From a virus: a stretch of 63,323 bases of DNA. The DNA lies in IMG/VR virus record IMGVR_UViG_3300035661_000064, positions 1-63,323 of that record. The stretch is one strand, 5' to 3'. The translations under genes were made by a program, and so were the position numbers. The notes beneath the pieces are model-generated. The model saw only the letters and a list, made by a program, of their open reading frames with translations, did no database searches and was not told the origin of the DNA. Below, piece after piece: positions 1 through 63,323 of this stretch (the first letter of the stretch is position 1; each line of letters opens with the position of its first letter).

Positions 1-197
1 AATTTAGAGTTAATTGAAATTAAACCGTCTGGTGCTGTCAGTTCTAAGTTTTTAGCATTCAAAACGATATCACAATTGTTAGAAGTGACAACAAAGAAGT
101 TGCCGAATTCATTCTTTACAAAAGTGAAATCTTCTCTATAGAGAAAACGATAAAGATGAATTACATTGTGAATGAGTTGACCGATTTTCTTAAACAT
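1..197 (-). CDS. Partial gene, possible tail-tip or baseplate protein (C-terminus outside window)
   Basis: The first 65 or so codons of a minus-strand gene are visible; the rest lies beyond the left edge. The start at 197 has a good ribosome binding site (AAGGAG, 8 nt upstream), which lies in the gap after the PAAR gene, so the two are probably co-transcribed. The visible peptide begins MFKKIGQLIHNVIHLYRF and later reads DIVLNAKNLELTAPDGLISI, a repetitive beta-strand style seen in gp5/VgrG-like spike stalks and similar to the C-terminus of the spike-like gene at 10604-11395. A role at the tail tip is inferred from this style and from the PAAR neighbour. The family cannot be named. Confidence 0.55.
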   Translation of the reverse strand, partial: MFKKIGQLIHNVIHLYRFLYREDFTFVKNEFGNFFVVTSNNCDIVLNAKNLELTAPDGLISINSK

Positions 198-219
198 GAA
201 TATTCTCCTTGATTTGAAA

Positions 220-501
220 TTATGCAAACGTATCTAAACTACATTGATATGCTTTGTCAGTACATGACAGTCTATCACCTTTACGGATCACAGATCTTCC
301 ATTAACATAGTAAGTTCGAGATCCCATTAAAGCAATAGGAACGTGGCAGCCTCTGTGGCAATGAAGAAAGAACCTATCTCCGGTTCGAACAACTCCTCTT
401 CCATTAACAAAAGTATCAGACGAACCGGATATAGCGGGAGTAGGATTAAAACCTGCGTGCCCTGCAGTAAAATCACCTCTTCGAACAATTCCTTTACTCA
501 T
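220..501 (-). CDS. PAAR-repeat tail spike tip protein
   Basis: This 93-residue protein has the PAAR layout: MSKGIVRRGDFTAGH at the N-terminus, then repeated VNGRGVVRTGD and VNGRSVIRKGD elements and a His/Cys-rich stretch, LHCHRGCHVP, that could hold the metal of the cone tip. PAAR proteins cap the central spike of contractile tails (T4 gp5.4) and of type VI secretion tubes, sharpening the tip that contacts the outer membrane. Length is normal for a stand-alone PAAR protein and no effector domain is attached. It sits just upstream of the partial spike-like gene at the left edge. The start at 501 was chosen because the downstream GTG/TTG options lack a binding site. Family assignment is confident; exact position in the tail is by analogy. 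Confidence 0.85.
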   Translation of the reverse strand: MSKGIVRRGDFTAGHAGFNPTPAISGSSDTFVNGRGVVRTGDRFFLHCHRGCHVPIALMGSRTYYVNGRSVIRKGDRLSCTDKAYQCSLDTFA

Positions 502-543
502 TAATACATTTCCTCAAAATTGATTCAAATGGTTGTTCCTTTA

Positions 544-990
544 TCAGTCATCTTCAATATCTAAGCCTGTTTTAAGCTTGTATTGTGCTTTGTACATTTC
601 AAACAGCTTATCACCTACGTAACAGTTTGTATCTGAGAATAGGTCACTAGCAAGCCATTCAAAATAGTCAAGATCTTCTAACAGAATTTGTTTTAGGGTC
701 TTTCCTTTAAACTTTCCCATAGGCATTGAGAAGAAGAATTCAAGAGTTATAGGAGAATTTATCTTCTCCTTGTAACCTTGTGCATATTCAAAGACAAATC
801 CAGACTTGTTAAACAACCAATCAATGTAGAATGGGTCTTTAAGTTTAACAGCTAAAGGTCTTTGATTTTTGTACTTTCCAAACTGAAAGGAATAGCTAGA
901 GTTGACAAGAATCTTCTTCTTGTCTTTTGACTCTTTGTCTATCTCTTTCAGTTCTGAGAGAAAAAACTCCGCATACGACTCATCTTTCAT
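544..990 (-). CDS. Protein with two ExoX-C/DUF3820-like repeats
   Basis: This 148-residue protein carries two copies of a short motif: FQFGKYKNQRPLAVKLKDP followed by FYIDWLF, and MPMGKFKGKTLKQILLEDL followed by DYFEWLA. The pattern (M/F)xxGKYKGxxLxxLxxxDPxYxxWL is typical of the small domain found at the C-terminus of exodeoxyribonuclease X and in the DUF3820 family, thought to bind nucleic acid. No nuclease domain is present. The start has an ideal site (GGAAAGGAG) and an AT-rich promoter motif lies at about 1031-1045. The two-repeat form is notable, but the role (DNA-binding accessory, nuclease partner) is unknown. Confidence 0.6.
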   Translation of the reverse strand: MKDESYAEFFLSELKEIDKESKDKKKILVNSSYSFQFGKYKNQRPLAVKLKDPFYIDWLFNKSGFVFEYAQGYKEKINSPITLEFFFSMPMGKFKGKTLKQILLEDLDYFEWLASDLFSDTNCYVGDKLFEMYKAQYKLKTGLDIEDD

Positions 991-1030
991 AACTCCTTTC
1001 CTTGTTTAAATGAATGTAGAATACACTTAA

Positions 1031-1045
1031 TCAATATATACTTGT
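1031..1045 (-). promoter_or_regulatory. Phage promoter motif for 544-990 gene
   Basis: On the minus strand the sequence reads AAGTATATATTGA, a variant of the AAACATATATTA motif that precedes many genes in this window. It lies about 40 nt upstream of the start at 990. Confidence 0.5.
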
Positions 1046-1072
1046 ATAAGTCTTTGTTTAGTTTAAGGTCAA

Positions 1073-1102
1073 AAAAGAAAGACTGTAAACAGTCTTTCTT
1101 TT
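1073..1102 (-). terminator. Terminator of 1113-2219 gene
   Basis: Hairpin AAAGAAAGACTG-TAAA-CAGTCTTTCTTT just after the stop of the KilA/BRO-like gene; on the minus strand it ends in a run of U. Confidence 0.7.
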
Positions 1103-1112
1103 AATGCAGAGT

Positions 1113-2219
1113 TTAGTTGACTACGCCTTGTTTACGGATAAACTCCATATAAGGAAGTTCTAGATTAAGAAGACCTCCTTCGTTTTCTTTCTTGTCAAAC
1201 ATGTAAGATTCTAAGTTGTAGATAACACAAGCAATCTCTTTAGGAATGCGAATAAAAGAGTTTTGACATGCCGGATGCTGATGAATCTCAACACACTTAC
1301 GTGAGAACTTAATAGTGGTTAGCTTGAATTCATTTTGACGTTCAAGATTTATAGGAAGGATAGCTTCTTCAATTGAGTCATCAATGTCTACACTAGTTGA
1401 AAGAGCTTTTACATTCTTGCTAGTAGGAATTCTAGCTTTACCAAACGTCATTTCATGAGAGTAAACAATAGTTGGATGACCTACATACTCTGCTAAGTCT
1501 AATACTTTCTGCAGGGAAAGTATGCCTGCAAAATGATCTTTTAAGAATGCATGAGTATAGGTAGCTAAATGCTTTTCATCAGCATACGTGGGAATTGACT
1601 TAGGGAGTTGAATGTTAGAGTCAATTTTAGTTTCAAGAACTTCTACTTTAGCATTGCTTTCATTGAGAGCTTTAAAATTATTAGCTGCTTCAATTTCAAA
1701 AGCTTTAGCTTTCTTGTTTGCTTCAATCTTTCCTTTCTTAGCAGCAATAAATGCTTCGCCTATTCGAACGTCGTACTCATCTTGATCTTCACCGGGAAGG
1801 CGGTAGAATGGAGTTCCTAAAGAATTAGCCTTTTCCATAAAGACATCAACTACATGGTCGGTGAATTCCTTAGCAAAAGTAGTCTTAGCTTTAAGAGTCC
1901 ATTTAACTACTTCACGATCCTTAAGCCATATGCTCCTGCCAAGACTTCCAGTATCAGGAATTTCTAGAGTTTCGCAAAGATTCTTTTGAAAATCATCAAG
2001 ATTCGGCATACCCCCCCCTAGGGGGGGGTATGCTAAAATGTCAACTAATTTCACAGTTTTGATTTCATATGTATGACGACTTTTTTCGTCTTGCTGAATT
2101 TGCAAGAACGCAGCATATTGTTTGCAATTAGTATAGCGAACGTTATCAACGAAGATAGACGTAACTGCGTAAGTTTGGTTGTCTATGATTAGCGATGGTT
2201 GGATTGTGAGTTGTGACAT
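1113..2219 (-). CDS. KilA-N/BRO-like putative DNA-binding protein
   Basis: This 368-residue protein resembles phage antirepressor-type proteins. The N-terminal 130 residues include RYTNCKQYAAFLQIQQDEKS, a short LVDILAY segment and then GRSIWLKDREVVKWTLKA followed by TTFAKEFTDHVVDVFMEK, the usual grammar of KilA-N, BRO and MSV199 domains. Residues around 155-200 (IEANKKAKAFEIEAANNFKAL) look like a coiled coil, and a basic C-terminal domain follows. Such proteins regulate phage genes or counter repressors. A perfect 28-nt palindrome at 2006-2033, with eight C then eight G, lies inside the coding region and encodes AYPPLGGGM. The gene has its own promoter motif (about 2322-2336) and a hairpin in its leader. 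Family call is moderate. Confidence 0.5.
   Translation of the reverse strand: MSQLTIQPSLIIDNQTYAVTSIFVDNVRYTNCKQYAAFLQIQQDEKSRHTYEIKTVKLVDILAYPPLGGGMPNLDDFQKNLCETLEIPDTGSLGRSIWLKDREVVKWTLKAKTTFAKEFTDHVVDVFMEKANSLGTPFYRLPGEDQDEYDVRIGEAFIAAKKGKIEANKKAKAFEIEAANNFKALNESNAKVEVLETKIDSNIQLPKSIPTYADEKHLATYTHAFLKDHFAGILSLQKVLDLAEYVGHPTIVYSHEMTFGKARIPTSKNVKALSTSVDIDDSIEEAILPINLERQNEFKLTTIKFSRKCVEIHQHPACQNSFIRIPKEIACVIYNLESYMFDKKENEGGLLNLELPYMEFIRKQGVVN
2006..2033. repeat. Perfect G8/C8 palindrome inside a coding region
   Basis: The sequence is GCATA, eight C, TA, eight G, TATGC: a perfect 28-nt palindrome in an otherwise AT-rich gene. It stays in frame and encodes Pro-Pro-Leu-Gly-Gly-Gly. Homopolymer tracts of this length are prone to slippage, so the copy number could switch the frame. 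Confidence 0.9.
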
Positions 2220-2290
2220 GTGCGAGATTCCTTTTACAAAACAATGGGTTTCGTTTTAGTCGTATATACAACTAAAACGAAGGTTTAAAA

Positions 2291-2314
2291 GTCTTAGAAG
2301 CCATCTTCTAAGAC
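2291..2314 (-). promoter_or_regulatory. 5' leader stem-loop of 1113-2219 transcript
   Basis: Perfect 10-bp stem GTCTTAGAAG-CCAT-CTTCTAAGAC a few bases downstream (minus strand) of the promoter motif, so it should form at or near the 5' end of the message. Confidence 0.6.
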
Positions 2315-2321
2315 ATCAAAT

Positions 2322-2336
2322 AAATATATGTTTGAA
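2322..2336 (-). promoter_or_regulatory. Phage promoter motif for 1113-2219 gene
   Basis: The minus strand reads TCAAACATATATTTATT, a close match to the shared motif AAACATATATTA. It lies about 105 nt upstream of the start at 2219 and is followed at once by a stem-loop. Confidence 0.6.
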
Positions 2337-2348
2337 ACAGATATTGTT

Positions 2349-2375
2349 CCCTTGACACCATAACGATGTCAAGGG
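2349..2375 (-). terminator. Hairpin after ligase gene
   Basis: TCCCTTGACA / TGTCAAGGGA stem just past the ligase stop. There is no clear U-run, so it may stabilise the 3' end and not terminate fully. Confidence 0.5.
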
Positions 2376-2383
2376 AATACTAA

Positions 2384-4615
2384 TCATTCTTCTAAAGAAG
2401 AAGACTCAATCATGTCAAGAAGTTCTTTCTCAGAAATAACAGAAATACCTAATGAGTTAGCTTTTCTTGTCTTGTTACTAGCTGAATCATCAGTATTGCA
2501 AACAAGGTAGTTAACTTCTTTAGAGATAGATGAGAGAACAGTGTGACCTTTCTCTTCAAGATAATTGATTAAACCTGAACGATTTCCTTCAAAGTTAACA
2601 CTGCCTGTAATGACAAACTTTAAGCTAGACTGTTTGAAATACTTGATTTCACGAACGTTTAAATTGGTATAGAAATAGTCTAAGATAGTTAGCATTTCTT
2701 CAGATTCAAACATCTTTAGAAACGAATCAATTGAGTTCTCTTTGATTTTAGGAATGTTAAGGTCTAACAAGAAACTTCTCATATTTTCTTGTTCGAGAAG
2801 CTCAGTCATAGAAACATGCTTTAGGATAGCTTTAGCTTTCTCTTTACCTATTCCTTCAAGCTTTAAAGCATGAATTATCTCATAGTCAAAACGATTAGAG
2901 AACTTAGCGATTGCATTTAGTAGGTTATCTGCTTTAGTGTCAGCAAAACCTTCAAACTCTTTAGCTTTGTTAAAGTCAATCTTCATAAACTCTTCAAAGC
3001 TATGAATACCGCTTTTAACAATAGCCTCAATGGTAGATACTGAAATTCCATTGATATTGAATCCTTCAAACAGACTTAAGAATGTACCTATGATGTTTCC
3101 TTCACATTTCTCATTCTTACAATAAGCATAAATCTGCTCACCTTTTCGGTTGATAGGTTTGACAAGCTTACTGTTACATAAAGGACAATGATCTATTTCT
3201 TTGAAAGGTGTTATAGCTTGATTTTCTTCAATGTCTAAAGGAGCAATATAACCTAAGCATTCATCTAACAGAGAAAACATAACTGTAGTATTCTTTCCTA
3301 GCTTAAGATCTCTAAACCTTTTAAAGTTAAACAACTGTACACGCTGATAAGTGTTACCTTTCATAATGACAGGTTCAAAGACAGCACATGGAGTAATCCT
3401 GCCTGAATTGTAACCAAAGTCGTATTCAACTCTCTTGATAGTAGTAAGAGCTTCTTCATCAGGAAATTTTAAAGCTTTGCTAAAGTTAGGAATAGGTAAT
3501 CCAGATGTGTCTGCATAATCAAGAATATCAATAAACTTCTGATCATAGAAAGACAATACAATTCCATCAATCATAGTATCAAATGAGAATTTCTTATCTA
3601 ACGCATAGTCATGAAACTCTTTGATCATGTTGATCATTTCATCAACGTTATCATAATTGTTAGCATCGAGAACAACTATTTCTTGTTCAATGAATAAAGG
3701 ATTGATTGTAGGCAATAATTCAATTAACTCTACTGCATCAGAACGTTTCATTCCTTTAGATTTAACATCTAAAGGAACAAACCGAAGATACTTACTTAAC
3801 TTAGCATAATCATCTGAACTAACAATTCCACCTACCATTGATCTAGGATTCTGATAAGCTAAACCATCTTTCTCTACAGCTTGGTTGAACAGTTTCCACG
3901 GAACTACCACTTCAACTTTGATTTCGACTGTTTCGTCTTTCCACTTAGGAGGAAGATCTAAACTAGTTAACTCCATTGAATGAATTACATCTAAGAATGG
4001 CATTCCATAAGTTCCATCACCACGAGTAATAGCTTGAATCAATGTATGAGACGAATCTAAGATGAGATTTCCTGAATTGCCATCTTGTTTTAATGACATA
4101 TCAAGAGAAGCTTTGTTTACTTTTAACTTACTGAAAGAGTCTTTAACCCATTTATCAACATCTCCTAACTTCAAGTTAAGTAATGTACACATAAACTGGT
4201 TTGATTGATGCTTAACTTTTCGTTCCTTTCTAGAAACTTGTTTAGATTGCTGTTTAAGCTTAACAGCTTTGATGAAATCATCCTCTTCTTCTGTTTCTAC
4301 AGACTGTATAGCTTGAGCTTTCTTAGGCTTCTTAGTGTACATTGAAGCTAAATCAGCTAATTCGTCTTCAACTACATTAGACCCTTTACGAAAGATCTCC
4401 ATCAAAACTCTCCAATCAGTTCCTCTAGGAAGATTTCTGTCTGAAAGAATTTGATTCATTTGATCAAACATTGAATTAGGAATTGATGGGTTTCCACGAT
4501 AGAACGATTCTTCACATTCACCGCGATAGTTAATCAATGTTTCAATGTCTGAGTCAGTCAGCTCTTCAGATGGTTTCTTTAAAAGAGTCATGAGAGATTT
4601 TAAGTTAAATGACAT
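2384..4615 (-). CDS. ligA: NAD-dependent DNA ligase (LigA family)
   Basis: Joins nicks in duplex DNA using NAD+. Counting from MSFNLK, the nucleotidyltransferase domain carries the active-site motif LKQDG with lysine near residue 176 and the TRGDGTYG motif after it; typical LigA has KxDG near 115, so the N-terminal part is about 60 residues longer because of a charged insertion (roughly residues 95-135). An OB region, a four-cysteine zinc finger (CPLCNSK ... YCKNEKCEG), helix-hairpin-helix repeats (LEGIGKEKAKAIL) and a C-terminal BRCT domain (FVITGSVNFEGNRSGLINYL) follow in the canonical order. The start at 4615 has GGAG 8 nt upstream; the upstream in-frame ATG at 4645 lacks one. T4 itself uses an ATP ligase, so this is a lineage difference. 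Confidence 0.93.
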   Translation of the reverse strand: MSFNLKSLMTLLKKPSEELTDSDIETLINYRGECEESFYRGNPSIPNSMFDQMNQILSDRNLPRGTDWRVLMEIFRKGSNVVEDELADLASMYTKKPKKAQAIQSVETEEEDDFIKAVKLKQQSKQVSRKERKVKHQSNQFMCTLLNLKLGDVDKWVKDSFSKLKVNKASLDMSLKQDGNSGNLILDSSHTLIQAITRGDGTYGMPFLDVIHSMELTSLDLPPKWKDETVEIKVEVVVPWKLFNQAVEKDGLAYQNPRSMVGGIVSSDDYAKLSKYLRFVPLDVKSKGMKRSDAVELIELLPTINPLFIEQEIVVLDANNYDNVDEMINMIKEFHDYALDKKFSFDTMIDGIVLSFYDQKFIDILDYADTSGLPIPNFSKALKFPDEEALTTIKRVEYDFGYNSGRITPCAVFEPVIMKGNTYQRVQLFNFKRFRDLKLGKNTTVMFSLLDECLGYIAPLDIEENQAITPFKEIDHCPLCNSKLVKPINRKGEQIYAYCKNEKCEGNIIGTFLSLFEGFNINGISVSTIEAIVKSGIHSFEEFMKIDFNKAKEFEGFADTKADNLLNAIAKFSNRFDYEIIHALKLEGIGKEKAKAILKHVSMTELLEQENMRSFLLDLNIPKIKENSIDSFLKMFESEEMLTILDYFYTNLNVREIKYFKQSSLKFVITGSVNFEGNRSGLINYLEEKGHTVLSSISKEVNYLVCNTDDSASNKTRKANSLGISVISEKELLDMIESSSLEE

Positions 4616-4649
4616 TACATTCTCCATTTGTTTAAAGGTTGACACTGAA

Positions 4650-4663
4650 TTAATATATGTTCT
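4650..4663 (-). promoter_or_regulatory. Phage promoter motif for ligase gene
   Basis: Minus strand reads AAGAACATATATTAATT, matching the shared motif, about 35 nt upstream of the chosen ligase start. It overlaps the last codons of the upstream gene, which may be why that gene needs no separate terminator. Confidence 0.6.
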
Positions 4664-5358
4664 TAAGCGTAATAGATTTTCTGGCGGTTGGATTGTAGAT
4701 GCAAGCTCTCTTCCATTCGTTTGTATTCTTCTTCTTTAGCACTAATAGCATCATTCAAAACATCTAGGTTTAGATCAATTTGACCATATTCAGAGTTTAT
4801 AGTAGTGAAAAACCCCCTAGAACCTTTAATTAGCTCAGCTACATCACCTAATGCAATCTTTTCAACTGAAGAAATAAGACCGGGTTTTACTGTATTGAAG
4901 TCTCGATGTACAGTATTGACTTTCAAAATGAACCAAGACCAATGCAATGGTATATTAGGTTGAATTGATACTATATTAGGTGGTTCAAAGCTTCCTATGA
5001 ACTTTATAGTTTCAGGTTTTGACAAGTTGTTAATCAAGTCTCCTGCATACGATGTAGCAAAAGTATAACCGCTGCTGTAGTTGCCATTAGTGGGAGCAAA
5101 CACTTCACTTGTATTGATAATTTCACTACCATCAGGAGTAACAATGAAGAACCTAGACGTACCACCTTGATCTAAGTTTCTATGTTCCTCAACGTTTACT
5201 ACTACTTGGATTGGTCGCGGATAATAAACTGATAATTTGTAAAGTGTCTGTATTCTAAGAACTTTAATAATCTCTTCATCAGTTAGTTCAGGTAACTTGT
5301 TTATATAAGCACCTAGCTTTCCTTTTATATGAGACAGGAAATAGTTGAATGTAAGCAT
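4663..5358 (-). CDS. Unknown protein, possibly virion or tail completion
   Basis: A 231-residue protein of unrecognised family. It begins MLTFNYFLSHIKGKLGAYIN and has a short helical N-terminal part, a mixed beta central part with YYPRPIQVVVNVEEH, and a charged helical C-terminus (SAKEEEYKRMEESLHL). There is no signal peptide or membrane segment. AGGAG lies a little over 10 nt upstream of the start. It is divergent from the prohead protease gene, so a morphogenetic role is possible, but this rests only on position. Confidence 0.6.
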   Translation of the reverse strand: MLTFNYFLSHIKGKLGAYINKLPELTDEEIIKVLRIQTLYKLSVYYPRPIQVVVNVEEHRNLDQGGTSRFFIVTPDGSEIINTSEVFAPTNGNYSSGYTFATSYAGDLINNLSKPETIKFIGSFEPPNIVSIQPNIPLHWSWFILKVNTVHRDFNTVKPGLISSVEKIALGDVAELIKGSRGFFTTINSEYGQIDLNLDVLNDAISAKEEEYKRMEESLHLQSNRQKIYYA

Positions 5359-5491
5359 TTTAGCTCTCCTACGTTTAAATAACTGTTCAATTTAAATGTT
5401 AAATGGTTACAAATAAAGCAATGACCTATGAAACATTTCAATGAAATCGAATCTCTATTATTCTCCTACTGACAATAAAGGTAAATTGATC

Positions 5492-6283
5492 ATGAATCCT
5501 AAACGCGAAATAGACCTCGGTTATTTCATTGCAGAAGCTACATCTGATTTTCAGACAGTAAAGATTCAAAAAGAGAAGAAAAACTCAATTATATTTGAAA
5601 CAACTCTTCAAGACTTTGCTTTAAACCGGAACAAACGTCTTTACGACAAAGAAGTTTTAACAGAAGCACTAGATGCGCCTCATATCATAGAGCTAGTTAA
5701 ACGTAAAAGCTGGTATGGTGAAGCTGGGCATCCTATTACAACTGACATGAACCGTTTGAAAGAAGTAAAGCAAACAAACATCTCGCATATAATTCTTGAG
5801 AAGACGGTAGGTACAACTGTCGAAGGGTTAATTGAAACTGCTAACACTTCGGTAGGTCGTGACTTTATGGGTCTAATTGATCAAGGAAGTAAAGTAGCAT
5901 TTTCAATGCGTGGTTTTGGTAAGACTGTAGCACTTCGCGAATCTCCGGGTTCATCTGTTGTAACCCGTCCTATGAAGATCTTGACCTACGATTGGGTAGT
6001 ATTTCCTAGTCATGCGTCAGCAGTGATGAAAACTATTAAGGAATCTTCTTCTGAAATTTCATTCAAAGATTCAATGGTAAAACTAACTGAATCAGACGTG
6101 AAATCGTTCTTACGAGAAAACTCAGATCAATACTTAATCTTAGAGAGTTTCTTTGCTGAAATGGGCTATGAAGAAAAGTCTGTTCGGTTAGAAAGCAATC
6201 GCTTTGTAGTAGAACGAGATGGTGGAAGTCATATTCTACCGCTTCAAAAAACTCTTAAAGAATCACTTTACAGAATGTTTTAA
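5492..6283 (+). CDS. Prohead core serine protease (T4 gp21-like)
   Basis: The maturation protease cleaves scaffold and capsid proteins inside the prohead. The 263-residue protein has the family landmarks in order: NRNKRLYDKEVL (about 45-56), the catalytic histidine in WYGEAGHP (His 80), ISHIILE, an AFSMRGFG segment carrying the candidate nucleophile serine (near 138) and a following VFPSHAS. This matches the gp21/S80-type proteases. The start at 5492 was chosen because AAAGGT precedes it by about 10 nt; the earlier ATG at 5441 has no binding site. It stands alone on the plus strand, followed by a 15-bp hairpin. Major capsid and scaffold genes are not in the window. Confidence 0.82.
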   Translation: MNPKREIDLGYFIAEATSDFQTVKIQKEKKNSIIFETTLQDFALNRNKRLYDKEVLTEALDAPHIIELVKRKSWYGEAGHPITTDMNRLKEVKQTNISHIILEKTVGTTVEGLIETANTSVGRDFMGLIDQGSKVAFSMRGFGKTVALRESPGSSVVTRPMKILTYDWVVFPSHASAVMKTIKESSSEISFKDSMVKLTESDVKSFLRENSDQYLILESFFAEMGYEEKSVRLESNRFVVERDGGSHILPLQKTLKESLYRMF

Positions 6284-6289
6284 ATACAA

Positions 6290-6320
6290 ATCTCCTGTTA
6301 GCATTATGCTAACAGGAGAT
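6290..6320 (+). terminator. Hairpin after prohead protease
   Basis: ATCTCCTGTTAGC and GCTAACAGGAGAT form a very stable stem directly after the protease stop; no strong U-tract follows. Confidence 0.65.
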
Positions 6321-6334
6321 AAGAACACTTTATT

Positions 6335-6349
6335 AAACATATATTAGTT
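6335..6349 (+). promoter_or_regulatory. Phage promoter motif for J-domain gene
   Basis: AAACATATATTAGTT, a near-exact copy of the shared motif, about 31 nt upstream of the start at 6380. Confidence 0.65.
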
Positions 6350-6379
6350 TAATGTCCTTATCAATAACTGGAGACTCAA

Positions 6380-7690
6380 ATGAGTAAAGCCCTATCTCAA
6401 CCTATCTTAAAACAATGTGTTTCTTATGAAACGTTATTCACTTTTTATGAAGACTATCTTGTAGATAGTTATGTCATTGTGCGAAGCCTCTATACACAAA
6501 TTGATCCGTTCACTCCAATCAACATAATGGCAAGTCAGATCTATTCTAGTGGTTCAGTAGACCCTGAATCAGAACTAACTAGATTTATTACGTTTCAAGG
6601 AATAGTTAAAGAGCTAGACGCTCTGCTGAAATACTATCTGCCTTTTACAAATGGAATAATCTTCTACTATGACGGCATTACTTATCAGTATATCAAGCTA
6701 ATTGACGACTTGTTCTTGTTAGACTTAGTAAACTTTCCTAAAGACTTTATTAAGAAACCTACAAAGCCATTAGAATTAGTATCTGATTTAGTTCGCTATG
6801 GTGTGTATGAAATCTTCAACATAGATGACGGAGAGTTCACTATAGAAGAGGCAATCAGTTCACCTACATCAGTTTTAGTCAAAAAGCTCAGTCTTTTAGA
6901 TGGTGATCCATTCAACAAAACAATTCTTTACTTCAAGTTTCGGATTAATGATAATCAGCAATACACTAGCAGAAAAGAAGCATTTTTGATCGAAAAAGCT
7001 TCTTCAAGTTTTGTTCTCTTAAAGCGAATAGTTTCTAAAGACAAACAATTCTATAATTCTATCAACGCTGAAGCTGCTCGTTACTTCAAGCAAATGATCA
7101 TTGCAGAAAAACATGTTAAAGCTTTTGCTAAAATCATTCCTAAGCTTGATAATGTGTTTAAATCATTGGAATTTGAATTGAATGATTTCAATCGATCTCC
7201 TAAGCCATTAAAGAAAGGCAGAGTTGTCAGGTTTAGATCGCTTCAATCTTCTTTTGAACTACTGTTTATTAGCTTCAAAGAACTAAAACAGAACCTTAAG
7301 GCTACTTTAGAAATAACTAATTTCACTCAAGCTGAAGTACATTCTATAGTCTCTTATTTCTTTGATAATGCAACAATCTTAGAAACTGAAAAACGAATAG
7401 AGGGTTCTTTGCATTCAGTATTCTTTGAGTTTCTCAAAGACAGAAAAGAACAAACTTATTCAGTATTCGGAGCTAAAGGATACTTACCTCCTGAAATGAT
7501 TGAATACGAGTTTGACTTCTTTGCTTTACTTGAAATTAGTCGTTTTGCGCCTAGAGACGACATCAAAAAAGCTTTTAAAAGAGCTAGAGGAAGATTCCAT
7601 CCCGATCGTCCTACCGAATATGCTAGCGAGTCTAAATTCAAGTTCATTGTAGAAAAATACAATGACTGGGAAAGAGGATTTCCTGTTTGA
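6380..7690 (+). CDS. Protein with C-terminal DnaJ-like J domain
   Basis: The 436-residue protein is mostly of unknown fold but ends in a J domain: from about residue 383 it reads LLEISRFAPRDDIKKAFKRA, then RGRFHPDRP with the invariant HPD tripeptide at 407-409, and FKFIVEKYNDW as the last helix. J domains stimulate Hsp70 ATPase. Placing it at the extreme C-terminus behind about 380 residues of unknown sequence suggests that the N-terminal part binds a phage client and hands it to host DnaK, perhaps in capsid or tail assembly; that role is inference. It has its own promoter motif and is followed by a membrane-protein gene. Confidence 0.75.
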   Translation: MSKALSQPILKQCVSYETLFTFYEDYLVDSYVIVRSLYTQIDPFTPINIMASQIYSSGSVDPESELTRFITFQGIVKELDALLKYYLPFTNGIIFYYDGITYQYIKLIDDLFLLDLVNFPKDFIKKPTKPLELVSDLVRYGVYEIFNIDDGEFTIEEAISSPTSVLVKKLSLLDGDPFNKTILYFKFRINDNQQYTSRKEAFLIEKASSSFVLLKRIVSKDKQFYNSINAEAARYFKQMIIAEKHVKAFAKIIPKLDNVFKSLEFELNDFNRSPKPLKKGRVVRFRSLQSSFELLFISFKELKQNLKATLEITNFTQAEVHSIVSYFFDNATILETEKRIEGSLHSVFFEFLKDRKEQTYSVFGAKGYLPPEMIEYEFDFFALLEISRFAPRDDIKKAFKRARGRFHPDRPTEYASESKFKFIVEKYNDWERGFPV

Positions 7691-7740
7691 AACATGTACT
7701 AGTAATGTTTGCTAATTTAATGATTTTAGAGGTTTATAAA

Positions 7741-8163
7741 ATGTTTGACTTAATCTTCACTATATGTTTCTTGATTGTGCTTATTGCAAGCGGAATCTAC
7801 TTTTACCGTAAAGAGATTGCTTCTCGAAAAGCAAACAAAGAGTTCTTCAACAGTCTACGAAAAGAACTCAGTATAACTCCCGCTCCAATTAACAAACCTG
7901 TTAAACGAGAACCGTCTAAGCCATATTACAATGAAGTCTCAATTCAATCAGACCCTTACCCTGCAGCTCTAATTGATTCGCATAATCGCAATTTAGATTC
8001 ATCTTCTTCAAATTGTTATTTAGCAACTTCTCCAGTTTATGATGATTCATCTTCTTCAAATTGCGATTCAACAACTTCTTCATCTTCTTCAGATTGTGAT
8101 TCATCTTCATCTTCTTCAGATTATTCATCTTCTTCAGATTGTTATTCGTCTTCTTTTGACTGA
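7741..8163 (+). CDS. Single-pass membrane protein with Ser/Asp-rich repetitive tail
   Basis: From the ATG at 7741 (AGAGG upstream) the 140-residue product starts with a hydrophobic segment, FDLIFTICFLIVLIASGIYFY, followed by positive charges (RKEIASRK), so it is probably anchored in the inner membrane with a cytoplasmic tail. The last 60 residues are built almost entirely of Ser, Asp, Cys and Tyr in repeated SSSSDC/SSSSNC units, encoded by a degenerate TCTTCTTCAGATTG-like repeat. An upstream ATG at 7687 is in frame but lacks a binding site. The family is not recognised. Low-complexity acidic tails can act as flexible linkers or phosphorylation targets; no function is claimed. Confidence 0.6.
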   Translation: MFDLIFTICFLIVLIASGIYFYRKEIASRKANKEFFNSLRKELSITPAPINKPVKREPSKPYYNEVSIQSDPYPAALIDSHNRNLDSSSSNCYLATSPVYDDSSSSNCDSTTSSSSSDCDSSSSSSDYSSSSDCYSSSFD

Positions 8164-8177
8164 TTAAAACTGATTTC

Positions 8178-8204
8178 ACCCTTAGCCCTGTAAAGGCTAA
8201 GGGT
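8178..8204 (+). terminator. Terminator between 7741-8163 and 8220-8804 genes
   Basis: ACCCTTAGCC / GGCTAAGGGT stem, with a T-rich run soon after on the plus strand. It separates two convergent genes. Confidence 0.7.
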
Positions 8205-8219
8205 GCTACTCTGTCTTTT

Positions 8220-8804
8220 TTAGAAAGTTCCGCCATCACGAGAGGAAGAAGTTTTAGGTTTAGCCGATAAACTGATTTCGACTTCATTGAATTTAGAATA
8301 GTCTAGAACCAACTTGTTCTTGTCATCCATGACAAAAATGTCAGAAAGATCTTGTGAATCCAACAAACCTAAATCAGATGGAACGTATGCTTTCCATCCG
8401 AATTTAGACTCTTTTAACACAGCTGAAGAAAGACGGTTATTATTGTTGTTAGGATCAATTAAGACAAATTCATTGTCTTCATCAAGAGTATATACATAAA
8501 CGCTTCCTAGTTTGTTTACGATAAACATACCTACAAACAATCCTGTTTCAATATCCCACATTACACGAGAAACAGTAGGGGGATCAGTTCGTTCATGTTG
8601 AGGGAAGAAAACGTCTTTTGTAGTTTGTTCGTTTCCACAAGTTTCGTTAGAGCATTTGTGAAAGTAATTAGAACCTGAACTGCGTTCATAAACCACATTA
8701 AGAACACCGTCAGTGCATTTAGGACATTTCCAGTATAAATCACTTCGAACAGTTACAGCTCGAACAATTTCAAATGGTTCATTGACGTTAGTTTCGTTTT
8801 CCAT
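8220..8804 (-). CDS. Zinc-ribbon protein of unknown function
   Basis: A 194-residue protein with one clear zinc-ribbon near the N-terminus: WKCPKC (Cys 27 and 30) and HKCSNETCGN (Cys 51 and 56), similar to ribbons in topoisomerase tails and transcription factors. After that come mixed strands, an asparagine run (DPNNNNNR), and a polar C-terminus ending RDGGTF. A good ribosome binding site (AAAGGTG) supports the start at 8804. It is divergent from nrdB, with a 14-bp inverted repeat in the shared upstream region. A nucleic-acid role is likely from the ribbon; anything more specific would be a guess. Confidence 0.65.
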   Translation of the reverse strand: MENETNVNEPFEIVRAVTVRSDLYWKCPKCTDGVLNVVYERSSGSNYFHKCSNETCGNEQTTKDVFFPQHERTDPPTVSRVMWDIETGLFVGMFIVNKLGSVYVYTLDEDNEFVLIDPNNNNNRLSSAVLKESKFGWKAYVPSDLGLLDSQDLSDIFVMDDKNKLVLDYSKFNEVEISLSAKPKTSSSRDGGTF

Positions 8805-8831
8805 AAGGACACCTTTGTTTCTAGATTAAAT

Positions 8832-8900
8832 ACAAAGTAATGTTAGCATTGAGTTTAATTGGTTTGACCATAAGACCCTTCAAAGTTAACATTACTTTGT
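8832..8900. promoter_or_regulatory. 14-bp inverted repeat between zinc-ribbon gene and nrdB
   Basis: ACAAAGTAATGTTA at 8832-8845 is repeated exactly in inverted orientation at 8887-8900, with a 41-nt spacer. It lies in the divergent promoter region and could be an operator pair or a long stem in the leader of the minus-strand gene. Confidence 0.6.
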
Positions 8901-8916
8901 AAGTGAAAGCTTTTTC

Positions 8917-8931
8917 AGACATATATTATTT
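8917..8931 (+). promoter_or_regulatory. Phage promoter motif for nrdB
   Basis: AGACATATATTATTT, a strong match to the shared motif, about 31 nt upstream of the nrdB start. Confidence 0.65.
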
Positions 8932-8961
8932 AACTGCCTATACTAAACAAGGAAAGAAGTC

Positions 8962-10110
8962 ATGCATCAAAGCACTTATTTAGGTTCTCCTACAGCAGCT
9001 GACAAAGATATTGGATCAGTCTTTTGGATGAACAACAATTCAAACATGATCTTGCATCCATTCTATCGTCCTGACAATGATACTCTGTTTGATGAATTAT
9101 ACAATAAGTCAAGAGCACAAGATTGGTCTCCTGCTGAGACTGATTTAACACAAGATAAATCTGACATTCAGGACTTAACTGAAGCTGAATTTAGAATGCT
9201 AATCTTGAATCTATCTTATCAAACATTCCTAGATGCAGCCCAACAAACTGAACCTGTAAAGATCCTTTCTATCTTTTGTTCTCAACCATCATTGCAAAGC
9301 TACATTGATGTATGGGGTTTATCTGAATCAGTTCATACAAATTCATACAATCAAATTGCTCAAACTATGCTTCCTGATAAAGATATACTTCTTGACACAG
9401 TCAGTAACAATGTTGAAATTCAAAAACGTGCTGCTACAATGGCTAGGTACTATGATGAAGCTTCTGTTAGAGCAGGACATTACTTAATTGATAAAACGTC
9501 AGGTCACTCTAACGAAACAATTGATGCACTTATCAGACTCTTATCTTCAGTTAACATTTTAGAAGGTTACAGATTCTATGTTACTTTCTTATGTCACTTT
9601 GCATTTGGTGGTGCATTAAGTGGAAAAAGACCTCGTTTAACGAAGATGCTTACACTAATGCAATCTATTGCAAGAGACGAATCAATTCATGTTGTAGGAA
9701 CACAGCATATGCTTAACCGAATTCGTTCAGGCAAAGAAGGTAAACTCTTTCAAGAACGTTATGAATATCTCTTACCTGAATTAATTGAAATGTTTCGCAA
9801 TGGTCTAAACGAAGAAAAGTCTTTTAGCGATTATCTATTCAACGGAGAATCAATCAACAATCTAACTTCAGCTAAAGTACATAAGTACATAGACCATATT
9901 GGATTGAAAAGAGCTTCAGTAATATTTGATAACCCATCTAAAATAGTTGATCGTGCGGTATATGCTAACCCTGAACAATGGGTAGATGATTTATACTTAA
10001 GTTCAAAAGGAAAGCAAACAGCTCAACAAGAAAAAGATGCTAACGCTTACATAAAGAATCTTGATTGTTCTAAAACACGATTAAATTTGTCAATGCTAAA
10101 TCGTCTGTAA
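8962..10110 (+). CDS. nrdB: Class Ia ribonucleotide reductase small subunit (NrdB)
   Basis: Houses the diiron-tyrosyl radical used to make deoxyribonucleotides. The metal ligands and radical tyrosine can all be located by comparison with E. coli NrdB: the Asp in AETDLTQD, Glu and His in SESVHTNSY with the radical Tyr at its end, Glu in NILEGYRFYVTF, and Glu/His in ARDESIHVVGTQHM. The presence of the tyrosine argues for class Ia and against class Ic. Length (382) is normal. The C-terminus (SKTRLNLSMLNRL) should contact the large subunit. No nrdA lies nearby; it should be elsewhere in the genome. It has its own promoter and a 17-bp terminator hairpin. Confidence 0.93.
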   Translation: MHQSTYLGSPTAADKDIGSVFWMNNNSNMILHPFYRPDNDTLFDELYNKSRAQDWSPAETDLTQDKSDIQDLTEAEFRMLILNLSYQTFLDAAQQTEPVKILSIFCSQPSLQSYIDVWGLSESVHTNSYNQIAQTMLPDKDILLDTVSNNVEIQKRAATMARYYDEASVRAGHYLIDKTSGHSNETIDALIRLLSSVNILEGYRFYVTFLCHFAFGGALSGKRPRLTKMLTLMQSIARDESIHVVGTQHMLNRIRSGKEGKLFQERYEYLLPELIEMFRNGLNEEKSFSDYLFNGESINNLTSAKVHKYIDHIGLKRASVIFDNPSKIVDRAVYANPEQWVDDLYLSSKGKQTAQQEKDANAYIKNLDCSKTRLNLSMLNRL

Positions 10111-10119
10111 ACCTTGTAT

Positions 10120-10160
10120 ATTGCTAGTTATAGGATTTATCATCCTATAACTAGCAATCT
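10120..10160 (+). terminator. Strong terminator between nrdB and 10164-10592 gene
   Basis: Perfect 17-bp stem beginning ATTGCTAGTTATAGGAT, 5-nt loop, then a run of T on the plus strand. It ends nrdB and may also act on the convergent gene. Confidence 0.85.
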
Positions 10161-10163
10161 TTT

Positions 10164-10592
10164 TTACTTTCTCACTAAATGATATTCACTATCTTTATTC
10201 ACTTTAATGATTGTATTTAAACTTAAAGCGTTTTTCTGAAGTATCTTCATGTACTCATCAACAAGCTCAGGATCTAGAATAAACACGTTTGCTTGCATAA
10301 ACTCTTTATGGTTCTTACAACCATTTATGTGCAGTAAAATTGACCATAAATCAATAAAGCCGTATAAGTACAAAGAAAGATGTTCAGGTCTCTGTTTAAA
10401 TATATCAATCAAAGGGATTGATATTTTCTGTGAATCTATAAAAGCGTCTAAAACTGTAAGAGGACTTTGGATGATCATTCCATCTTCATTGATAAACACT
10501 TTTTGGGAGATAACTGAATACTCGAAAGTCAAAAACTTCTCATATCGCTTAGTAAACTCGTTAAACGTCTTAAACGCATTAGTCGCAGCCAT
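10164..10592 (-). CDS. Possible baseplate wedge protein (gp53-like)
   Basis: A 142-residue protein with the segment IFKQRPEHLSLYLYGFIDLW followed by SILLHINGC and FILDPELVDEYMKIL. The D-W...L...NG...DPF-like rhythm resembles the gp53 baseplate wedge family of T4-like phages, which clamps adjacent wedges together. The call is supported by its position, 11 nt downstream of a spike-like gene in the same minus-strand unit. The similarity is motif-level only, and the protein could be another small baseplate component. AAGGATAG lies upstream of the start at 10592. Confidence 0.45.
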   Translation of the reverse strand: MAATNAFKTFNEFTKRYEKFLTFEYSVISQKVFINEDGMIIQSPLTVLDAFIDSQKISIPLIDIFKQRPEHLSLYLYGFIDLWSILLHINGCKNHKEFMQANVFILDPELVDEYMKILQKNALSLNTIIKVNKDSEYHLVRK

Positions 10593-10603
10593 AAAACTAT
10601 CCT

Positions 10604-11395
10604 TTAGTTCATGTAGATCTTCTTAGCTTTTATGCTAAAGTTTCCGTCTGTTTTAGCTTCAATCCCTTTCTTAGCATATGCTTTTAATGTTCCTTCAGTT
10701 TCAATAGAAAGCGTCTTAGAAAGCTTATCAAGAACAATTTTGTTTGTTTCATTACTTATACGAATCTGTTGAGTCTCTTTGTTATCTTCAATTGATATTG
10801 TGCTACCTGAATCAAATGTGATTTCAAAGCTGTTAGTATCTTCATTGTAGTCAAAGCCTATAATGTTTCCGTTAGGTGTTTCAAAGAGCTTAACAACATT
10901 TCGGAACTTTTCAGGGTCTTCAAGATTCTTCTTATTTTGTGTTATTCGCATGTTCTTAAACAAGATTTCTTCGTCTTCTAAAGTAGGAGAGAACGGAAGC
11001 CAGTAAAGCTTTTGAGGGTCGTTGTCTTCAGCTATGCAATAAACTACTTGATTCTTTTTAGGAAGATAAAATTGCGATATTGCATCTTGACTGCTACCTA
11101 TGATAAAACTAGGCATTGCCCATATATAGTCAGCTACTTCTGCAGCAACTGGAGTCTTAATATCAGAAAGCTTGTCAAATATCTCTGGGTTTGAAGAAAC
11201 GTTTTGATCCATAGCATAGTAGCTTCGATAAGTACTTCCTACTCCAGAAGCTTTCTTGTTGTACTCATCCATCAAACGTGTTAACTTAACTCCTAACTTT
11301 CCTTTCTTTTCAGGGTCAACATCTTCTATTACAATTCCTCTTAAGAAACCATCTAACTTAATATCATCAACTAGTTTTTCGCCTAAAGGGTTCAT
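10604..11395 (-). CDS. Baseplate spike protein, gp5/VgrG-like OB-fold type
   Basis: A 263-residue protein with an N-terminal OB-fold signature (LDGFLRGIVIEDVDPEKKGK then LGVKLTRLMDEY), typical of gp5/gp45-like spike proteins that trimerise under the baseplate hub. The middle carries WLPFSPTLEDEEILFKNMRI, and the C-terminus is made of short repeats (SNETNKIVLDKLSKTLSIET, GTLKAYAKKGIEAK, NFSIKAKKIYMN) of the kind that builds a trimeric beta-helix. No lysozyme domain is fused, unlike T4 gp5. The start at 11395 has GGAGAAAG upstream; the longer frame to 11482 has no site. It forms a unit with the gp53-like gene downstream. Confidence 0.65.
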   Translation of the reverse strand: MNPLGEKLVDDIKLDGFLRGIVIEDVDPEKKGKLGVKLTRLMDEYNKKASGVGSTYRSYYAMDQNVSSNPEIFDKLSDIKTPVAAEVADYIWAMPSFIIGSSQDAISQFYLPKKNQVVYCIAEDNDPQKLYWLPFSPTLEDEEILFKNMRITQNKKNLEDPEKFRNVVKLFETPNGNIIGFDYNEDTNSFEITFDSGSTISIEDNKETQQIRISNETNKIVLDKLSKTLSIETEGTLKAYAKKGIEAKTDGNFSIKAKKIYMN

Positions 11396-11429
11396 AGATC
11401 TTTCTCCGGATTTAATCAACAGATTGTTC

Positions 11430-11444
11430 AAACATATATTATTT
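11430..11444 (+). promoter_or_regulatory. Phage promoter motif for kinase-like/helicase unit
   Basis: AAACATATATTATTT, an exact match to the consensus, about 62 nt upstream of the start at 11506. Confidence 0.7.
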
Positions 11445-11473
11445 AAGTACTCTTTACCTTTAAGAGTGCTTAA
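11443..11473 (+). promoter_or_regulatory. 5' leader stem-loop of 11506-13733 transcript
   Basis: TTAAGTACTCTT pairs with AAGAGTGCTTAA (one G-U pair), directly after the promoter motif, so the message should start with or just before a hairpin. Confidence 0.55.
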
Positions 11474-11505
11474 ATAATTCAATCCACAATATGAGGAAAA
11501 TTAAG

Positions 11506-12189
11506 ATGTTAAATATGTTAATGATTACAGGCTTTTCAGGGTGTGGTAAGTCTTATCTTCAAGAAAGTCTAGTTAAAATCTATCCTAACATGTATACATT
11601 TCCTGATTATACAATCGTAGATCGTATTCTTAGACCAGACGACCCTGATTTCTATAAGTCATCTTTTGACATAGATGAATCTTTTAAGAAAGCAACTGCT
11701 CATATGAAGGTAGTTAACTTAACTTCTTTTGGAAATTCTGTTTACTATTCGCTAATTGATGAAAGTAGACTAGCAGAAGAAGGAAAAGTACTAGTTTTAG
11801 TTTCTACACCAGAAGCAATTCAAACACAATTAGCTTCTATGCTTTTAGACTCTTTTGAAACAAACCATCTTATCAATTCTTCACTTCACATTGTATCATA
11901 CTACACTTACTCAAATGCTCGTCTTGCAATGAGTCCTCGTTTTAAGCTAAGAAATCTCAATGAAGAACAATCTAAAGTCAAGCTATTGATTAATGAGTTC
12001 TCTTCAACTAAATTCTTTAAGCTGTTGACTAAGAAAGGAATAGCAAACTCGATCATTCACACTCCAGTGTTGCTAACAGCTAATAATCCATACGGGTTTC
12101 ATAGTACCAATGAAACTTTCTTCACATTAGATATAGTACATGATACTCAACTTGCTTTTAACGAACTCAACAGAGTAGATAACGTATGA
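11506..12189 (+). CDS. P-loop nucleotide kinase-like protein
   Basis: A 227-residue P-loop protein. The Walker A motif is at the very N-terminus (MITGFSGCGKSYLQESLVK), as in guanylate, thymidylate and shikimate kinases. A possible lid or substrate region includes DYTIVDRILRPDDP. No clear second family signature is seen, so the substrate is unknown; deoxynucleotide kinase is one possibility, a structural P-loop protein another. The start at 11506 follows GAGGAAAA; an upstream ATG at 11491 overlaps that site and is less likely. Its stop overlaps the start of the Dda-like helicase by 4 nt (ATGA), so the two are translationally coupled. Confidence 0.6.
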   Translation: MLNMLMITGFSGCGKSYLQESLVKIYPNMYTFPDYTIVDRILRPDDPDFYKSSFDIDESFKKATAHMKVVNLTSFGNSVYYSLIDESRLAEEGKVLVLVSTPEAIQTQLASMLLDSFETNHLINSSLHIVSYYTYSNARLAMSPRFKLRNLNEEQSKVKLLINEFSSTKFFKLLTKKGIANSIIHTPVLLTANNPYGFHSTNETFFTLDIVHDTQLAFNELNRVDNV

Positions 12190-13733
12190 CAGATGAAACT
12201 TTGACTGGTCTTGATGCTTTAAACTTAATTTCTGAAAGTGAGTTTCAAGCTAAAATAGGCTTTCCTAAAACAGCACTTTCTGACTCACAAACAAAACTCC
12301 TCTGTGAAATATTTGATTTTGTCATGGAGTTTGATAGCGATGAAACAAAAGACAAACGGATTTACTCAGTTTCAGGATATGCAGGATCAGGTAAATCTAC
12401 TATTATCAATGCACTGATTCTGTCTCTATTGAAAGTAGGTGGTTTGACTCATCGTTTCGATTATCATTTAATCACTCCGACAAACAAAGCAAAAAACGTT
12501 TTAAGACAGAAAGGTCATGAAACTGCAAATACAGTCTTTTCTGAATTCTTTATACCATTAGATCTTTCAGCAGACGAAGAGTTTGTGATTTCATTAACGC
12601 TATACTATTGCAACCGTTTAGGAATAGACGTTTCTAACTTTCAGGAAAGAAACATCATTGACATTATCAATGAAATAAACTCTCTCTTTAACCGTTTAAA
12701 CGTTACTGACCGTACAGCAGTTATACATGCTTCACCTTCTTTGATGAATAACTACTTTACACCGGGTCAGATCAAGAAGTATTTCAAACTAGGAAATACT
12801 GCAATTCCCGTTCCTCAGAATTTAGATATTACTGATCCATCTCAAACTAGTGAAACTATCATGTTTCTGTTCAATCAACCTGTAAATGTCTATTCAATTA
12901 TCATCATAGACGAAGCTTCAATGTTTGACGATTTCATTGTGAATACACTTCTAGAAAAGTTTCCTGATACACCTATTATTCAATTTGGAGATGTAGGGCA
13001 GTTAGACCCTGTTAAAAATCCTACTAACAAATATCTCAATCAGCCTAACTTCACATTAACTGAAAACAAAAGAATTCAGTTAGTTAACAATCAAACTGAA
13101 TCTAACATTCTTGCTTATGCGTTAGATATTCGAAAGAAAGTAAAGTATATTGATTCTGTAGGATCATTAGTTCTAGAAGACTTTTTACGTCTTCCAATTG
13201 AAGAACTATTTCAAGATAAAGAACTAATGTCTTTCTGCGTTCATGAAGTCGATCAATGTATTGCAGGAAAGAACAAGACTGTAAATGTAATGAACGATCT
13301 GTTTCGTAAAGAACTAGGTTTTAAAGGCTCTCTTCCATGTAAAGGCGACAAGTTAGTTGCTAAGAAAAACAATCGAGATCTAGGTATATTCAACTCAGAC
13401 TTGTTTAAAGTAACTGAAGTAGGAGACATTGACAAAAAGACAGGATGTATTTATCTTAGCTTAGTTAATCTTGATAGTGGACAAGAGAAACATTTTGTAC
13501 CTGTAAATCTAGCATACTTTGATCCACGTATTAAAGAGAAAGTCTTCTACAAAACTCTTCTTAAACATGCACAGTTAAATTTTGGTTATTGTATCACATG
13601 CCATGCTTCTCAAGGCTCAGAGTATGATAATGTCTTAGTCATTGAAGAACCTATAACTAATTCTCAAAAGTGGATATATACTGCTTGGACTAGACCTAAA
13701 AAGTTCTTAATCAGCTTGTATCACGAACGTTAA
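12186..13733 (+). CDS. dda: Dda-like SF1B DNA helicase
   Basis: This 515-residue helicase unwinds DNA 5'-3' and in T4 helps start replication and clear proteins from DNA. Motif I (SGYAGSGKST, about 63-72), motif Ia region (LITPTNKAKNVLRQKG), motif II (IIIIDEASMFDD), motif III (IIQFGDVGQLDPV), the VAKKNN segment in the beta-barrel and the C-terminal motif ITCHASQGSEYDNVLV plus YTAWTRPKKFLI are in the usual order. It has a larger insertion between Ia and II (residues about 115-235) than T4 Dda. It is coupled to the upstream P-loop gene and ends at a strong terminator. Confidence 0.88.
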   Translation: MTDETLTGLDALNLISESEFQAKIGFPKTALSDSQTKLLCEIFDFVMEFDSDETKDKRIYSVSGYAGSGKSTIINALILSLLKVGGLTHRFDYHLITPTNKAKNVLRQKGHETANTVFSEFFIPLDLSADEEFVISLTLYYCNRLGIDVSNFQERNIIDIINEINSLFNRLNVTDRTAVIHASPSLMNNYFTPGQIKKYFKLGNTAIPVPQNLDITDPSQTSETIMFLFNQPVNVYSIIIIDEASMFDDFIVNTLLEKFPDTPIIQFGDVGQLDPVKNPTNKYLNQPNFTLTENKRIQLVNNQTESNILAYALDIRKKVKYIDSVGSLVLEDFLRLPIEELFQDKELMSFCVHEVDQCIAGKNKTVNVMNDLFRKELGFKGSLPCKGDKLVAKKNNRDLGIFNSDLFKVTEVGDIDKKTGCIYLSLVNLDSGQEKHFVPVNLAYFDPRIKEKVFYKTLLKHAQLNFGYCITCHASQGSEYDNVLVIEEPITNSQKWIYTAWTRPKKFLISLYHER

Positions 13734-13746
13734 ATTTGAGACATTA

Positions 13747-13788
13747 ACAGCCTATGGGAGTAATATCCCATAGGCTGTTTCTTTTTTA
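13747..13788 (+). terminator. Terminator after dda
   Basis: ACAGCCTATGGGA / TCCCATAGGCTGT stem followed by TTCTTTTTT. Confidence 0.85.
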
Positions 13789-14052
13789 AGGAGGAGTCAA
13801 ATCAGGAAACCATGTATTGACTTCTTCTTCAATGCAAACACCGATGATATCAGCTGAATTGACATGTTCTGTAGCCCATTTCTTAGAACCTTGATCAAAT
13901 GCAGTAATTGAAATACGATCGTCTGCTTCGTTATACTGAACTTGGTCAGAAGACCTTACATACATAATGAAACCTGATTCAATGCGAAAGTAGCGAACAT
14001 CATTTAGGCGAGTTTTCAGCAAGTTGGCTAGGAATTCTGTAGAGGCTGCCAT
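13786..14052 (-). CDS. Small unknown protein
   Basis: An 88-residue acidic protein with no recognised family. It starts MAASTEFLANLLKTRLNDVR and contains mixed strands ending in a Pro-rich C-terminus (WFPDLTPP). AAGGA is placed well before the start at 14052. It overlaps the C-terminal end of the upstream gene by 53 nt in another frame, which is longer than usual for this compact genome but both reading frames look coding. Confidence 0.6.
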   Translation of the reverse strand: MAASTEFLANLLKTRLNDVRYFRIESGFIMYVRSSDQVQYNEADDRISITAFDQGSKKWATEHVNSADIIGVCIEEEVNTWFPDLTPP

Positions 14053-14461
14053 CGTTTAAATCCTTGTAGTCATTATTGAATGAAAGGAACTTTTGAAAGA
14101 ATTCCTTACGTTGTTTCGTAGAAATGAGATAAACAGTTTTACCGTCTTCTGCTTTTTGCATTTCAACTGGAATAGACGAGTTTATATTCCACATCATAAA
14201 TGTTTTGAATATCTCTTCCTCTTCTTTAGTTAGAGGAACATTCTCTCCATTATGATCAGAGAATGCAAAATATGCTTCAACTTTAGGTTTAAAACAACAT
14301 TCACTTAAAGTATCTGTTTTATTACTGCTTTCTACATTATACATAGAGAGATTTGTTTCATACTTTTTAAGTTGTGCATTGTTAGAAGGTAAAGAGCTAA
14401 TAAAAGTTGCAATAGATACTAGTAACACTGCTAAAATTGGATGAGTAAAATGAAGTTTCAT
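14000..14461 (-). CDS. Signal-anchored periplasmic-side small protein
   Basis: A roughly 153-residue protein that starts MKLHFTHPILAVLLVSIATF, a hydrophobic stretch with a following SSLPSNNAQ that looks like a signal anchor or a cleavable signal peptide. The remainder is soluble and polar, with SECCFKPKVEAYFAFSD and a charged helix (LTKEEEEIFKTFMMW). It sits directly downstream of the possible lysozyme-fold gene, so an envelope or lysis role (for example spanin-like) is conceivable, but it lacks the long coiled coil or lipobox of known spanins. An in-frame TTG 9 nt upstream is an alternative start; the ribosome binding site is weak for both. Confidence 0.5.
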   Translation of the reverse strand: MKLHFTHPILAVLLVSIATFISSLPSNNAQLKKYETNLSMYNVESSNKTDTLSECCFKPKVEAYFAFSDHNGENVPLTKEEEEIFKTFMMWNINSSIPVEMQKAEDGKTVYLISTKQRKEFFQKFLSFNNDYKDLNDGSLYRIPSQLAENSPK

Positions 14462-14476
14462 AAAAAACAAACCCGT

Positions 14477-15316
14477 TTATTTAGCACTGAACATTTTAGA
14501 AATTGAAGCAATCAATGAAGAATGCTCAGTTATTTGTGTTTCTTGTTTAGTAGAAACTGGTGGAGTGATCGTAGGAGAATTACGTAAAGTAACGTTTTCT
14601 TGAGTTACACGATTTAATGCTTGCTGTAAATTGTAATTCTCAATACGAAGAACTTCCATCATTGCAAACTGAATCTTAATTGCTACACTAGAACACATTT
14701 TATCTACGTTAGTAGAACGACGAATCACATCATCGGGACGTTTCTTTCCCCATGCAGTGCCATTTTTCAGCATCAATACAGTACTATGATCAATGACAAC
14801 GTTGTTTTTAGCGTTCTCCTTAATCCAACCAAAAAGAGTACCCCCTATAGAGCTTCCGATTTGGTTCTGAAAGTCTGCAATAGCTACAAACCCTGTAAGT
14901 GTAATGTTTGTAACATTTGCAGCAGTTATAAACTTAATAACGTAAGAGTATAGTTCAGAGAAATGTTCAAAGTCAGCTTCGTCTATAGCTGCTCGACCTT
15001 CAGGAGTTTTAAGTTTAGCTTCTAACCCTCTAATTCGTTCTAGTGAAATAGATTGATCTCGAAGAGCAATGATTTCACTATCACTTAAACCTACTTTTCT
15101 CAATATGGTTCTTGCAGTGTTGAAGTTTGTATTCATGTCATATTGAGATCTTCCAAAAGTAGTACCACTTTTAGATTTGTTCCATCCATCTGCATCAGCA
15201 AAACCATAAATGTACTTTTCTAAGCCTGATACTTCGCTTTCTGTAATAGCAAGCATAATAGCTTCAGTGACTTGCTTCTTGTATAAAGCTAAGTCAGTCA
15301 TGTTAAGGATTATCAT
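14477..15316 (-). CDS. Possible lysozyme-fold peptidoglycan hydrolase
   Basis: A 279-residue protein. The N-terminal part contains ITESEVSGLEKYIYGF, then ADADGWNKSKSGTTFGRSQY with DMNTNFNTARTILRKVG. The combination of an early Glu, a Gly-rich turn and the (S/T)(F/Y)GxxQ(Y/L/W)D element followed by a short helix resembles lysozyme-superfamily domains found in phage and type VI/IV effector hydrolases. The C-terminal 60 residues form a coiled-coil-like segment (RIENYNLQQALNRVTQENVT) and a Thr/Pro linker. No signal peptide is seen, so it would need a holin or be virion-borne. The start at 15316 has AAAGGTGA upstream. The call is tentative; an unrelated virion protein is the alternative. Confidence 0.4.
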   Translation of the reverse strand: MIILNMTDLALYKKQVTEAIMLAITESEVSGLEKYIYGFADADGWNKSKSGTTFGRSQYDMNTNFNTARTILRKVGLSDSEIIALRDQSISLERIRGLEAKLKTPEGRAAIDEADFEHFSELYSYVIKFITAANVTNITLTGFVAIADFQNQIGSSIGGTLFGWIKENAKNNVVIDHSTVLMLKNGTAWGKKRPDDVIRRSTNVDKMCSSVAIKIQFAMMEVLRIENYNLQQALNRVTQENVTLRNSPTITPPVSTKQETQITEHSSLIASISKMFSAK

Positions 15317-15344
15317 AAATCAATCACCTTTCTTTAGTAGTTAA

Positions 15345-16592
15345 TCAAAGACTGTCAAGAAACTCCAGTAGTTTCGTATTGTATTCAAACGAGAAGTATA
15401 GACCTAATTCATAGTTGCTATTAGGGTCTGCATGAAATAGAGTAACCGCAAGTTGTTCTCTATCAAATACATAGTCTAACCCATCAGTTAAATCTACATC
15501 TCCATCTTTTATAAGCTCAACACTCACATTGCTCCCTTTGCTTACTACGTCGTTACTATCTATGAAACTGATTATGTTCTTGTTCAGAGCACTTTTTAGA
15601 TCAATCATTTCAACAGCAGTATTTGCATCTGAGATTACCGTGCTATTGAAGATCATTACTCTGTTTTCAAAATCTCGTGGCAAAACCTTCTTGAAAATCG
15701 ATATAGAAGCAAAGCTAGACCCTTCTCCTACAATCATTGGCTCTGTAGGAATTAGTTCTAATAAATCTACTTCATTTTGGGACAATGCAAATAGCATACT
15801 AGGTACAGCTAATTCACACCATCCTTGCAGATCAATGTAAGCTTTGTCAACTACAAAGTCTTTTTTAACCACTGTCATATTAGGTCTTTCAAATGAAACT
15901 AGTAAGTTCTTTACTAGATAAAACCCTATAGACAGTTTTCCTGTTGAATTATTAGTGAACAACTCAAACTTAGTAAGTCCAAAGCTGTTTAAGTACTTAA
16001 CAAAATCTTCAGTATTTTGATAATCAGATAAATGGAATCCACGATCTTTAGCTATGTAGTAAACAATTGTGTTAGGAATCTCATGAAGCATACGAACTTT
16101 GTTGTAATAAGCAGGACGTTCAAAGTTAAGAACGTTTATAAGATAATTGCTTACATTCCATCCTTGTTCTTCAGAGTCTAAATTGATTCTAGCTGAAAAT
16201 GTGAATTTTCTTCTACGTTCCTCAATAGCAATAGATTGGTTGTTAATGTCTGAAAAGAAGATTTTAGGTAAGTAATCTACATTTGGAAACATTCTAGTAG
16301 CCGGAGAAGTCATTAAATTATCAAACTCAAAAGGATGTCTACCTCCGAATTCAACATTGTCTAACTTAGGTTCAATCTTAAAAAACAAAGAAGGTCTTCT
16401 TGAGTTGAAGTACTCTTTTTGAGTTTTTAAAATAGCAGGAAGTAAAGCACCATCATTCAATATAGCAGTTGCTTTAAAGTAATCAGGTTTAAAACGCTTC
16501 TTTAAAAGAGCTATGATAGTTCCTGTTACTGAGCTAAATGAACTAGTAACAGAAAGAACGCTCTTATAGTGATAACGAAGATTTTCAGTCAT
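15345..16592 (-). CDS. Unknown large protein, probably virion-associated
   Basis: A 415-residue protein of unrecognised family, mixed alpha/beta with many aromatic-rich strands (LSIGFYLVKNLLVSFERPN, VFDREQLAVTLFHADPNSNY). GGGAGAA precedes the start. It is the second gene of a minus-strand run (16666, 15345, 14477, 14000, 13786), and the repeated D/N-rich beta style fits a structural protein of the tail or baseplate. There is no signal peptide, membrane helix or catalytic motif that can be identified. Confidence 0.6.
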   Translation of the reverse strand: MTENLRYHYKSVLSVTSSFSSVTGTIIALLKKRFKPDYFKATAILNDGALLPAILKTQKEYFNSRRPSLFFKIEPKLDNVEFGGRHPFEFDNLMTSPATRMFPNVDYLPKIFFSDINNQSIAIEERRRKFTFSARINLDSEEQGWNVSNYLINVLNFERPAYYNKVRMLHEIPNTIVYYIAKDRGFHLSDYQNTEDFVKYLNSFGLTKFELFTNNSTGKLSIGFYLVKNLLVSFERPNMTVVKKDFVVDKAYIDLQGWCELAVPSMLFALSQNEVDLLELIPTEPMIVGEGSSFASISIFKKVLPRDFENRVMIFNSTVISDANTAVEMIDLKSALNKNIISFIDSNDVVSKGSNVSVELIKDGDVDLTDGLDYVFDREQLAVTLFHADPNSNYELGLYFSFEYNTKLLEFLDSL

Positions 16593-16618
16593 AGATCATT
16601 CTCCCTATAAAAAATAAT

Positions 16619-16647
16619 GACCTAGGTTCCTTTAAGAAACCTAGGTC
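16619..16647 (-). terminator. Terminator after 16666-17250 gene
   Basis: GACCTAGGTT / AACCTAGGTC stem; on the minus strand it is followed by ATTATTTTTTAT. Confidence 0.75.
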
Positions 16648-16665
16648 TAAGCAAACTTAATTCAA

Positions 16666-17250
16666 TCAATTGTTAGGAACAAACTCGTCTTTAATGATTC
16701 TGAGAATAAGTGTAAAGAAGTCTTCTTTCACAATATCAACATCTATCAACTTTGAAGTTGTAAACACCTCAGCAAATCTATCCCAAGGAGTTCCATCTAA
16801 TAAATTAGTAGACGCTCCTAAAACTGAGTTACTCTCTAATTGCATATAAAGAGTACTTGATTCTGCAAATGATACAATATCATCATAGAACGAACTGCAG
16901 ATTTTAGGTGTATTACTTAATACAACTGTAAGTGGATGAGGTTCAGAAACCACAATGATGTAGAACTCTTGAAAGTTTCTTACATCTGTTTCAGCATTAC
17001 TTGCATAATATAGATAGCCATTTTCAATAAGTACGTTTAATGCAAAATACTGATAATACAAATCATAGTCAGCTTTGCTTAAAGCATAAATAGCGTTTTC
17101 AATTGTCTTTGTTTTGTTTTCTACTTCAAAATTAATCCATGCAATAGGAGGAGCGTTAATTGTTTTATTGAAGATAGCGCTAAGAAGTTTACTTCTTGCA
17201 AAGCGAATAAACTCTTTAACTTTTTCAATGAAAGACATCTGATTTTCCAT
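16666..17250 (-). CDS. Unknown protein
   Basis: A 194-residue protein that begins with a basic helix (SFIEKVKEFIRFARSKLLSA) and continues as a mixed, acidic domain with NFQEFYIIVVSEPHPLTVVL. AAAGGTG supports the start at 17250. It has no recognisable motif. The 250-nt leader region upstream is full of stem-loops (see 17291-17490), so this gene may be controlled by that region. Confidence 0.55.
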   Translation of the reverse strand: MENQMSFIEKVKEFIRFARSKLLSAIFNKTINAPPIAWINFEVENKTKTIENAIYALSKADYDLYYQYFALNVLIENGYLYYASNAETDVRNFQEFYIIVVSEPHPLTVVLSNTPKICSSFYDDIVSFAESSTLYMQLESNSVLGASTNLLDGTPWDRFAEVFTTSKLIDVDIVKEDFFTLILRIIKDEFVPNN

Positions 17251-17290
17251 AAATATTACACCTTTAAGGGTTAGTTAACAAACAACAAAA

Positions 17291-17490
17291 AAGATAAGCT
17301 TGAAGCTTATCTTAGGGAATAAGAAACTGTAATAGTCTAGTGACTTAAACTATTACAGAAAGGCGCACCATTAATGTTTTGAGGACTTTCTATCCTATGG
17401 TGCTTTTGGAGTATAAACGTGCTTTTAAAAGAGCCATCTTTTGGATGACAAGACTCTTTTAAAAGCAGTTTAAGGATTCTTAAACTGCTT
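17291..17490. ncRNA. Run of five stem-loops in a non-coding gap
   Basis: This 250-nt gap holds no gene. It contains five hairpins in 200 nt: 17291-17313 (10 bp), 17327-17358 (10 bp, CTGTAATAGT/ACTATTACAG), 17365-17403 (7 bp, GCACCAT/ATGGTGC), 17421-17466 (13 bp, GCTTTTAAAAGAG/CTCTTTTAAAAGC) and 17463-17490 (12 bp, AAGCAGTTTAAG/CTTAAACTGCTT). The last two share AAGC at 17463-17466, so only one can form fully. On the minus strand the first hairpin is followed by TTTTTTG and is a good terminator for the 17504 gene. The others are unexplained; a structured small RNA or a switch ahead of the 16666 gene is possible. Confidence 0.5.
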
Positions 17491-17503
17491 CGTTGTTTAG
17501 GTT

Positions 17504-18172
17504 TTAGACTTCAAAACCCAGTGTGAAGATTCTGTCTTTTTGGATGAGAGAAAATACCCGTTTTTGTTCATCAATTGGGTTGATGTTCCATACGTGTTTG
17601 CGGTTTTGAACAACAAAAGAACTTTTGTAGTTTATGGCATCGCTGATGAAGCCACTTAAAGAGTCATCTAAGAAGATAGACTCAACGTAGAAGATACCTA
17701 AACTTGATTCAGTTTCTTTAACTTCAAAAATTCCATCTTTGTTACTTTCAGTAACTTCGAGGTATTCTTCATTGTCTTTGCGGAAGAGAAGATTATCTTT
17801 GTCTTTGTTGATAGCATACTTTTCGCCATTGATTGAAAAGTACAATTTAGAAGAGCTTGCATCACTTGCTTCTTCATCTACAGCAAAGCCATAGGTATTA
17901 TCTACTAAAGAATCACTACTTGACTCAATCAAGAAGGGCATAGCGCTAGTTACATTAAAAGCTCGATTAAGAATTTTCCATTCTTTCAGTGACAGATTGT
18001 AATCAGGGAAAGAACGCTTTCCTGTCTGAAGATCTTTGATTGAAAAGTCAATTCGTTCGTCAAAAGGCTTTTCATAGACGTTCTTCCGAACAATGTGGAA
18101 CAGTACGTCTTCAGAAACGTATTGTTGAAGATTCTGACCTTTGTTCATTTTGATTTCAAAGATGCGTGACAT
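17504..18172 (-). CDS. Unknown protein next to uvsX
   Basis: A 222-residue protein starting MSRIFEIKMNKGQNLQQYVS. It has a compact alpha/beta sequence with the striking middle stretch KLYFSINGEKYAINKDKDNL and LFRKDNEEYLEVTESNKDGI, suggesting a beta-rich domain. The family is not recognised. It has its own promoter motif and a GGAG site. Its codons use more G and C than the virion genes, as do those of other seemingly well-expressed genes here. Confidence 0.6.
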   Translation of the reverse strand: MSRIFEIKMNKGQNLQQYVSEDVLFHIVRKNVYEKPFDERIDFSIKDLQTGKRSFPDYNLSLKEWKILNRAFNVTSAMPFLIESSSDSLVDNTYGFAVDEEASDASSSKLYFSINGEKYAINKDKDNLLFRKDNEEYLEVTESNKDGIFEVKETESSLGIFYVESIFLDDSLSGFISDAINYKSSFVVQNRKHVWNINPIDEQKRVFSLIQKDRIFTLGFEV

Positions 18173-18208
18173 ATACTTACTCCATAGATTAGTTGATTAA
18201 GGCATAGA

Positions 18209-18223
18209 AATAATATATGTTTG
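18209..18223 (-). promoter_or_regulatory. Phage promoter motif for 17504-18172 gene
   Basis: Minus strand reads TCAAACATATATTATTT, an exact consensus match, about 37 nt upstream of the start. Confidence 0.65.
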
Positions 18224-18277
18224 AAATATCAGTCAACAAACTGATAGGCACTATTTATGCCTATCAGTTTTGAGATG

Positions 18278-19522
18278 TTAGCCTTCTTCTTCGTCTACTG
18301 TATCAATGCCGCTCAATTCATCGGCTTTTAAATGAGGTAAGTATTCAATTAGACAGTTTTCTAAAGCTGTATAGAAGGCTGTTTGAAATGCTTGATCAGT
18401 TTCAAGAAGCTTTGGAATAGACGCTTTATAGAACTTAGGAGTATAACCGTCTATAGAGTACCATGCACCTGTCAATTTGATAAAGCCTTGTTGAATCAAG
18501 AATTCTAATTGAGAAGACACATCATCCCATACACCACCGTTGGTTCGATCAAATAGCATTTTGAATCGTAAACCCGTTTGGAACGTTCTCGCTTTAATAA
18601 TCTCAATTTCGCATAGAGTTGCATTAAGATTATCTTTGGCTTCAGACATAGTTTTAACTGGATGAATTCGAACATACCAGTCAGCATAGTATCTCCAACC
18701 ACTGCCACCAGACACACTTTCTTCAGGTTTAAGACCGGGAATAGGATTACGAGGTAAAGCAGTAATTCCAGTATTGATGTTAATAGTGATGTGGTTTATA
18801 CCAAATACAATGATATTAGCTGAAATGAGTTTGTCAAGAACGTTTTTGATGATCTTATTGCTGTAAATAGCATTTTGAGCACCTTCCATGTTACTGCCTA
18901 AATCAGCACTTTCAGACATCTTCTCTTTAGTTAAAGATGCAATAGAGTCAATGATCACTACAGTAGGCTGCATTACTGTAACCTTTTCACCATTGAAATC
19001 AACTTCAATTTGAAAACGATCAAGATTGTTCATTTTCATTTCATAGATTGAGTTAATCATCTTTAACAGAGATTCAAGATTAGTATTCTTGTTAACGTGT
19101 ATGATACGTTTATCGTTAGAGATTCCTGTAATCTGAGTTAAACGATTACGACGTTGTGCCTTTTCACCATCAAAATAATACATCTGACCAAGTGGGTAAG
19201 CTTTAATGATTCCAGCACCCACTTGAACAGCAAAAGTGGTCTTACCAATACCCGTAGCACCAATGATTTGGCACATACGTCCAGTGGGAAACCCGAAGTT
19301 TATCGTTTTTGACTTAGGATCATAGAATCCTGAGTTGTGGACATCTGCTAAAAGCATACCACTTTCGAAAAGAGCAAAGTTGTCATGAGTTGCAATAGCT
19401 CCGATCTCGTATAGACCATCAACTATTGAATTCAAAAAGTCTGAGTCTGAAAGAGAGCTTGCATCAAAGCTTCCATCTTCTTTAGCTTTCTTAGTAGGTT
19501 TCTTTAAAGGTGCTTTTGCCAT
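18278..19522 (-). CDS. uvsX: UvsX/RecA-like recombinase
   Basis: Forms filaments on single-stranded DNA and drives strand exchange for recombination-dependent replication and repair. The 414-residue protein has a RecA core: Walker A variant IGATGIGKTTFAVQ (about 87-100), YYFDGEKAQRR, Walker B VVIIDSIASL, NAIYSNKIIKNVL and the loop region around VSGGSGWRYYADW. This is the layout of T4 UvsX. The acidic tail (SGIDTVDEEEG) fits a regulatory C-terminus. The leader shares an unusual sequence (CCTAAGGATA...CTTATC before the ATG) with the antirepressor-like gene upstream; the AAGGA site lies 12 nt from the start, farther than usual. Confidence 0.9.
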   Translation of the reverse strand: MAKAPLKKPTKKAKEDGSFDASSLSDSDFLNSIVDGLYEIGAIATHDNFALFESGMLLADVHNSGFYDPKSKTINFGFPTGRMCQIIGATGIGKTTFAVQVGAGIIKAYPLGQMYYFDGEKAQRRNRLTQITGISNDKRIIHVNKNTNLESLLKMINSIYEMKMNNLDRFQIEVDFNGEKVTVMQPTVVIIDSIASLTKEKMSESADLGSNMEGAQNAIYSNKIIKNVLDKLISANIIVFGINHITININTGITALPRNPIPGLKPEESVSGGSGWRYYADWYVRIHPVKTMSEAKDNLNATLCEIEIIKARTFQTGLRFKMLFDRTNGGVWDDVSSQLEFLIQQGFIKLTGAWYSIDGYTPKFYKASIPKLLETDQAFQTAFYTALENCLIEYLPHLKADELSGIDTVDEEEG

Positions 19523-19570
19523 GATAAGTGTGTATCCTTAGGGTTAGTTTGAAAGGGAAAGTTGTCAAAA

Positions 19571-19624
19571 AGGGGTTTTCCCCCGTTTGGGGGAAAATCC
19601 TAAAGTCTTGATTTTCAACAAAAC
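19571..19624. repeat. Hairpin-bearing direct repeat, intergenic copy
   Basis: A 54-nt segment (starting AGGGGTTTTCCCCCGTTTGG) that is nearly identical to 20207-20261 inside the antirepressor-like gene. It contains the stem TTTTCCCCC-GTTT-GGGGGAAAA. On the minus strand it is followed by a T-run and serves well as the terminator of the 19633-20400 gene. Its shared flank (CTAAAGTCTTGATTTTCAAC) shows it derives from a gene copy, not from a simple terminator. Confidence 0.85.
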
Positions 19625-19632
19625 TAAGCTAG

Positions 19633-20400
19633 TTATTCAAAATAAGCAATTGGAATGTTTAGAGTCATACCGGGAAGAGCTATATGGCGACATAGGAAGG
19701 TTTTACCACTTCGACTTAAGCTTTCTTTGATTAAGTCTTTTTCAAATTGCTCACGTATTGAAACAAGATCTTCACTATTGAAAACTTCTCGAACAATTTC
19801 ACCATATTGAAACAACAACATCTCGCATTTGTAGTAAGTTAGAACTAAAGTAACTCGATCAATAGAACCTAGCTCAGGAAAATAATTAGAGCGAATCTTC
19901 TTTCGTGATAAGTATTGTCCTGATTCAAATTCTGTTACATTGATATGCTTAGGAAAGTGAACATGGTTTTCAATAAACTCTTTGTTTGAATGCTGTTCTA
20001 AACGAAGTGCTTCAGCTTCGTCTTCTCTTTCAGCTAAATAACGAAACAAGTCTCCTTTAGACATTGATTCTAAGAAAGTCTTAAGTTGTTCCATGCAATC
20101 AATAAAGAAAAGTCTTGTTTCCTTTCCTTTAGGAGATTTAGAAACCATAGCTGATTGCATTGCCATGCTCAATGTCATGCAATAGTTTTTAGAGGGACGA
20201 CCATTAAGGGGTTTTCCCCCGTTTGGGGGAATATACCTAAAGTCTTGATTTTCAACAAAACCATATGACTCTACTAAATCTTGAAACCAAGTTGGATGGT
20301 CACGACCAATTTCTAACCATTCATGCAATAGTCTAGAATCTACTGGAAAAGATGTTTTGATGTTGATTGATAGAAAGTCACTTACAGTTTTTACTGTCAT
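19633..20400 (-). CDS. AntA/AntB-type antirepressor-like protein
   Basis: The 255-residue product starting MTVKTVSDFL carries the Ant domain signature: FPVDSRLLHEWLEIGRDHPTW, FQDLVESYGFVENQDFRYIP, NGRPSKNYCMTLSMAMQSAM and ETRLFFIDCMEQL. In temperate phages such proteins release repressors; in large lytic phages the domain is a common DNA-binding module of unknown target. The C-terminal 130 residues are a charged helix then a novel domain. The start at 20400 is set by an AAGGAT site; the longer frame to 20472 has none. The codons for PPNGGKPLNG fall in the hairpin-bearing repeat described at 20207-20261, giving a terminator-like structure inside the gene. Confidence 0.7.
   Translation of the reverse strand: MTVKTVSDFLSINIKTSFPVDSRLLHEWLEIGRDHPTWFQDLVESYGFVENQDFRYIPPNGGKPLNGRPSKNYCMTLSMAMQSAMVSKSPKGKETRLFFIDCMEQLKTFLESMSKGDLFRYLAEREDEAEALRLEQHSNKEFIENHVHFPKHINVTEFESGQYLSRKKIRSNYFPELGSIDRVTLVLTYYKCEMLLFQYGEIVREVFNSEDLVSIREQFEKDLIKESLSRSGKTFLCRHIALPGMTLNIPIAYFE
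20207..20261. repeat. Hairpin-bearing direct repeat, copy inside antirepressor-like gene
   Basis: 55-nt partner of 19571-19624, about 640 nt away in direct orientation. The C5/G5 stem is retained and is translated as IPPNGGKP. Confidence 0.85.
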
Positions 20401-20474
20401 GATAAGTATATCCTTAGGGTTAACGAAATGAAACGAAACGAAATGAAACACATTGAAAGTTATGTATCTCATGT

Positions 20475-20490
20475 AATCAATATATGTTCA
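20475..20490 (-). promoter_or_regulatory. Phage promoter motif for antirepressor-like gene
   Basis: Minus strand reads TGAACATATATTGATT, a close variant of the shared motif, about 75 nt upstream of the start at 20400. The leader in between holds a GAAAC/GAAAT short tandem repeat (20427-20452). Confidence 0.55.
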
Positions 20491-20550
20491 AAGATTGCTT
20501 TGTTATCCTCGATCATGAAAATGTTACAAACTGAATTTGAACGGAAAACT

Positions 20551-20565
20551 AAGCATATATTAATA
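20551..20565 (+). promoter_or_regulatory. Phage promoter motif for 20602-21384 gene
   Basis: AAGCATATATTAATA, about 37 nt upstream of the start. Confidence 0.6.
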
Positions 20566-20601
20566 TCCTAGATCAATCGTTAATGGAGTCAAACAATTAT
20601 C

Positions 20602-21384
20602 ATGCACAAATCATCAATTGCGTATAAGCATCTTTACTTGAAAGAAGGTTTAGTGATTGGAAGATTGCTAGAATATGATGGTAAAGAAGCAGGATGGAAT
20701 CTAATCAAATCAAATAACTTAGTCCATCCAGTTCTCATAAACTATCTAAGTACCTTAACTAAACATCAAAGAACTATTGAAATAGGACGCTATAGAAAGA
20801 TTGACAAAGAGTTCTCTAAGCTCTTTTCAGATGCTATGCGTGAAACAGTTGCATCCTTTATTCATTCCAATAGAATAGAAGATGACGAAATTGTTTCAAT
20901 CCGAAATGATAGTGTTACGTTCAAGTACAAAACTACTCTAGTTGAAACTACTGTAAATGGAGTTGAATTTAGAATCAAAGGAAGCTTTTCATCATACGTT
21001 CGAATAGGAAAGATAGACGCATACTTCAATTCAAGTAAAAATGAACTACTAGTCAAAGGTATAACTGATTTTGTTTCAAACTACCCAGAGCTAGCTAACT
21101 TGTTAAAGCGAGTAATGTTCCTCCTAGAGAAGAAAGACTTTATTAACTCTTTCAGAGAAATCTCTAAGTTCTCTAACAAGTATAGAAGCTATGAAGCAGA
21201 TATTTCTTCTTACAGAAAGCTTCTAGGAAGATGTATGTATACTTATAAGAGTCCTATTACATTAGCTTCTGACAAAATGGAATCTATTGACTTCTTAGGA
21301 GACAATATTGAAGAACTTGACATATCTTACAACTATTTCTTCTTTGTACTTCCTTTGTATAGAATGATCTTTGAACTTATTTAA
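20602..21384 (+). CDS. Unknown protein
   Basis: A 260-residue basic protein starting MHKSSIAYKHLYLKEGLVIG. It is mixed alpha/beta with several aromatic-rich strands near its end (ISYNYFFFVLPLYRMIF). No motif is recognised. It is a single-gene unit with its own promoter and a weak hairpin after it. It lies between the antirepressor-like gene and the reverse-transcriptase-like gene, but nothing in the sequence ties it to either. Confidence 0.6.
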   Translation: MHKSSIAYKHLYLKEGLVIGRLLEYDGKEAGWNLIKSNNLVHPVLINYLSTLTKHQRTIEIGRYRKIDKEFSKLFSDAMRETVASFIHSNRIEDDEIVSIRNDSVTFKYKTTLVETTVNGVEFRIKGSFSSYVRIGKIDAYFNSSKNELLVKGITDFVSNYPELANLLKRVMFLLEKKDFINSFREISKFSNKYRSYEADISSYRKLLGRCMYTYKSPITLASDKMESIDFLGDNIEELDISYNYFFFVLPLYRMIFELI

Positions 21385-21426
21385 TGCAAAACTTATTGAA
21401 CTTAATAGAATCAAAACTCGTTGATT

Positions 21427-21921
21427 CTATTTTTTTCCTAAGTTAAAAGAAGAAATAGCCTCAACAACCTTAAGTGTAATGATATTGGTTACAGCATCAT
21501 CAATTTCATTTGCATCAAAGTAAACAGTAAGTAAACCATAATAGTATACTGGAGAAAGACGTTTAACTGTTTGATTGAATATATTGGTTATAGCTACTTC
21601 AGCATCAGTAGTAGGAATCTTATACGATGGAGAAGTAACTTTGAATGGAGTATGATTTGATATGAAGTTAGAAATACTAAGATCGATCATTTCATTTAAG
21701 AATAAGATGTCTCTTTCATAATTGAAGCCTAACCGATTAATAAAATCCATAGCAGTCTGATAGTATTCCTCTCTTTGTTTCTCTTGAACTTTGACTATAA
21801 TCTCATTATAAGCTATTTGGTTATCTATAAACTCTCTTTCTTCACTTAACGAATTTCTAACTATTTCGTTCAATAAAGATTGATGCTTTTCATTAACTGA
21901 AACTTTGTAAGCTTTAAGCAT
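21427..21921 (-). CDS. Unknown protein
   Basis: A 164-residue, helix-rich protein starting MLKAYKVSVNEKHQSLLNEI. Heptad-like charged helices (EEREFIDNQIAYNEIIVKVQ) dominate the first half. No catalytic or membrane motif is visible. It is convergent with 20602-21384 and divergent from the reverse-transcriptase-like gene; its 5' end is about 170 nt from that gene's start, in a gap that holds the plus-strand promoter and no obvious gene. Confidence 0.55.
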   Translation of the reverse strand: MLKAYKVSVNEKHQSLLNEIVRNSLSEEREFIDNQIAYNEIIVKVQEKQREEYYQTAMDFINRLGFNYERDILFLNEMIDLSISNFISNHTPFKVTSPSYKIPTTDAEVAITNIFNQTVKRLSPVYYYGLLTVYFDANEIDDAVTNIITLKVVEAISSFNLGKK

Positions 21922-22046
21922 GGTTTTTGTACTCTTTAAAGTTGAATTGAAATTTCTCTTTCATTGAAATGTTATTTCCAGTTAAACCAATTTTCAGAAT
22001 TTTGATTTCCGCATTAACATTTTAATGAAAGTGAAGACAGTGATTT

Positions 22047-22062
22047 GAAGTATATATTAGTT
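22047..22062 (+). promoter_or_regulatory. Phage promoter motif for reverse-transcriptase-like gene
   Basis: GAAGTATATATTAGTT, a variant of the shared motif, 33 nt upstream of the ATG at 22095. The preceding sequence (21950-22030) has inverted TTTCATTGAAA-like pieces. Confidence 0.6.
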
Positions 22063-22094
22063 CTATGCCTTAAATTAACTTATAGGAGTATCAT

Positions 22095-24788
22095 ATGTCA
22101 GCAATAGAAGATTACACTAACACTAAAACTAGAATGGTCTTAGACTCTTTAGCAGATATCAATTATGATGAAGAAATTCAATTAGACTTATCTGAAATCA
22201 CTAATCGATTCAATTCAAGAAAAATCATTACTTCTCAAAACTTCTCTTATGCAACTTCAATCTATGCAGCTATTTTAAGATCTCAAGAGATTAAACAGTT
22301 AATCATGAGAACAATCTTTAAAGATGCTAGACAGATTCAGTATAACTTCTTTCAACCTACAGACGATAAAGACTCTGTTTTCTTTCAAGTGAATGATTAC
22401 TTAATCAAATCAATCTTTGTTGAAATTGATATTCAACTAGTAGCTTTACTCTTAAAGAGCTTTAACCAAGAGAAAAAAGAACTTGAAGAAAATTCTGTAA
22501 TGGATAAACGTAGGAAGAAAAAGTTCTTAAACAAGATCACTCTTCAGATTGATATGTTTACTCATCACTTGTCTTTGTTAGAACGTTACCTTGTTTCAAA
22601 TTGTTATTCCACTTCAAATTACTATCTTCCTACATTGTACTTAACTAGGTTTAAGTACAATGTTTTATCAGAATCGTTTCCAGTTTTAAAAGTTCCTAAA
22701 AACTCTGACTCTAAAAGTGTCAATGAAATTAAATACCGTGAGTTTCGAATCAAGCCATTAAGAAACTTAATTGGTCAAGCAGTAGCAGTTTTCTTTGTAG
22801 AATCTTACAAACTGTTAGAAGGAATCTTTAAATCATCACCTTTAATCAGTAAGAAAGAGATTCATTCTGCGTTAGTAGTATCGCTCATTCCTAAATTCTT
22901 CTCTACTAAGTCTGTACGTCACTCACTAGTAGCTAACTTCAGTAATCCAGTCTTTCAAACTTATTTAGACAAGTATCAATCAGCAGACCCTGACATAATT
23001 GACAAGACAAATTACTTCACTTTGTTTATGAACAATACGCTAAATAAAGATGAAGATGCATTTAAAACTGATGTTTATGGAAGTCGAATGTTTATTGACT
23101 TCGATCTGTTGTTAAAGCGTACTATTGGAACTAAGCGTGACAATCAGGTATCGATTTCTAGCTATGTTCATGAGTATTCTAAGTTTACTTCAGTGATTGA
23201 AACCAATCAAGAGGAATATCCTTTCTCTGTAAAAGTCGATATTGAAAAGTTCTTTGCTTCAACTACTATCAAACATGTTATCTTAGCAATAACTGAAACG
23301 CTTTCAATCTCAACAAGTAACATTGACAAAGCAATGACAGTTAACTTACTAGCTGATTCGTTTGATTTTGAATACTTAAATGAATCTGGTAAGACTAAAA
23401 CTAACTGCAACTTAACAATTATGAGCCATCTTGAACATATCATGGCTAGATGGATAGGTGAGTTTTTAACTAAACAAATTAAAGCAAAGTTTGTTGAAAA
23501 CAATTTAGATGTTCAACTTAATCTTTACGTAGATGATTTCATTATACAAGCTAAAGATATAGCATCTCTGTCTGTTTCTAAAGAAATAGTAGAAAACACG
23601 ATTACCAACTTTGGTTATAAAGTCAGTTCTAAAACGTTAAAAGCAAACAAATCTCTTGTATATCTTCCTAATTTAGCAGACTATGTAGACTTTACTTCTA
23701 GTTATTTAGTAGAAACTGATTTTGAAATCAGTGAAAACACTCTTCGTTACTACGACTTAACTCCTGATACAAACCACACTGGAGAAGGACAAACCGATGA
23801 AGACAGAAGAACAGACTGTGCTGAAATACATGACGCTAAAAACATTTTAGATCTTAAATCCTTCTGCATAGCTTTTTACAAAGACATTGAAACTGTTTTA
23901 GCTGATCCGTTCAGCAATTCTACGCGACTAAGCTATTTTCAAATGGTGAAGCAAATGATTAGTTCGGATACAAAGCTTAGTAAAACATTTGCTCTAATTC
24001 TCAGTGAACAATCAACCTTACCAGATGCTGGTGCTCCATACTTAGGAAGCGACTCCGAATTCATAAATCGAACTGTCAGAGATCGTTGTACATCCCGAAC
24101 AGAACTGTTTATAAGCTTAAATCGCACTAAAAATCATAAACTGAACGAGCATCTTGAACACATAATGGATGCAATTCCTTTCATAACTAATTCAACAAAT
24201 TACTCATTGATCGTTCTGAAAAATCTATCGCTTCGTTTGTTCATGTACTTAAAGGAAATTGAGTACTATGTTATGTTTAGTCTTACTGACAGAGACTACA
24301 TTGAAAACTTAATCGATTCATCAGCATTCGAAATTGACAGCTTTGTAACAGAGTATCTGAACCAAGCAAACAATTCTACTTTAAATCTAACAAACATTGA
24401 GCTTGAATTGTTTAATGAAGTTAATGTTCTCAAGCTTTATCAATATTTGACTTTAAACACTACAAGAGGTTCTATGCGTTATAAAAGTATGATGTTTAAG
24501 CTTCTTTTAGTTCTTACAATCTTGTTTCCTCAAAAAGTAAAGTGGAATGTTTACTTGCTAAAGAAGCTTACTGACAACAGTGAACTACTGAATCGTTACT
24601 ACCCTGTACCAGTTAAAGAAGATATTTCATTGTTACAACGCGAAATGCTTTACTTCAATAAACGCTTTAACAATGAATACTACTTTCATGAATTGCAAAC
24701 AGGACGTTATGTATCTTACAGTTTAGCAAATTCTCAGTTAAACAGCTTGTTAAAAAATGAATTTGATTTTGGAATGAAAACCTCCTAA
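22095..24788 (+). CDS. Reverse-transcriptase-like protein (Abi/UG-type)
   Basis: An 897-residue protein with the palm motifs of reverse transcriptases. Motif A is FSVKVDIEKFFASTTIKHVI (Asp 382). Motif C is LNLYVDDFIIQAKD with the catalytic Asp pair at 480-481. Motif D follows at the usual distance: NTITNFGYKVSSKTLKANKS (501-520), ending in the expected Lys. Motif B is degenerate (NCNLTIMSHLEHIMARWIGE, 437-456) and lacks the PQG of group II, retron and diversity-generating enzymes, which points to the Abi/UG assemblage. An N-terminal region of about 330 residues and a helical C-terminal region of about 370 flank the palm; the latter layout recalls AbiA/AbiK-type proteins. A clean AGGAG site and private promoter make it an independent unit. 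Function in the phage is unknown; superinfection exclusion is one idea. Polymerase activity is not proven. Confidence 0.72.
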   Translation: MSAIEDYTNTKTRMVLDSLADINYDEEIQLDLSEITNRFNSRKIITSQNFSYATSIYAAILRSQEIKQLIMRTIFKDARQIQYNFFQPTDDKDSVFFQVNDYLIKSIFVEIDIQLVALLLKSFNQEKKELEENSVMDKRRKKKFLNKITLQIDMFTHHLSLLERYLVSNCYSTSNYYLPTLYLTRFKYNVLSESFPVLKVPKNSDSKSVNEIKYREFRIKPLRNLIGQAVAVFFVESYKLLEGIFKSSPLISKKEIHSALVVSLIPKFFSTKSVRHSLVANFSNPVFQTYLDKYQSADPDIIDKTNYFTLFMNNTLNKDEDAFKTDVYGSRMFIDFDLLLKRTIGTKRDNQVSISSYVHEYSKFTSVIETNQEEYPFSVKVDIEKFFASTTIKHVILAITETLSISTSNIDKAMTVNLLADSFDFEYLNESGKTKTNCNLTIMSHLEHIMARWIGEFLTKQIKAKFVENNLDVQLNLYVDDFIIQAKDIASLSVSKEIVENTITNFGYKVSSKTLKANKSLVYLPNLADYVDFTSSYLVETDFEISENTLRYYDLTPDTNHTGEGQTDEDRRTDCAEIHDAKNILDLKSFCIAFYKDIETVLADPFSNSTRLSYFQMVKQMISSDTKLSKTFALILSEQSTLPDAGAPYLGSDSEFINRTVRDRCTSRTELFISLNRTKNHKLNEHLEHIMDAIPFITNSTNYSLIVLKNLSLRLFMYLKEIEYYVMFSLTDRDYIENLIDSSAFEIDSFVTEYLNQANNSTLNLTNIELELFNEVNVLKLYQYLTLNTTRGSMRYKSMMFKLLLVLTILFPQKVKWNVYLLKKLTDNSELLNRYYPVPVKEDISLLQREMLYFNKRFNNEYYFHELQTGRYVSYSLANSQLNSLLKNEFDFGMKTS

Positions 24789-24806
24789 TCCGGTTTAACT
24801 GAAAAG

Positions 24807-24842
24807 GGAAAGACTCGTTTGAGTCTTTCCTTCTTTCTTTTT
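24807..24842 (+). terminator. Terminator after reverse-transcriptase-like gene
   Basis: GGAAAGACTC-GTTT-GAGTCTTTCC followed by TTCTTTCTTTTTT. Confidence 0.85.
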
Positions 24843-24887
24843 TAACACCAAATTGATCTAACTTCAAACTTTTTAAGGCAGAATATC

Positions 24888-26771
24888 GTGAATAACTTAA
24901 AGTACAATCGGTTTCGTAGTTACTTGCCTACATTACCTCAACCCCCTATATTTGATGAATTCATTGAACCTGAAGACATCTCAATACATCTTCAAACTAT
25001 TTGGAACAACCAGAATAGTTTGAACCATGCACTTTCGTCAATGGTTGCAAATCGAGCTGATCTTGCAGAGACTTACTTTGAGAAGTACTCTAACCCAATC
25101 TTTAAGAAAGTAATTGCAATAGACAACATCAACTCTCACAAGTACGATCAAAAGTTTCACAATGATGGAAACATAGCAACTATGAATGCTACATGGCTTA
25201 CAGGAGCTTATGTATTTTTCATCAATGACTTTTATGATTATGAGCCATTAGATCATTTTGTTTTAGTCTTTGATAATTTTACAGGAGAACTAATTCCTCA
25301 GAAAGACATAGTTCTTCATAAATCTGTAGGTGGTGCTAGACTATTCATTAGATGGAATAACGCTTATGTTCCGTTGAAGAAAAATTTCACTGCGGGAAAT
25401 TCAATCTCTATCGTTGTCTTCCGTAAAATGATCTATTCAACTACACCTTTATATGCTAAACATACTTTAGGCACTGGTATAAGTGTTGGAAACAGCGTTC
25501 AGTATAACTTTGTAATTCAAGACGCTACTGAAACAGTCGGGTTGTTAACTTCTAGTAATGACTATTATGTTGTAGCTAAAACACAAACCGGATCATGGAT
25601 TAAGTTTCAAAAGAGTGAATACTCCATTCAAGTAGATCAAGGTGGAAATAGATTGCTAGTTAGCATGTTTCCTTTGTCATATGCAACAAACCTAACGTTC
25701 TATGTCGTAAACAAGAACAACGCTGCAGAAATTTCGTTTGACTACGTATCTATGGAATGCGCTATTAACGTAAACGAAGTTAATTACTCAAATGGTTTAA
25801 CTCTATCTAGTAACGGAGTTGTTGAGTCTAAGATATTTGCATCAGACCCATACAAATTCATAGAACTTTACTTTCATGATAAAGTAATGAACGAACGGAT
25901 TCCAGTTATATTTGACGAAAACGACTTAAACCACACATTTGTATTCTTCAATGGAGTTAAGCTTTCACCCGGAACTCAAGAGTTTTACTTTGACAGAACG
26001 TTAAATCTCTTTGCTATTCTTAATTCAGCATTCCCATCAGGAGAAGAGCTTAAATGGATGAGAATCATATTTAATGGAATTTCACCTAATGTAGGAATTT
26101 ACAAAACAATGTACGACTTGAATGATGGTTCTACTGCTTTGTCTTGTCAATATTTACCTAACGTAATATTTCATTCACAGGAAACAATCTCACATGTCAT
26201 TAGAAAGAAAGCATTGTTTTTTGTTAACAACCATTACATTGAAGCAACTCCTGAAGTAATTACAGATAATGACTTTCATGTTCCTGAAATAGACAGTCAA
26301 AGCAACGTTGAACTCTATTCTTTCTTTTTTAGAGATGCTGTAACACAAGCTTTCTTAGATGATTTCAACAATAGAACAACTGAAATTCAACGTTATCTTC
26401 AACTGAATGGAGTAAACAACACGCTAATTCAAAATTGGATTGATGCAAATAGTGGTTCAATTGGAATATTTGAAGATGTTGATTTTAGACAAACTGGATG
26501 GTTTGGTAATTCGTACAATTACTATGAGCCTTTGTCAAAAGGTTTTACAGACTTGTTTAACATAGAAACTGAAGCTACTGTAGAAAACAATGTTTCTATG
26601 ACTAAAATTACTTCAATCCACTCTAACGCAGGAGTCAGTTCCGATTTACTAGTCACACCAGACGAAAGTAGTTTTGTTGCAGGTGATAAATACAGCACTA
26701 CAGCGTTTATTTTAGACTCAAACGTTACATCTGAAGCATGTTCTTGTTTGTTGTTTGACATGATGACCTAA
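24888..26771 (+). CDS. Virion protein, probable fibre or baseplate component
   Basis: First gene of the 24.9-38.4 kb structural block; 627 residues. Starts at a GTG with AAGGC upstream. The sequence is strongly beta-rich with recurring DPYKFIELYFHDKVMNERIP, GVKLSPGTQEFYFDRTLNLF type units, which look like repeated beta-sandwich domains seen in jumbo-phage tail fibre and baseplate proteins. A calcium or sugar site cannot be pointed to. The C-terminus (SCLLFDMMT) is hydrophobic. There is no signal peptide, as expected for a cytoplasmically assembled virion protein. Family not recognised. Confidence 0.65.
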   Translation: MNNLKYNRFRSYLPTLPQPPIFDEFIEPEDISIHLQTIWNNQNSLNHALSSMVANRADLAETYFEKYSNPIFKKVIAIDNINSHKYDQKFHNDGNIATMNATWLTGAYVFFINDFYDYEPLDHFVLVFDNFTGELIPQKDIVLHKSVGGARLFIRWNNAYVPLKKNFTAGNSISIVVFRKMIYSTTPLYAKHTLGTGISVGNSVQYNFVIQDATETVGLLTSSNDYYVVAKTQTGSWIKFQKSEYSIQVDQGGNRLLVSMFPLSYATNLTFYVVNKNNAAEISFDYVSMECAINVNEVNYSNGLTLSSNGVVESKIFASDPYKFIELYFHDKVMNERIPVIFDENDLNHTFVFFNGVKLSPGTQEFYFDRTLNLFAILNSAFPSGEELKWMRIIFNGISPNVGIYKTMYDLNDGSTALSCQYLPNVIFHSQETISHVIRKKALFFVNNHYIEATPEVITDNDFHVPEIDSQSNVELYSFFFRDAVTQAFLDDFNNRTTEIQRYLQLNGVNNTLIQNWIDANSGSIGIFEDVDFRQTGWFGNSYNYYEPLSKGFTDLFNIETEATVENNVSMTKITSIHSNAGVSSDLLVTPDESSFVAGDKYSTTAFILDSNVTSEACSCLLFDMMT

Positions 26772-26785
26772 CTAGATAATTTACA

Positions 26786-26826
26786 AAGTCCGAACAATGA
26801 AATGAGAAAATTCATTGTTCGGACTT
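26786..26826 (+). terminator. Hairpin between first two structural genes
   Basis: AAGTCCGAACAATGAA / TTCATTGTTCGGACTT, a 16-bp perfect stem with 9-nt loop, then TAATTTG. It may reduce read-through into the giant gene or protect the upstream message. Confidence 0.7.
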
Positions 26827-26857
26827 AATTTGTTCAACCCTCATGAGGATTTGATTT

Positions 26858-29800
26858 ATGCCTATTAAACTTGCAGCTCGATATATTCTTCCCGTTGTTG
26901 ATATGACACGAAGAAACGAGTTTAACATTTTTGACAGAGAAATGTTTATTTCTTCTGACAATCGAGTCTTTGTTCGTTTTGAGAATAGAGACATTGAAAT
27001 CCCTGAAGCGTCTAGCGATTTAAAAGAAGTTTCAGGTAAATACTTCTATACAGTAAACGATGAAGAGTTTGAAATCATCTTTCCTGAATCAAATAGAGTT
27101 ACTTCTGGATTGAAACTAGTAGGTAAACCTATTCTAAGCTTTATGTCTGGTTCTGGAGTAAACAATGTTAATCATCCAAATGGTTCAATTGTTATTGTTA
27201 GAGTAGACGCTTTAGAAGATTCACTTTACACGTTAGAAGATGTTTCGTTTCAGTACAAAGTAAACGGATACAGTTGGGTAGATGACATTGAAGCATTTCA
27301 CATTTTTGAAGGAGCAGAAGGAGCAATGTCAGGTTGTGCTAAAACCTACGTTGTTAGAGCTGTTAGTCCTGATGGGTTTCACTACTCAGCTGAAACAACT
27401 ATCACAGCTAGACGCGTAACTTTAGAATCTGAAGTTCCATCATTGGACACAATCTTTTCACTGCCATCATCTGAAGAAAACACTTTAGTTTCGTATTCAT
27501 TCTATCCAAACTACATCTCAACAAATCTATTTTGCAGTGGTCACAAAACTCATTTAACGCTTTATCAGAAGGTAAATGGAGTTTATACTAGTGACTATCA
27601 GGCAAATGGAATTCGCTTCGCACGAGTGGCTGGAGCACCTCCTGAATACTTTCAAGGGTCTCCTCAAACTTTGATTGAAGACTATCTCCCATCTTACCCG
27701 TACAATGATTGGACTATGTGGAACAAAATAGAAATTCAATCAGTTCCTAATGAGAACATTGAGTTTTACTTTGAAGTTGAAATCGTTCCTAACGACCCAT
27801 CTGAATATTCAATGGTAAACAACAATCCGAAGAAGAAGTTTCATTATATTGCAACAAATACAGACTTAGCACCTGACTTAAGCAATTTGAAGCTTTTTAA
27901 GGATGTGTTTGAATGGACTGCAATGAACCAACTGAGTGAAAATTCAAATGTTACAGGTTTTTCAATTCAGGGAATGGATACTACTAAGAACTCATATAGC
28001 ATAGTTTCTTCAACTATTGCAGGTGTAGCAGGACAACCTCCTACAGGTTTTTCAATCTTAACTCCTTCTGTGGTAGGCTCAGCTGAAGCAACTTTTTCAC
28101 TGACGGTTCAGGGAACTAACAATGTAAGTGGTCTTTTTTCAACTAAGACATTCTCTATTAGAGTAGTGAACTTAGCTGTCAATGATGCTTCTACAATAAC
28201 GTTGAATCAAATAGCTAATTCAGAGCGTTACAATGACTCTTCTATCTTTGAGTTTGTTTTTAGCATTGCAGGTGGAACAACTGAAAGTGGTAACAAGCGG
28301 TATAGTTTAAGTGATCTAAACGTAGCTAATATGTTAAGATTTGAAGTTTCAGGTCAAACACCATTAATAGGTTCTGGTGTTGTAAACTATACTACATTGA
28401 AATTTGCAGCTGGTGTTCCTATAACTATTCAGTATCAAACCTCTTATGTTGAAACTAATCTTGGAATTCCTTCAATGACAGTCACTCTGTATGATGACTC
28501 ATACAGTTATTTAGCTACTTCGTCTAAAATTCTTAGTATACGGGCACACACATTAGCCCAAGTACAAGGTCTACTAATTAATCCCGATATTACAACTACT
28601 ACAATCGGCGGTATTATACAGCCTAACACGTATTTTCGAGAAGCTGATGTAGGAATCATGTACAAACGTCTAAACTCGTCAGTTACCCTGCCAACTGATA
28701 CTAAATGGAGAATCAATGAATCTTTTCCTGCAAACTTTATTGAATATTTAGGAGCTTTAACTTCAACAACTGGTTTAGACACTACTTCTAACAATTATTA
28801 TCTACCTACAATTGTTGAACGTGGTGGAAAAACAGGTTACTTTGGAACTGATGGTCTTGCTGATTCAATTAAATTAGATTCTGCTTCATGGATAGCTAAA
28901 TCAAGATTTGTTACTTGGATTGGTGCTACAGTATTAGTTGAGATTCCATCAACAAGACAAACATTCATGATTAACACTGGTCTATATTTGTTAGATCAAA
29001 ACAACAATGAATTAAATGACAACAACAATCCGATTCAAGAATCATCTATGGTTCAAACAGACGGGACGGAGTTTATAACTTGTACAGATACAGGTTGGAA
29101 AAACTATTGGAAAGACCGTTTAAACACAGCTCCTAATGCTCCTACTATAGTCGAAAGTGAAGAAAATGGTGTACGTTATTACACTGTTACTTCTAAGTTT
29201 AGATTACGAATAAACAATTCAGACCCTTCCTATTCTACGATAATTGTACCTTCTAGCTATTCAGGAAGGCTATTGTCATCTTATGCAAACGATGACTTAA
29301 CTGCTAACAATGTTTCTTCTAATATCTCATTCACTTCTCAGACTAATTCAGTTTTAAACCGCAGATTCTTAAGCTTTAACTTTATCCCGTACAATCAGGA
29401 TTTGACCTTAACTATCAAGATTCGTAAAAGTGTGTTTATAGACAACTCTACAGAATCAACAATTCCTATTATCTTCATGGTCAAGGAGAACTTTGAGTAT
29501 ATTGATCAAACTCCATCAGTGACTCCTCGTGTATATCAGTTCTTTATGAATGTCCCTAACCCATACTTCAATATCATCAAAATAGACGAAGAGTTTTCTT
29601 ACTATAAAATTCCCACTCAAGGAGAACCGTCGATTTTAGTGATTAACCCTTCATTAGATGGAATTGCAACAGCTGGTTTAGGTAAAGGAAACGTCTACAA
29701 TTTCATCTTTACTCCTACTTATCAATTACCTTGGTGTCCGGGTCAAGATCTTGCAGAACTTTCTATGACCATGACTGGAAACGATGGTTCAGGAAGTACT

Positions 29801-32800
29801 ACGTTTTATCCAACAGCATTCAATTCAACTATCTATAACGTTTACCGCCTTCAATGTAACGAATCTGAGACTAGTTCGCTTATTACTTTAAACTACACTA
29901 AGAAGATCTATTTCAACTCTTTAGTTCAAAGCCCATTTCCTCCTGAGTTTAAGCTTTACACTAAAACTATTCAGTTTACACCGTACAGCACACTTCCGTC
30001 TCCTGTTAACTTAGGAAATCTTGCTTTAGATATTCAATTTCAACGTGGTAGTAGTTTAACATGGAATCTAACTACAGGTGGCTCTGCTAGAAAAGTTAAA
30101 AACTCTCTAAACCAAACGTTCACAGGAGCACCTACAGTTCAGTACGTTGTAGGTCATACAATCAAATTAGTTCCTTACGTTTCTGATCCTGCAAACATAG
30201 CAGGTGGAACTGATTTAGACCGTTCTACTCCTCAAACAACTTATCAAACAGTCTATGAATTCAGGAATTCAGATAGTTCTGCACCTATTACTTCCTCTAA
30301 TCCATATGGTTTTGTAGGTGGTTCAGATTCAGCAAATTCTAGAACTCAATTAGGTGGAAGTGCTCAAGAGTTTGCTTACATTCCAGCTTCTACACCAGCA
30401 CAGAAAATAGGAATCATTCGTGTTTACTTTATGTATGCTAACAGAACATACGACACTGTAACTGGTTTACCTAATGATGGAAGTGACTATAAGTGGATAG
30501 ACTTTAAGTTTGAATTCTTTGATGAAGTCTTTTACTTCGCAACAGTAGAAGGAAATATAGAACGTTTTGATCCTAACACATTAACATACCCTTCTACAGG
30601 AAGCTTTCCTATTTATACGATTGGAGTAACAAATAACCCAACGTTTAGTGTATTTCAAACAGCAACGAGTGTGTTCAAAAGTGTATTGCTAGATTCTCCG
30701 TCAATGACATCTAAAACAGTAACAGTTCTTCCTGCACCAAACCCGTTTCATTCCGATAGTGGCTCATATACACGGTATGGAAAAAATGCGTCAAACGTTG
30801 ATTTCTACAGTGCTTCAGGTATTTATCCTGATTGGAGTTTCACTAATGGAATGACATTCAAGTTTGATACAACTAAGATTCAAACCGACTTTGACATTGC
30901 TCCTCAGTACAACGACAATAGTTTAACACAGTATAGTTTCTTTGGTTTGTACGGAACAATCTCATATCGTGGAGTAAACTACTCATTTTACTTCATGGAT
31001 AACACTAGTACATGGATTCATCTAGGCTATTTTAATCTTCAAGCAAGACCTGTTCCTGCTGATAACCGTGTTTTAACTAAAGATGCTAATAGCGGTTATG
31101 TTCCTCCTTACGACCGTCTTCAAACTAAATTTATCATCAACGCTCTTAAAGACAAACCCGAATATCGTTTAGGTGAAGAGATTGAACTAACTTGTGGCAG
31201 TTCACAAATCTATGGGAACACAAGTTGTTATATTTCAGGAGACTATTACGACACAATCTTCACTACTGGAAATAGTTACACGATAGGCGATTCAACTACT
31301 TTGACTTATGTTAAAGGTAAACTTGCAGATGGAACAGTTATAGAGTTTAATAGTTCTTCAACTGTTTATCCTATTTCAACTTATCAAACCGAAGTAGTTC
31401 TGAACAATTTGTTCAATGTAATACTAATCGAGATTCCCCCCGTTATTGAATTGTCATTAGACAATGGAGTAACATTTACATTTACTCCTGAAGAATTTGG
31501 TTTTAGTATGGGAATCTTTGCAACAGGCGATTTAGTAAATCCTATCAAAATTGAAAGTTTCGTCTTCTACATAACCCCTAACACTGCAGCAGGTCAAACG
31601 CTTTCTATCTCTAGCGATCCCACAAGTACTCCAGACATTCCGGGTGTATCATCTTACACTGCTGACTTAATCTCAGTTCCAAATCAACCATTTTGGAGTA
31701 GCAGTCCCAGTAGAATCTTTAATGGCTCATATGCTACAAGTCTAGATTCTATGAGTGTTGTTACTGAAACAGCAGGAGCGTATGTTCCCCCGTTTACTTC
31801 GCCTGTTGAAAATCTTTATACTAAACATTCAAGATACTTTACATTCAAGAAACTATGGCACAGCGAAATCTATTCTCATCTAAACTATGAACCTACAAAC
31901 TTGATTGATTATCACTACTTCATTCGTCCTGATAATCTTGTCTACATTAGAGGGTTTAATACATCTACTAATGCAGATGTTACTTCAGTATTAGCGTTTA
32001 ACGCAGGTCAATACATTCCTAGAGATAGTAGACTCAAAGTAACAAGTGCTGCCTTGATTGTTTATCCTGAAAAGGAAAATCAATCAAACACTGCTCGGAA
32101 TTACGGTTGTATAGTAGTATCGTTAATGGACTTTACTCGTTCATCAGGGTCTGATATTAAAGGCTTTATAGACTTCTGCTACATTCCTGTCTTAATTCCT
32201 ATTACAACAAACCAAAGTCTTTCAATAACAGTTGTAATGGATTCAGCTCAAACTTCTTCTGGATTAATTTCAGTAAAACCAATTTATCGAGTAGTGCACA
32301 AAACACTTGATCTCAATCCATCTTTGCTTTCTAATTGGAACTTAATATCTGGTGACAGTCTTGATACTAACGCTGTTTCAACTACATTTGCAATGAGTTT
32401 AACTGCTGTAAATAGCACAAAATTTGATATCACTGCAGCCGATAATCTTATCAACTTTCCTCTTTATAAGTTTATGGAACTTGTTAACGTTGATATTGCA
32501 TACATGCAAACAACACTAGGCGATGTTCAATCTGATTTGTATGGAAGATCATCAGTTCTAGTAGTTGGTTACAACACTGTCTTTATTCCATCAACAGTTA
32601 ATACAAGTACAACTTACTTCGGAAAGTCTTATTACAGTGGCTTCCTTACTACAATGAAAATTCGGTATGGTATTATTCCGGGAACGCTCACTCTCTTTAC
32701 AACTATGCAAGACCATTTGACAATTGATGCTTCAGAAACACAGCATAAGTACAAGCTTTACTTTACAGGAAACGTTGATTTCTCTATTGATGCTATGCCG

Positions 32801-34009
32801 TCTAAACATAACAAGCTTACAGGAACTGACGTTTTATACAGCTTTGAAGCGAAAGTAGCTTTGGATTATATGGAATCTACAAATGGTAAGTTATTACAAC
32901 CTTTCTTCTTTGATGGTTTTACACGTTTAGTCCCGTCTAGCATTTCAAACTTAGTTAGCTATGATAATAAGATGCTTTCTAACTGGTCTTTACATACTTC
33001 TTTCAAACGAGAAATTCCGGGTTCTATAAACTCTACTGCAGACTCTACTTTAAACTTTGCAGTTAGGTTGAAAGCACCTAGTGCAGCTTGGAATGGTACG
33101 TCGCAAGTAAATGATTATGTATGCCTATCTGATACACTTGTCGAAAGATGGCATCAGATGTCAGTCAATGGAGCATACTCTAGTACTACATTCGCTAACA
33201 CATTTGGAAACTACTTCCTTGGCTCTAGTGCAACATCGTCTGATCGTTTTGTGTTTAAAGCTCTTTCATCACACAGAACATCATGCTTTACATATAGTGT
33301 AGATGAATACTTAGACGAAGGCGGTGATACTAAGTTAGCTATTGAAACTCGGTTAATGAAATCTCTCACGTTAGGCGTTATTTATCCTGAAGCTAAGAAT
33401 GATATCACTAACACAAGACTAGCAAAGTTCTTTATAACTTCAAATGCTGGAGCATCAACTGCTTATGATTCGATTATCTTAACTCAACCCACAATTGAGA
33501 ATCTCTACGTTGTTAAACAGTATCCATTTAAAGGAACTATTGAAGGATTCCTTGAAAAAGCCTCTCCAACATTTGCTGTTATTAAGTCTAAAGACACTAG
33601 ACATTATTTAATGCTAGTAATGGTAGGTTCAATTCTGCGTATCTATGCTACAAATACAGAAATTCCATACAGGTATTATTCTGACATCAATAATACTTAC
33701 ATCTTCCGCGAAATGGATAAGTTTACATTTGTCAAAGAAATAGATCTATGGCTTGAATTAGCAATTCAAACAAAGAATCTTTTCTGGCGTTCTGAAACTA
33801 ATTCAGCATGGACAGGTGTTACTCCTAATCTTACTGGATTTAGAAACGTAATTGTTCAAACTGAAAAAGGCTATGTAGACTTAATTTCTACGGCTGTTTA
33901 TGGTGGAACTAGTTTAGGTAATCCTACTATAAAAGTCAAACGAGTTCGCTTTCCACTCATTAATTCTTATTCTTCTTCTTCTAATGTAGGAGCGCCTGCA
34001 AGCAACTAA
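26858..34009 (+). CDS. Giant virion protein (2,383 residues), probable tail fibre or adhesin
   Basis: The largest gene in the window. GAGGA precedes the start. The protein is low in Cys, rich in Ser, Thr, Asn, Tyr and Pro, and is made of many beta-strand units with the rhythm of immunoglobulin-like or carbohydrate-binding domains (for example FSIQGMDTTKNSYSIVSSTI and GVAGQPPTGFSILTPSVVGS in a repeated VxG/AEATFSLTVQG style). No enzymatic motif, coiled coil or intramolecular chaperone domain is recognised. Its size and place among fibre-like genes suggest a long tail fibre, tape-like surface filament or baseplate decoration protein. Receptor binding is an inference. A tape-measure protein is unlikely because the sequence is beta-rich and not helical. 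Confidence 0.65.
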   Translation: MPIKLAARYILPVVDMTRRNEFNIFDREMFISSDNRVFVRFENRDIEIPEASSDLKEVSGKYFYTVNDEEFEIIFPESNRVTSGLKLVGKPILSFMSGSGVNNVNHPNGSIVIVRVDALEDSLYTLEDVSFQYKVNGYSWVDDIEAFHIFEGAEGAMSGCAKTYVVRAVSPDGFHYSAETTITARRVTLESEVPSLDTIFSLPSSEENTLVSYSFYPNYISTNLFCSGHKTHLTLYQKVNGVYTSDYQANGIRFARVAGAPPEYFQGSPQTLIEDYLPSYPYNDWTMWNKIEIQSVPNENIEFYFEVEIVPNDPSEYSMVNNNPKKKFHYIATNTDLAPDLSNLKLFKDVFEWTAMNQLSENSNVTGFSIQGMDTTKNSYSIVSSTIAGVAGQPPTGFSILTPSVVGSAEATFSLTVQGTNNVSGLFSTKTFSIRVVNLAVNDASTITLNQIANSERYNDSSIFEFVFSIAGGTTESGNKRYSLSDLNVANMLRFEVSGQTPLIGSGVVNYTTLKFAAGVPITIQYQTSYVETNLGIPSMTVTLYDDSYSYLATSSKILSIRAHTLAQVQGLLINPDITTTTIGGIIQPNTYFREADVGIMYKRLNSSVTLPTDTKWRINESFPANFIEYLGALTSTTGLDTTSNNYYLPTIVERGGKTGYFGTDGLADSIKLDSASWIAKSRFVTWIGATVLVEIPSTRQTFMINTGLYLLDQNNNELNDNNNPIQESSMVQTDGTEFITCTDTGWKNYWKDRLNTAPNAPTIVESEENGVRYYTVTSKFRLRINNSDPSYSTIIVPSSYSGRLLSSYANDDLTANNVSSNISFTSQTNSVLNRRFLSFNFIPYNQDLTLTIKIRKSVFIDNSTESTIPIIFMVKENFEYIDQTPSVTPRVYQFFMNVPNPYFNIIKIDEEFSYYKIPTQGEPSILVINPSLDGIATAGLGKGNVYNFIFTPTYQLPWCPGQDLAELSMTMTGNDGSGSTTFYPTAFNSTIYNVYRLQCNESETSSLITLNYTKKIYFNSLVQSPFPPEFKLYTKTIQFTPYSTLPSPVNLGNLALDIQFQRGSSLTWNLTTGGSARKVKNSLNQTFTGAPTVQYVVGHTIKLVPYVSDPANIAGGTDLDRSTPQTTYQTVYEFRNSDSSAPITSSNPYGFVGGSDSANSRTQLGGSAQEFAYIPASTPAQKIGIIRVYFMYANRTYDTVTGLPNDGSDYKWIDFKFEFFDEVFYFATVEGNIERFDPNTLTYPSTGSFPIYTIGVTNNPTFSVFQTATSVFKSVLLDSPSMTSKTVTVLPAPNPFHSDSGSYTRYGKNASNVDFYSASGIYPDWSFTNGMTFKFDTTKIQTDFDIAPQYNDNSLTQYSFFGLYGTISYRGVNYSFYFMDNTSTWIHLGYFNLQARPVPADNRVLTKDANSGYVPPYDRLQTKFIINALKDKPEYRLGEEIELTCGSSQIYGNTSCYISGDYYDTIFTTGNSYTIGDSTTLTYVKGKLADGTVIEFNSSSTVYPISTYQTEVVLNNLFNVILIEIPPVIELSLDNGVTFTFTPEEFGFSMGIFATGDLVNPIKIESFVFYITPNTAAGQTLSISSDPTSTPDIPGVSSYTADLISVPNQPFWSSSPSRIFNGSYATSLDSMSVVTETAGAYVPPFTSPVENLYTKHSRYFTFKKLWHSEIYSHLNYEPTNLIDYHYFIRPDNLVYIRGFNTSTNADVTSVLAFNAGQYIPRDSRLKVTSAALIVYPEKENQSNTARNYGCIVVSLMDFTRSSGSDIKGFIDFCYIPVLIPITTNQSLSITVVMDSAQTSSGLISVKPIYRVVHKTLDLNPSLLSNWNLISGDSLDTNAVSTTFAMSLTAVNSTKFDITAADNLINFPLYKFMELVNVDIAYMQTTLGDVQSDLYGRSSVLVVGYNTVFIPSTVNTSTTYFGKSYYSGFLTTMKIRYGIIPGTLTLFTTMQDHLTIDASETQHKYKLYFTGNVDFSIDAMPSKHNKLTGTDVLYSFEAKVALDYMESTNGKLLQPFFFDGFTRLVPSSISNLVSYDNKMLSNWSLHTSFKREIPGSINSTADSTLNFAVRLKAPSAAWNGTSQVNDYVCLSDTLVERWHQMSVNGAYSSTTFANTFGNYFLGSSATSSDRFVFKALSSHRTSCFTYSVDEYLDEGGDTKLAIETRLMKSLTLGVIYPEAKNDITNTRLAKFFITSNAGASTAYDSIILTQPTIENLYVVKQYPFKGTIEGFLEKASPTFAVIKSKDTRHYLMLVMVGSILRIYATNTEIPYRYYSDINNTYIFREMDKFTFVKEIDLWLELAIQTKNLFWRSETNSAWTGVTPNLTGFRNVIVQTEKGYVDLISTAVYGGTSLGNPTIKVKRVRFPLINSYSSSSNVGAPASN

Positions 34010-34020
34010 ATAACTAGTCT

Positions 34021-34046
34021 AGTCACTGCCTTTACAGGGCAGTGAC
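34021..34046 (+). terminator. Hairpin after giant virion gene
   Basis: AGTCACTGCC / GGCAGTGACT stem just after the stop; weak T-tract. Confidence 0.6.
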
Positions 34047-34101
34047 TTAGGCTGTTGCAACAAATATTTGAAATTTTCAGTTCCGAAAAAGGTTTTTACT
34101 A

Positions 34102-35256
34102 ATGACAAACATGTACAAGAATCTAGAGCTTCCTCTAGTCACGCAATCGTCTACTGAACAAGCCGACTTTACGTCTATAATGAATGGTGAAATGTTTTTA
34201 CTGAGAAACAGTGAAGACGATTCACATAAGCTTTGTTATAAACATCGTTTAACAGGTCAAGTTCTAACACTTAATAAGTCTCCATTTGATTCAAGTGGAG
34301 ACTTTGTTTCTGTTACGTTAAACGATGGAACAACTAAAGCTATTTCAAAAGACGAATCGTTGGGAGACACTAACTTTGATGATCTTACAATCTTAGCTAG
34401 TTCTCATTACAACTACAATACCTTTCCTAAATCGCTTTCATACTCGTTTGACAATTATTCTTCTGGAAGCAGACCACATTACACTTTCAGTGGATATCTG
34501 AGAGGTGCATATGACGCAATGGAATGGATCTATTACAATCCGGGTCGCATTCACTTCATGCGTGGTTTAAGTTTAAACGACAAAGCTGCGATCAAAGAAG
34601 GAAACTATGAACAACTATTTCGCTCTAGGACGTTGTTACAATACAAGTCACCTTTGACTTTTGCAAAAGAGTATCAATACGGGGAATCAGCTGGAGACAT
34701 CAACCGATTAGGTGCAGATCAAGCTTACTTTAATGCTTTACTAAGTGGAAGATCAATTGAGTTCTTTTCTCCAGAAACGTCTCACGATATAGAACTAACA
34801 GCAGATCACATTGATTGCTTTGGTAATCAGGGGAAAACTGCAATAAACACGATTCAGCTAACTTCAACGTGGTCATACAACGAAAGTCTTACATACTCAG
34901 CTGAAGTAGTTAACAAACCAGACGAAACTTTGACTTTCACTATTTCAAAGAACTCTTTCCCTTTAAAGTTTATCATCGACCCATCTCTTCCATCAACTAC
35001 TCCTATAGCATATGAACTGCGTTTTGAGTCGTTTATCTTCAGTTTGAATGGAGAAAACACGGTTTATTTTTCAAACGAAAATGTTCTACATTTTCCAGAA
35101 TGGAGTCTCTCAGTAAAACCTCATATTAATCTAGCTAAACCAATAAGAACACGATTAGCTGTAAGAATATTTAATCCAGGTCGTCCATCAAGGTATGCTT
35201 TCTTTTCAATTCCTATTACAATTGATAAAAGCTTTCTTACCAGCATTATTAACTGA
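34102..35256 (+). CDS. Virion protein of structural block
   Basis: A 384-residue beta-rich protein starting MTNMYKNLELPLVTQSSTEQ, with AAGGT upstream. It contains RGAYDAMEWIYYNPGRIHFM and a C-terminal half of alternating strands (ETLTFTISKNSFPLKFIIDP). It is followed closely (20 nt) by another structural gene. The family is not recognised; by location it is a baseplate or fibre component. Confidence 0.6.
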   Translation: MTNMYKNLELPLVTQSSTEQADFTSIMNGEMFLLRNSEDDSHKLCYKHRLTGQVLTLNKSPFDSSGDFVSVTLNDGTTKAISKDESLGDTNFDDLTILASSHYNYNTFPKSLSYSFDNYSSGSRPHYTFSGYLRGAYDAMEWIYYNPGRIHFMRGLSLNDKAAIKEGNYEQLFRSRTLLQYKSPLTFAKEYQYGESAGDINRLGADQAYFNALLSGRSIEFFSPETSHDIELTADHIDCFGNQGKTAINTIQLTSTWSYNESLTYSAEVVNKPDETLTFTISKNSFPLKFIIDPSLPSTTPIAYELRFESFIFSLNGENTVYFSNENVLHFPEWSLSVKPHINLAKPIRTRLAVRIFNPGRPSRYAFFSIPITIDKSFLTSIIN

Positions 35257-35276
35257 ACTGCAGGAAACAACTAATC

Positions 35277-36428
35277 ATGAAACCATTACTAGCTGAACCT
35301 TTAACAGCAAATAACGCAGTAATTCCTAGCAACCTTAAGAACGGTAGGTTTGTCTTAAAGCAAAGAGTCTTTACAGACAAAACTCTTTTCATTACTACAG
35401 GCGACTACATCTATAAGCCTATTAAAATGAATCGTACTTTAACTTTTGATTTCTTTGATAGAACAAATCCTAAGATCTATTTAAGGATAACAAACCCATT
35501 AGCAAACAAGCTTTCATTCAAGCTTATGACAAATGAAAACTTGTTTAAGAATGTGAACAGCAACATTGTGTACATTTCAGATGAAGAAGGTAATCACATT
35601 CCTATTGGTAGGGTTGATGAAGCTAAAAATCAACTTGTGATCAAATCATCTAATTTCAACGTAATCATTCCACCTGTCATAAAGTACCAGCCGCAAAATA
35701 ATGATTCTAATGCTAGTCTTTCAGCTATTGTTCTTAGAAAAGCCATATTTTCATCAGCTGTAAAAAGAGTAACAAATCTCAATCGGTTGAAGTACAAAAT
35801 TACTTATCCTAACGGACAAGTAGGCTTAACTATGGATTATACATCATTGTCGTATCTAACTAATGCATCAGTTCACTTAGGTACTTCTAAGATTGAAATC
35901 TATGCTTATGATGAACATTCAAACAAATCAGATACAATAGTAATCAATTCTAGATGTCTTCCTTTTGATACATTCTTAGAATCTACAAAGTATCAAAACT
36001 ATCCTTTTTGGAAGGTTAGTGATTCAGCTGCACCTGACAATACTCATGGCTCATACAGAGACGTATTAGTTGAAATAGAACTAACTGATTACAATTCTAG
36101 TTTCACGTATGATGTTAGTTTACCAGATCCTACATGCCCTTTCATTATTGACGATGTTTCTATTGTGTATGCTTATTCAAAACGTCTCATGCAAATCAGA
36201 GGAAGGTTTCTAGCATTTCGTGAATTTGTCATGGTAGCAGGAACATCTAACAACTTATTAGACCCTAACGATCAAGCAATTGAAGCAGGTCTTCAATATA
36301 TTCCTTCAGATGGCACATATTCAGATGTAGAAAATCAGATCATCTTTTTGATTAAGACAACAATTTCTCCTGATATAGCTTATCATTCATACACAAGTTT
36401 ACGCTATTGGAACTATCCAGTTGCTTAA
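35277..36428 (+). CDS. Virion protein of structural block
   Basis: A 383-residue beta-rich protein starting MKPLLAEPLTANNAVIPSNL, with AGGAAA upstream. Strand-rich segments such as RTLTFDFFDRTNPKIYLRIT and a C-terminal ALRYW-like aromatic end suggest a fibre or baseplate domain. It shares general composition, but no clear motif, with the preceding gene. The two could be paralogues; an alignment would settle this. Confidence 0.6.
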   Translation: MKPLLAEPLTANNAVIPSNLKNGRFVLKQRVFTDKTLFITTGDYIYKPIKMNRTLTFDFFDRTNPKIYLRITNPLANKLSFKLMTNENLFKNVNSNIVYISDEEGNHIPIGRVDEAKNQLVIKSSNFNVIIPPVIKYQPQNNDSNASLSAIVLRKAIFSSAVKRVTNLNRLKYKITYPNGQVGLTMDYTSLSYLTNASVHLGTSKIEIYAYDEHSNKSDTIVINSRCLPFDTFLESTKYQNYPFWKVSDSAAPDNTHGSYRDVLVEIELTDYNSSFTYDVSLPDPTCPFIIDDVSIVYAYSKRLMQIRGRFLAFREFVMVAGTSNNLLDPNDQAIEAGLQYIPSDGTYSDVENQIIFLIKTTISPDIAYHSYTSLRYWNYPVA

Positions 36429-36456
36429 CTTTAACATTCAAAGGAATCTAATCACA

Positions 36457-37086
36457 ATGGCAATTCAAAACAACGTTCAAGCTTTCATAGACTCTGTTTT
36501 TCAGATGGCACAGCCTGCTGTATTAGTGTCTATTACTAATGAAGTCAAAGAAGTAGCTTCTGTTATTTTTGATCTTTCTATTAAAGTTCCGGCATTAGAA
36601 TCATTTGGTGGAACTACTTATGAAATTTACAAAATAACACCTATCTACACATTTAATCCTATTACGTCTGTTTACTCAGGATATGATCTTTCAATAAATG
36701 ACGATAAACAAGTCACAATGTTTATCAAAGGAGTGAAGATTCCAAACCAGTTGTTATTGAAATCAGTTGCAGCAAACTCGAATAAGTACTTAGTAGATCA
36801 AGTTAAAACAAAGCTTTCTTCTTCTTTGTTTGTATACCTTCTTCCACCTGTCTCACAGGCTAGCATATTTGAGATTTTTGCATGGGTACGAATGGTTAAC
36901 TTTGACGGTCAATATGATTCTGACTCAGCTAAAGTTCAATCATTGATTCCATTATTCATTTCGCATGTAAATGTAATTCGGTCATTTGAATCTGAAAAAG
37001 ATGATGCAGTGCTAGCAGAAAAGATAAACGAAGCTGTTTCAACATTTACAATGGCAGTCAATCAAAAATTGTCTGAAGAAGGGTAA
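36457..37086 (+). CDS. Small virion protein of structural block
   Basis: A 209-residue protein, MAIQNNVQAFIDSVFQMAQP at its start, with AAAGGAA 10 nt upstream. It is helical at both ends (FESEKDDAVLAEKINEAVST) with a beta-rich middle. An in-frame ATG at 36421 overlaps the previous gene and lacks a site, so 36457 is preferred. Probably an adaptor or chaperone-like component of the fibre block; unproven. Confidence 0.6.
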   Translation: MAIQNNVQAFIDSVFQMAQPAVLVSITNEVKEVASVIFDLSIKVPALESFGGTTYEIYKITPIYTFNPITSVYSGYDLSINDDKQVTMFIKGVKIPNQLLLKSVAANSNKYLVDQVKTKLSSSLFVYLLPPVSQASIFEIFAWVRMVNFDGQYDSDSAKVQSLIPLFISHVNVIRSFESEKDDAVLAEKINEAVSTFTMAVNQKLSEEG

Positions 37087-37091
37087 TTCTT

Positions 37092-38066
37092 ATGGCAACT
37101 CCCCAATCAAACAAGTTTAATCCGCTCTATGTTAAACGTGGTGGATATGAGGATTCTAAAGAGATTGTATTTGGTGAAGGTGAGCTGATCTGGCTTACTG
37201 ATAGAAGCAAACTGAAAATGGGGAATTCTCAGACTAAAGGTGGAGTTGATTTTGTAACAGAAGAAATCACTAGGCGTTTAGTTGACTTAAAGATTCCTCT
37301 TAACAATAGAGAGTTTCGTTATACAAACTCTGAAGTTGAAATGGTTACACCAACAACACTAGAACTCTATACAATTTCATTTAGACGAGATATTGACAAA
37401 GTCTTTGTTCTTCTTAAGTATCCGTCAAACAATATCAACAATTGGTATGAGCTAGATTCACTTCTTCTGTACGGAAAGGAATCAATCTTCAAACCTTCAA
37501 TTACAGGAAATAGTTGGTATAGGGTTGCTAATCTACCATACGGCAGTGGTTCATGCACAGTTAGACTCTTTTCAAATAGTCCGTTAAATCGTTTTAGCAT
37601 CACTGCTTCTTTCTCTGTTTTTAACTCAAGAAAGATTATCTTGAACAAAATACTAGAGTCAGACATTTCTGAAACTATTACTATCTCATCTATCAAGTTA
37701 ACAAATAATCAAATGATATCTCAAGAAGGAGCTAACATAGAAATCTTCTTCAAAAACGATGCTTATGAAGTTTTCTGCATAGTTGAAACAGATGATGTTC
37801 TTCCTACATGGAATATCAAAAGCTTTGAAACTGCCTATACTACATTCAGCGACTCAACTGAAATAGTTGTTACGCCTAATGTGGGATTTGTTTCAACTTC
37901 AAATATTGTAGAAGGAAACAAAATGCTTAGTGAGAAGTATGTTTCATCTTCTTATGTAAACTTTGACACTGACAAGTTCAAAGAAAATCTAGCTCTTAAA
38001 GGTTTAGCAGTTGACAACCAAGGTAGACTTACTTTAAACGGACAAGTTGTTTTTACTCCTGTCTAA
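37092..38066 (+). CDS. Fibre-like protein with GxxxTxGG N-terminal element
   Basis: A 324-residue protein starting 6 nt after the previous stop. Its N-terminus has FGEGELIWLTDRSKLKMGNS then QTKGGVDFV, the same (G/E)ELx..TDxxxLxxGNxxTxGG idea that marks the N-terminal domain of many phage tail fibres and the major tropism determinant. The rest is beta-rich. The C-terminus (NQGRLTLNGQVVFTPV) looks like a fibre end. It probably attaches to the virion through its N-terminal part. Confidence 0.6.
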   Translation: MATPQSNKFNPLYVKRGGYEDSKEIVFGEGELIWLTDRSKLKMGNSQTKGGVDFVTEEITRRLVDLKIPLNNREFRYTNSEVEMVTPTTLELYTISFRRDIDKVFVLLKYPSNNINNWYELDSLLLYGKESIFKPSITGNSWYRVANLPYGSGSCTVRLFSNSPLNRFSITASFSVFNSRKIILNKILESDISETITISSIKLTNNQMISQEGANIEIFFKNDAYEVFCIVETDDVLPTWNIKSFETAYTTFSDSTEIVVTPNVGFVSTSNIVEGNKMLSEKYVSSSYVNFDTDKFKENLALKGLAVDNQGRLTLNGQVVFTPV

Positions 38067-38110
38067 AAAACAATGAATTGAAACCCCCTTTAAAGTACAG
38101 GTAACTTCCT

Positions 38111-38413
38111 ATGTTTAAACCTATGAATTTGTCAAACGCTAATGATGAAGGCGTTAGAGTAGCTAAAGCTAAAGTTGGTTTAGAAGTTGATAGAATCTCG
38201 TTTGTTCCTGAAGCAGGCGTTCTTCTTTATACATCTGATAACAAGAATCTCTATATTGGTGATGGGGTAACTCCGGGTGGAATCCTATACAAAGGTGATT
38301 TAGACGAACACTTTCTAGATTCTGTTTTGAATGACCCAGATCTAATTAATCAAATTGCAAATGCTATTAACATCAGCCTCAAAATAGGTAATATTGATGG
38401 TGGTAGGTTTTAA
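38111..38413 (+). CDS. Short protein with phage-fibre GDGxTPGG motif
   Basis: A 100-residue protein: after GVRVAKAKVGLEVDRISFVP comes GVLLYTSDNKNLYIGDGVTP followed by GGI, the classic short N-terminal element of phage tail fibres. Here the element is nearly the whole protein, followed by about 45 helical residues ending in DGGRF. It could be a free connector or a head-to-tail adaptor for the neighbouring fibres. AGGT precedes the start. It is the last gene of the structural operon, ending in a good terminator. Confidence 0.65.
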   Translation: MFKPMNLSNANDEGVRVAKAKVGLEVDRISFVPEAGVLLYTSDNKNLYIGDGVTPGGILYKGDLDEHFLDSVLNDPDLINQIANAINISLKIGNIDGGRF

Positions 38414-38420
38414 TTGTATA

Positions 38421-38452
38421 GTGGTAGCCCTTAAACAAGGCTATCACTTTTT
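38421..38452 (+). terminator. Terminator of the structural operon
   Basis: GTGGTAGCC / GGCTATCAC stem followed by TTTTTTG. Confidence 0.8.
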
Positions 38453-38465
38453 TGCTAGAAATTTC

Positions 38466-38480
38466 AAACATATATAAATT
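38466..38480 (+). promoter_or_regulatory. Phage promoter motif for Gly-Gly protein gene
   Basis: CAAACATATATAAATT. It is followed by a perfect 7-bp stem (TAGTGAA/TTCACTA, 38484-38504), a likely 5' stem-loop. Confidence 0.65.
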
Positions 38481-38542
38481 GAATAGTGAAATACTTAATT
38501 CACTAAACCCCCTTATTAACTGTGATCCAAGAGGTATATCAC

Positions 38543-39094
38543 ATGGCTACTATTACAATCACTTCTACTCAAAATGCTCGCGCCACTGCTTTGGTAAACA
38601 GCGTTGGTTCCTCTGTTGCTAGTGTTGCAACAGAGCTGAACATCTCAGAACGTACCCTGATGGGAACCGTAACAGAGTTGCGGAAATTAGGCTTCGTCTT
38701 CACTCGTGAAAGTGGCTTAATCTCTGTTGCAAAATGGGGTGATGGTGTTGAGGTGGTAATCGCTACCACTGCAACCACTACCACTGCAGTCGCAGCTCCT
38801 GTCTCTGGTGCAGCTCCTGTAGAAGCAGCGGCAGTACTGAATTGGAATCTTTACAGTAAGCGTCAAGGAACGCTTATTACATTCTCATCGACGAACAAGT
38901 TAGGAGATATCCTTACTGCAATCAGTCTCAAGCTTGCCGTCTTCAGCGGCACGGCGGCAACTGTGAGTCGTAAAGCTCTCAACGAGAACAACTTCGTTCA
39001 GATCAACATGACTAATGTTGATTTAAATGAAGTCATCCCAGTAGGAACAACCTTTCAATACGATATTGCAGGCAAACAAGTGTCTGGTGGCTAA
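38543..39094 (+). CDS. Winged-helix protein with small C-terminal domain ending in Gly-Gly; candidate ubiquitin-like substrate
   Basis: A 183-residue protein in two parts. Residues 20-62 read as a helix-turn-helix (SVASVATELNISERTLMGTV then TELRKLGFVFTRESG). A Thr/Ala/Pro linker (74-97) leads to an 85-residue domain, NWNLYSKRQGTLITFSSTNK then LGDILTAISLKL, ending GTTFQYDIAGKQVSGG. The strand-helix-strand order, final beta-strand and terminal Gly-Gly are what an activated ubiquitin-like modifier would show, and the next gene is a JAMM protease. The G/C-richer codons, strong promoter, leader stem and terminator before the protease suggest high expression. The Ubl reading is inference; a plain DNA-binding or virion protein that happens to end in GG is possible. 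Start at 38543 has AAGAGGT upstream. Confidence 0.6.
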   Translation: MATITITSTQNARATALVNSVGSSVASVATELNISERTLMGTVTELRKLGFVFTRESGLISVAKWGDGVEVVIATTATTTTAVAAPVSGAAPVEAAAVLNWNLYSKRQGTLITFSSTNKLGDILTAISLKLAVFSGTAATVSRKALNENNFVQINMTNVDLNEVIPVGTTFQYDIAGKQVSGG

Positions 39095-39109
39095 ACTATA
39101 GCCTTAAAC

Positions 39110-39135
39110 GGGACAGGGGAGTAATCTCCTGTCCC
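39110..39135 (+). terminator. Attenuator-like hairpin between Gly-Gly gene and JAMM gene
   Basis: GGGACAGGGGA / TCTCCTGTCCC stem. The U-tract (AATAATTTTTGG) begins about 10 nt later, so some read-through into the protease gene is likely, giving much of the first protein and less of the second. Confidence 0.6.
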
Positions 39136-39166
39136 AAACTATTTAATAATTTTTGGAGTACATCTT

Positions 39167-39916
39167 ATGCGCAACGGTTCTGGTTTGAAAGAAGTAGTAG
39201 TTAGAATCCCTGAAAGCTTCCATGAAGCGTTCAGCTTAATTGGGAAGACTACTCAGAACGAATACGCCATGTTCTACAACTACAGTGTTACACATACTGT
39301 AACAAATAATATTGGGCTAGACCCTAATAAAGTCGATTTAGACCGAGACAATGCTATCATCATTGACATTCACGAAGATTTTGCGTTCCCCAAACAAACT
39401 TCTTCCGTGGGTGTATTCTACATCGATGAAAGTGAAAATCAAAACATCATGGAAAACTACAACGGTGCGATACACCGTCATCCGAAAGGTGTAAGAACCT
39501 TTTCAAATCATGACTACAAAGTAGTTAACACGGCATTTCAACTTTCTCTCATTGGAATTCCTGAAGAAAACTATTACTACGGCGAACTAAGCTTGAAGCT
39601 TGAAGGCTTTCCATTTGCCATTCCAGTTAAAGTAACACGTTTTGAAATTTCTAAAGAAACTGAAAAGACAGTTTACTTTAATGGAACGTGGTTGCTTGAA
39701 TCGGAATTCAACCAAGAGGTATCAGATCGACTTAAACCCATAGTTCTTCATGTTAATCCTGTAGTTCATGCTAACGGAGTAGATGGAAGCAAAAAATCAG
39801 CTTTCTTAGGAAAAGTCAAAAGGGGGAGAGTAGCAGCGTCAGACCCCAATTACTATTTTGAACCGTATGATGATGCCGAACTTTCTCTGCTTGAACAATC
39901 AAAGAATCTCAAGTAA
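39167..39916 (+). CDS. JAMM/MPN+ (JAB) metalloprotease
   Basis: A 249-residue protein with an exact JAMM motif: AIHRHPKGVRTFSNHD gives HxH (103, 105), seven residues, Ser 113, two residues, Asp 116. The upstream metal-activating Glu is Glu 32 in GKTTQNEYAMFYNYS. JAMM enzymes are zinc isopeptidases that remove or mature ubiquitin-like proteins; in prokaryotes they cluster with E1, E2 and Ubl genes, and in lambda-type tails a JAB domain is part of the tail-assembly protein K. Here no NlpC/P60 partner is fused. The C-terminal 90 residues (VHANGVDGSKKSAFLGKVKR) are separate from the catalytic core. The neighbour ends in Gly-Gly and a ThiF-type gene lies 19 kb away, so a deconjugase or processing role is the leading idea. 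Confidence 0.82.
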   Translation: MRNGSGLKEVVVRIPESFHEAFSLIGKTTQNEYAMFYNYSVTHTVTNNIGLDPNKVDLDRDNAIIIDIHEDFAFPKQTSSVGVFYIDESENQNIMENYNGAIHRHPKGVRTFSNHDYKVVNTAFQLSLIGIPEENYYYGELSLKLEGFPFAIPVKVTRFEISKETEKTVYFNGTWLLESEFNQEVSDRLKPIVLHVNPVVHANGVDGSKKSAFLGKVKRGRVAASDPNYYFEPYDDAELSLLEQSKNLK

Positions 39917-39933
39917 TTTAATTAAGGGGAACT

Positions 39934-40000
39934 AATCAATCAACTTTAAAGTTGATTGATTTTAAGCAGGTAAGTATCATTACTTATCTGCTTCTTTTTT
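39934..40000 (+). terminator. Two consecutive hairpins after JAMM gene
   Basis: A 28-nt perfect palindrome AATCAATCAACTTT/AAAGTTGATTGATT (39934-39961) followed at once by AAGCAGGTAAGTA/TACTTATCTGCTT and TTTTTT. Confidence 0.8.
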
Positions 40001-40001
40001 T

Positions 40002-40016
40002 AAGCATATATTATTT
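40002..40016 (+). promoter_or_regulatory. Phage promoter motif for 40057-42261 gene
   Basis: AAGCATATATTATTT, directly after the terminator, 41 nt upstream of the start. Confidence 0.65.
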
Positions 40017-40056
40017 ATCTGACCCTATTAAATAATCTAACACCGGAGTAAAACTG

Positions 40057-42261
40057 ATGACATCTTCAACTGATAGCTTTTTTACAAACTATGTAAAAAG
40101 TCAATATGAAACTAATCTTCCTCCATTTAATTCAACTTCGTCATCTGCTATAAATCTGTTTATTAGAAATAGTTTGCTAGCAGATTCCAACAATTCCGTA
40201 TTTGACAAATTTGAAGAACTCGATATTCGTGATCGCTATCAATTACTTGCGCACCATTCCAGTTTAGCAATGATTAAACGTAAACAAATGGCAGATTTAT
40301 TCAACCAATTGAGACTTGAATTTGAAAATGACTTTAACGTGTATCATTTCATAGATGAGCTTTTTGAATTCTTTGCTAAAGGTGAAATTCTGACAGTTGA
40401 TGAAATACGAAACGAAATCAGTTCGTTCAGCCATGTCAATAACAATTCTGAAAACGAACTGATTGACATGCTAAACGAATTGAACGAAACAAAGCAGACT
40501 TCAAATGATCTATCAAACAGCATTCAAGGAACAATCAACGAAGCAGCCTCTTCAGTTAAAGAAAATGCTAAGAAGTTGAATGAACGAAATCTTAAGCATT
40601 ACCGTTTAAACAAACTTAACAAGCTTGCTCTTCAACCTATGGCAACTTTAAAGAAAGCTGCATCTTCAACAATCTTAGAAACATTTCTTCAAGAGAACAT
40701 CTCTAACGTTTTAATTGCACAATCTTCTGTTTTATCTGACTCTTCAAACCCATCTGATACTGTAAAGAAACTAACTTCATCTGTTGCATTAGGATTGACT
40801 TTTCAATTCAAGAAACGTTTTGAAGAAGACCCTTTAAATTCTCCTGAGCTAATGTACCAAAGCAAGTATGGAGACTCTTCATGGCATTTTATGTTAAAAC
40901 TGTCACCTAACTTTGCAGGTAAACCTGTTAGAAAAATTCGAGTTCAAATTAATCCGTTATCAGGAGTAAACGAATCTGAACTGAACATTCTCATTCCTGA
41001 GTCTTTAATACCTGATGAATCTATTATGTGGCATAAGCCTACTTATGTTCTGTTTGAATTAAACAACGTTTTTATGAGCAAGAAGAAAAACATTTCTTTC
41101 AAGTTCTTACCTAAAGAAGCGTTAGGAGGCACAGGTGAAAATCTTCCTTACATCAATGCTTTGGTTTCAGTGTTCACTTCTTATTCAGAAGAGGATAGAC
41201 TGAAAGTTCTTGCTATCTTCTACTCATTTCAATTCTATTCATCGTTTGCCAGTAAAGAGTTTAGAACTCATCTATTCACCGTTAACAACTTTATACTATT
41301 CTTAGATCAAGTAACTGAAGGCAACTCATTTCGTTATTCATTCGGAAAAATGGATGAAGTCTTCAATAAATACTTTAATCGAGACTCTAAAGAGTTTGTC
41401 ACGCTTTTAAATGACTTCTTTAATGTCAAAGTTAGAAATTACTTGCATTATCCTGCAAACATTATGAACGTAAACCGTTACACAGATGAAGCTACATGCA
41501 TCGATGACAACTATTTGCTTTCACTAGCAGATAGGGCGCACGCTCCATTGAAGAAATTTGGTGTAGGTGTTGAGTTTGATGAATTTGTTACAGCAACTAA
41601 CTCTGAAAGTTTGTTTAAATCTACTGTTCTAACTCATTTTGATAGACTAGGAAAAATCTACTCCAATCCACATATTTTCAGAACTGGCATGTATAGTGAT
41701 CCTGAAAAGTTCAAAACTTCATTAGACACGCTGATTGAACGTTGTTTAAACGATGACTATCGAGGAACATCTGGTCTGTTTGGAAGCGGAGTTTGTAATG
41801 GTACGTTAGACCTTACTAACTTAGAATTAGCATCAAAGAAGATGAAGATATCAGGAATGTTAGAACAGAACTTTGGTGTCGGATACCTTAACTCTTTAGC
41901 CACTCCTATCAAACTCATAAACGCTTATCCGCCTTTAATAAATCTTCTTTACGACTTTATTCTTGAACAATTCTTAATTGCTTCTAATGTAGATGAATTT
42001 AAACACTACATGCTAAATGAGTTTGGTTGGAATGAGTTAAAACATCAAGGAATCGATGTAGCTGTTCGGTTCAATTACTATATCTCAGATACGCTAATTA
42101 ACAATCTTGTATCAAGTTCAAATGGAATTCCAAATGCTCATCTTCAATCGTTTCAAGCGTTTACAAAGTTCTTTGATAGTAGAGAAAGTTCGCTTCAAGG
42201 TTTAATTCTACACTACTTGTATGAAGAAAGTAAAGAAACTGGAAACGCAGTAATCTTGTAA
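40057..42261 (+). CDS. Unknown 734-residue protein
   Basis: A large protein with a helical N-terminus, a long charged helix around residues 125-200 (SENELIDMLNELNETKQTSN, NEAASSVKENAKKLNERNLK), a beta-rich centre (VRKIRVQINPLSGVNESEL) and a helical end. It has no recognised family and no signal or transmembrane segment. It is transcribed alone and ends at a strong bidirectional hairpin before the RNA polymerase-like gene. A virion or core protein is plausible because of its size and late-type promoter, but another RNA polymerase component cannot be ruled out by eye. Confidence 0.6.
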   Translation: MTSSTDSFFTNYVKSQYETNLPPFNSTSSSAINLFIRNSLLADSNNSVFDKFEELDIRDRYQLLAHHSSLAMIKRKQMADLFNQLRLEFENDFNVYHFIDELFEFFAKGEILTVDEIRNEISSFSHVNNNSENELIDMLNELNETKQTSNDLSNSIQGTINEAASSVKENAKKLNERNLKHYRLNKLNKLALQPMATLKKAASSTILETFLQENISNVLIAQSSVLSDSSNPSDTVKKLTSSVALGLTFQFKKRFEEDPLNSPELMYQSKYGDSSWHFMLKLSPNFAGKPVRKIRVQINPLSGVNESELNILIPESLIPDESIMWHKPTYVLFELNNVFMSKKKNISFKFLPKEALGGTGENLPYINALVSVFTSYSEEDRLKVLAIFYSFQFYSSFASKEFRTHLFTVNNFILFLDQVTEGNSFRYSFGKMDEVFNKYFNRDSKEFVTLLNDFFNVKVRNYLHYPANIMNVNRYTDEATCIDDNYLLSLADRAHAPLKKFGVGVEFDEFVTATNSESLFKSTVLTHFDRLGKIYSNPHIFRTGMYSDPEKFKTSLDTLIERCLNDDYRGTSGLFGSGVCNGTLDLTNLELASKKMKISGMLEQNFGVGYLNSLATPIKLINAYPPLINLLYDFILEQFLIASNVDEFKHYMLNEFGWNELKHQGIDVAVRFNYYISDTLINNLVSSSNGIPNAHLQSFQAFTKFFDSRESSLQGLILHYLYEESKETGNAVIL

Positions 42262-42276
42262 AAGTATGCATTGAAC

Positions 42277-42320
42277 TTCCCTTAGCCTTCATAGGGCTAA
42301 GGGAATACAGTGTTCTATTT
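42277..42320. terminator. Bidirectional terminator between convergent genes
   Basis: TTCCCTTAGCC / GGCTAAGGGAA stem, related in sequence to the hairpins at 8178 and 62687. Confidence 0.75.
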
Positions 42321-43604
42321 TTTACCTATTGTCAGTTTAATAGGTTTAAAGCTTGTTAGAATGTCAATCTTGCTTGTTTTAACACTCATGTCATGAAACG
42401 ACTTCAAAGAAGTATTCAAAACAGCAGAACCGATTTTAGTAGAGAGAGACCCTGCTAACTTGCTACCAAACTCATACATAGCATCACCTGCACACATGTT
42501 ACAGATTTTGTCACTAGTGCAGAAGAGAGGAGAACGAATCTCAATTGTCTGACCGACTAAAGAATCTAGAACGTCTTTCTTTAAGAGAACTAATTTATTG
42601 CTAATCTTAGCAAATCTAAGATGATACAACATTGCATCTTTCTTAGTCAAGTTAACTTTATAGAGTCTCTTTGTTCCACAATCAGACTTCCTTTCGTCTA
42701 GTACTACATGACCTAAAGAAGCATTAAGAGACTTAACAATATAACCACCTATCTGCGTTCCTACAGCTCGGTTGAAGCTAGCTGTAGTAAGCATATCATT
42801 ATATTTCCACAAGTCTTCTTTAGGTACTCCATCAACTAAATTAGCAGTAGAAATGTTCATTTGAGAAAAGTCATTACTTCTAGGAATCGCTCCTCTAGCC
42901 ATAGACGTATTCTTGTAATTGTTACCAAAGCCTTTAGAAGCTCCACTGTTATAGATAGCCATACCCGGAGTGTCCATCTTAGTTAAAGTAGTTTCAGCTA
43001 AGTTAACTAAGTCTTTTTCAACAGCTATGTAAGCATTCACGTCATTAGAAGATATAGTTTCAGCATGTTTCTTGAATGCTGCTTTTTTAGCAGCTTCAAC
43101 TTCTTTCAATGGTCTGATGGTATCAATATCAAGACTGAGACTCATGAAGCTAGCTATACCAAATCCTAACCAATGCCATCTATCAATGAACTCATGCATA
43201 ATCTTATTGTCTATTTCATCTTCAACATAAGCTAATGCAATCCTATCTTCAATAAACCCTTTAGTAGATTTATCAAAAGGTTTGTTGATGTAACCAAATA
43301 TTCGTTTAAGGACAGGATCAAAGAAAGAAAAGTAGTTAAAGACTATTCGCCCTAAGGTTGTTTCAATCTTAGTTTCAGCTATTGTAAAGCCTAAGGAAGC
43401 TAATTCTTCTTTGGTAAAAAAGATAGGATACTCGTTGTTGTACTTTTGCTTATCAGATTCAGAATATGAGAAGCTGTCAAGAAGAAATTGAAGAGTAATC
43501 TTATGAGTAGGATCTGGATTTCCTTCATCGGGAAGTATAGATTTGATAAACTCTTGTTTCTGTGCTTCAGTCACAGGAGTTTTATTTCGAATATCAGTTG
43601 CCAT
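42315..43604 (-). CDS. RNA polymerase beta-prime subunit, C-terminal part
   Basis: A 429-residue homologue of the C-terminal half of bacterial beta-prime. Landmarks in order: TLGRIVFN (83-90); WLGFGIASFMSLSLDIDTI, matching the beta-prime LGF..AT.sGISI..dD region; YNSGASKGFGNNY (218-230), matching the SGARGs segment; TTASFNRAVGTQIGGYIVKS, matching the TA.AGYLTRRLV bridge-helix/trigger-loop neighbourhood; SDCGT with Cys 309; and the second zinc site RSPLFCTSDKICNMCAGD (Cys 362, 368, 371) followed by IGSAVLNTSLKSFHDMSVKT. All four zinc cysteines are in the E. coli pattern. The catalytic NADFDGD part must be encoded elsewhere, as in the split subunits of phiKZ-like phages. It is probably part of a phage polymerase acting on phage promoters. 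Confidence 0.85.
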   Translation of the reverse strand: MATDIRNKTPVTEAQKQEFIKSILPDEGNPDPTHKITLQFLLDSFSYSESDKQKYNNEYPIFFTKEELASLGFTIAETKIETTLGRIVFNYFSFFDPVLKRIFGYINKPFDKSTKGFIEDRIALAYVEDEIDNKIMHEFIDRWHWLGFGIASFMSLSLDIDTIRPLKEVEAAKKAAFKKHAETISSNDVNAYIAVEKDLVNLAETTLTKMDTPGMAIYNSGASKGFGNNYKNTSMARGAIPRSNDFSQMNISTANLVDGVPKEDLWKYNDMLTTASFNRAVGTQIGGYIVKSLNASLGHVVLDERKSDCGTKRLYKVNLTKKDAMLYHLRFAKISNKLVLLKKDVLDSLVGQTIEIRSPLFCTSDKICNMCAGDAMYEFGSKLAGSLSTKIGSAVLNTSLKSFHDMSVKTSKIDILTSFKPIKLTIGKK

Positions 43605-44040
43605 TGGAGTTTTGCCTTTTTAGAACTTGAATCATACTTGTGTTTTTAGGTGTTTTTGCTAAACATAACTATGTAGACAAAAATGCTTCTAAACTGAAGT
43701 AATTGAACGATGTACTTGATGATACGCACAGTAAACTTGTAGAACCATATTGCTTGGTAAGGGCGGTTGTTCGCCACCGAACGTCTAAACGTATCATCAC
43801 AACGAGAAAGTCTTGTTCCAAGAGCAATTAAGCTGAAACACCGGAACTTACATACTGGAACTAAGTCATCCCAATTATATTGAAACGAAGTAACAATAGC
43901 GTTTACACACCACCTGTTTTTGAAGATTGTTTCCCATGATAGGATATCCGTTCATACCTTATTCAGCTTAAACGCTGATGCTGTGCATATCACTTTACAG
44001 TGGTATGCTAGAGGGTAGCGCGAAGGTAATAATTTTTAAA
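43605..44040. ncRNA. Structured non-coding region upstream of nucleotidyltransferase gene
   Basis: No gene is found in this 435-nt gap. It is richer in G and C than its neighbours and holds several stems: a 10-bp long-range stem TGATGATACG (43717-43726) with CGTATCATCA (43790-43799) enclosing a GGCG-GTTGTT-CGCC hairpin (43762-43775); CAGC/GCTG at 43964-43977; and GCATATCAC-TTTACA-GTGGTATGC (43985-44008, one G-U). A weak promoter-like AAACATAACTATGTA lies at about 43660. These features fit a structured RNA of about 350 nt on the plus strand, but a long leader for the 42315 gene on the minus strand is an alternative. No known RNA family is recognised. Confidence 0.5.
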
Positions 44041-44044
44041 GATC

Positions 44045-44059
44045 AAACATATATTAATT
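44045..44059 (+). promoter_or_regulatory. Phage promoter motif for nucleotidyltransferase gene
   Basis: AAACATATATTAATT, an excellent match; a small stem GAAACAATGTTTC (44068-44080) follows in the leader. Confidence 0.7.
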
Positions 44060-44120
44060 CTCTGAATGAAACAATGTTTCGTTTAAACCCATTTTAACTT
44101 TTATAAAGGAATTTACTATT

Positions 44121-44570
44121 ATGTACAACAAACAACGTATTGCAGACACTCTGTTGATTTTAGCAAGTAACAACGCATCGGTGGTAATGTCAGGGTCAGC
44201 GGCATTAGTGTTAAAGGATATCATTCCGTACGCGAATGACCTAGATATGTTTACGTTTGATAATTTTTCATTTTGGAAAGTCGTAGAGCTTTTCAAACTG
44301 AAAATCATTGAAAACACGGATATCACGACAAAGTCGTCCCTGTACGCGCATATCGAAACTAAAGATACCGACATCGAGATTTCATTTAACGATGAAACTT
44401 CGACCGATCCAATCGGTCTATTCTTAGAACAGTTTGCAAAACCGGAGAGACCTTACGTCACCTCCTTAGAGGAGACTATTAAGTTCTACGAGGAGGTCAT
44501 CAAGACTACTCGGAAAGACCCTACCAAGTTTGAAAATCGAATTCAGTTAATTAAAGACCATCTGAAATAA
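44121..44570 (+). CDS. Minimal nucleotidyltransferase-fold protein (AbiEii/MNT-like)
   Basis: A 149-residue protein that has the DNA polymerase beta-type nucleotidyltransferase triad: VVMSGSAALVLKDI (Gly 25, Ser 26), NDLDMFTF (Asp 40, Asp 42) and KDTDIEISFND (Asp 84/Glu 86). Such small enzymes transfer nucleotides to tRNA, proteins or antibiotics and include the toxins of AbiE-type systems and the antitoxin enzyme of HEPN/MNT pairs. The codons are richer in G and C than those of the virion genes. It sits in a plus-strand cassette inserted between minus-strand genes, behind a structured non-coding region. AAAGGAA precedes the start. The substrate is unknown. Confidence 0.65.
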   Translation: MYNKQRIADTLLILASNNASVVMSGSAALVLKDIIPYANDLDMFTFDNFSFWKVVELFKLKIIENTDITTKSSLYAHIETKDTDIEISFNDETSTDPIGLFLEQFAKPERPYVTSLEETIKFYEEVIKTTRKDPTKFENRIQLIKDHLK

Positions 44571-44719
44571 GTCGGTTTACGTGGTGGGAAACAATGAATT
44601 GTATATAGTCAGTACGACCTTGTCACCAAAGGCGAATTTAACGAAGTAGCGGTTTTACTTCAATACATAAACCTTCTTAGGAGGTTTATGTTTTTTTCAT
44701 TCATGAGGACGAAACACTA
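44571..44719. other. Non-coding spacer with hairpins between cassette genes
   Basis: This 149-nt spacer contains GAAGTA-GCGGTTT-TACTTC (44644-44662) and the terminator at 44666. The 10-mer GGGAAACAAT at 44587-44596 is complementary to ATTGTTTCCC at 43925-43934 in the upstream structured region. Confidence 0.4.
44666..44697 (+). terminator. Terminator after nucleotidyltransferase gene
   Basis: CATAAACCT / AGGTTTATG stem followed by TTTTTTT. Confidence 0.85.
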
Positions 44720-45061
44720 ATGAAACTAGCCATAATTATTAAAGGCAATGCCAATATTATCTCTCTTCCTAGGTGGAGATCAAAAGCTAACAAATTCTAC
44801 TCTGAAATTGAAGAAATTCTAATCAAACGGGGTTATTCGGTTGAATTTGATCCGGGTTTAGATTTCACTAAACCAAAAGAAGCCGATTTATACGTTGCAC
44901 ATTCTCGCGGGATGAGTCGTTTGCAATACACTGATCCTAACGTACCGAGAATATATGTTGACGATTTCCTTCCAAAAGATCACCTAGATCTTTACGGTAA
45001 ACCACAAGATGCACATTTTATAGTAAGTGACAGTTTACGAGCTGAATTAGAACGGTGTTAG
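44720..45061 (+). CDS. Small cassette protein with GxSxG-like element
   Basis: A 113-residue protein starting MKLAIIIKGNANIISLPRWR. The order strand (LAIIIKG), helix (KFYSEIEEILIKRGYSVEFD), strand-turn (ADLYVAHSRGMSRL), strand (PRIYVDDFL) and a last strand (DAHFIVSDS) resembles a small alpha/beta protein; AHSRGMS recalls the nucleophile elbow of small alpha/beta hydrolases such as the RBBP9/YdeN type, although a full catalytic triad cannot be assigned. GAGGA is upstream. It shares the G/C-richer codons of the nucleotidyltransferase gene and is separated from it by a terminator, so its own transcription is unclear. Confidence 0.5.
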   Translation: MKLAIIIKGNANIISLPRWRSKANKFYSEIEEILIKRGYSVEFDPGLDFTKPKEADLYVAHSRGMSRLQYTDPNVPRIYVDDFLPKDHLDLYGKPQDAHFIVSDSLRAELERC

Positions 45062-45069
45062 GGGATATT

Positions 45070-45131
45070 CATCTCTTTACGCTCACATCGAAACTTTTGA
45101 AAACCTTATAAAGACCATCTGAAAAAATAAC
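45070..45131 (+). pseudogene. Remnant of a second nucleotidyltransferase gene
   Basis: Immediately after the stop of the previous gene, the sequence CTCTTTACGCTCACATCGAA is a diverged copy of codons SLYAHIET of the 44121 gene, and AAAGACCATCTGAAA is a copy of its last codons (KDHLK). Everything between is deleted and the reading frame is shifted, so this is a decayed duplicate. Confidence 0.65.
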
Positions 45132-45139
45132 ATTGAAAA

Positions 45140-45166
45140 GTAGCTAGAGATAGCTACTTTTTTTAA
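45140..45166 (+). terminator. Terminator at end of the accessory cassette
   Basis: AGTAGCT-AGAGAT-AGCTACT followed by TTTTTT. Confidence 0.75.
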
Positions 45167-45187
45167 GTTGAGTAATGTTAGCAAAAA

Positions 45188-45211
45188 AATGAAGCCTATT
45201 AAGGCTTCATT
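45188..45211 (-). terminator. Terminator after 45220-45666 gene
   Basis: AATGAAGCCT / AGGCTTCATT stem; on the minus strand it is followed by TTTTTTGC. Confidence 0.75.
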
Positions 45212-45219
45212 TAAAAGGT

Positions 45220-45666
45220 TTACACGATTGGTTGATCTACAAAATCTACAGCATAAACAATTGAAGTTTTTTGGTTTGTACAAGAAGCATAACGAACAAG
45301 CTCTTTTTCTTGCTGACTAACAAGTTTAGACATGCAACCACCAATGTCAAGTTGATCCGTTCCTTCGCTAGGATACAAGAACGAATGAATTTCACAATAA
45401 TCAATATCATAGAATTTTACAAGTGTCATATTAGACATTACGGGTCTTAGAAACATTTGCTTGTCAGCTGGTGTTGCTGAATCAGTAAAACAGTTTTCAA
45501 TTCCTAACCATTGTTCAAATGATGATTTAAACAGCTTCAAATGGCTTTCTAAGTAGGCTAACTCTAACGAAGAAGGTTCACTTCTAAGCTTCGTTGGATA
45601 CTGGTCTACTGCTGCTTTTGCTGATACTAGACCTTCTAGACTTTTTCTAACTAGACTGATTGTCAT
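45220..45666 (-). CDS. Unknown protein
   Basis: A 148-residue protein starting MTISLVRKSLEGLVSAKAAV, with AAGGAAG before the ATG; the in-frame ATG at 45684 overlaps that site and is less likely. Helical N-terminal half, beta C-terminal half ending VYAVDFVDQPIV. There is no recognised motif. It is a single-gene unit with its own promoter. Confidence 0.6.
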   Translation of the reverse strand: MTISLVRKSLEGLVSAKAAVDQYPTKLRSEPSSLELAYLESHLKLFKSSFEQWLGIENCFTDSATPADKQMFLRPVMSNMTLVKFYDIDYCEIHSFLYPSEGTDQLDIGGCMSKLVSQQEKELVRYASCTNQKTSIVYAVDFVDQPIV

Positions 45667-45743
45667 TTCATCTTCCTTAAACATGTTAATTACAAGGGTT
45701 TAGGTTAAGAAATAATCAGTGATTTATTGCTTGAACCTATTCA

Positions 45744-45758
45744 ATTAATATATGTTTG
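45744..45758 (-). promoter_or_regulatory. Phage promoter motif for 45220-45666 gene
   Basis: Minus strand reads CAAACATATATTAAT, an excellent match, about 80 nt upstream of the start. Confidence 0.65.
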
Positions 45759-45768
45759 AAAAAAAGAA

Positions 45769-45792
45769 GAACCCTAAGGCTCTTCTTCTCCA
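45769..45792 (-). terminator. Terminator after 45803-46093 gene
   Basis: GAAGAACCCTAAGGCTCTTC stem; minus-strand U-run (TTTTTTTC). Duplicated at 46321-46344. Confidence 0.7.
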
Positions 45793-45802
45793 ATAAGTAC
45801 GG

Positions 45803-46093
45803 CTACCAACCGTACTTGTTTACCCCCACCTGTTTGAGGAAGAATTCTTCCACGTCCTGATATCCGTCAATATCAGCGGCTGTCCAATCACCAGCGTAGG
45901 CGAAATAGAGGAGTTCTTGGTGGCCTTCTTGCCCAACGTCGATTTTCACAGTGGCGACTAAGTAGCCATTGATTGTATCGGCAAAACCACTCATCAACTT
46001 CTGCATTTCCCCCCAACTCGAAATCTCGACTGGTAGGGTTGCTCTCAAAGCTCCAATTGCAATGTGGATCTTGCGAACGGTAGAAGTAGTCAT
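45803..46093 (-). CDS. Small well-expressed protein, duplicated copy 1
   Basis: A 96-residue protein that is a paralogue of 46358-46648: both start MTTSTVRKIHI and end in EEFFLKQVG(V/I)NKYGW, with about half of the middle conserved. Predicted by eye as strand-turn-strand (KIHIAIGALRATLPVEI), helix (SWGEMQKLMSGF), strand (VATVKIDV), strand (QELLYFAYAG), helix (VEEFFLKQVG), an order that would suit a beta-grasp fold, though this is weak evidence. The leader is a thrice-repeated sequence with a near-perfect GGAGGTG site and consensus promoter, so the protein should be abundant. Function unknown; could be an anti-host or anti-defence factor. Confidence 0.65.
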   Translation of the reverse strand: MTTSTVRKIHIAIGALRATLPVEISSWGEMQKLMSGFADTINGYLVATVKIDVGQEGHQELLYFAYAGDWTAADIDGYQDVEEFFLKQVGVNKYGW

Positions 46094-46174
46094 GATACAC
46101 CTCCATTAAATGAATGAAGTCTTACATCTCGAAAGGAACGCTCCTGTATGTATCACCTAAATAATATATGTTTG
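46094..46174 (-). promoter_or_regulatory. Repeated leader and promoter, copy A
   Basis: An 80-nt unit: promoter motif AAACATATATTATTT (46160-46174), then GGTGATACATACAGGAGCG and onwards to GGAGGTGTATC just before the ATG. Copies B and C are at 46649 and 48327. GATAC near the 5' end is complementary to GTATC between the ribosome binding site and the start codon, so the leader could fold back. Confidence 0.8.
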
Positions 46175-46195
46175 ATTTCAGAGGGTTCGTAGAAG

Positions 46196-46300
46196 TTTAG
46201 CTACACTGAATGCCATGTAAAGTAATAGCGCTTTACGATAACGAAGATTAACACTCTCTTTAACATCATCTCCATACTGTAAACGAATGAAGTATTCAAG
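46196..46300 (-). pseudogene. Copied C-terminal fragment of the 46751-47905 gene
   Basis: Read on the minus strand this encodes EYFIRLQYGDDVKESVNLRY then RKALLLYM, almost identical to the C-terminus of the intact gene at 46751-47905, with a 14-nt deletion near the end. It was carried along in the tandem duplication and has no start. Confidence 0.8.
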
Positions 46301-46320
46301 TAATGTATGCTTGAAAAAAA

Positions 46321-46344
46321 GAAGAACCCTAAGGTTCTTCTTCT
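46321..46344 (-). terminator. Terminator after 46358-46648 gene
   Basis: GAAGAACCCTAAGGTTCTTC stem with minus-strand U-run; duplicate of the 45769 hairpin. Confidence 0.7.
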
Positions 46345-46357
46345 CCAATAAGTACGG

Positions 46358-46648
46358 CTACCAACCGTACTTATTGATCCCAACCTGTTTGAGGAAGAAC
46401 TCCTCTACAGTTTGGAAACCTTCAATGTTAGCAGCGCACCAAGCGCCGCCATAACTGAAGAATAACAGCTCACGATGGGGTTCTTGTTTGAACCCCACGT
46501 CCATCTTTACAGTGGACACTGACGACCCATCGATTGACGAATTGTTCAACAGGGTCTGCAATGCAGACCAACTGGCGATTTCAATCGGCAATTCAATCGT
46601 CATTGAACCACTGTTGATGTGGATCTTGCGAACGGTAGAAGTAGTCAT
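46358..46648 (-). CDS. Small well-expressed protein, duplicated copy 2
   Basis: A 96-residue paralogue of 45803-46093. The first 11 and last 15 residues are virtually unchanged, while the middle (INSGSMTIELPIEIASWSAL, KMDVGFKQEPHRELLFFSYG) differs at about half of positions, and one residue has become Cys (AWCAANIEG). This pattern, conserved ends and a changed middle, suggests divergence in a binding face after duplication. Same leader and promoter as copy 1. Function unknown. Confidence 0.65.
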   Translation of the reverse strand: MTTSTVRKIHINSGSMTIELPIEIASWSALQTLLNNSSIDGSSVSTVKMDVGFKQEPHRELLFFSYGGAWCAANIEGFQTVEEFFLKQVGINKYGW

Positions 46649-46728
46649 GATACACCTCCATAAATGAATGAAGTCTTACATCTCGAAAGGAAAGCTTCTA
46701 TATGTATCACCTAAATAATATATGTTTG
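46649..46728 (-). promoter_or_regulatory. Repeated leader and promoter, copy B
   Basis: Second copy of the 80-nt leader, with promoter motif at 46714-46728. One T is missing near the ribosome binding site and a few changes lie in the small internal hairpin (AGAAGCTTTC here against AGGAGCGTTC in copy A). Confidence 0.8.
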
Positions 46729-46750
46729 ATTTCAGAGGGTTCGTAGAAGT

Positions 46751-47905
46751 TTAGCTACACTGAAACTCTTGAATACTGAATGTCATGTACAGTAATAGTG
46801 CTTTACGATAACGAAGATTAACACTCTCTTTAACATCATCTCCATACTGTAAACGAATGAAGTATTCAAGACCATCTCTGATAGATACGATGTTACTGTC
46901 AGTTATGTTGATTTTGTTAAATGTAGAAATTGCAAAAGCTACAAATTGATCACTGCACATAATTCGAGTATCTGAAGTTCCATTCTTTTCTAACACTGCC
47001 CCTAACATTCCTGCTACTACAAATTCTAAATGATCTGAATTGTCCTCTTTAACAATTTCAATCAAACGCATTAAGTTTGATTCACTTGCTAAAGGTTCAA
47101 ACTCATGAGCTAATCTAAGACCCTTTTTGTTTATTGCAGCTGAAGTAAACCAAAGTCTAAAGTTTTGAGCAAATCTAGCAATTGTATTACTCCTAGTCTC
47201 TCGCTCAATTTCAAACTCACCTTCTTCACCTGTAGCAGTAGACGAATCAACTTTCATGTAAAGATTGTGAGTATAGTTGTGCTTAAATTCATCATACACA
47301 TTCTTAATGAACGAGTTAACACGAGTTCTAAAACCTTCCATGTATTCAAACATGTCATTATCTACGTTTGAGAGAAGTCTCGGTTTGTAGTTCTCTAATA
47401 CTGATTCAGATAACTTGCTTAAAGCTCTTTGAAGTGTTCCTAGACGTTTAATATCATACTTGTTAGAGAGATTATTTACTGTATAGTCCATTACTTCAAC
47501 TTTAGCACTGCCATGTGTAAAGTATGTAAGGTACAAAAGAGAATAAAGCTTTAAGACTGTATATGCTAGTACAGCGTTTAGCATCTTTTCATTTTTAGTT
47601 TCTAAGTAGTATTTAGCTGCAAGAATTAACCTCAAATAGAATGACTCACTCTTAAATGACTTTGCTACAGGTTTCATATCTGTCGACAGCTCCATTACAC
47701 TAGTGTATTCAGATTCAATTCCACTAGTTAATTGGTAGATAGGCGTATTACTTAGTAGTGGTCTTTGATACAATCCTGCTGCTGAAAGTATTGTATGGTT
47801 TTGATGAAAAATCTCTGTTAGCTCAGAAACAAATTTATCTTGAGCGGATTTGTTTGCAAGATTACTCTTTATTCTGTTGTAAAGAGGTAAGAATTCTTTT
47901 GACAT
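46751..47905 (-). CDS. Unknown helical protein
   Basis: A 384-residue protein starting MSKEFLPLYNRIKSNLANKS, with AAGGACTG upstream. It is almost wholly helical by eye, including LNAVLAYTVLKLYSLLYLTY, a hydrophobic stretch that could be buried or membrane-facing. No motif is recognised. Its 3' end has been copied into the tandem duplication downstream. It follows the MAKK gene on the same strand, separated by a terminator, and has no clear promoter of its own. Confidence 0.6.
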   Translation of the reverse strand: MSKEFLPLYNRIKSNLANKSAQDKFVSELTEIFHQNHTILSAAGLYQRPLLSNTPIYQLTSGIESEYTSVMELSTDMKPVAKSFKSESFYLRLILAAKYYLETKNEKMLNAVLAYTVLKLYSLLYLTYFTHGSAKVEVMDYTVNNLSNKYDIKRLGTLQRALSKLSESVLENYKPRLLSNVDNDMFEYMEGFRTRVNSFIKNVYDEFKHNYTHNLYMKVDSSTATGEEGEFEIERETRSNTIARFAQNFRLWFTSAAINKKGLRLAHEFEPLASESNLMRLIEIVKEDNSDHLEFVVAGMLGAVLEKNGTSDTRIMCSDQFVAFAISTFNKINITDSNIVSIRDGLEYFIRLQYGDDVKESVNLRYRKALLLYMTFSIQEFQCS

Positions 47906-47956
47906 TATGTTTCAGTCCTTGATTGTGGATAAGATCATTACTGTGTTGCTGCTATA

Positions 47957-47981
47957 AAAAAGAGAGGATTGCTCCTCTCTT
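47957..47981 (-). terminator. Terminator after 47987-48217 gene
   Basis: AAGAGAGGA / TCCTCTCTT stem; minus strand continues TTTTTTATAG. Confidence 0.8.
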
Positions 47982-47986
47982 AATTT

Positions 47987-48217
47987 CTACACGACTTTGT
48001 TAGTCATGTAGAAGTCGAATGCTGCTTGAGCGTTCGATTCATTTAGTTCGCGATGTTCATTAAGTGAACTAATGCCGTAACCCAAGCGGGCTACTGCATT
48101 AGTGTATCCGCTCCAAATCCCTTTTTCAGGGATTGTTACTTTTCCACCTGACGGCATCATAACTGTGTAGCAAGCTTTTTTAGAGCCTGCTACTTTGATG
48201 AATACTTTCTTTGCCAT
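47987..48217 (-). CDS. Small basic protein of a well-expressed unit
   Basis: A 76-residue protein starting MAKKVFIKVAGSKKACYTVM, with AGGAG 8 nt upstream of the ATG at 48217. Strands at the start, PSGGKVTIPEKGIWSGYTNA in the middle and a helical end. It is the second gene of a short unit driven by leader copy C; the first is a 22-codon frame (48258-48326). A longer in-frame extension to 48322 would need a non-ATG start and has no site, so it was not used. Function unknown. Confidence 0.65.
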   Translation of the reverse strand: MAKKVFIKVAGSKKACYTVMMPSGGKVTIPEKGIWSGYTNAVARLGYGISSLNEHRELNESNAQAAFDFYMTNKVV

Positions 48218-48257
48218 TTGTATAATACTCCTATGATATAAAGGGGGGGAAAGAGAA

Positions 48258-48326
48258 TTAGCAGCGTTTCCAGCTGCGTATGATTTGCGTGGTTGGCATA
48301 GGGGGTAATCTAGGAAATCCAAACAT
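48258..48326 (-). CDS. Very short open frame behind strong leader copy C
   Basis: The ATG at 48326 sits directly after the repeated GGAGGTGTATC leader, in exactly the position where the two 96-residue genes begin. It opens a 22-codon frame, MFGFPRLPPMPTTQIIRSWK then RC and TAA. Either it is a real short peptide (proline-rich, then basic), or a leader peptide for the MAKK gene 41 nt downstream, or the degraded remains of a third copy of the small gene. Coding evidence is the ribosome binding site alone. Confidence 0.4.
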   Translation of the reverse strand: MFGFPRLPPMPTTQIIRSWKRC

Positions 48327-48408
48327 GATACACCTCCATTAAATGAATGAAGTCTTACATCTCGAAAGGAACGCTTCTGTATGTATCACCTAAATAATGT
48401 ATGTTTGT
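48327..48408 (-). promoter_or_regulatory. Repeated leader and promoter, copy C
   Basis: Third copy of the 80-nt leader; the promoter motif is slightly altered (AAACATACATTATTT, 48394-48408). Confidence 0.8.
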
Positions 48409-48475
48409 TTCTAACAAAACCGTAAAATAACAATAGTCTTGTTTAGGGACTATTGTTATTCAAGTTAAATAAACA

Positions 48476-49291
48476 TTAAACTAATTCATCTGTATGTTTG
48501 ATGAACTTAACAAGTAAATCTTCTTTAGCTTGTTTAGCAGCATTATTATTATAGTACTTTGTGGAGATATAATTGTTACGTCTGTCAAACTGAGACTCGA
48601 TTAAATCAGATAACTGAGTAGATGTTTCAACTCTCGCTTTAGCTGAAAGTTCTTTAATGATAGTTAGAAGCAGAGATTCTACATCTTTAACTAAACCAAA
48701 GAAAGCAGGTTTGTTAAGCTTAATAACGTCTAATTCAGAAACTCCCATAAACTTATGAGGCTTCATGTTTGTAAACTCATTCAATGTTTTCATTGCAAGA
48801 TTCTTAATGTCATACACTAAGAATCCTAGATGAAACAAAAATTCATTACTGATATAGTCAACTTTATCATTAAGACGATCACGATCAGTTTGATAGAAAG
48901 AAGATGGTTCTTTTAAGTGTAAGATCTTTAAGAACTCGTATTCACTAAACACTTCAGGATTTTCAAACATCATTACTCTAAATGCAATACTTAAGGATCT
49001 CAGATAAAACAGACAGTCAAAGAACTCAGATACTACATCTTCTTTAGACAATGATAATTGAGCTTCAAACTGATGCAAATCAACTGAATCGTCTAGTTGA
49101 CTGTCATCGTAATCAAGCGTTACTGATTCTAATGCTAGATCAAACTCTAACAACTCTACAGCTAAACGTGTAGCAGTCTCTTTGATTGGATTAACTATAA
49201 CTGAATCACTGTTGAACAAGTTAGAGATGACCATCTTTCGATGATTTTCTGAAAAGAATGTAAGTTGTTTTAGTTCTTTAGGCGTAGTCAT
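48476..49291 (-). CDS. Unknown protein
   Basis: A 271-residue, mainly helical and acidic protein starting MTTPKELKQLTFFSENHRKM, with AAGGAG upstream. It includes VVSEFFDCLFYLRSLSIAFR and a charged C-terminus (SDLIESQFDRRNNYISTKYY). No motif is recognised. It is transcribed from its own promoter (49462-49476) with a long leader that carries two stable hairpins. Confidence 0.6.
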   Translation of the reverse strand: MTTPKELKQLTFFSENHRKMVISNLFNSDSVIVNPIKETATRLAVELLEFDLALESVTLDYDDSQLDDSVDLHQFEAQLSLSKEDVVSEFFDCLFYLRSLSIAFRVMMFENPEVFSEYEFLKILHLKEPSSFYQTDRDRLNDKVDYISNEFLFHLGFLVYDIKNLAMKTLNEFTNMKPHKFMGVSELDVIKLNKPAFFGLVKDVESLLLTIIKELSAKARVETSTQLSDLIESQFDRRNNYISTKYYNNNAAKQAKEDLLVKFIKHTDELV

Positions 49292-49460
49292 TTATAAACT
49301 CCTTGTCAATGTTAATTAGACTTTTAAGGTTTTCGTTCCACTGAGCTGCCGATCTTTTTCGATCGTCAGCTTAAAGTTCAATTTTAATACTCATGATATG
49401 TTTCTCGTAAAAAGGTTAATAAAACGGTTTATGCCTTAGAAGATATCTCCTAAGGCATAG
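49292..49460 (-). other. Leader region with two stem-loops upstream of 48476-49291
   Basis: No gene is found here. Hairpin 1 is 49344-49371 (11 bp with one mismatch, AGCTGACGATC/GATCGGCAGCT on the minus strand). Hairpin 2 is about 49429-49459 (TATGCCTTAG/CTAAGGCATA with inner pairs), directly after the promoter motif. The 18-mer GTTTTCGTTCCACTGAGC at 49329-49346 is identical to a stretch next to the replication origin of pBR322/pUC plasmids. Confidence 0.55.
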
Positions 49461-49461
49461 A

Positions 49462-49476
49462 ATAAGTATATGCTTA
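49462..49476 (-). promoter_or_regulatory. Phage promoter motif for 48476-49291 gene
   Basis: Minus strand reads TAAGCATATACTTATT, one or two changes from consensus. Confidence 0.55.
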
Positions 49477-49479
49477 AAA

Positions 49480-51222
49480 CTAAAACTCATCTTCTTCAGA
49501 TGTTTCTGTTATAGGATTTGTTTTAGCATGTTTACGAAAAGTGTTCAAAGACTTTTTAATAGCAGAGCGCCTATCAACATTCTCTTTAACAGAAGGTTCA
49601 GCTTTAGGATTAAACTCAGTTGAAGAAGGTTTAGCTGCTTCATTCATATGAAGATCGTCAAGAAGATCTCCTATGTTTAATACACCTATAGGAGCTTTCT
49701 CATTAATGTCATCTATCAAATGAGGAGTCTGTTTCCAGTTAGCAAAAGGTTGTGCAAAATAAATAGGTGCAGTGGGGTTAGGTTTACCACGGGACTTAAT
49801 TAGTTTGATTGTTTGAAACGACTTATGAAGAACTTTACTTAGCTCAATATAGATCAAGAACAAGAAATCGGTATTCTCTACCATTAGCTTCGATTCACCT
49901 ACAGACTTAGTACCAATCTTTTCAAGAACGTTTAAATTGCCTTTTTCAATACCTTCTTCAAGAGCAGCGATTGCTTCACTGTTAAGCTGAACAGCTGATG
50001 CAAGCATCACATTCTTAACTTTAGCAATAGTAGCAAATTCGTCAACTACTGCACCTAAGTCTAAACGGATGTCATTTCGTTTGTCAACTGGATTAATCCG
50101 TTTAGTGTAATCTTGAACAATTGCTTTAACACAGTAACCTAAGTTATTGTAGTAGTCAATGATGTTTTCAAGATCTTTGGTGTTAATAGATTTGTTACGA
50201 CGATATAAGAAAGCTAGAGCAAAACTATTGTCATTGTTGAAGCCTTCACTGTGAAACAAATCCATTACTTGCTTAGGAGTTTGTTTCTTAAACGGATTAG
50301 AAAGAACATACTCTTCTGGAAAGAAGAGTTCATAAATTCGTTGAGCAGTTTCAACTTGAGAGTTTTCACCTGAGATGTAAATAGCAATGTTGCGTTTACC
50401 TGTTGTTTGGTCTAAACGTTCAGGATTGTATTTCCAAATCCAAAACATGATTCTCATGAGGAATAAAGATTTACCTGAACCTGCTGGCCCACCAAACAAA
50501 TATTCTCTTCCTAACTCTAAACCACCTACTTCACCTAGTTGTCTATTCAATAATTGAAGTCCTGTCTTTAATACGTTAGTAGGGTCGTTTAACTTCTTAA
50601 TAGACTTTTCAAAGACAGCTTCAGCTCTATAGCTTTCTTCGTCAACTCCTAAGATGAAATCTTCTGCTTCGTCGTCGGAAAGAGTGGGAGATAGAGTCTT
50701 TCTAGTAACATCTAATGTTTCACAAAACTCTTGAACAAACTCTTCTAGGTCTCCCCCGAAGTCATTATTTTCAATTCGGCTTACTAGATCAATTAGCTCA
50801 TCTTTGTGCTTAAATAGACCAATGTAGTTTTTTCGGTTCTTGATGTATTTGACAATTAGACTATAGTCAATTTCATCATTAGCAGCTTTATCTTCAGCAC
50901 TAGCAAATTCATCTTCAACTACTTCAAGCTCATCTTCATTTGCAAAGTTAGATGTAATGACTGCTACTATATCATCAAGGCTCATTTCAGGATGTTCAAT
51001 AAATGTCTTACTTAGAAAGATGATTAAACTATAAAGCGTTTTAAGCCTAAATTCTTTAAACGATGAGATAATATCAAAGTCTAGACTTATAAGATCATTA
51101 CATAAAATTCGTTTTTCAAAAGGATTGATTTCTGCAAAGACTAAGCAGGCTAATATGCTGTTCAACATGTTAACATCTAAGTCAATTAAGACTTTCTTTT
51201 TTTGATTACCGTTATAACTCAT
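49480..51222 (-). CDS. Replicative DNA helicase, DnaB/gp41-like
   Basis: A 580-residue SF4 helicase that would unwind the replication fork 5'-3'. Residues 1-190 form a helical N-terminal domain with an acidic insert (ELEVVEDEFASAEDKAANDE). The RecA-like core has Walker A FGGPAGSGKSLFL (243-255), NIAIYISGENSQVETAQRIY (motif 1a), AIVQDYTKRINPVDKRNDIR (motif H2/3), a VMLASAVQLNSEA segment (motif 3, usually SQLNR) and KLIKSRGKPN (motif 4). The polar C-terminal tail may bind primase or loader. Its start overlaps the stop of the SbcD/gp47-like gene by 4 nt, so the two are translationally coupled. Confidence 0.85.
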   Translation of the reverse strand: MSYNGNQKKKVLIDLDVNMLNSILACLVFAEINPFEKRILCNDLISLDFDIISSFKEFRLKTLYSLIIFLSKTFIEHPEMSLDDIVAVITSNFANEDELEVVEDEFASAEDKAANDEIDYSLIVKYIKNRKNYIGLFKHKDELIDLVSRIENNDFGGDLEEFVQEFCETLDVTRKTLSPTLSDDEAEDFILGVDEESYRAEAVFEKSIKKLNDPTNVLKTGLQLLNRQLGEVGGLELGREYLFGGPAGSGKSLFLMRIMFWIWKYNPERLDQTTGKRNIAIYISGENSQVETAQRIYELFFPEEYVLSNPFKKQTPKQVMDLFHSEGFNNDNSFALAFLYRRNKSINTKDLENIIDYYNNLGYCVKAIVQDYTKRINPVDKRNDIRLDLGAVVDEFATIAKVKNVMLASAVQLNSEAIAALEEGIEKGNLNVLEKIGTKSVGESKLMVENTDFLFLIYIELSKVLHKSFQTIKLIKSRGKPNPTAPIYFAQPFANWKQTPHLIDDINEKAPIGVLNIGDLLDDLHMNEAAKPSSTEFNPKAEPSVKENVDRRSAIKKSLNTFRKHAKTNPITETSEEDEF

Positions 51223-52502
51223 TGATCACCTTCTTTACCATCATCTAACCACTCGTTGATGTCATCAATTGTTACAGTTGTTTCACTCTTAGTAAATTCA
51301 GATAGAAATAGTGAAACTGCTTCACTTAGTTGATTGTTAGTTACTAACGCAGACAGTCTCATAGGAAGCTCAAACTCAGTTTGATTGTTTTCACTAGTGG
51401 TTTTAATCATTTCTTGAAGAGTTTCATGCTTAGACTTATTCACAGTGTCAACTACAATTCCTTTAGAAGTGTCAGTTAAGTAGATTTGTTCATCAATTGC
51501 TTTCTTGGTAGGTTGCAATGTAATATAGTCGTAATATTTAGATGACTTTAAGAGCTGAATGTAAGTATTAAACTGAGCAACTTGTTCGTCCTTAAACTTT
51601 TGTGTATAGAAGATTCGTAAGAAGTTAATAGGAGAGCTTTCAGATTGAAATAGGCTTTCAACTACAGGAATAAACTCGTTTGGAGATGAACAGCTTTTCA
51701 GAATGTGCTCTAGCGTAAATGACTGATACACTGGCGCTAGGTTGTTTTCAATTAACTTGTAAGACCATTTTTGAGGATTTTCAAGATTGATTGTGTAATG
51801 AAGAAAACCCTTTTTCTCAACTTCAAGATGAGAGTTTCGACTAAACGCACCATGATAGATTAACGAACCTATTGTAATTGAATGAGTATGAATGTGACCA
51901 CACCCTACAAACGTTGAACTGATTCGCTTTAATTCTTTCTCATCAAAGACTACATGGTTAGGATGATCTTTCTCAGTTTCAATGATCTTAGACAAGAATG
52001 CTTTTGACTTAATTGTGCCATGCATGAATACAGCAAAGTAAGTATTATCAGGAACATCGTAAATTAACTTAGAATAGTAAGCTTTCTCATCTGAAGGATA
52101 TTCTTCAGGAAGAAGTAAGAACTTAAAACCTTCTCCTAGCTCTACAGCTTGAGCTTTGTTTGCAAATACAAATAACTCAGAAGGAATGATTTCCTGAATC
52201 AACGGAACTATCTTTTCAAGCTGATCAAAATCGTGTGTATACGTTCCTCTCATTAAGAAGAATACAATCTCTTTTTCTTTACAGATGTTAGCTAGTTCAA
52301 TGAAGAACTTAATTGAGTTTTCTACTACTTTAGAATTGAACTCTAATCGATAATCAAAGAAATCTCCATCTAATACTAAGATGTCTACTTCGTTATTTCG
52401 CAAATAACTAGTTAGCAGAGAGAGTTCTTTAAAGATATCATGTTTTCTCTTTTTAACATGAACATCACCGAACTGAATAATAGACAATATATTTTCACTC
52501 AT
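51219..52502 (-). CDS. SbcD/gp47-like recombination nuclease
   Basis: A 427-residue calcineurin-type phosphoesterase, the nuclease subunit of a gp46/gp47 (Rad50/Mre11) complex that resects DNA ends. Metal motifs: IIQFGDVHVKKRKHD (DxH), LVLDGDFFDYRLE (GDxxD), RGTYTHD in the place of the usual GNHD, FMHGTI and VGCGHIHTHS (GHxH). The RGTxxHD variant is known in some phage and bacterial relatives; it keeps the His-Asp but loses the Asn, so metal geometry may differ. The ATPase partner is not in the window. It is the first gene of a two-gene unit with the helicase. Confidence 0.85.
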   Translation of the reverse strand: MSENILSIIQFGDVHVKKRKHDIFKELSLLTSYLRNNEVDILVLDGDFFDYRLEFNSKVVENSIKFFIELANICKEKEIVFFLMRGTYTHDFDQLEKIVPLIQEIIPSELFVFANKAQAVELGEGFKFLLLPEEYPSDEKAYYSKLIYDVPDNTYFAVFMHGTIKSKAFLSKIIETEKDHPNHVVFDEKELKRISSTFVGCGHIHTHSITIGSLIYHGAFSRNSHLEVEKKGFLHYTINLENPQKWSYKLIENNLAPVYQSFTLEHILKSCSSPNEFIPVVESLFQSESSPINFLRIFYTQKFKDEQVAQFNTYIQLLKSSKYYDYITLQPTKKAIDEQIYLTDTSKGIVVDTVNKSKHETLQEMIKTTSENNQTEFELPMRLSALVTNNQLSEAVSLFLSEFTKSETTVTIDDINEWLDDGKEGDQ

Positions 52503-52532
52503 AACATTCTAACTCCTGATTAGTCTCTTAAC

Positions 52533-52548
52533 ATTAATATATACTTGA
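52533..52548 (-). promoter_or_regulatory. Phage promoter motif for nuclease-helicase unit
   Basis: Minus strand reads CAAGTATATATTAATG, a good variant, about 35 nt upstream of the start at 52502. Confidence 0.6.
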
Positions 52549-52635
52549 AATGAACATAAATTTGAACTTTTCGAATTCCGAAATCATTTTTTCACTACCT
52601 ATCAAATTGTTGAAATTAGCAAAAGGACAAAGATT

Positions 52636-53571
52636 ATGCGTAGTCTACGTGATACTAAATTCTTTGGGTTGGCATATGAGTCGTACCCTAAACACTTGAA
52701 AACAGAAGTCGACCCAAAGAACATTTTTCACAACAAACGTCTAAGTGAATCTCTTTATGACGTACTAAATCGAAACAAAAGCCTTTACAGCAGGATCATA
52801 GAACTTTCAGTAAAACCAAACGAAGACACTTTCTTTGTGTGTGGTAAAGGCTTTGAGTCAAATGTTACATGGTTTCCAGTATGGATGAATGCTGTAGATG
52901 GGAAACTGATGACATACATAAATGTGTCACATTATTCAAAATGTAATGAAGATAGTCAAGTTCGTCAAAGCATTTTACTAGGATTGTTATTAGGTGCAGC
53001 AGTTCTTCGTCTCTCAGTGATTAAGCAAGATATGATGAAAAAGAGTCTTAGTTTATTGAAAGAAACAGCTGCAGTATATTCTAAATTAGCAATCAAAGTA
53101 CTAGATCGTCAATTTGGTTTGTCACTTAACAAGAATGACGTTACTAAAACAAGATTTCTGTTAGCAAAGTTTTACCTTGTTTACCAATTAGGTCTAGATT
53201 CAAAAAGTGAGAGAACTGATCAAATTGCAGTAAACGTTCTAAATAGAGATGAATCAGTTTTAGCTATTACAGGAGTTGATTCATTATTTTCAGATGAAGA
53301 CTATCATGACCCTGTAAGGTTCTTCCACATATTAGGACAAGTTGTTTCTAAAATGAATGGTCTTTCATTCAAAGTATTCTTGCTTAATTCAACTCAGATG
53401 TACGGTGAAATGGTAGCTTTGTCGCTAGAGTATTTTCCTTACTTCTTGTTTTTGATTGTTTCAGTTTCAGCAGGAGCTAGTTTGTTTAACTCATTTGCTA
53501 CTGAACAATACGTTGCTCAGCATGAAGCAGCTATCATTGCAGCTATCCTGCAGATTGCTGAAACTCATTAA
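52636..53571 (+). CDS. Unknown protein
   Basis: A 311-residue protein starting MRSLRDTKFFGLAYESYPKH, with AAAAGGA upstream. The N-terminal third is polar; hydrophobic helices appear at SILLGLLLGAAVLRLSVI and YFPYFLFLIVSVSAGASL, which might be membrane segments or buried helices. It opens a plus-strand run of three genes (52636, 53591, 55689) with 2-20 nt gaps, so a virion or assembly role is likely. No motif is recognised and no promoter of the common type is seen. Confidence 0.6.
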   Translation: MRSLRDTKFFGLAYESYPKHLKTEVDPKNIFHNKRLSESLYDVLNRNKSLYSRIIELSVKPNEDTFFVCGKGFESNVTWFPVWMNAVDGKLMTYINVSHYSKCNEDSQVRQSILLGLLLGAAVLRLSVIKQDMMKKSLSLLKETAAVYSKLAIKVLDRQFGLSLNKNDVTKTRFLLAKFYLVYQLGLDSKSERTDQIAVNVLNRDESVLAITGVDSLFSDEDYHDPVRFFHILGQVVSKMNGLSFKVFLLNSTQMYGEMVALSLEYFPYFLFLIVSVSAGASLFNSFATEQYVAQHEAAIIAAILQIAETH

Positions 53572-53590
53572 TTGATGGAGCAAATGAATT

Positions 53591-55687
53591 ATGTCAGGAA
53601 AAGTATTAGACTACTATTCGGCTGAAGAAATCAATCGTATCTTAAAGTATTCTTCAAATCTTGTAGTAAAGCAAAAGCAGAAGTCTAACAAGTACGAAAC
53701 TAGCAAAAGTGTTGAAACTGGAAACATCTTAAAGATAATTGGAATGGGATACCCTATATCATTCCTATCTACAAATGATTTAACTCTTAAACTGTCAGAA
53801 GCTGAAATTCAGCTGTTTATAGATGACTATCATTTAAACACTTCTGACATTTATTCAATGTACAAAACCTATACAGATAACGCAGGAAACTCATTTACAG
53901 AACTTCAAGAGATGCCTGTCAAAAAGTCTAGTTCAAGTACTACAATATCTTCTAGGTCTCATTCGTTTTTTGAATCTAACTTGTATTATGTAAAGCTCTT
54001 TCTAACTAAAGGAGTTAATATTCTAACAGCTAGAAATGGAAGAGACTATGACATTATTCATGAAACAGATCTTTCTTCATTAGATACTAATACAAGAAAG
54101 ATTTTCTATGAAACGTTTCAAGCTAATAGAGACTACTACGTTAGAAATCTGTTTAATCCTTCTTTTATGTTTGAGAAAGAGTACGATAATTTCAACTGTT
54201 TCTTTATTACAATCATGACTTTGATAGAAGTATTAGGAGATAAAGTTACTGACTTGTTTAATGTTGATACTCTTAACAGCTATCACATCTCAAATCTGTT
54301 GTACTCTTACGACATAACGTTTATGGATGAAGTTCCACTTCACTATAAACGTAAGCTTTTAAGAAACCTTAACTTTCTTATTAACAATAAAGGCAGTAAC
54401 GTTATATTCACTACAGTGCTAAGTATTTTTGGCTTTAAGAACTCAAAAGTGTTTAAATACTACTTAGCTAAAACATTTAAGAAAGGCGATGACGGGTTTT
54501 ACGATTTTACTGATCCAGACCTAGTATTCTACAAAGTTCCTATTGAAAGTCTATCTATTGAAGAAGCATTTAAGAAGAACGAAATTGATGAATTGACATT
54601 TGAATCAGTTATAGCTGGTGATAAGTATTGGAAAGCTAGTAAAGCTGAAGTCTTGCAGAAAGAGTTCAACCATGCAAACAGCAAGTATTATGACATTGTA
54701 ACAGCAATTGACATGCAACGCGTTTCAACTAATTTGTCATACTTCTATGATGCGTTAAGCAATGTAGAATACAATTTCAAAGATGCTCCTTTTGAAGTAA
54801 TGGAGTTCAATTCTAGGTTTTCTAAAAATGGAAACAATACATCATTGTTTGACTTGTTCATAGCTGTAAATATCTTGAGTCTTTTCATGATTGGTTTTGA
54901 GTCTAATATTTACAAGACTCCTTCTGATGTCAGAGCTATTGCTTTAGGAGAAATACAAATCTATTCTGAAACACCTCAAATAGGTAATAGTTTTCCTGAA
55001 ACAATTGATCTATCTAGACTAACCAAACCGACTCGTGATCTGTTAGGTTCTGACTTGATATATTCTATGTCACAGTTAAAGTCAATAACTAACAAAACTA
55101 CGTTTGTAGAAATGTTTGATGCTAACCTTAAATTAAAAGAAGCAATTGAAGAAGCTATAAAACTATCTTCTGACTATGACGAAGTTCAAATGCTTGAAGA
55201 AGACTATAAGTACTTGTTTTTTAGTACTCTAAATCGTTTGATCTTTAAAGAACACACAACTTATTTAAGCTATTTGTACGAATCTTCTCCGGGTCTTGCA
55301 GATGAAATAAGTATAGCAATAAACTCTGATTTTGCAAAACAAGAAGGAGAAAATCTTCTTATTGAAGTACTATCAGTAATTGAAAAGCTGCTAGATAGTG
55401 AGAACATCAACTTCTTTGCTATAAGTCAACGTTACATTATCAACTATGCAAGAAAGCTCATTGAGTATTTCAAGTCATACACTATTCAATTGCGATCTTT
55501 TTCAGTCTTTTATCGTTTTGATACGTATGATGAATACTTGAAAATACTAGACAAACCATTTTATGATGGAAATACAGATGTGACTGATAGTCCTATTCTG
55601 TTTGATAGTTTTACACCGCACGGAAGCTATCAGAAATCATCAAAACTAAATATGTTATCCGATCAATTCCGACTAAAGGTGATTTAG
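53591..55687 (+). CDS. Large virion or baseplate protein
   Basis: A 698-residue, helix-rich protein starting MSGKVLDYYSAEEINRILKY; GGAG is upstream. It contains SYHISNLLYSYDITFMDEVP and a region VMEFNSRFSKNGNNTSLFDL; no catalytic pattern is seen. One nt separates it from the 55689 gene, so the two are likely to be made together and may interact. In jumbo phages such pairs are usually baseplate or tail-sheath-terminator components. Family not recognised. Confidence 0.6.
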   Translation: MSGKVLDYYSAEEINRILKYSSNLVVKQKQKSNKYETSKSVETGNILKIIGMGYPISFLSTNDLTLKLSEAEIQLFIDDYHLNTSDIYSMYKTYTDNAGNSFTELQEMPVKKSSSSTTISSRSHSFFESNLYYVKLFLTKGVNILTARNGRDYDIIHETDLSSLDTNTRKIFYETFQANRDYYVRNLFNPSFMFEKEYDNFNCFFITIMTLIEVLGDKVTDLFNVDTLNSYHISNLLYSYDITFMDEVPLHYKRKLLRNLNFLINNKGSNVIFTTVLSIFGFKNSKVFKYYLAKTFKKGDDGFYDFTDPDLVFYKVPIESLSIEEAFKKNEIDELTFESVIAGDKYWKASKAEVLQKEFNHANSKYYDIVTAIDMQRVSTNLSYFYDALSNVEYNFKDAPFEVMEFNSRFSKNGNNTSLFDLFIAVNILSLFMIGFESNIYKTPSDVRAIALGEIQIYSETPQIGNSFPETIDLSRLTKPTRDLLGSDLIYSMSQLKSITNKTTFVEMFDANLKLKEAIEEAIKLSSDYDEVQMLEEDYKYLFFSTLNRLIFKEHTTYLSYLYESSPGLADEISIAINSDFAKQEGENLLIEVLSVIEKLLDSENINFFAISQRYIINYARKLIEYFKSYTIQLRSFSVFYRFDTYDEYLKILDKPFYDGNTDVTDSPILFDSFTPHGSYQKSSKLNMLSDQFRLKVI

Positions 55688-55688
55688 A

Positions 55689-56408
55689 ATGCCATTTGAA
55701 ACATTAACTGTTGAAGACTTTCTTCGAACATCTGATTACCATGATTCTAATTCTGTAAGCACGACATTAGAATTTATGAATGACTCTGACAACTTAAAAG
55801 AGGGTCTTAACGGAGTCTTAAACTTTATAAACCCTGCAAATGGACAACTTTTGTTTCGTAAATCAAACAAAGTAGTTTTACGTGGAAGAACATTTGCTAT
55901 CGAAAACGTCTTTAAGAAGATGGTAAACCCTCAAGTTGCAACAAACTACCTAGCAAACCTTAATCGGAAAGTAAACTTTTTCAAAGTAGGAAAAGGCGGA
56001 ACACCGATTAACGATCTATTTGCACCTTTAACTATTTCGCCTATTTCTGAAATGCTAAATAGTGAAATTCCATTTCAATCTATTCCATCAAATGCACAAC
56101 TTCTAGCAACTGATCCAACTACGTACATTCTTCCAGTAGTTGAAGGTGCTAAAACGTCTTATTACGGAAAGCAGTTTGACAATCGTGATCCTGAATTCAT
56201 TTTCAGTAAAGAAGACAATCGAGTCGCTATTCGAATGGAACTTAGTATTTCTGAGTATGATTTGCGTGATCGTTATATCAATGAGCTAGGTTTGTATTTC
56301 AGCACTACTTCATTTGCACAACCCGAACTTTATTCAAAAGTACATTTTCCATCAGAATCATTTACAGGTACAAAAGGACTATTAGTCGAATACTGGGCTT
56401 TTGCTTAA
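55689..56408 (+). CDS. Virion protein, baseplate-like
   Basis: A 239-residue protein starting MPFETLTVEDFLRTSDYHDS, with AAGGTGA in the end of the previous gene. A C-terminal YINELGLYFSTTSFAQPELY followed by SKVHFPSE and LLVEYWAF is like the VNExGLY...W motif found in phage baseplate and tail-fibre attachment domains. FKVGKGGTPINDLFAP suggests a loop-rich beta domain. It is the last gene of the run, ending at a bidirectional terminator. Confidence 0.6.
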   Translation: MPFETLTVEDFLRTSDYHDSNSVSTTLEFMNDSDNLKEGLNGVLNFINPANGQLLFRKSNKVVLRGRTFAIENVFKKMVNPQVATNYLANLNRKVNFFKVGKGGTPINDLFAPLTISPISEMLNSEIPFQSIPSNAQLLATDPTTYILPVVEGAKTSYYGKQFDNRDPEFIFSKEDNRVAIRMELSISEYDLRDRYINELGLYFSTTSFAQPELYSKVHFPSESFTGTKGLLVEYWAFA

Positions 56409-56413
56409 AAATA

Positions 56414-56447
56414 AATAGGAATAGGACTTAAAGTCCTATTCCTATTG
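56414..56447. terminator. Bidirectional terminator between convergent genes
   Basis: AATAGGAATAGGACTT / AAGTCCTATTCCTATT, a long perfect stem between the plus-strand virion run and the minus-strand 56454 gene. Confidence 0.75.
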
Positions 56448-56453
56448 CGTATC

Positions 56454-58637
56454 TTAAAACAAGTCTATTACAAATTCAGCTGTTTGCTTATGAACAATCT
56501 CCATTAGTTTATCAGTGTTAATTGCAATTGCAGAAGTTTCAGCTTCTGTATCGTTCACTGTATTATAGTAAGTATCAGAATCGCTTAAGAAACCTACTGC
56601 GTCGTTTTCATAAACTTCTTCATAGACTTCAAAATCAACAAACATCATAAAGTAGCTTACTAACTTGTCTAAGTCGTTTTCTTCAAAGTAGTCTGTAAAC
56701 AATTCAACTGCTTTTTCTTCAGACAAGACTATTTTAGAGAGTAGATTTAAGTATTCTAACGGAATGTAATTAGGTTGTAAGATTTCTTTAGCTGAAGGAA
56801 GATTCATACTGGCTTTAGCTAAATCAAGTGTTTGCCGTAGTTTTAAGATTCCTATGTCATATCTTCCTTGAATGTTTTCACTATGTAAAAGTCTTTGCGT
56901 AGCAGTGAAAACTGAAGTTTTTGGAATTTTACCCCCAAACATTTGAACATTGAAGTACGAAGAAAGAAAGTTGTTTGTTCGCACAATTGATTGGTCTATA
57001 GCTTTAATAACAGGTGAATTCGCTAAGTCATAGCTAGAAGAAAAGGCTGACTCACAAAGACCAGACTTTGCATTTTTGTCTAGCAAGAGAGGGACAATTA
57101 ATTTAAACGGGTTTGCCGTATACAAAATAGATTCGCTATATTTGCTATCATCTAAGATTTCAATAGGACTATGTTGAATGGGACTAAAGAACTCTTTGAT
57201 GTTTCTAAACTCTGAACTTGGTCGTTTAATGAGTGAAGATGTATAAGGAGACATTGTTTCAATTGCTTTGTCGAGATACAGGTCAAACTCGTTAGCTGCA
57301 TATTCAATTTGGATAAGACCCTTTTTACGTTTCATTACAGAGTAAGAAGTGTCTTTAACTAAATCATCAACAAATTGGTTTGAAGCTTTTTCAAAGGAAT
57401 TAAGCAATTCAGATTTTATACGCGTATTACTGGTTAGTGTTGCAAGGTCTTTGCTCTTACTATTGTTGCGACTAAAATTAACAGGACATGCTATAAATCC
57501 ACCGCCTAAGCGTGTTAAGTCTTTCTTTGAAAGAAGCTTGTTAATATAAACATGTTGTCCGTTTCTACTAGAAGCCTTTAAAATGCTATCTTTAGTAATT
57601 TTAGCAATAGAAAGAGTGAGAGTGTCTATATCTTCTTTAGATGACATAAAGTTTGTATCGTTGAACAAGTCTGAAACAATGACTACAGAATCTATAATCA
57701 CGTTAACTGCTGACATTGGAATGAGGAAAGTTAAGTTGTTTAAGTCAACTTTGTTATTAAATAACGAAGCTGATTCGTCATTTGCACGTTTTTGATAAAA
57801 CAGTCTAGTAGGAAAATAGACTTCATTCATATTAGCTATTTCAATTCTTGATTTAAACGAAATAGCTTCTTCAAGTGAAGAAGGAGTATTGATAATTGAA
57901 TGAACGCGACTAATCTCTTCAGTGCAGCTTATGTAAGTCCTCCAAAGCTCTTTGTAATAGTCTGATTCAGTATCTAAACCATCTAAGGCTATATAAAGCT
58001 TACGCGACCTTTCAGTTACATCTTTCTTGTAAATTTTGTACATACTGTCTAGTACAACAGCAGGTAGCTCATTAAAGAGACTTCTATTACATAAAGTCTT
58101 TGAATCAACGTAAGCTACAATTTGAGTTTTTACAGATTTGTCAAATGAAACGTTTTTGATTTCATCTACAATTTCAGAAGGAAGAAAGACATTTCTAGTT
58201 GTTACTGAATCAAGTTTGAATGCAAGAGAAGTAAGAGGTTCTGAACGTTTCTTAATCTTGAATGAGTAGTCTACTCCTAATAGATTAGGAGCATAATAAA
58301 AGAATAGTTCTAAGTACTTTTTACTCAATGTAAAGTCTAGTAATTCATCTTTTGAAAGACTGTTTAGAAAGTTACTTGAAAAGATGAATTCAATTACGTC
58401 ATGACTGAAAGCACGCATAGCAGCGTCTATTTCAGGCGTGACTCCTAACAGTTCGTTAGTGTAAGCTGAATTGAACGAATTAGACGGGAAGAAAGTTTGA
58501 ATTATGCCTTCATTGAAAAAGCTTCCTTTCAAAACAGTTTCTAACAAATTTAACACTTCTTTAAGAGTTTTGTTTTCTAGGATCAAAGGTTTTTTGATTA
58601 CTGCTTTTGCAGTTTTGTTTGACAATTTAATAGCCAT
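56454..58637 (-). CDS. Unknown 727-residue protein
   Basis: A large helix-rich protein starting MAIKLSNKTAKAVIKKPLIL, with GGAG upstream of the ATG at 58637; an in-frame extension to 58700 overlaps the promoter and is not used. It includes RSRKLYIALDGLDTESDYYK, RLGGGFIACPVNFSRNNSKS and an acidic C-terminal end. No family is recognised. It has its own promoter and is separated from the E1-like gene by two hairpins. It could be an internal virion protein. Confidence 0.6.
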   Translation of the reverse strand: MAIKLSNKTAKAVIKKPLILENKTLKEVLNLLETVLKGSFFNEGIIQTFFPSNSFNSAYTNELLGVTPEIDAAMRAFSHDVIEFIFSSNFLNSLSKDELLDFTLSKKYLELFFYYAPNLLGVDYSFKIKKRSEPLTSLAFKLDSVTTRNVFLPSEIVDEIKNVSFDKSVKTQIVAYVDSKTLCNRSLFNELPAVVLDSMYKIYKKDVTERSRKLYIALDGLDTESDYYKELWRTYISCTEEISRVHSIINTPSSLEEAISFKSRIEIANMNEVYFPTRLFYQKRANDESASLFNNKVDLNNLTFLIPMSAVNVIIDSVVIVSDLFNDTNFMSSKEDIDTLTLSIAKITKDSILKASSRNGQHVYINKLLSKKDLTRLGGGFIACPVNFSRNNSKSKDLATLTSNTRIKSELLNSFEKASNQFVDDLVKDTSYSVMKRKKGLIQIEYAANEFDLYLDKAIETMSPYTSSLIKRPSSEFRNIKEFFSPIQHSPIEILDDSKYSESILYTANPFKLIVPLLLDKNAKSGLCESAFSSSYDLANSPVIKAIDQSIVRTNNFLSSYFNVQMFGGKIPKTSVFTATQRLLHSENIQGRYDIGILKLRQTLDLAKASMNLPSAKEILQPNYIPLEYLNLLSKIVLSEEKAVELFTDYFEENDLDKLVSYFMMFVDFEVYEEVYENDAVGFLSDSDTYYNTVNDTEAETSAIAINTDKLMEIVHKQTAEFVIDLF

Positions 58638-58671
58638 GATGAATACTCCGTGTTTATTAGGTTGAACATGT

Positions 58672-58687
58672 AATTTATATATGTTTG
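58672..58687 (-). promoter_or_regulatory. Phage promoter motif for 56454-58637 gene
   Basis: Minus strand reads TCAAACATATATAAATT, the same variant as at 38466, about 35 nt upstream of the start. Confidence 0.65.
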
Positions 58688-58701
58688 AAAAAGAAAACAA
58701 A

Positions 58702-58729
58702 CAGTGGAGACAATCTCCACTGTTTGCAT
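58702..58729 (-). terminator. Hairpin upstream of 56454 gene
   Basis: AACAGTGGAGA / TCTCCACTGTT stem; on the minus strand it is followed by TGTTTTCTTTTTC. The 58740-58850 stretch before it holds no supported gene. Confidence 0.7.
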
Positions 58730-58857
58730 GTTTTGTTAGAAAACTGATAGTCTACAATCTTTGATAAATTGCTTAACTTGTTTTAAGAATGTCAAACTGA
58801 AAACAACGATTAGTTTAATGATATTCATAATGTAATATTCCATGCAATGTTAAAGAA

Positions 58858-58881
58858 TGGTTAGCTTACATAAGCTAACCA
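58858..58881 (-). terminator. Hairpin after E1-like gene
   Basis: TGGTTAGCTTA / TAAGCTAACCA stem about 10 nt beyond the stop at 58891; weak U-tract. Confidence 0.65.
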
Positions 58882-58890
58882 TTTGTAGTG

Positions 58891-61800
58891 TTAAAAGTTC
58901 TCTGATATGTTGAACGTGTCTTCTGAATAAACAGATTCTAACAGTTCATGAAGCTCTACGACAATTTGACTTGATGCAGCAACTTTTCCGTTTAAAGCAG
59001 ATTCAATGAAACCCGGATAAGTCATAAGAGCTTCGTTTATCAAACCTATTACGCGAGGAGGAGTATAATAAGACGGAATAACATTGTAACCGTTTCCTTC
59101 AGACGTATTAAACACACTTCCTAAATTTACAAATGGATTGAATGTGATTGCAATTTCACGACCATCGTAATTGTACTTTACGTTGGCATGGATAGTTGTG
59201 TCACGCGTGATTGAATCAATTGTATCAACAACAAAATACTTTTTAGTCAAATCATAATAGATTCCAGCCATGGTATATTGAGCAGCAGCAACTAAATAAG
59301 CACTTGTTTCAGAAGCTTCTAGTGTCTCTGATTGAAATGGACTAGCTTTAAAGATGTCACTAGACTGAATTAACTCTTTTAGTTCAAGCGGGATATCTGA
59401 GCTAACTTCAAGATCATTAGTATCTAACACATTTGCCAAATTGATATGTTTGAAAGCCTTTGTTTTTGCTTTCAAACTCATAGTTACAGCAGGTTTTGTA
59501 TGAGCACGTTCAGTCTTTGCAAACTTAGTAATTTCATTAAAAACTGCAGTGTTCAAACGACACTTGAAAGCAGTTATGTTGATAGTTGGATTAGATATAG
59601 TGAAATGATTGAAGTTGAAAGAAGGATTTAACGCTGAAGAATCATATTGAAACGGTTCTGTTTGATAGCTACTGAGACGTTCTAAGTTCTTTAGTTTTTC
59701 AGCATACGGAACTGATGCAAATCTCCAATGATCTTTGTTAGACGGGATAACAAAATCAACCATTGAAGGATCGGAACTAAAAGCTTTGACAGTAGGAGCA
59801 TAGAAAACTTGTTCATCTCTGAATGGAGAGTTTTTGCTTTTAAATCGACTGAGAGGTTTAAACGGATTGTTTTCTTCAAGCATAAAGAGATCATGCGATT
59901 CGTTAGAATAGAGTAATGCTGCATGAGAAAAGCAAAGCCTTCTGAGACATCCATTAACACTTTCTCTGTTGTCACGAGCATGTTTGTACATCTGGTTGAG
60001 TGAATTAACAAGAGAACTAGATTGAATGGAAAAGCTTTCAAGCTTACTTGTACTAGCATCTTTTATAACAGGAAGCTGAAGGTTAGCATTAGAGGACAAC
60101 ATGAATTTCTCTATGTAAGATGACACGAAAAACGTTTCGTGATCAACATCACGGTAGCTTCGGTTTGAAGATGGAATGGTATTTTCAGAGAAACTGACAA
60201 TTACATCAGAAGTATCATCGTCGTAAGAAGAAACTAAACTATGCAAATCGGTATTGTTATTTTGAATTTCAAAAGATGCAATACCATTAACAGCAAACAA
60301 ACTAGCTAACTCTTTATTTTGAGAAGCTTTAGGATCAGAGAGAATACTGCGAAAGATTAAGTTTGTTACTGGTTTGATGTGAGATGGAATAGTTTCGTTG
60401 TTTGAAGCTAAAGTGTTTGGAACGGTTTTATTTAAAACAACAGCTGTTTCAATTTTGTCGAGACATTTAGGACTTGCGTTGAACGCTAGTCTAGGCGAAA
60501 GATGCGAAGAACTTACGTATCTAGAAGTAGTAGCAGATTCAAACATCATGTCAAGCTTCCACTTAAACTTGTTAGCAGTGGACGCTAGAAAAGGAAGTCT
60601 GGAAAGATTGTGTGTTTCAATCTTGTCATCATCAAACACTACAAATTTCCATTTTCGATTGATGTCGTGGCGACGACCTTGAAACATGTTTCCATTGTTG
60701 CTAGCATCAATAAACGCAGCATTTTGATTGATGGAATTATAGGGAAGAAATGGGTACATTACATGAGTGCCTATTCCCCCGAAACCACGGACAAGAACAG
60801 AGTGTTCAGTATGTTCAAATTCAATATTGAACTCGTTATGTTCTTCTAACTCATCCAAAGAAGAATCAAACAAAGAAAATGGAATAACTGAAGGTCTCGC
60901 TTCTTGAAACAAACGCTCTGTAAAGAAACTGATAGAGAAGTAATCATTTGGGTTTGTCTTTACTTTAGCAAGAATTAGCTTTTCAGGAGAAACACGATCA
61001 GAGCTTAACTCATTTAAACCTGCTGCAACTAATGCAACGTTTGTTTGGTTTGTTATCTTAGCATAGTCAAAGATCTTATTGACAATCAAGCAACGATGAA
61101 TTACTCTTGAAATCAGTTCAATTTCGTTTTGAAACCACAATATACTAGCACTAGTAGAATTGTCAATTGCGTCACATTCAGCTCTTGTTAAAGGAGTTCC
61201 ATCTAGTCTAATGTAACGTTTTTCAGAGTCATGCATGAAAGAGTTACCATACTCGTTAGTCAGCATTTGTTGATAAAGATGGTTAAAGAATGCGCTGTAG
61301 TCATTACCATAAGAAGTTGCAAACTGTTGGTAAGTATCTATTATGAAAAGATAAAGTGCTACAGCTTTATTATGATGTAGATTAGTGTTGCTAACAGCAT
61401 TAATTCGACTATCTATTAAAACACGTTCAGATATTAGCATACTGCTAAGAATGTTTAACGCTTTGATAGGAGCAAAGGCTTCACAAACTTTATCAAACAG
61501 CCAGTCATTTCCATCAAACAGTGTCTCAACGTTTTCAGTTGTTACAAGTTTGATTCCTGAGTAGTCTACGATGATTGTTTCATTTGAAGCAAACAAAGTT
61601 TTATGAAGAGAAATAGGTGTATAATCTTGTTTGATAGCTTTGAACGTAGTGAAATTCAAGATGACATCAAAAGGACTTGCAAAGTCTTTTGTTAGTTCAT
61701 GATGAGTTTCACTAACAATAGGATCATCGCCTAGATGAAAATCCCATCCTGAGATATTGTTCAAAAACTGAGGTTTAAATGTAATTTCACAGTCAGGTCT

Positions 61801-62142
61801 GAGTTCGTTTAATTTGAGAATTTCGCTTTCAAAGATGTTATATTCAAACAAGCTACCTAGATAGTCATCATCATAATTTTTGTGAGCCATGTGAAAGCAT
61901 GTAGTATGATTCGTTAAGAGCAAAAACGTAATTCGAATCTTTTTGAAGTCTAGCATTAAGCAGGATCTCAGAAATTCAAAAATGGATTTGAAATCAAAGA
62001 ACCAATCGTCACTTTTGCTTAATTGCTGACCTGCTGTAATTGAATTACTTGAGAAAGCAATACCAACATATAGTTCATCTTTCACGATAGTTACTAGCGA
62101 ACTTGATCTTTTTCTTTTAGGTGTAATATGCAGAACAGTCAT
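58891..62142 (-). CDS. ThiF/E1-type adenylation protein (ubiquitin-activating-like)
   Basis: A 1,083-residue protein with an E1-like core in the middle. Residues 450-463 (LVRGFGGIGTHVMY) hold the GxGGxG nucleotide loop; KWKFVVFDDDKIETHNLSRL (497-516) matches the D(D/S)DxVExxNLxRQ motif; ANKFKWKLDMM follows in place of the RxxK-containing helix; SDVIVSFSENTIPSSNRSYR (645-664) matches the segment with the catalytic Asp/Glu before the DN...R element. NGCLRRLC (730-737) offers candidate thioester cysteines. E1 enzymes adenylate the C-terminal Gly of ubiquitin-like proteins. The 450-residue N-terminal and 340-residue C-terminal regions are unrecognised; either could stand in for an E2. The start at 62142 has GGAG upstream. 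Its substrate could be the Gly-Gly protein at 38543. Confidence 0.75.
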   Translation of the reverse strand: MTVLHITPKRKRSSSLVTIVKDELYVGIAFSSNSITAGQQLSKSDDWFFDFKSIFEFLRSCLMLDFKKIRITFLLLTNHTTCFHMAHKNYDDDYLGSLFEYNIFESEILKLNELRPDCEITFKPQFLNNISGWDFHLGDDPIVSETHHELTKDFASPFDVILNFTTFKAIKQDYTPISLHKTLFASNETIIVDYSGIKLVTTENVETLFDGNDWLFDKVCEAFAPIKALNILSSMLISERVLIDSRINAVSNTNLHHNKAVALYLFIIDTYQQFATSYGNDYSAFFNHLYQQMLTNEYGNSFMHDSEKRYIRLDGTPLTRAECDAIDNSTSASILWFQNEIELISRVIHRCLIVNKIFDYAKITNQTNVALVAAGLNELSSDRVSPEKLILAKVKTNPNDYFSISFFTERLFQEARPSVIPFSLFDSSLDELEEHNEFNIEFEHTEHSVLVRGFGGIGTHVMYPFLPYNSINQNAAFIDASNNGNMFQGRRHDINRKWKFVVFDDDKIETHNLSRLPFLASTANKFKWKLDMMFESATTSRYVSSSHLSPRLAFNASPKCLDKIETAVVLNKTVPNTLASNNETIPSHIKPVTNLIFRSILSDPKASQNKELASLFAVNGIASFEIQNNNTDLHSLVSSYDDDTSDVIVSFSENTIPSSNRSYRDVDHETFFVSSYIEKFMLSSNANLQLPVIKDASTSKLESFSIQSSSLVNSLNQMYKHARDNRESVNGCLRRLCFSHAALLYSNESHDLFMLEENNPFKPLSRFKSKNSPFRDEQVFYAPTVKAFSSDPSMVDFVIPSNKDHWRFASVPYAEKLKNLERLSSYQTEPFQYDSSALNPSFNFNHFTISNPTINITAFKCRLNTAVFNEITKFAKTERAHTKPAVTMSLKAKTKAFKHINLANVLDTNDLEVSSDIPLELKELIQSSDIFKASPFQSETLEASETSAYLVAAAQYTMAGIYYDLTKKYFVVDTIDSITRDTTIHANVKYNYDGREIAITFNPFVNLGSVFNTSEGNGYNVIPSYYTPPRVIGLINEALMTYPGFIESALNGKVAASSQIVVELHELLESVYSEDTFNISENF

Positions 62143-62184
62143 AATGTTTACTCCATTGTTTAAAATAAGACAGTTAATACCTAA

Positions 62185-62203
62185 AATAAATATATATTTA
62201 TTC
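62185..62203. promoter_or_regulatory. Near-palindromic promoter motif between divergent genes
   Basis: AATAAATATATATTTATT is almost symmetric and could serve both the E1-like gene (minus, start 62142) and the 62247 gene (plus). Confidence 0.5.
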
Positions 62204-62246
62204 TTTGTACGAGTTAAATGAGTACTAACCTTAAAGGAGAAAGACA

Positions 62247-62678
62247 ATGAATGACTTTAACAGCTTTGCTGCACTAGATCAGTTTGTACATCTTACAGAA
62301 CAGTTTACTGAAAAAACAACACTGTCTGAAATAGAAAACGCTATAGAAGTATTCAATTCTATATGGGTAAATGCGTTTCAAAATGGACTGTGGGATGATC
62401 AGTCGTTTGGAATCACAGGGAAAAATCTATCAATTCGATTACTTGATCGTTCGTCATCTTTATCGTTTGAAAACCTTTCGTTTGAAGTAATGTCTGATAC
62501 AGAGACTAACGATTTCATTGAATGGGACTTAAACGAATTCTGGGGTATTTTACCTTACTCTCTTGACATGCATAAGCTCAGAAAGATCGAAGCTGGCTTT
62601 GTTAAGTGTTATGAGCTTTACATTAAAACTGACTATACGCAAGAAGATCAGAAAGTATCTAACCGCTTAGGAAATTAA
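62247..62678 (+). CDS. Unknown protein divergent from E1-like gene
   Basis: A 143-residue acidic protein starting MNDFNSFAALDQFVHLTEQF; AAAGGAG is upstream. Mixed helix and strand, including FIEWDLNEFWGILPYSLDMH. There is no conserved Cys with an E2-type HPN motif, so it is not an obvious E2. No family is recognised. It ends at a bidirectional hairpin. Confidence 0.6.
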   Translation: MNDFNSFAALDQFVHLTEQFTEKTTLSEIENAIEVFNSIWVNAFQNGLWDDQSFGITGKNLSIRLLDRSSSLSFENLSFEVMSDTETNDFIEWDLNEFWGILPYSLDMHKLRKIEAGFVKCYELYIKTDYTQEDQKVSNRLGN

Positions 62679-62686
62679 GAAAGACT

Positions 62687-62715
62687 TCCCCTTAGCCTTT
62701 GTAGGGCTAAGGGGA
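62687..62715. terminator. Bidirectional terminator
   Basis: TTCCCCTTAGCC / GGCTAAGGGGAA stem between convergent genes. Confidence 0.75.
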
Positions 62716-62729
62716 AACTTTACACACGA

Positions 62730-63041
62730 TTAACCTGCAGCAAGCTGGAAGCTGCGTTTAGCGTCAGACAAAGCACGACTGCCATATTTCTGCATAATTG
62801 TTGAACGAATTTCACGCAAACGTGTAGCCATGTCAACATAGCGTTGAAAAAGAGGATCCGAATTAGCTTTTGCCATCATAATTGCACGCTTAGCAGCTTG
62901 ACGGCGAATGATCACTTCTTTCTTAACACGAAACTTACCATTCTCTTGAAGAATAGCCGCTTCTTTAGCTACTTCTTTGTCCATGTCGTCCATGTGTTCC
63001 AGAATAGATTTCATTCCGGGATTGTTGTCTTGAGAAAACAT
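62730..63041 (-). CDS. Small basic helical protein
   Basis: A 103-residue protein, MFSQDNNPGMKSILEHMDDM at the start, with long basic helices (VKKEVIIRRQAAKRAIMMAK, LREIRSTIMQKYGSRALSDA). AGGA is 9 nt upstream of the ATG at 63041; in-frame ATGs at 63050 and 63116 are alternatives. The composition, G/C-richer codons and an LAAG ending suggest an abundant protein, perhaps a capsid-internal or scaffold component, but nothing more specific can be said. Confidence 0.55.
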   Translation of the reverse strand: MFSQDNNPGMKSILEHMDDMDKEVAKEAAILQENGKFRVKKEVIIRRQAAKRAIMMAKANSDPLFQRYVDMATRLREIRSTIMQKYGSRALSDAKRSFQLAAG

Positions 63042-63175
63042 ATGCTTCATTCCTGTAAAATAGTTAAACACGAGGTAAATTAAAAACTTCAATACATTGT
63101 TTAAATGCTCAAGCAAACAAACATAACTTACATAACCGTAACCTTACTTAACCCTATATGAGAAATACATATCCA

Positions 63176-63323
63176 TGAATCAATCATTCAACCCCGCTGA
63201 GTTTGTTTTTCATCAAAACTATTTGTCAGAGCTGCGAAACTTAATGACTAGTCTTGGTGTACAAACTGAAAATCTGTCTGATGACTTCTTAATAGCAAAT
63301 TTCATCCCTGTAGATCGAAAGGA
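63176..63323 (+). CDS. Partial gene at right edge
   Basis: The first 49 codons of a plus-strand gene: MNQSFNPAEFVFHQNYLSEL, RNLMTSLGVQTENLSDDFLI and so on to the edge. The codon pattern looks coding, but the ribosome binding site is poor (TATGAG at some distance), so the start may be misplaced. Family not recognised. Confidence 0.5.

Follow-up and report, generated by a model that had tools for sequence, protein, structure and literature searches.

What is a stand-alone reverse transcriptase (RT) doing in a virulent jumbo phage? The question is raised by an open reading frame (ORF) of IMG/VR record IMGVR_UViG_3300035661_000064, the whole of which, a genome fragment of 63,323 bases, was analyzed here (the window). 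An RNA polymerase (RNAP) subunit gene at 42315-43604 is 40% identical to its AR9/PBS1 counterpart and 37% identical to that of phiR1-37, and 19 more window ORFs have distant AR9 or phiR1-37 matches (E ≤ 1e-3). On these matches, the window belongs with the jumbo phages that encode a multisubunit RNAP, a group that includes AR9, phiR1-37, and Staphylococcus S6/SA1. Phages of this group are known as virulent, and the preliminary description of a lytic phage is reasonable in view of the relatives AR9, PBS1, and phiR1-37, for a record that is a 63-kb fragment only.

Several features elsewhere in the window were recorded. Repeated small genes lie on the − strand at 45220-48450, preceded by repeated stretches of 48 to 194 bases that are up to 98% identical; this is a recent local gene duplication. 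A 2383-aa ORF (26858-34009) could not be matched clearly to any Pfam or PHROGs family, and a 436-aa phage protein (6380-7690) carries a DnaJ domain at its C-terminal end (E = 7e-7). Despite the virulent phage lineage, an AntA-type antirepressor gene is present at 19633-20472 (E = 6e-16), and a 56-base hairpin-like repeat occurs next to this gene (19569-19624) and inside it (20206-20261). Among other RTs of related phages, the retron type occurs in Staphylococcus and Listeria phages and the group II type in LPJP1; this Listeria phage has three RT genes, of which two resemble retron RTs and the third a group II RT. All jumbo Staphylococcus phages have an RT, whose role is unconfirmed (PMC10638138).

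The preliminary description had proposed an 897-residue RT-like protein with palm motifs A (VKVDIEKFF), C (YVDD), and D (GYKVSSKTLK) in order. The ORF, here called P0001, was found exactly as delimited, with an ATG start codon; the longest opposite-strand ORF within 22095-24788 is 98 codons. All three motifs were located in the order given, as was a fingers hairpin that had been missed earlier and that is conserved in a relative described below (Table 1). F387, five residues past D382, corresponds in position to DRT3b F187, a ribose contact (PMC13174585). Profile matches were weak and mutually consistent (PADLOC RT, E = 1.3e-4; PADLOC UG33, E = 7.8e-5), and Pfam RVT_1 matched residues 376-513 at E = 0.0055, under the Pfam cut-off. 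The catalytic Asp of motif A and the YxDD of motif C both fall within the predicted palm. P0001 is thereby confirmed as an RT-fold polymerase.

Table 1. Positions of the RT-like gene, its motifs, and its flanking signals in the window
Feature	Position	Strand	Basis
Virion-RNAP (early) type promoter: AAGTATATATTAG, 6 nt, G at 22067	22048..22067	+	Inferred from likeness to AR9 and pre-g096 sites
Ribosome-binding site AGGAG	22084..22088	+	Sequence
RT-like polymerase P0001, 897 aa	22095..24788	+	ORF list, profile matches, homology, model
Fingers hairpin (RT motif 1), residues 197-224; LKVPKNSD at 198-205, with K202	22683..22766	+	Kept in g096; aligned to Drt3b hairpin
Motif A, residues 378-388, catalytic D382 and F387	23226..23258	+	Sequence, alignment, model
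Variant motif B, residues 438-456, CNLTIMSHLEHIMARWIGE, H448 in column of Drt3b R241	23406..23462	+	Alignment, model; PMC13174585
Motif C, residues 477-484, LYVDDFII, with Y478-V479-D480-D481 intact	23523..23546	+	Sequence, alignment, model
Motif D, residues 505-513, NFGYKVSSK	23607..23633	+	Sequence, alignment
C-terminal region, residues 546-897, probably helical	23730..24785	+	Helices in model with pLDDT about 31 (weak)
Intrinsic terminator, 12-pair stem, T-rich tail	24805..24842	+	Sequence, fold

The sole relative of P0001 that was found is g096 of Yersinia phage phiR1-37 (CCE26120.1), a 690-aa protein deposited without a product name and, in contrast to several of its neighbors, without virion-protein annotation. 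BLASTP aligned the two proteins at 30% identity over 138 aa of the RT core (E = 2.9e-6 in a search that covered all ORFs of two phage genomes). Their pairwise score was z = 12.7 (150 shuffles), and the next RTs were Drt3b, at z = 4.5 and 3.8. With the PADLOC and Pfam matches, these values put the RT assignment above chance. P0001 and g096 are very divergent, about 25% identical, and have all catalytic aspartates and F387 in common; Asp382 and YVDD, on whose conservation the first assignment had been staked, are thus retained in the one homologue. The likeness extends past the core to LxVPKNSD in the fingers and SxYxHEYxxF ahead of motif A. In both proteins, motif B has the form (N/G)LTI(M/E)SHxxHxxA, replacing PQGxxxSP (NLTIMSHLEHIMA in P0001 and GLTIESHFQHLIA in g096, as aligned). 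Since g096 has the same unusual motif B, the motif previously called degenerate in P0001 is a conserved trait; it is non-canonical, as had been noted.

Direct relatives of P0001 were not found in GenBank phages, plasmids, or IMG/VR, nor in the PDB by sequence, and RT-domain alignment scans of viral contigs (P0001 first) and of genome contigs yielded nothing that was confirmed. A Pfam RT match was absent from 22 RNAP-related IMG/VR records. A profile of the pair, searched against 21 RNAP-related IMG/VR records and six named phages, gave a clear match in phiR1-37 only; the same profile gave no match in 369 genomes of one bacterial class, in a search run without a positive control. Fecal phage matches to g096 were group II introns and were rejected as relatives. 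The gene is rare among relatives and outside the core set, in a sample in which many records may be fragments.

A full-length model from two sequences reached a pLDDT of about 31, with weakly predicted helices appearing only after residue 547. The large helical C-terminal region proposed earlier is therefore suggested by a very low-confidence model, in which neither a HEAT nor a HEPN fold could be shown. A second model was built for P0001 residues 193-554 from an alignment with g096 and 49 Drt3b-like rows. Block pLDDT values were 90 for motif A, 71 to 96 for the motif B helix, and 90 to 96 from motif C through the following helix; most of the fingers and of the A-to-B stretch was below 65. The best PDB matches were Abi-P2 chains (E = 6.9e-6), followed in order by DRT9, group II intron RTs, DRT4, AbiA, and retron RTs. 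The top BFVD match, G4KK35, is a viral protein of 690 residues, the length of g096. Global TM-scores were low, about 0.3, because the fingers were poorly modeled. The predicted palm is confirmed in this model, in keeping with the palm fold expected from the preliminary description. Since the alignment behind the model is mostly Drt3b-like, its fold matches cannot settle the RT class.

Profile comparisons bear on that class. With hhalign, the RT domain of the pair matched Drt3b plus AbiK at 96.7% (E = 4e-10), group II RTs at 96.2% (E = 2e-9), and retron RTs at 52.9%, over 39 columns only; reversed controls gave 0.2% or less. P0001 alone matched Drt3b plus AbiK at 38.8% versus 2.4% for group II. 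Profile matches of g096 were to UG21, AbiP2, and Drt3b, its HMM scores were 60 bits for group II versus 36 bits for Drt3b, and its PDB sequence matches were group II RTs. The Drt3b HMM did not match P0001, which had no strong match to any single UG group, and no UG33 members were found in 296 genomes of one phylum. An RT-core tree set g096 beside UG21 with support of 27/26 and left P0001, partly misaligned there, unplaced. A g096-led scan yielded four Drt3b-like proteins, and through these 80 bacterial genomic loci were found; the label reflects motif forms and a C-terminal Tyr, following the description of DRT3b (PMC13174585). Thus, the UG/Abi kinship put forward earlier stands at the profile and fold level, with group II scoring nearly as well and no UG group matching strongly. 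Class 1 UG/Abi kinship (Drt3b, AbiP2, AbiK) is slightly the better reading compared with group II and is not proven.

The same numbers define the strongest competing explanation, namely that P0001 is a templated RT that arose by domestication from an ancestor resembling group II introns and that serves the phage's own nucleic-acid metabolism (repair, recombination, or making cDNA from a phage RNA). The pair's group II hhalign match, the higher group II bit score of g096, and the PDB matches of g096 would all fit such an origin. We consider it somewhat unlikely, as the PQG triad of motif B is lost in both proteins, the top fold match is to Abi-P2, and P0001 alone favors Drt3b plus AbiK. That P0001 belongs to a group II intron as such was rejected, since Rfam gave no intron RNA match and Pfam gave just the weak RVT_1 match and no maturase domain.

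The variant motif B also occupies a position implicated in nucleotide choice. A near-invariant Arg in the E-x-S-R-I-F-A-E of Drt3b-like proteins aligns with H448 of P0001 and H310 of g096. Judged by how far it lies from motif A and from YVDD, this Arg probably corresponds to R241 of DRT3b, which is reported to select dC (PMC13174585). The same column holds Arg in AbiK, Asp in AbiP2, and Ser in one UG21 member. Because His replaces the dC-gate Arg in the phage proteins, a product unlike poly(dCdA) is predicted.

To judge from its signals, the RT gene is a single transcription unit comprising promoter, ribosome-binding site, ORF, and terminator. In AR9, virion-RNAP promoters are of the AACTATATATTAT type and transcription starts 6 nt downstream; phiKZ and phiR1-37 have similar ones (PMC5312081). 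The sequence TAATATATTAT-6N-G lies upstream of g096, which is likewise followed by a terminator; g096 is unnamed in the main text of the phiR1-37 RNA-seq paper (PMC4848604). Sites with at most one mismatch to AANTATATATTAN number 15 in the window versus 5.8 expected, and such sites are also found upstream of ligase and RNR genes. The site ahead of P0001 points to transcription by the virion RNAP, and its timing may be early. A recurring promoter-like sequence, about TTTCAAACATATATTATTTNNNTG, lies some 45 to 75 bases upstream of many window ORFs (for example, at 6335, 8917, 11430, 18222(−), 20551, 40002, 44045, 46173(−), and 46727(−)) and probably serves the virion RNAP of this phage as promoter. 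Just ahead of the RT promoter, where the genes on either side diverge, is an inverted repeat at 21958-22031 (17 bp with one mismatch, 40 bases between the arms, RNA fold z = −2.45), which may be an operator, a processing site, or a small RNA.

This inverted repeat and the presence of DRT9 among the fold matches are what might be expected if P0001 were templated by a nearby non-coding RNA in the manner of the Class 2 DRTs (DRT2, DRT9, DRT10). Against this, the repeat precedes the predicted transcription start (22067), the gap between the ORF and the one after it is just 99 bases and contains a terminator, Rfam gave no match, and there is one locus only, with no second in which RNA conservation could be seen. 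An enzyme templated in this way is accordingly unlikely.

Less probable again is a polymerase fold without catalysis that serves as a binding or structural protein. The strongly changed motif B of both proteins and the weak profile scores would suit it, and the retention of every catalytic aspartate and of F387 in two proteins that differ so widely makes it improbable. A DGR or retron RT is very unlikely even though retron-like RTs occur in related jumbo phages of Staphylococcus and Listeria and host switching has been discussed for them (PMC10638138): repeat searches of the 63-kb fragment found no template/variable repeat pair near the gene, as had been observed before, no retron family appeared among the PADLOC matches of P0001, Rfam, in which msr/msd RNAs are only partly represented, gave no match, and the retron hhalign match was short.

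Of the explanations weighed, we tentatively favor that P0001 is a phage-owned, Class-1-like RT-fold DNA polymerase, protein-primed and template-independent, that is made early and acts in conflict. Enzymes of Class 1 have a C-terminal alpha-solenoid instead of a thumb and assemble as trimers or hexamers. They use a protein primer and synthesize DNA that is untemplated or of protein-set sequence (PMC9508834, PMC13174585). By analogy, the C-terminal helices of P0001 would stand in place of a thumb, DNA synthesis would be primed on a tyrosine, and no nucleic-acid template would be needed; the choice of nucleotides to be added may be set by residues close to the active site, H448 among them. Transcription from the virion-RNAP promoter would begin at the start of infection, and the enzyme would act most likely against co-infecting phages or host defense and not in virion building. 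The conflict role is suggested by the Class 1 kinship, the patchy presence, and the promoter type. The intact D382, F387, and YVDD, the motif B of g096, the Drt3b plus AbiK profile match, the Abi-P2 fold match, the virion-RNAP-type promoters and terminators at both genes, and the lack of virion annotation for g096 are consistent with this Class-1-like polymerase; the near-equal group II scores, the failure of the Drt3b HMM to match P0001, the lack of the terminal Tyr of Drt3b, and the occurrence of the same promoter type ahead of housekeeping phage genes count against it. A broader proposal is more doubtful: that the AR9/phiR1-37 lineage of jumbo phages has an undescribed RT-fold polymerase family of its own, with His at the gate, that makes protein-primed DNA of protein-set sequence at the start of infection, in which case a type of bacterial immune enzyme would serve these phages as a weapon or for counter-defense.

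Class 1 UG/Abi polymerases are known defense enzymes borne by bacteria or prophages. AbiP2 is known from P2-type prophages (PMC8934634). The literature covered by our search, which was incomplete, contained no statement of an Abi-type RT in virulent jumbo phages; what is new, as far as searched, is that g096 is recognized as an RT and paired with P0001, and that the two share their motif B. An enzyme of defense type has apparently been converted into a stand-alone gene of the phage, and if virulent jumbo phages keep it as a single early-type gene, it would be a naturally occurring example of such an enzyme at work for the phage. The question can be tested with g096 in an isolated phage, phiR1-37, and the gate change from Arg in Drt3b to His in both phage proteins offers a sharp test of the protein-templating idea for DRT3b.

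Comparison with known systems sets P0001 apart to different degrees. The Staphylococcus jumbo phage RTs (SA1, Madawaska, MarsHill, DC4) come from phages of the same multisubunit-RNAP lineage as the window and differ in being of retron type by profile (RT_II-A, 2.7e-39 for SA1; Madawaska has a Pfam RT match only), with E of about 1 to g096. AbiK compared with the P0001 core gave z = 0.6, not above shuffles. Abi-P2 shares the palm fold and is the best PDB match; unlike P0001, it has PQG and YRDD. Drt3b (UG8, Class 1, of the DRT3 system) shares the palm and motif B layout, YVDD, and the motif preceding motif A. Its motif B Gly and gate R241 correspond to M443 and H448 of P0001, and its priming Tyr is at the C terminus (Y666 of 667); the Drt3b-like proteins P0004 to P0007 end in Tyr, whereas P0001 lacks this residue and ends in NEFDFGMKTS. 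No Drt3a partner was found beside P0001, the adjoining ORFs having no RT match. Compared with P0001, g096 has a shorter N-terminal part and a shorter stretch from the fingers hairpin to motif A, the C-terminal parts can hardly be aligned, and the gene positions are not syntenic. The two nevertheless share the RT core, LxVPKNSD, LTIxSHxxHxxA, and YVDD, and each gene has its own promoter and terminator.
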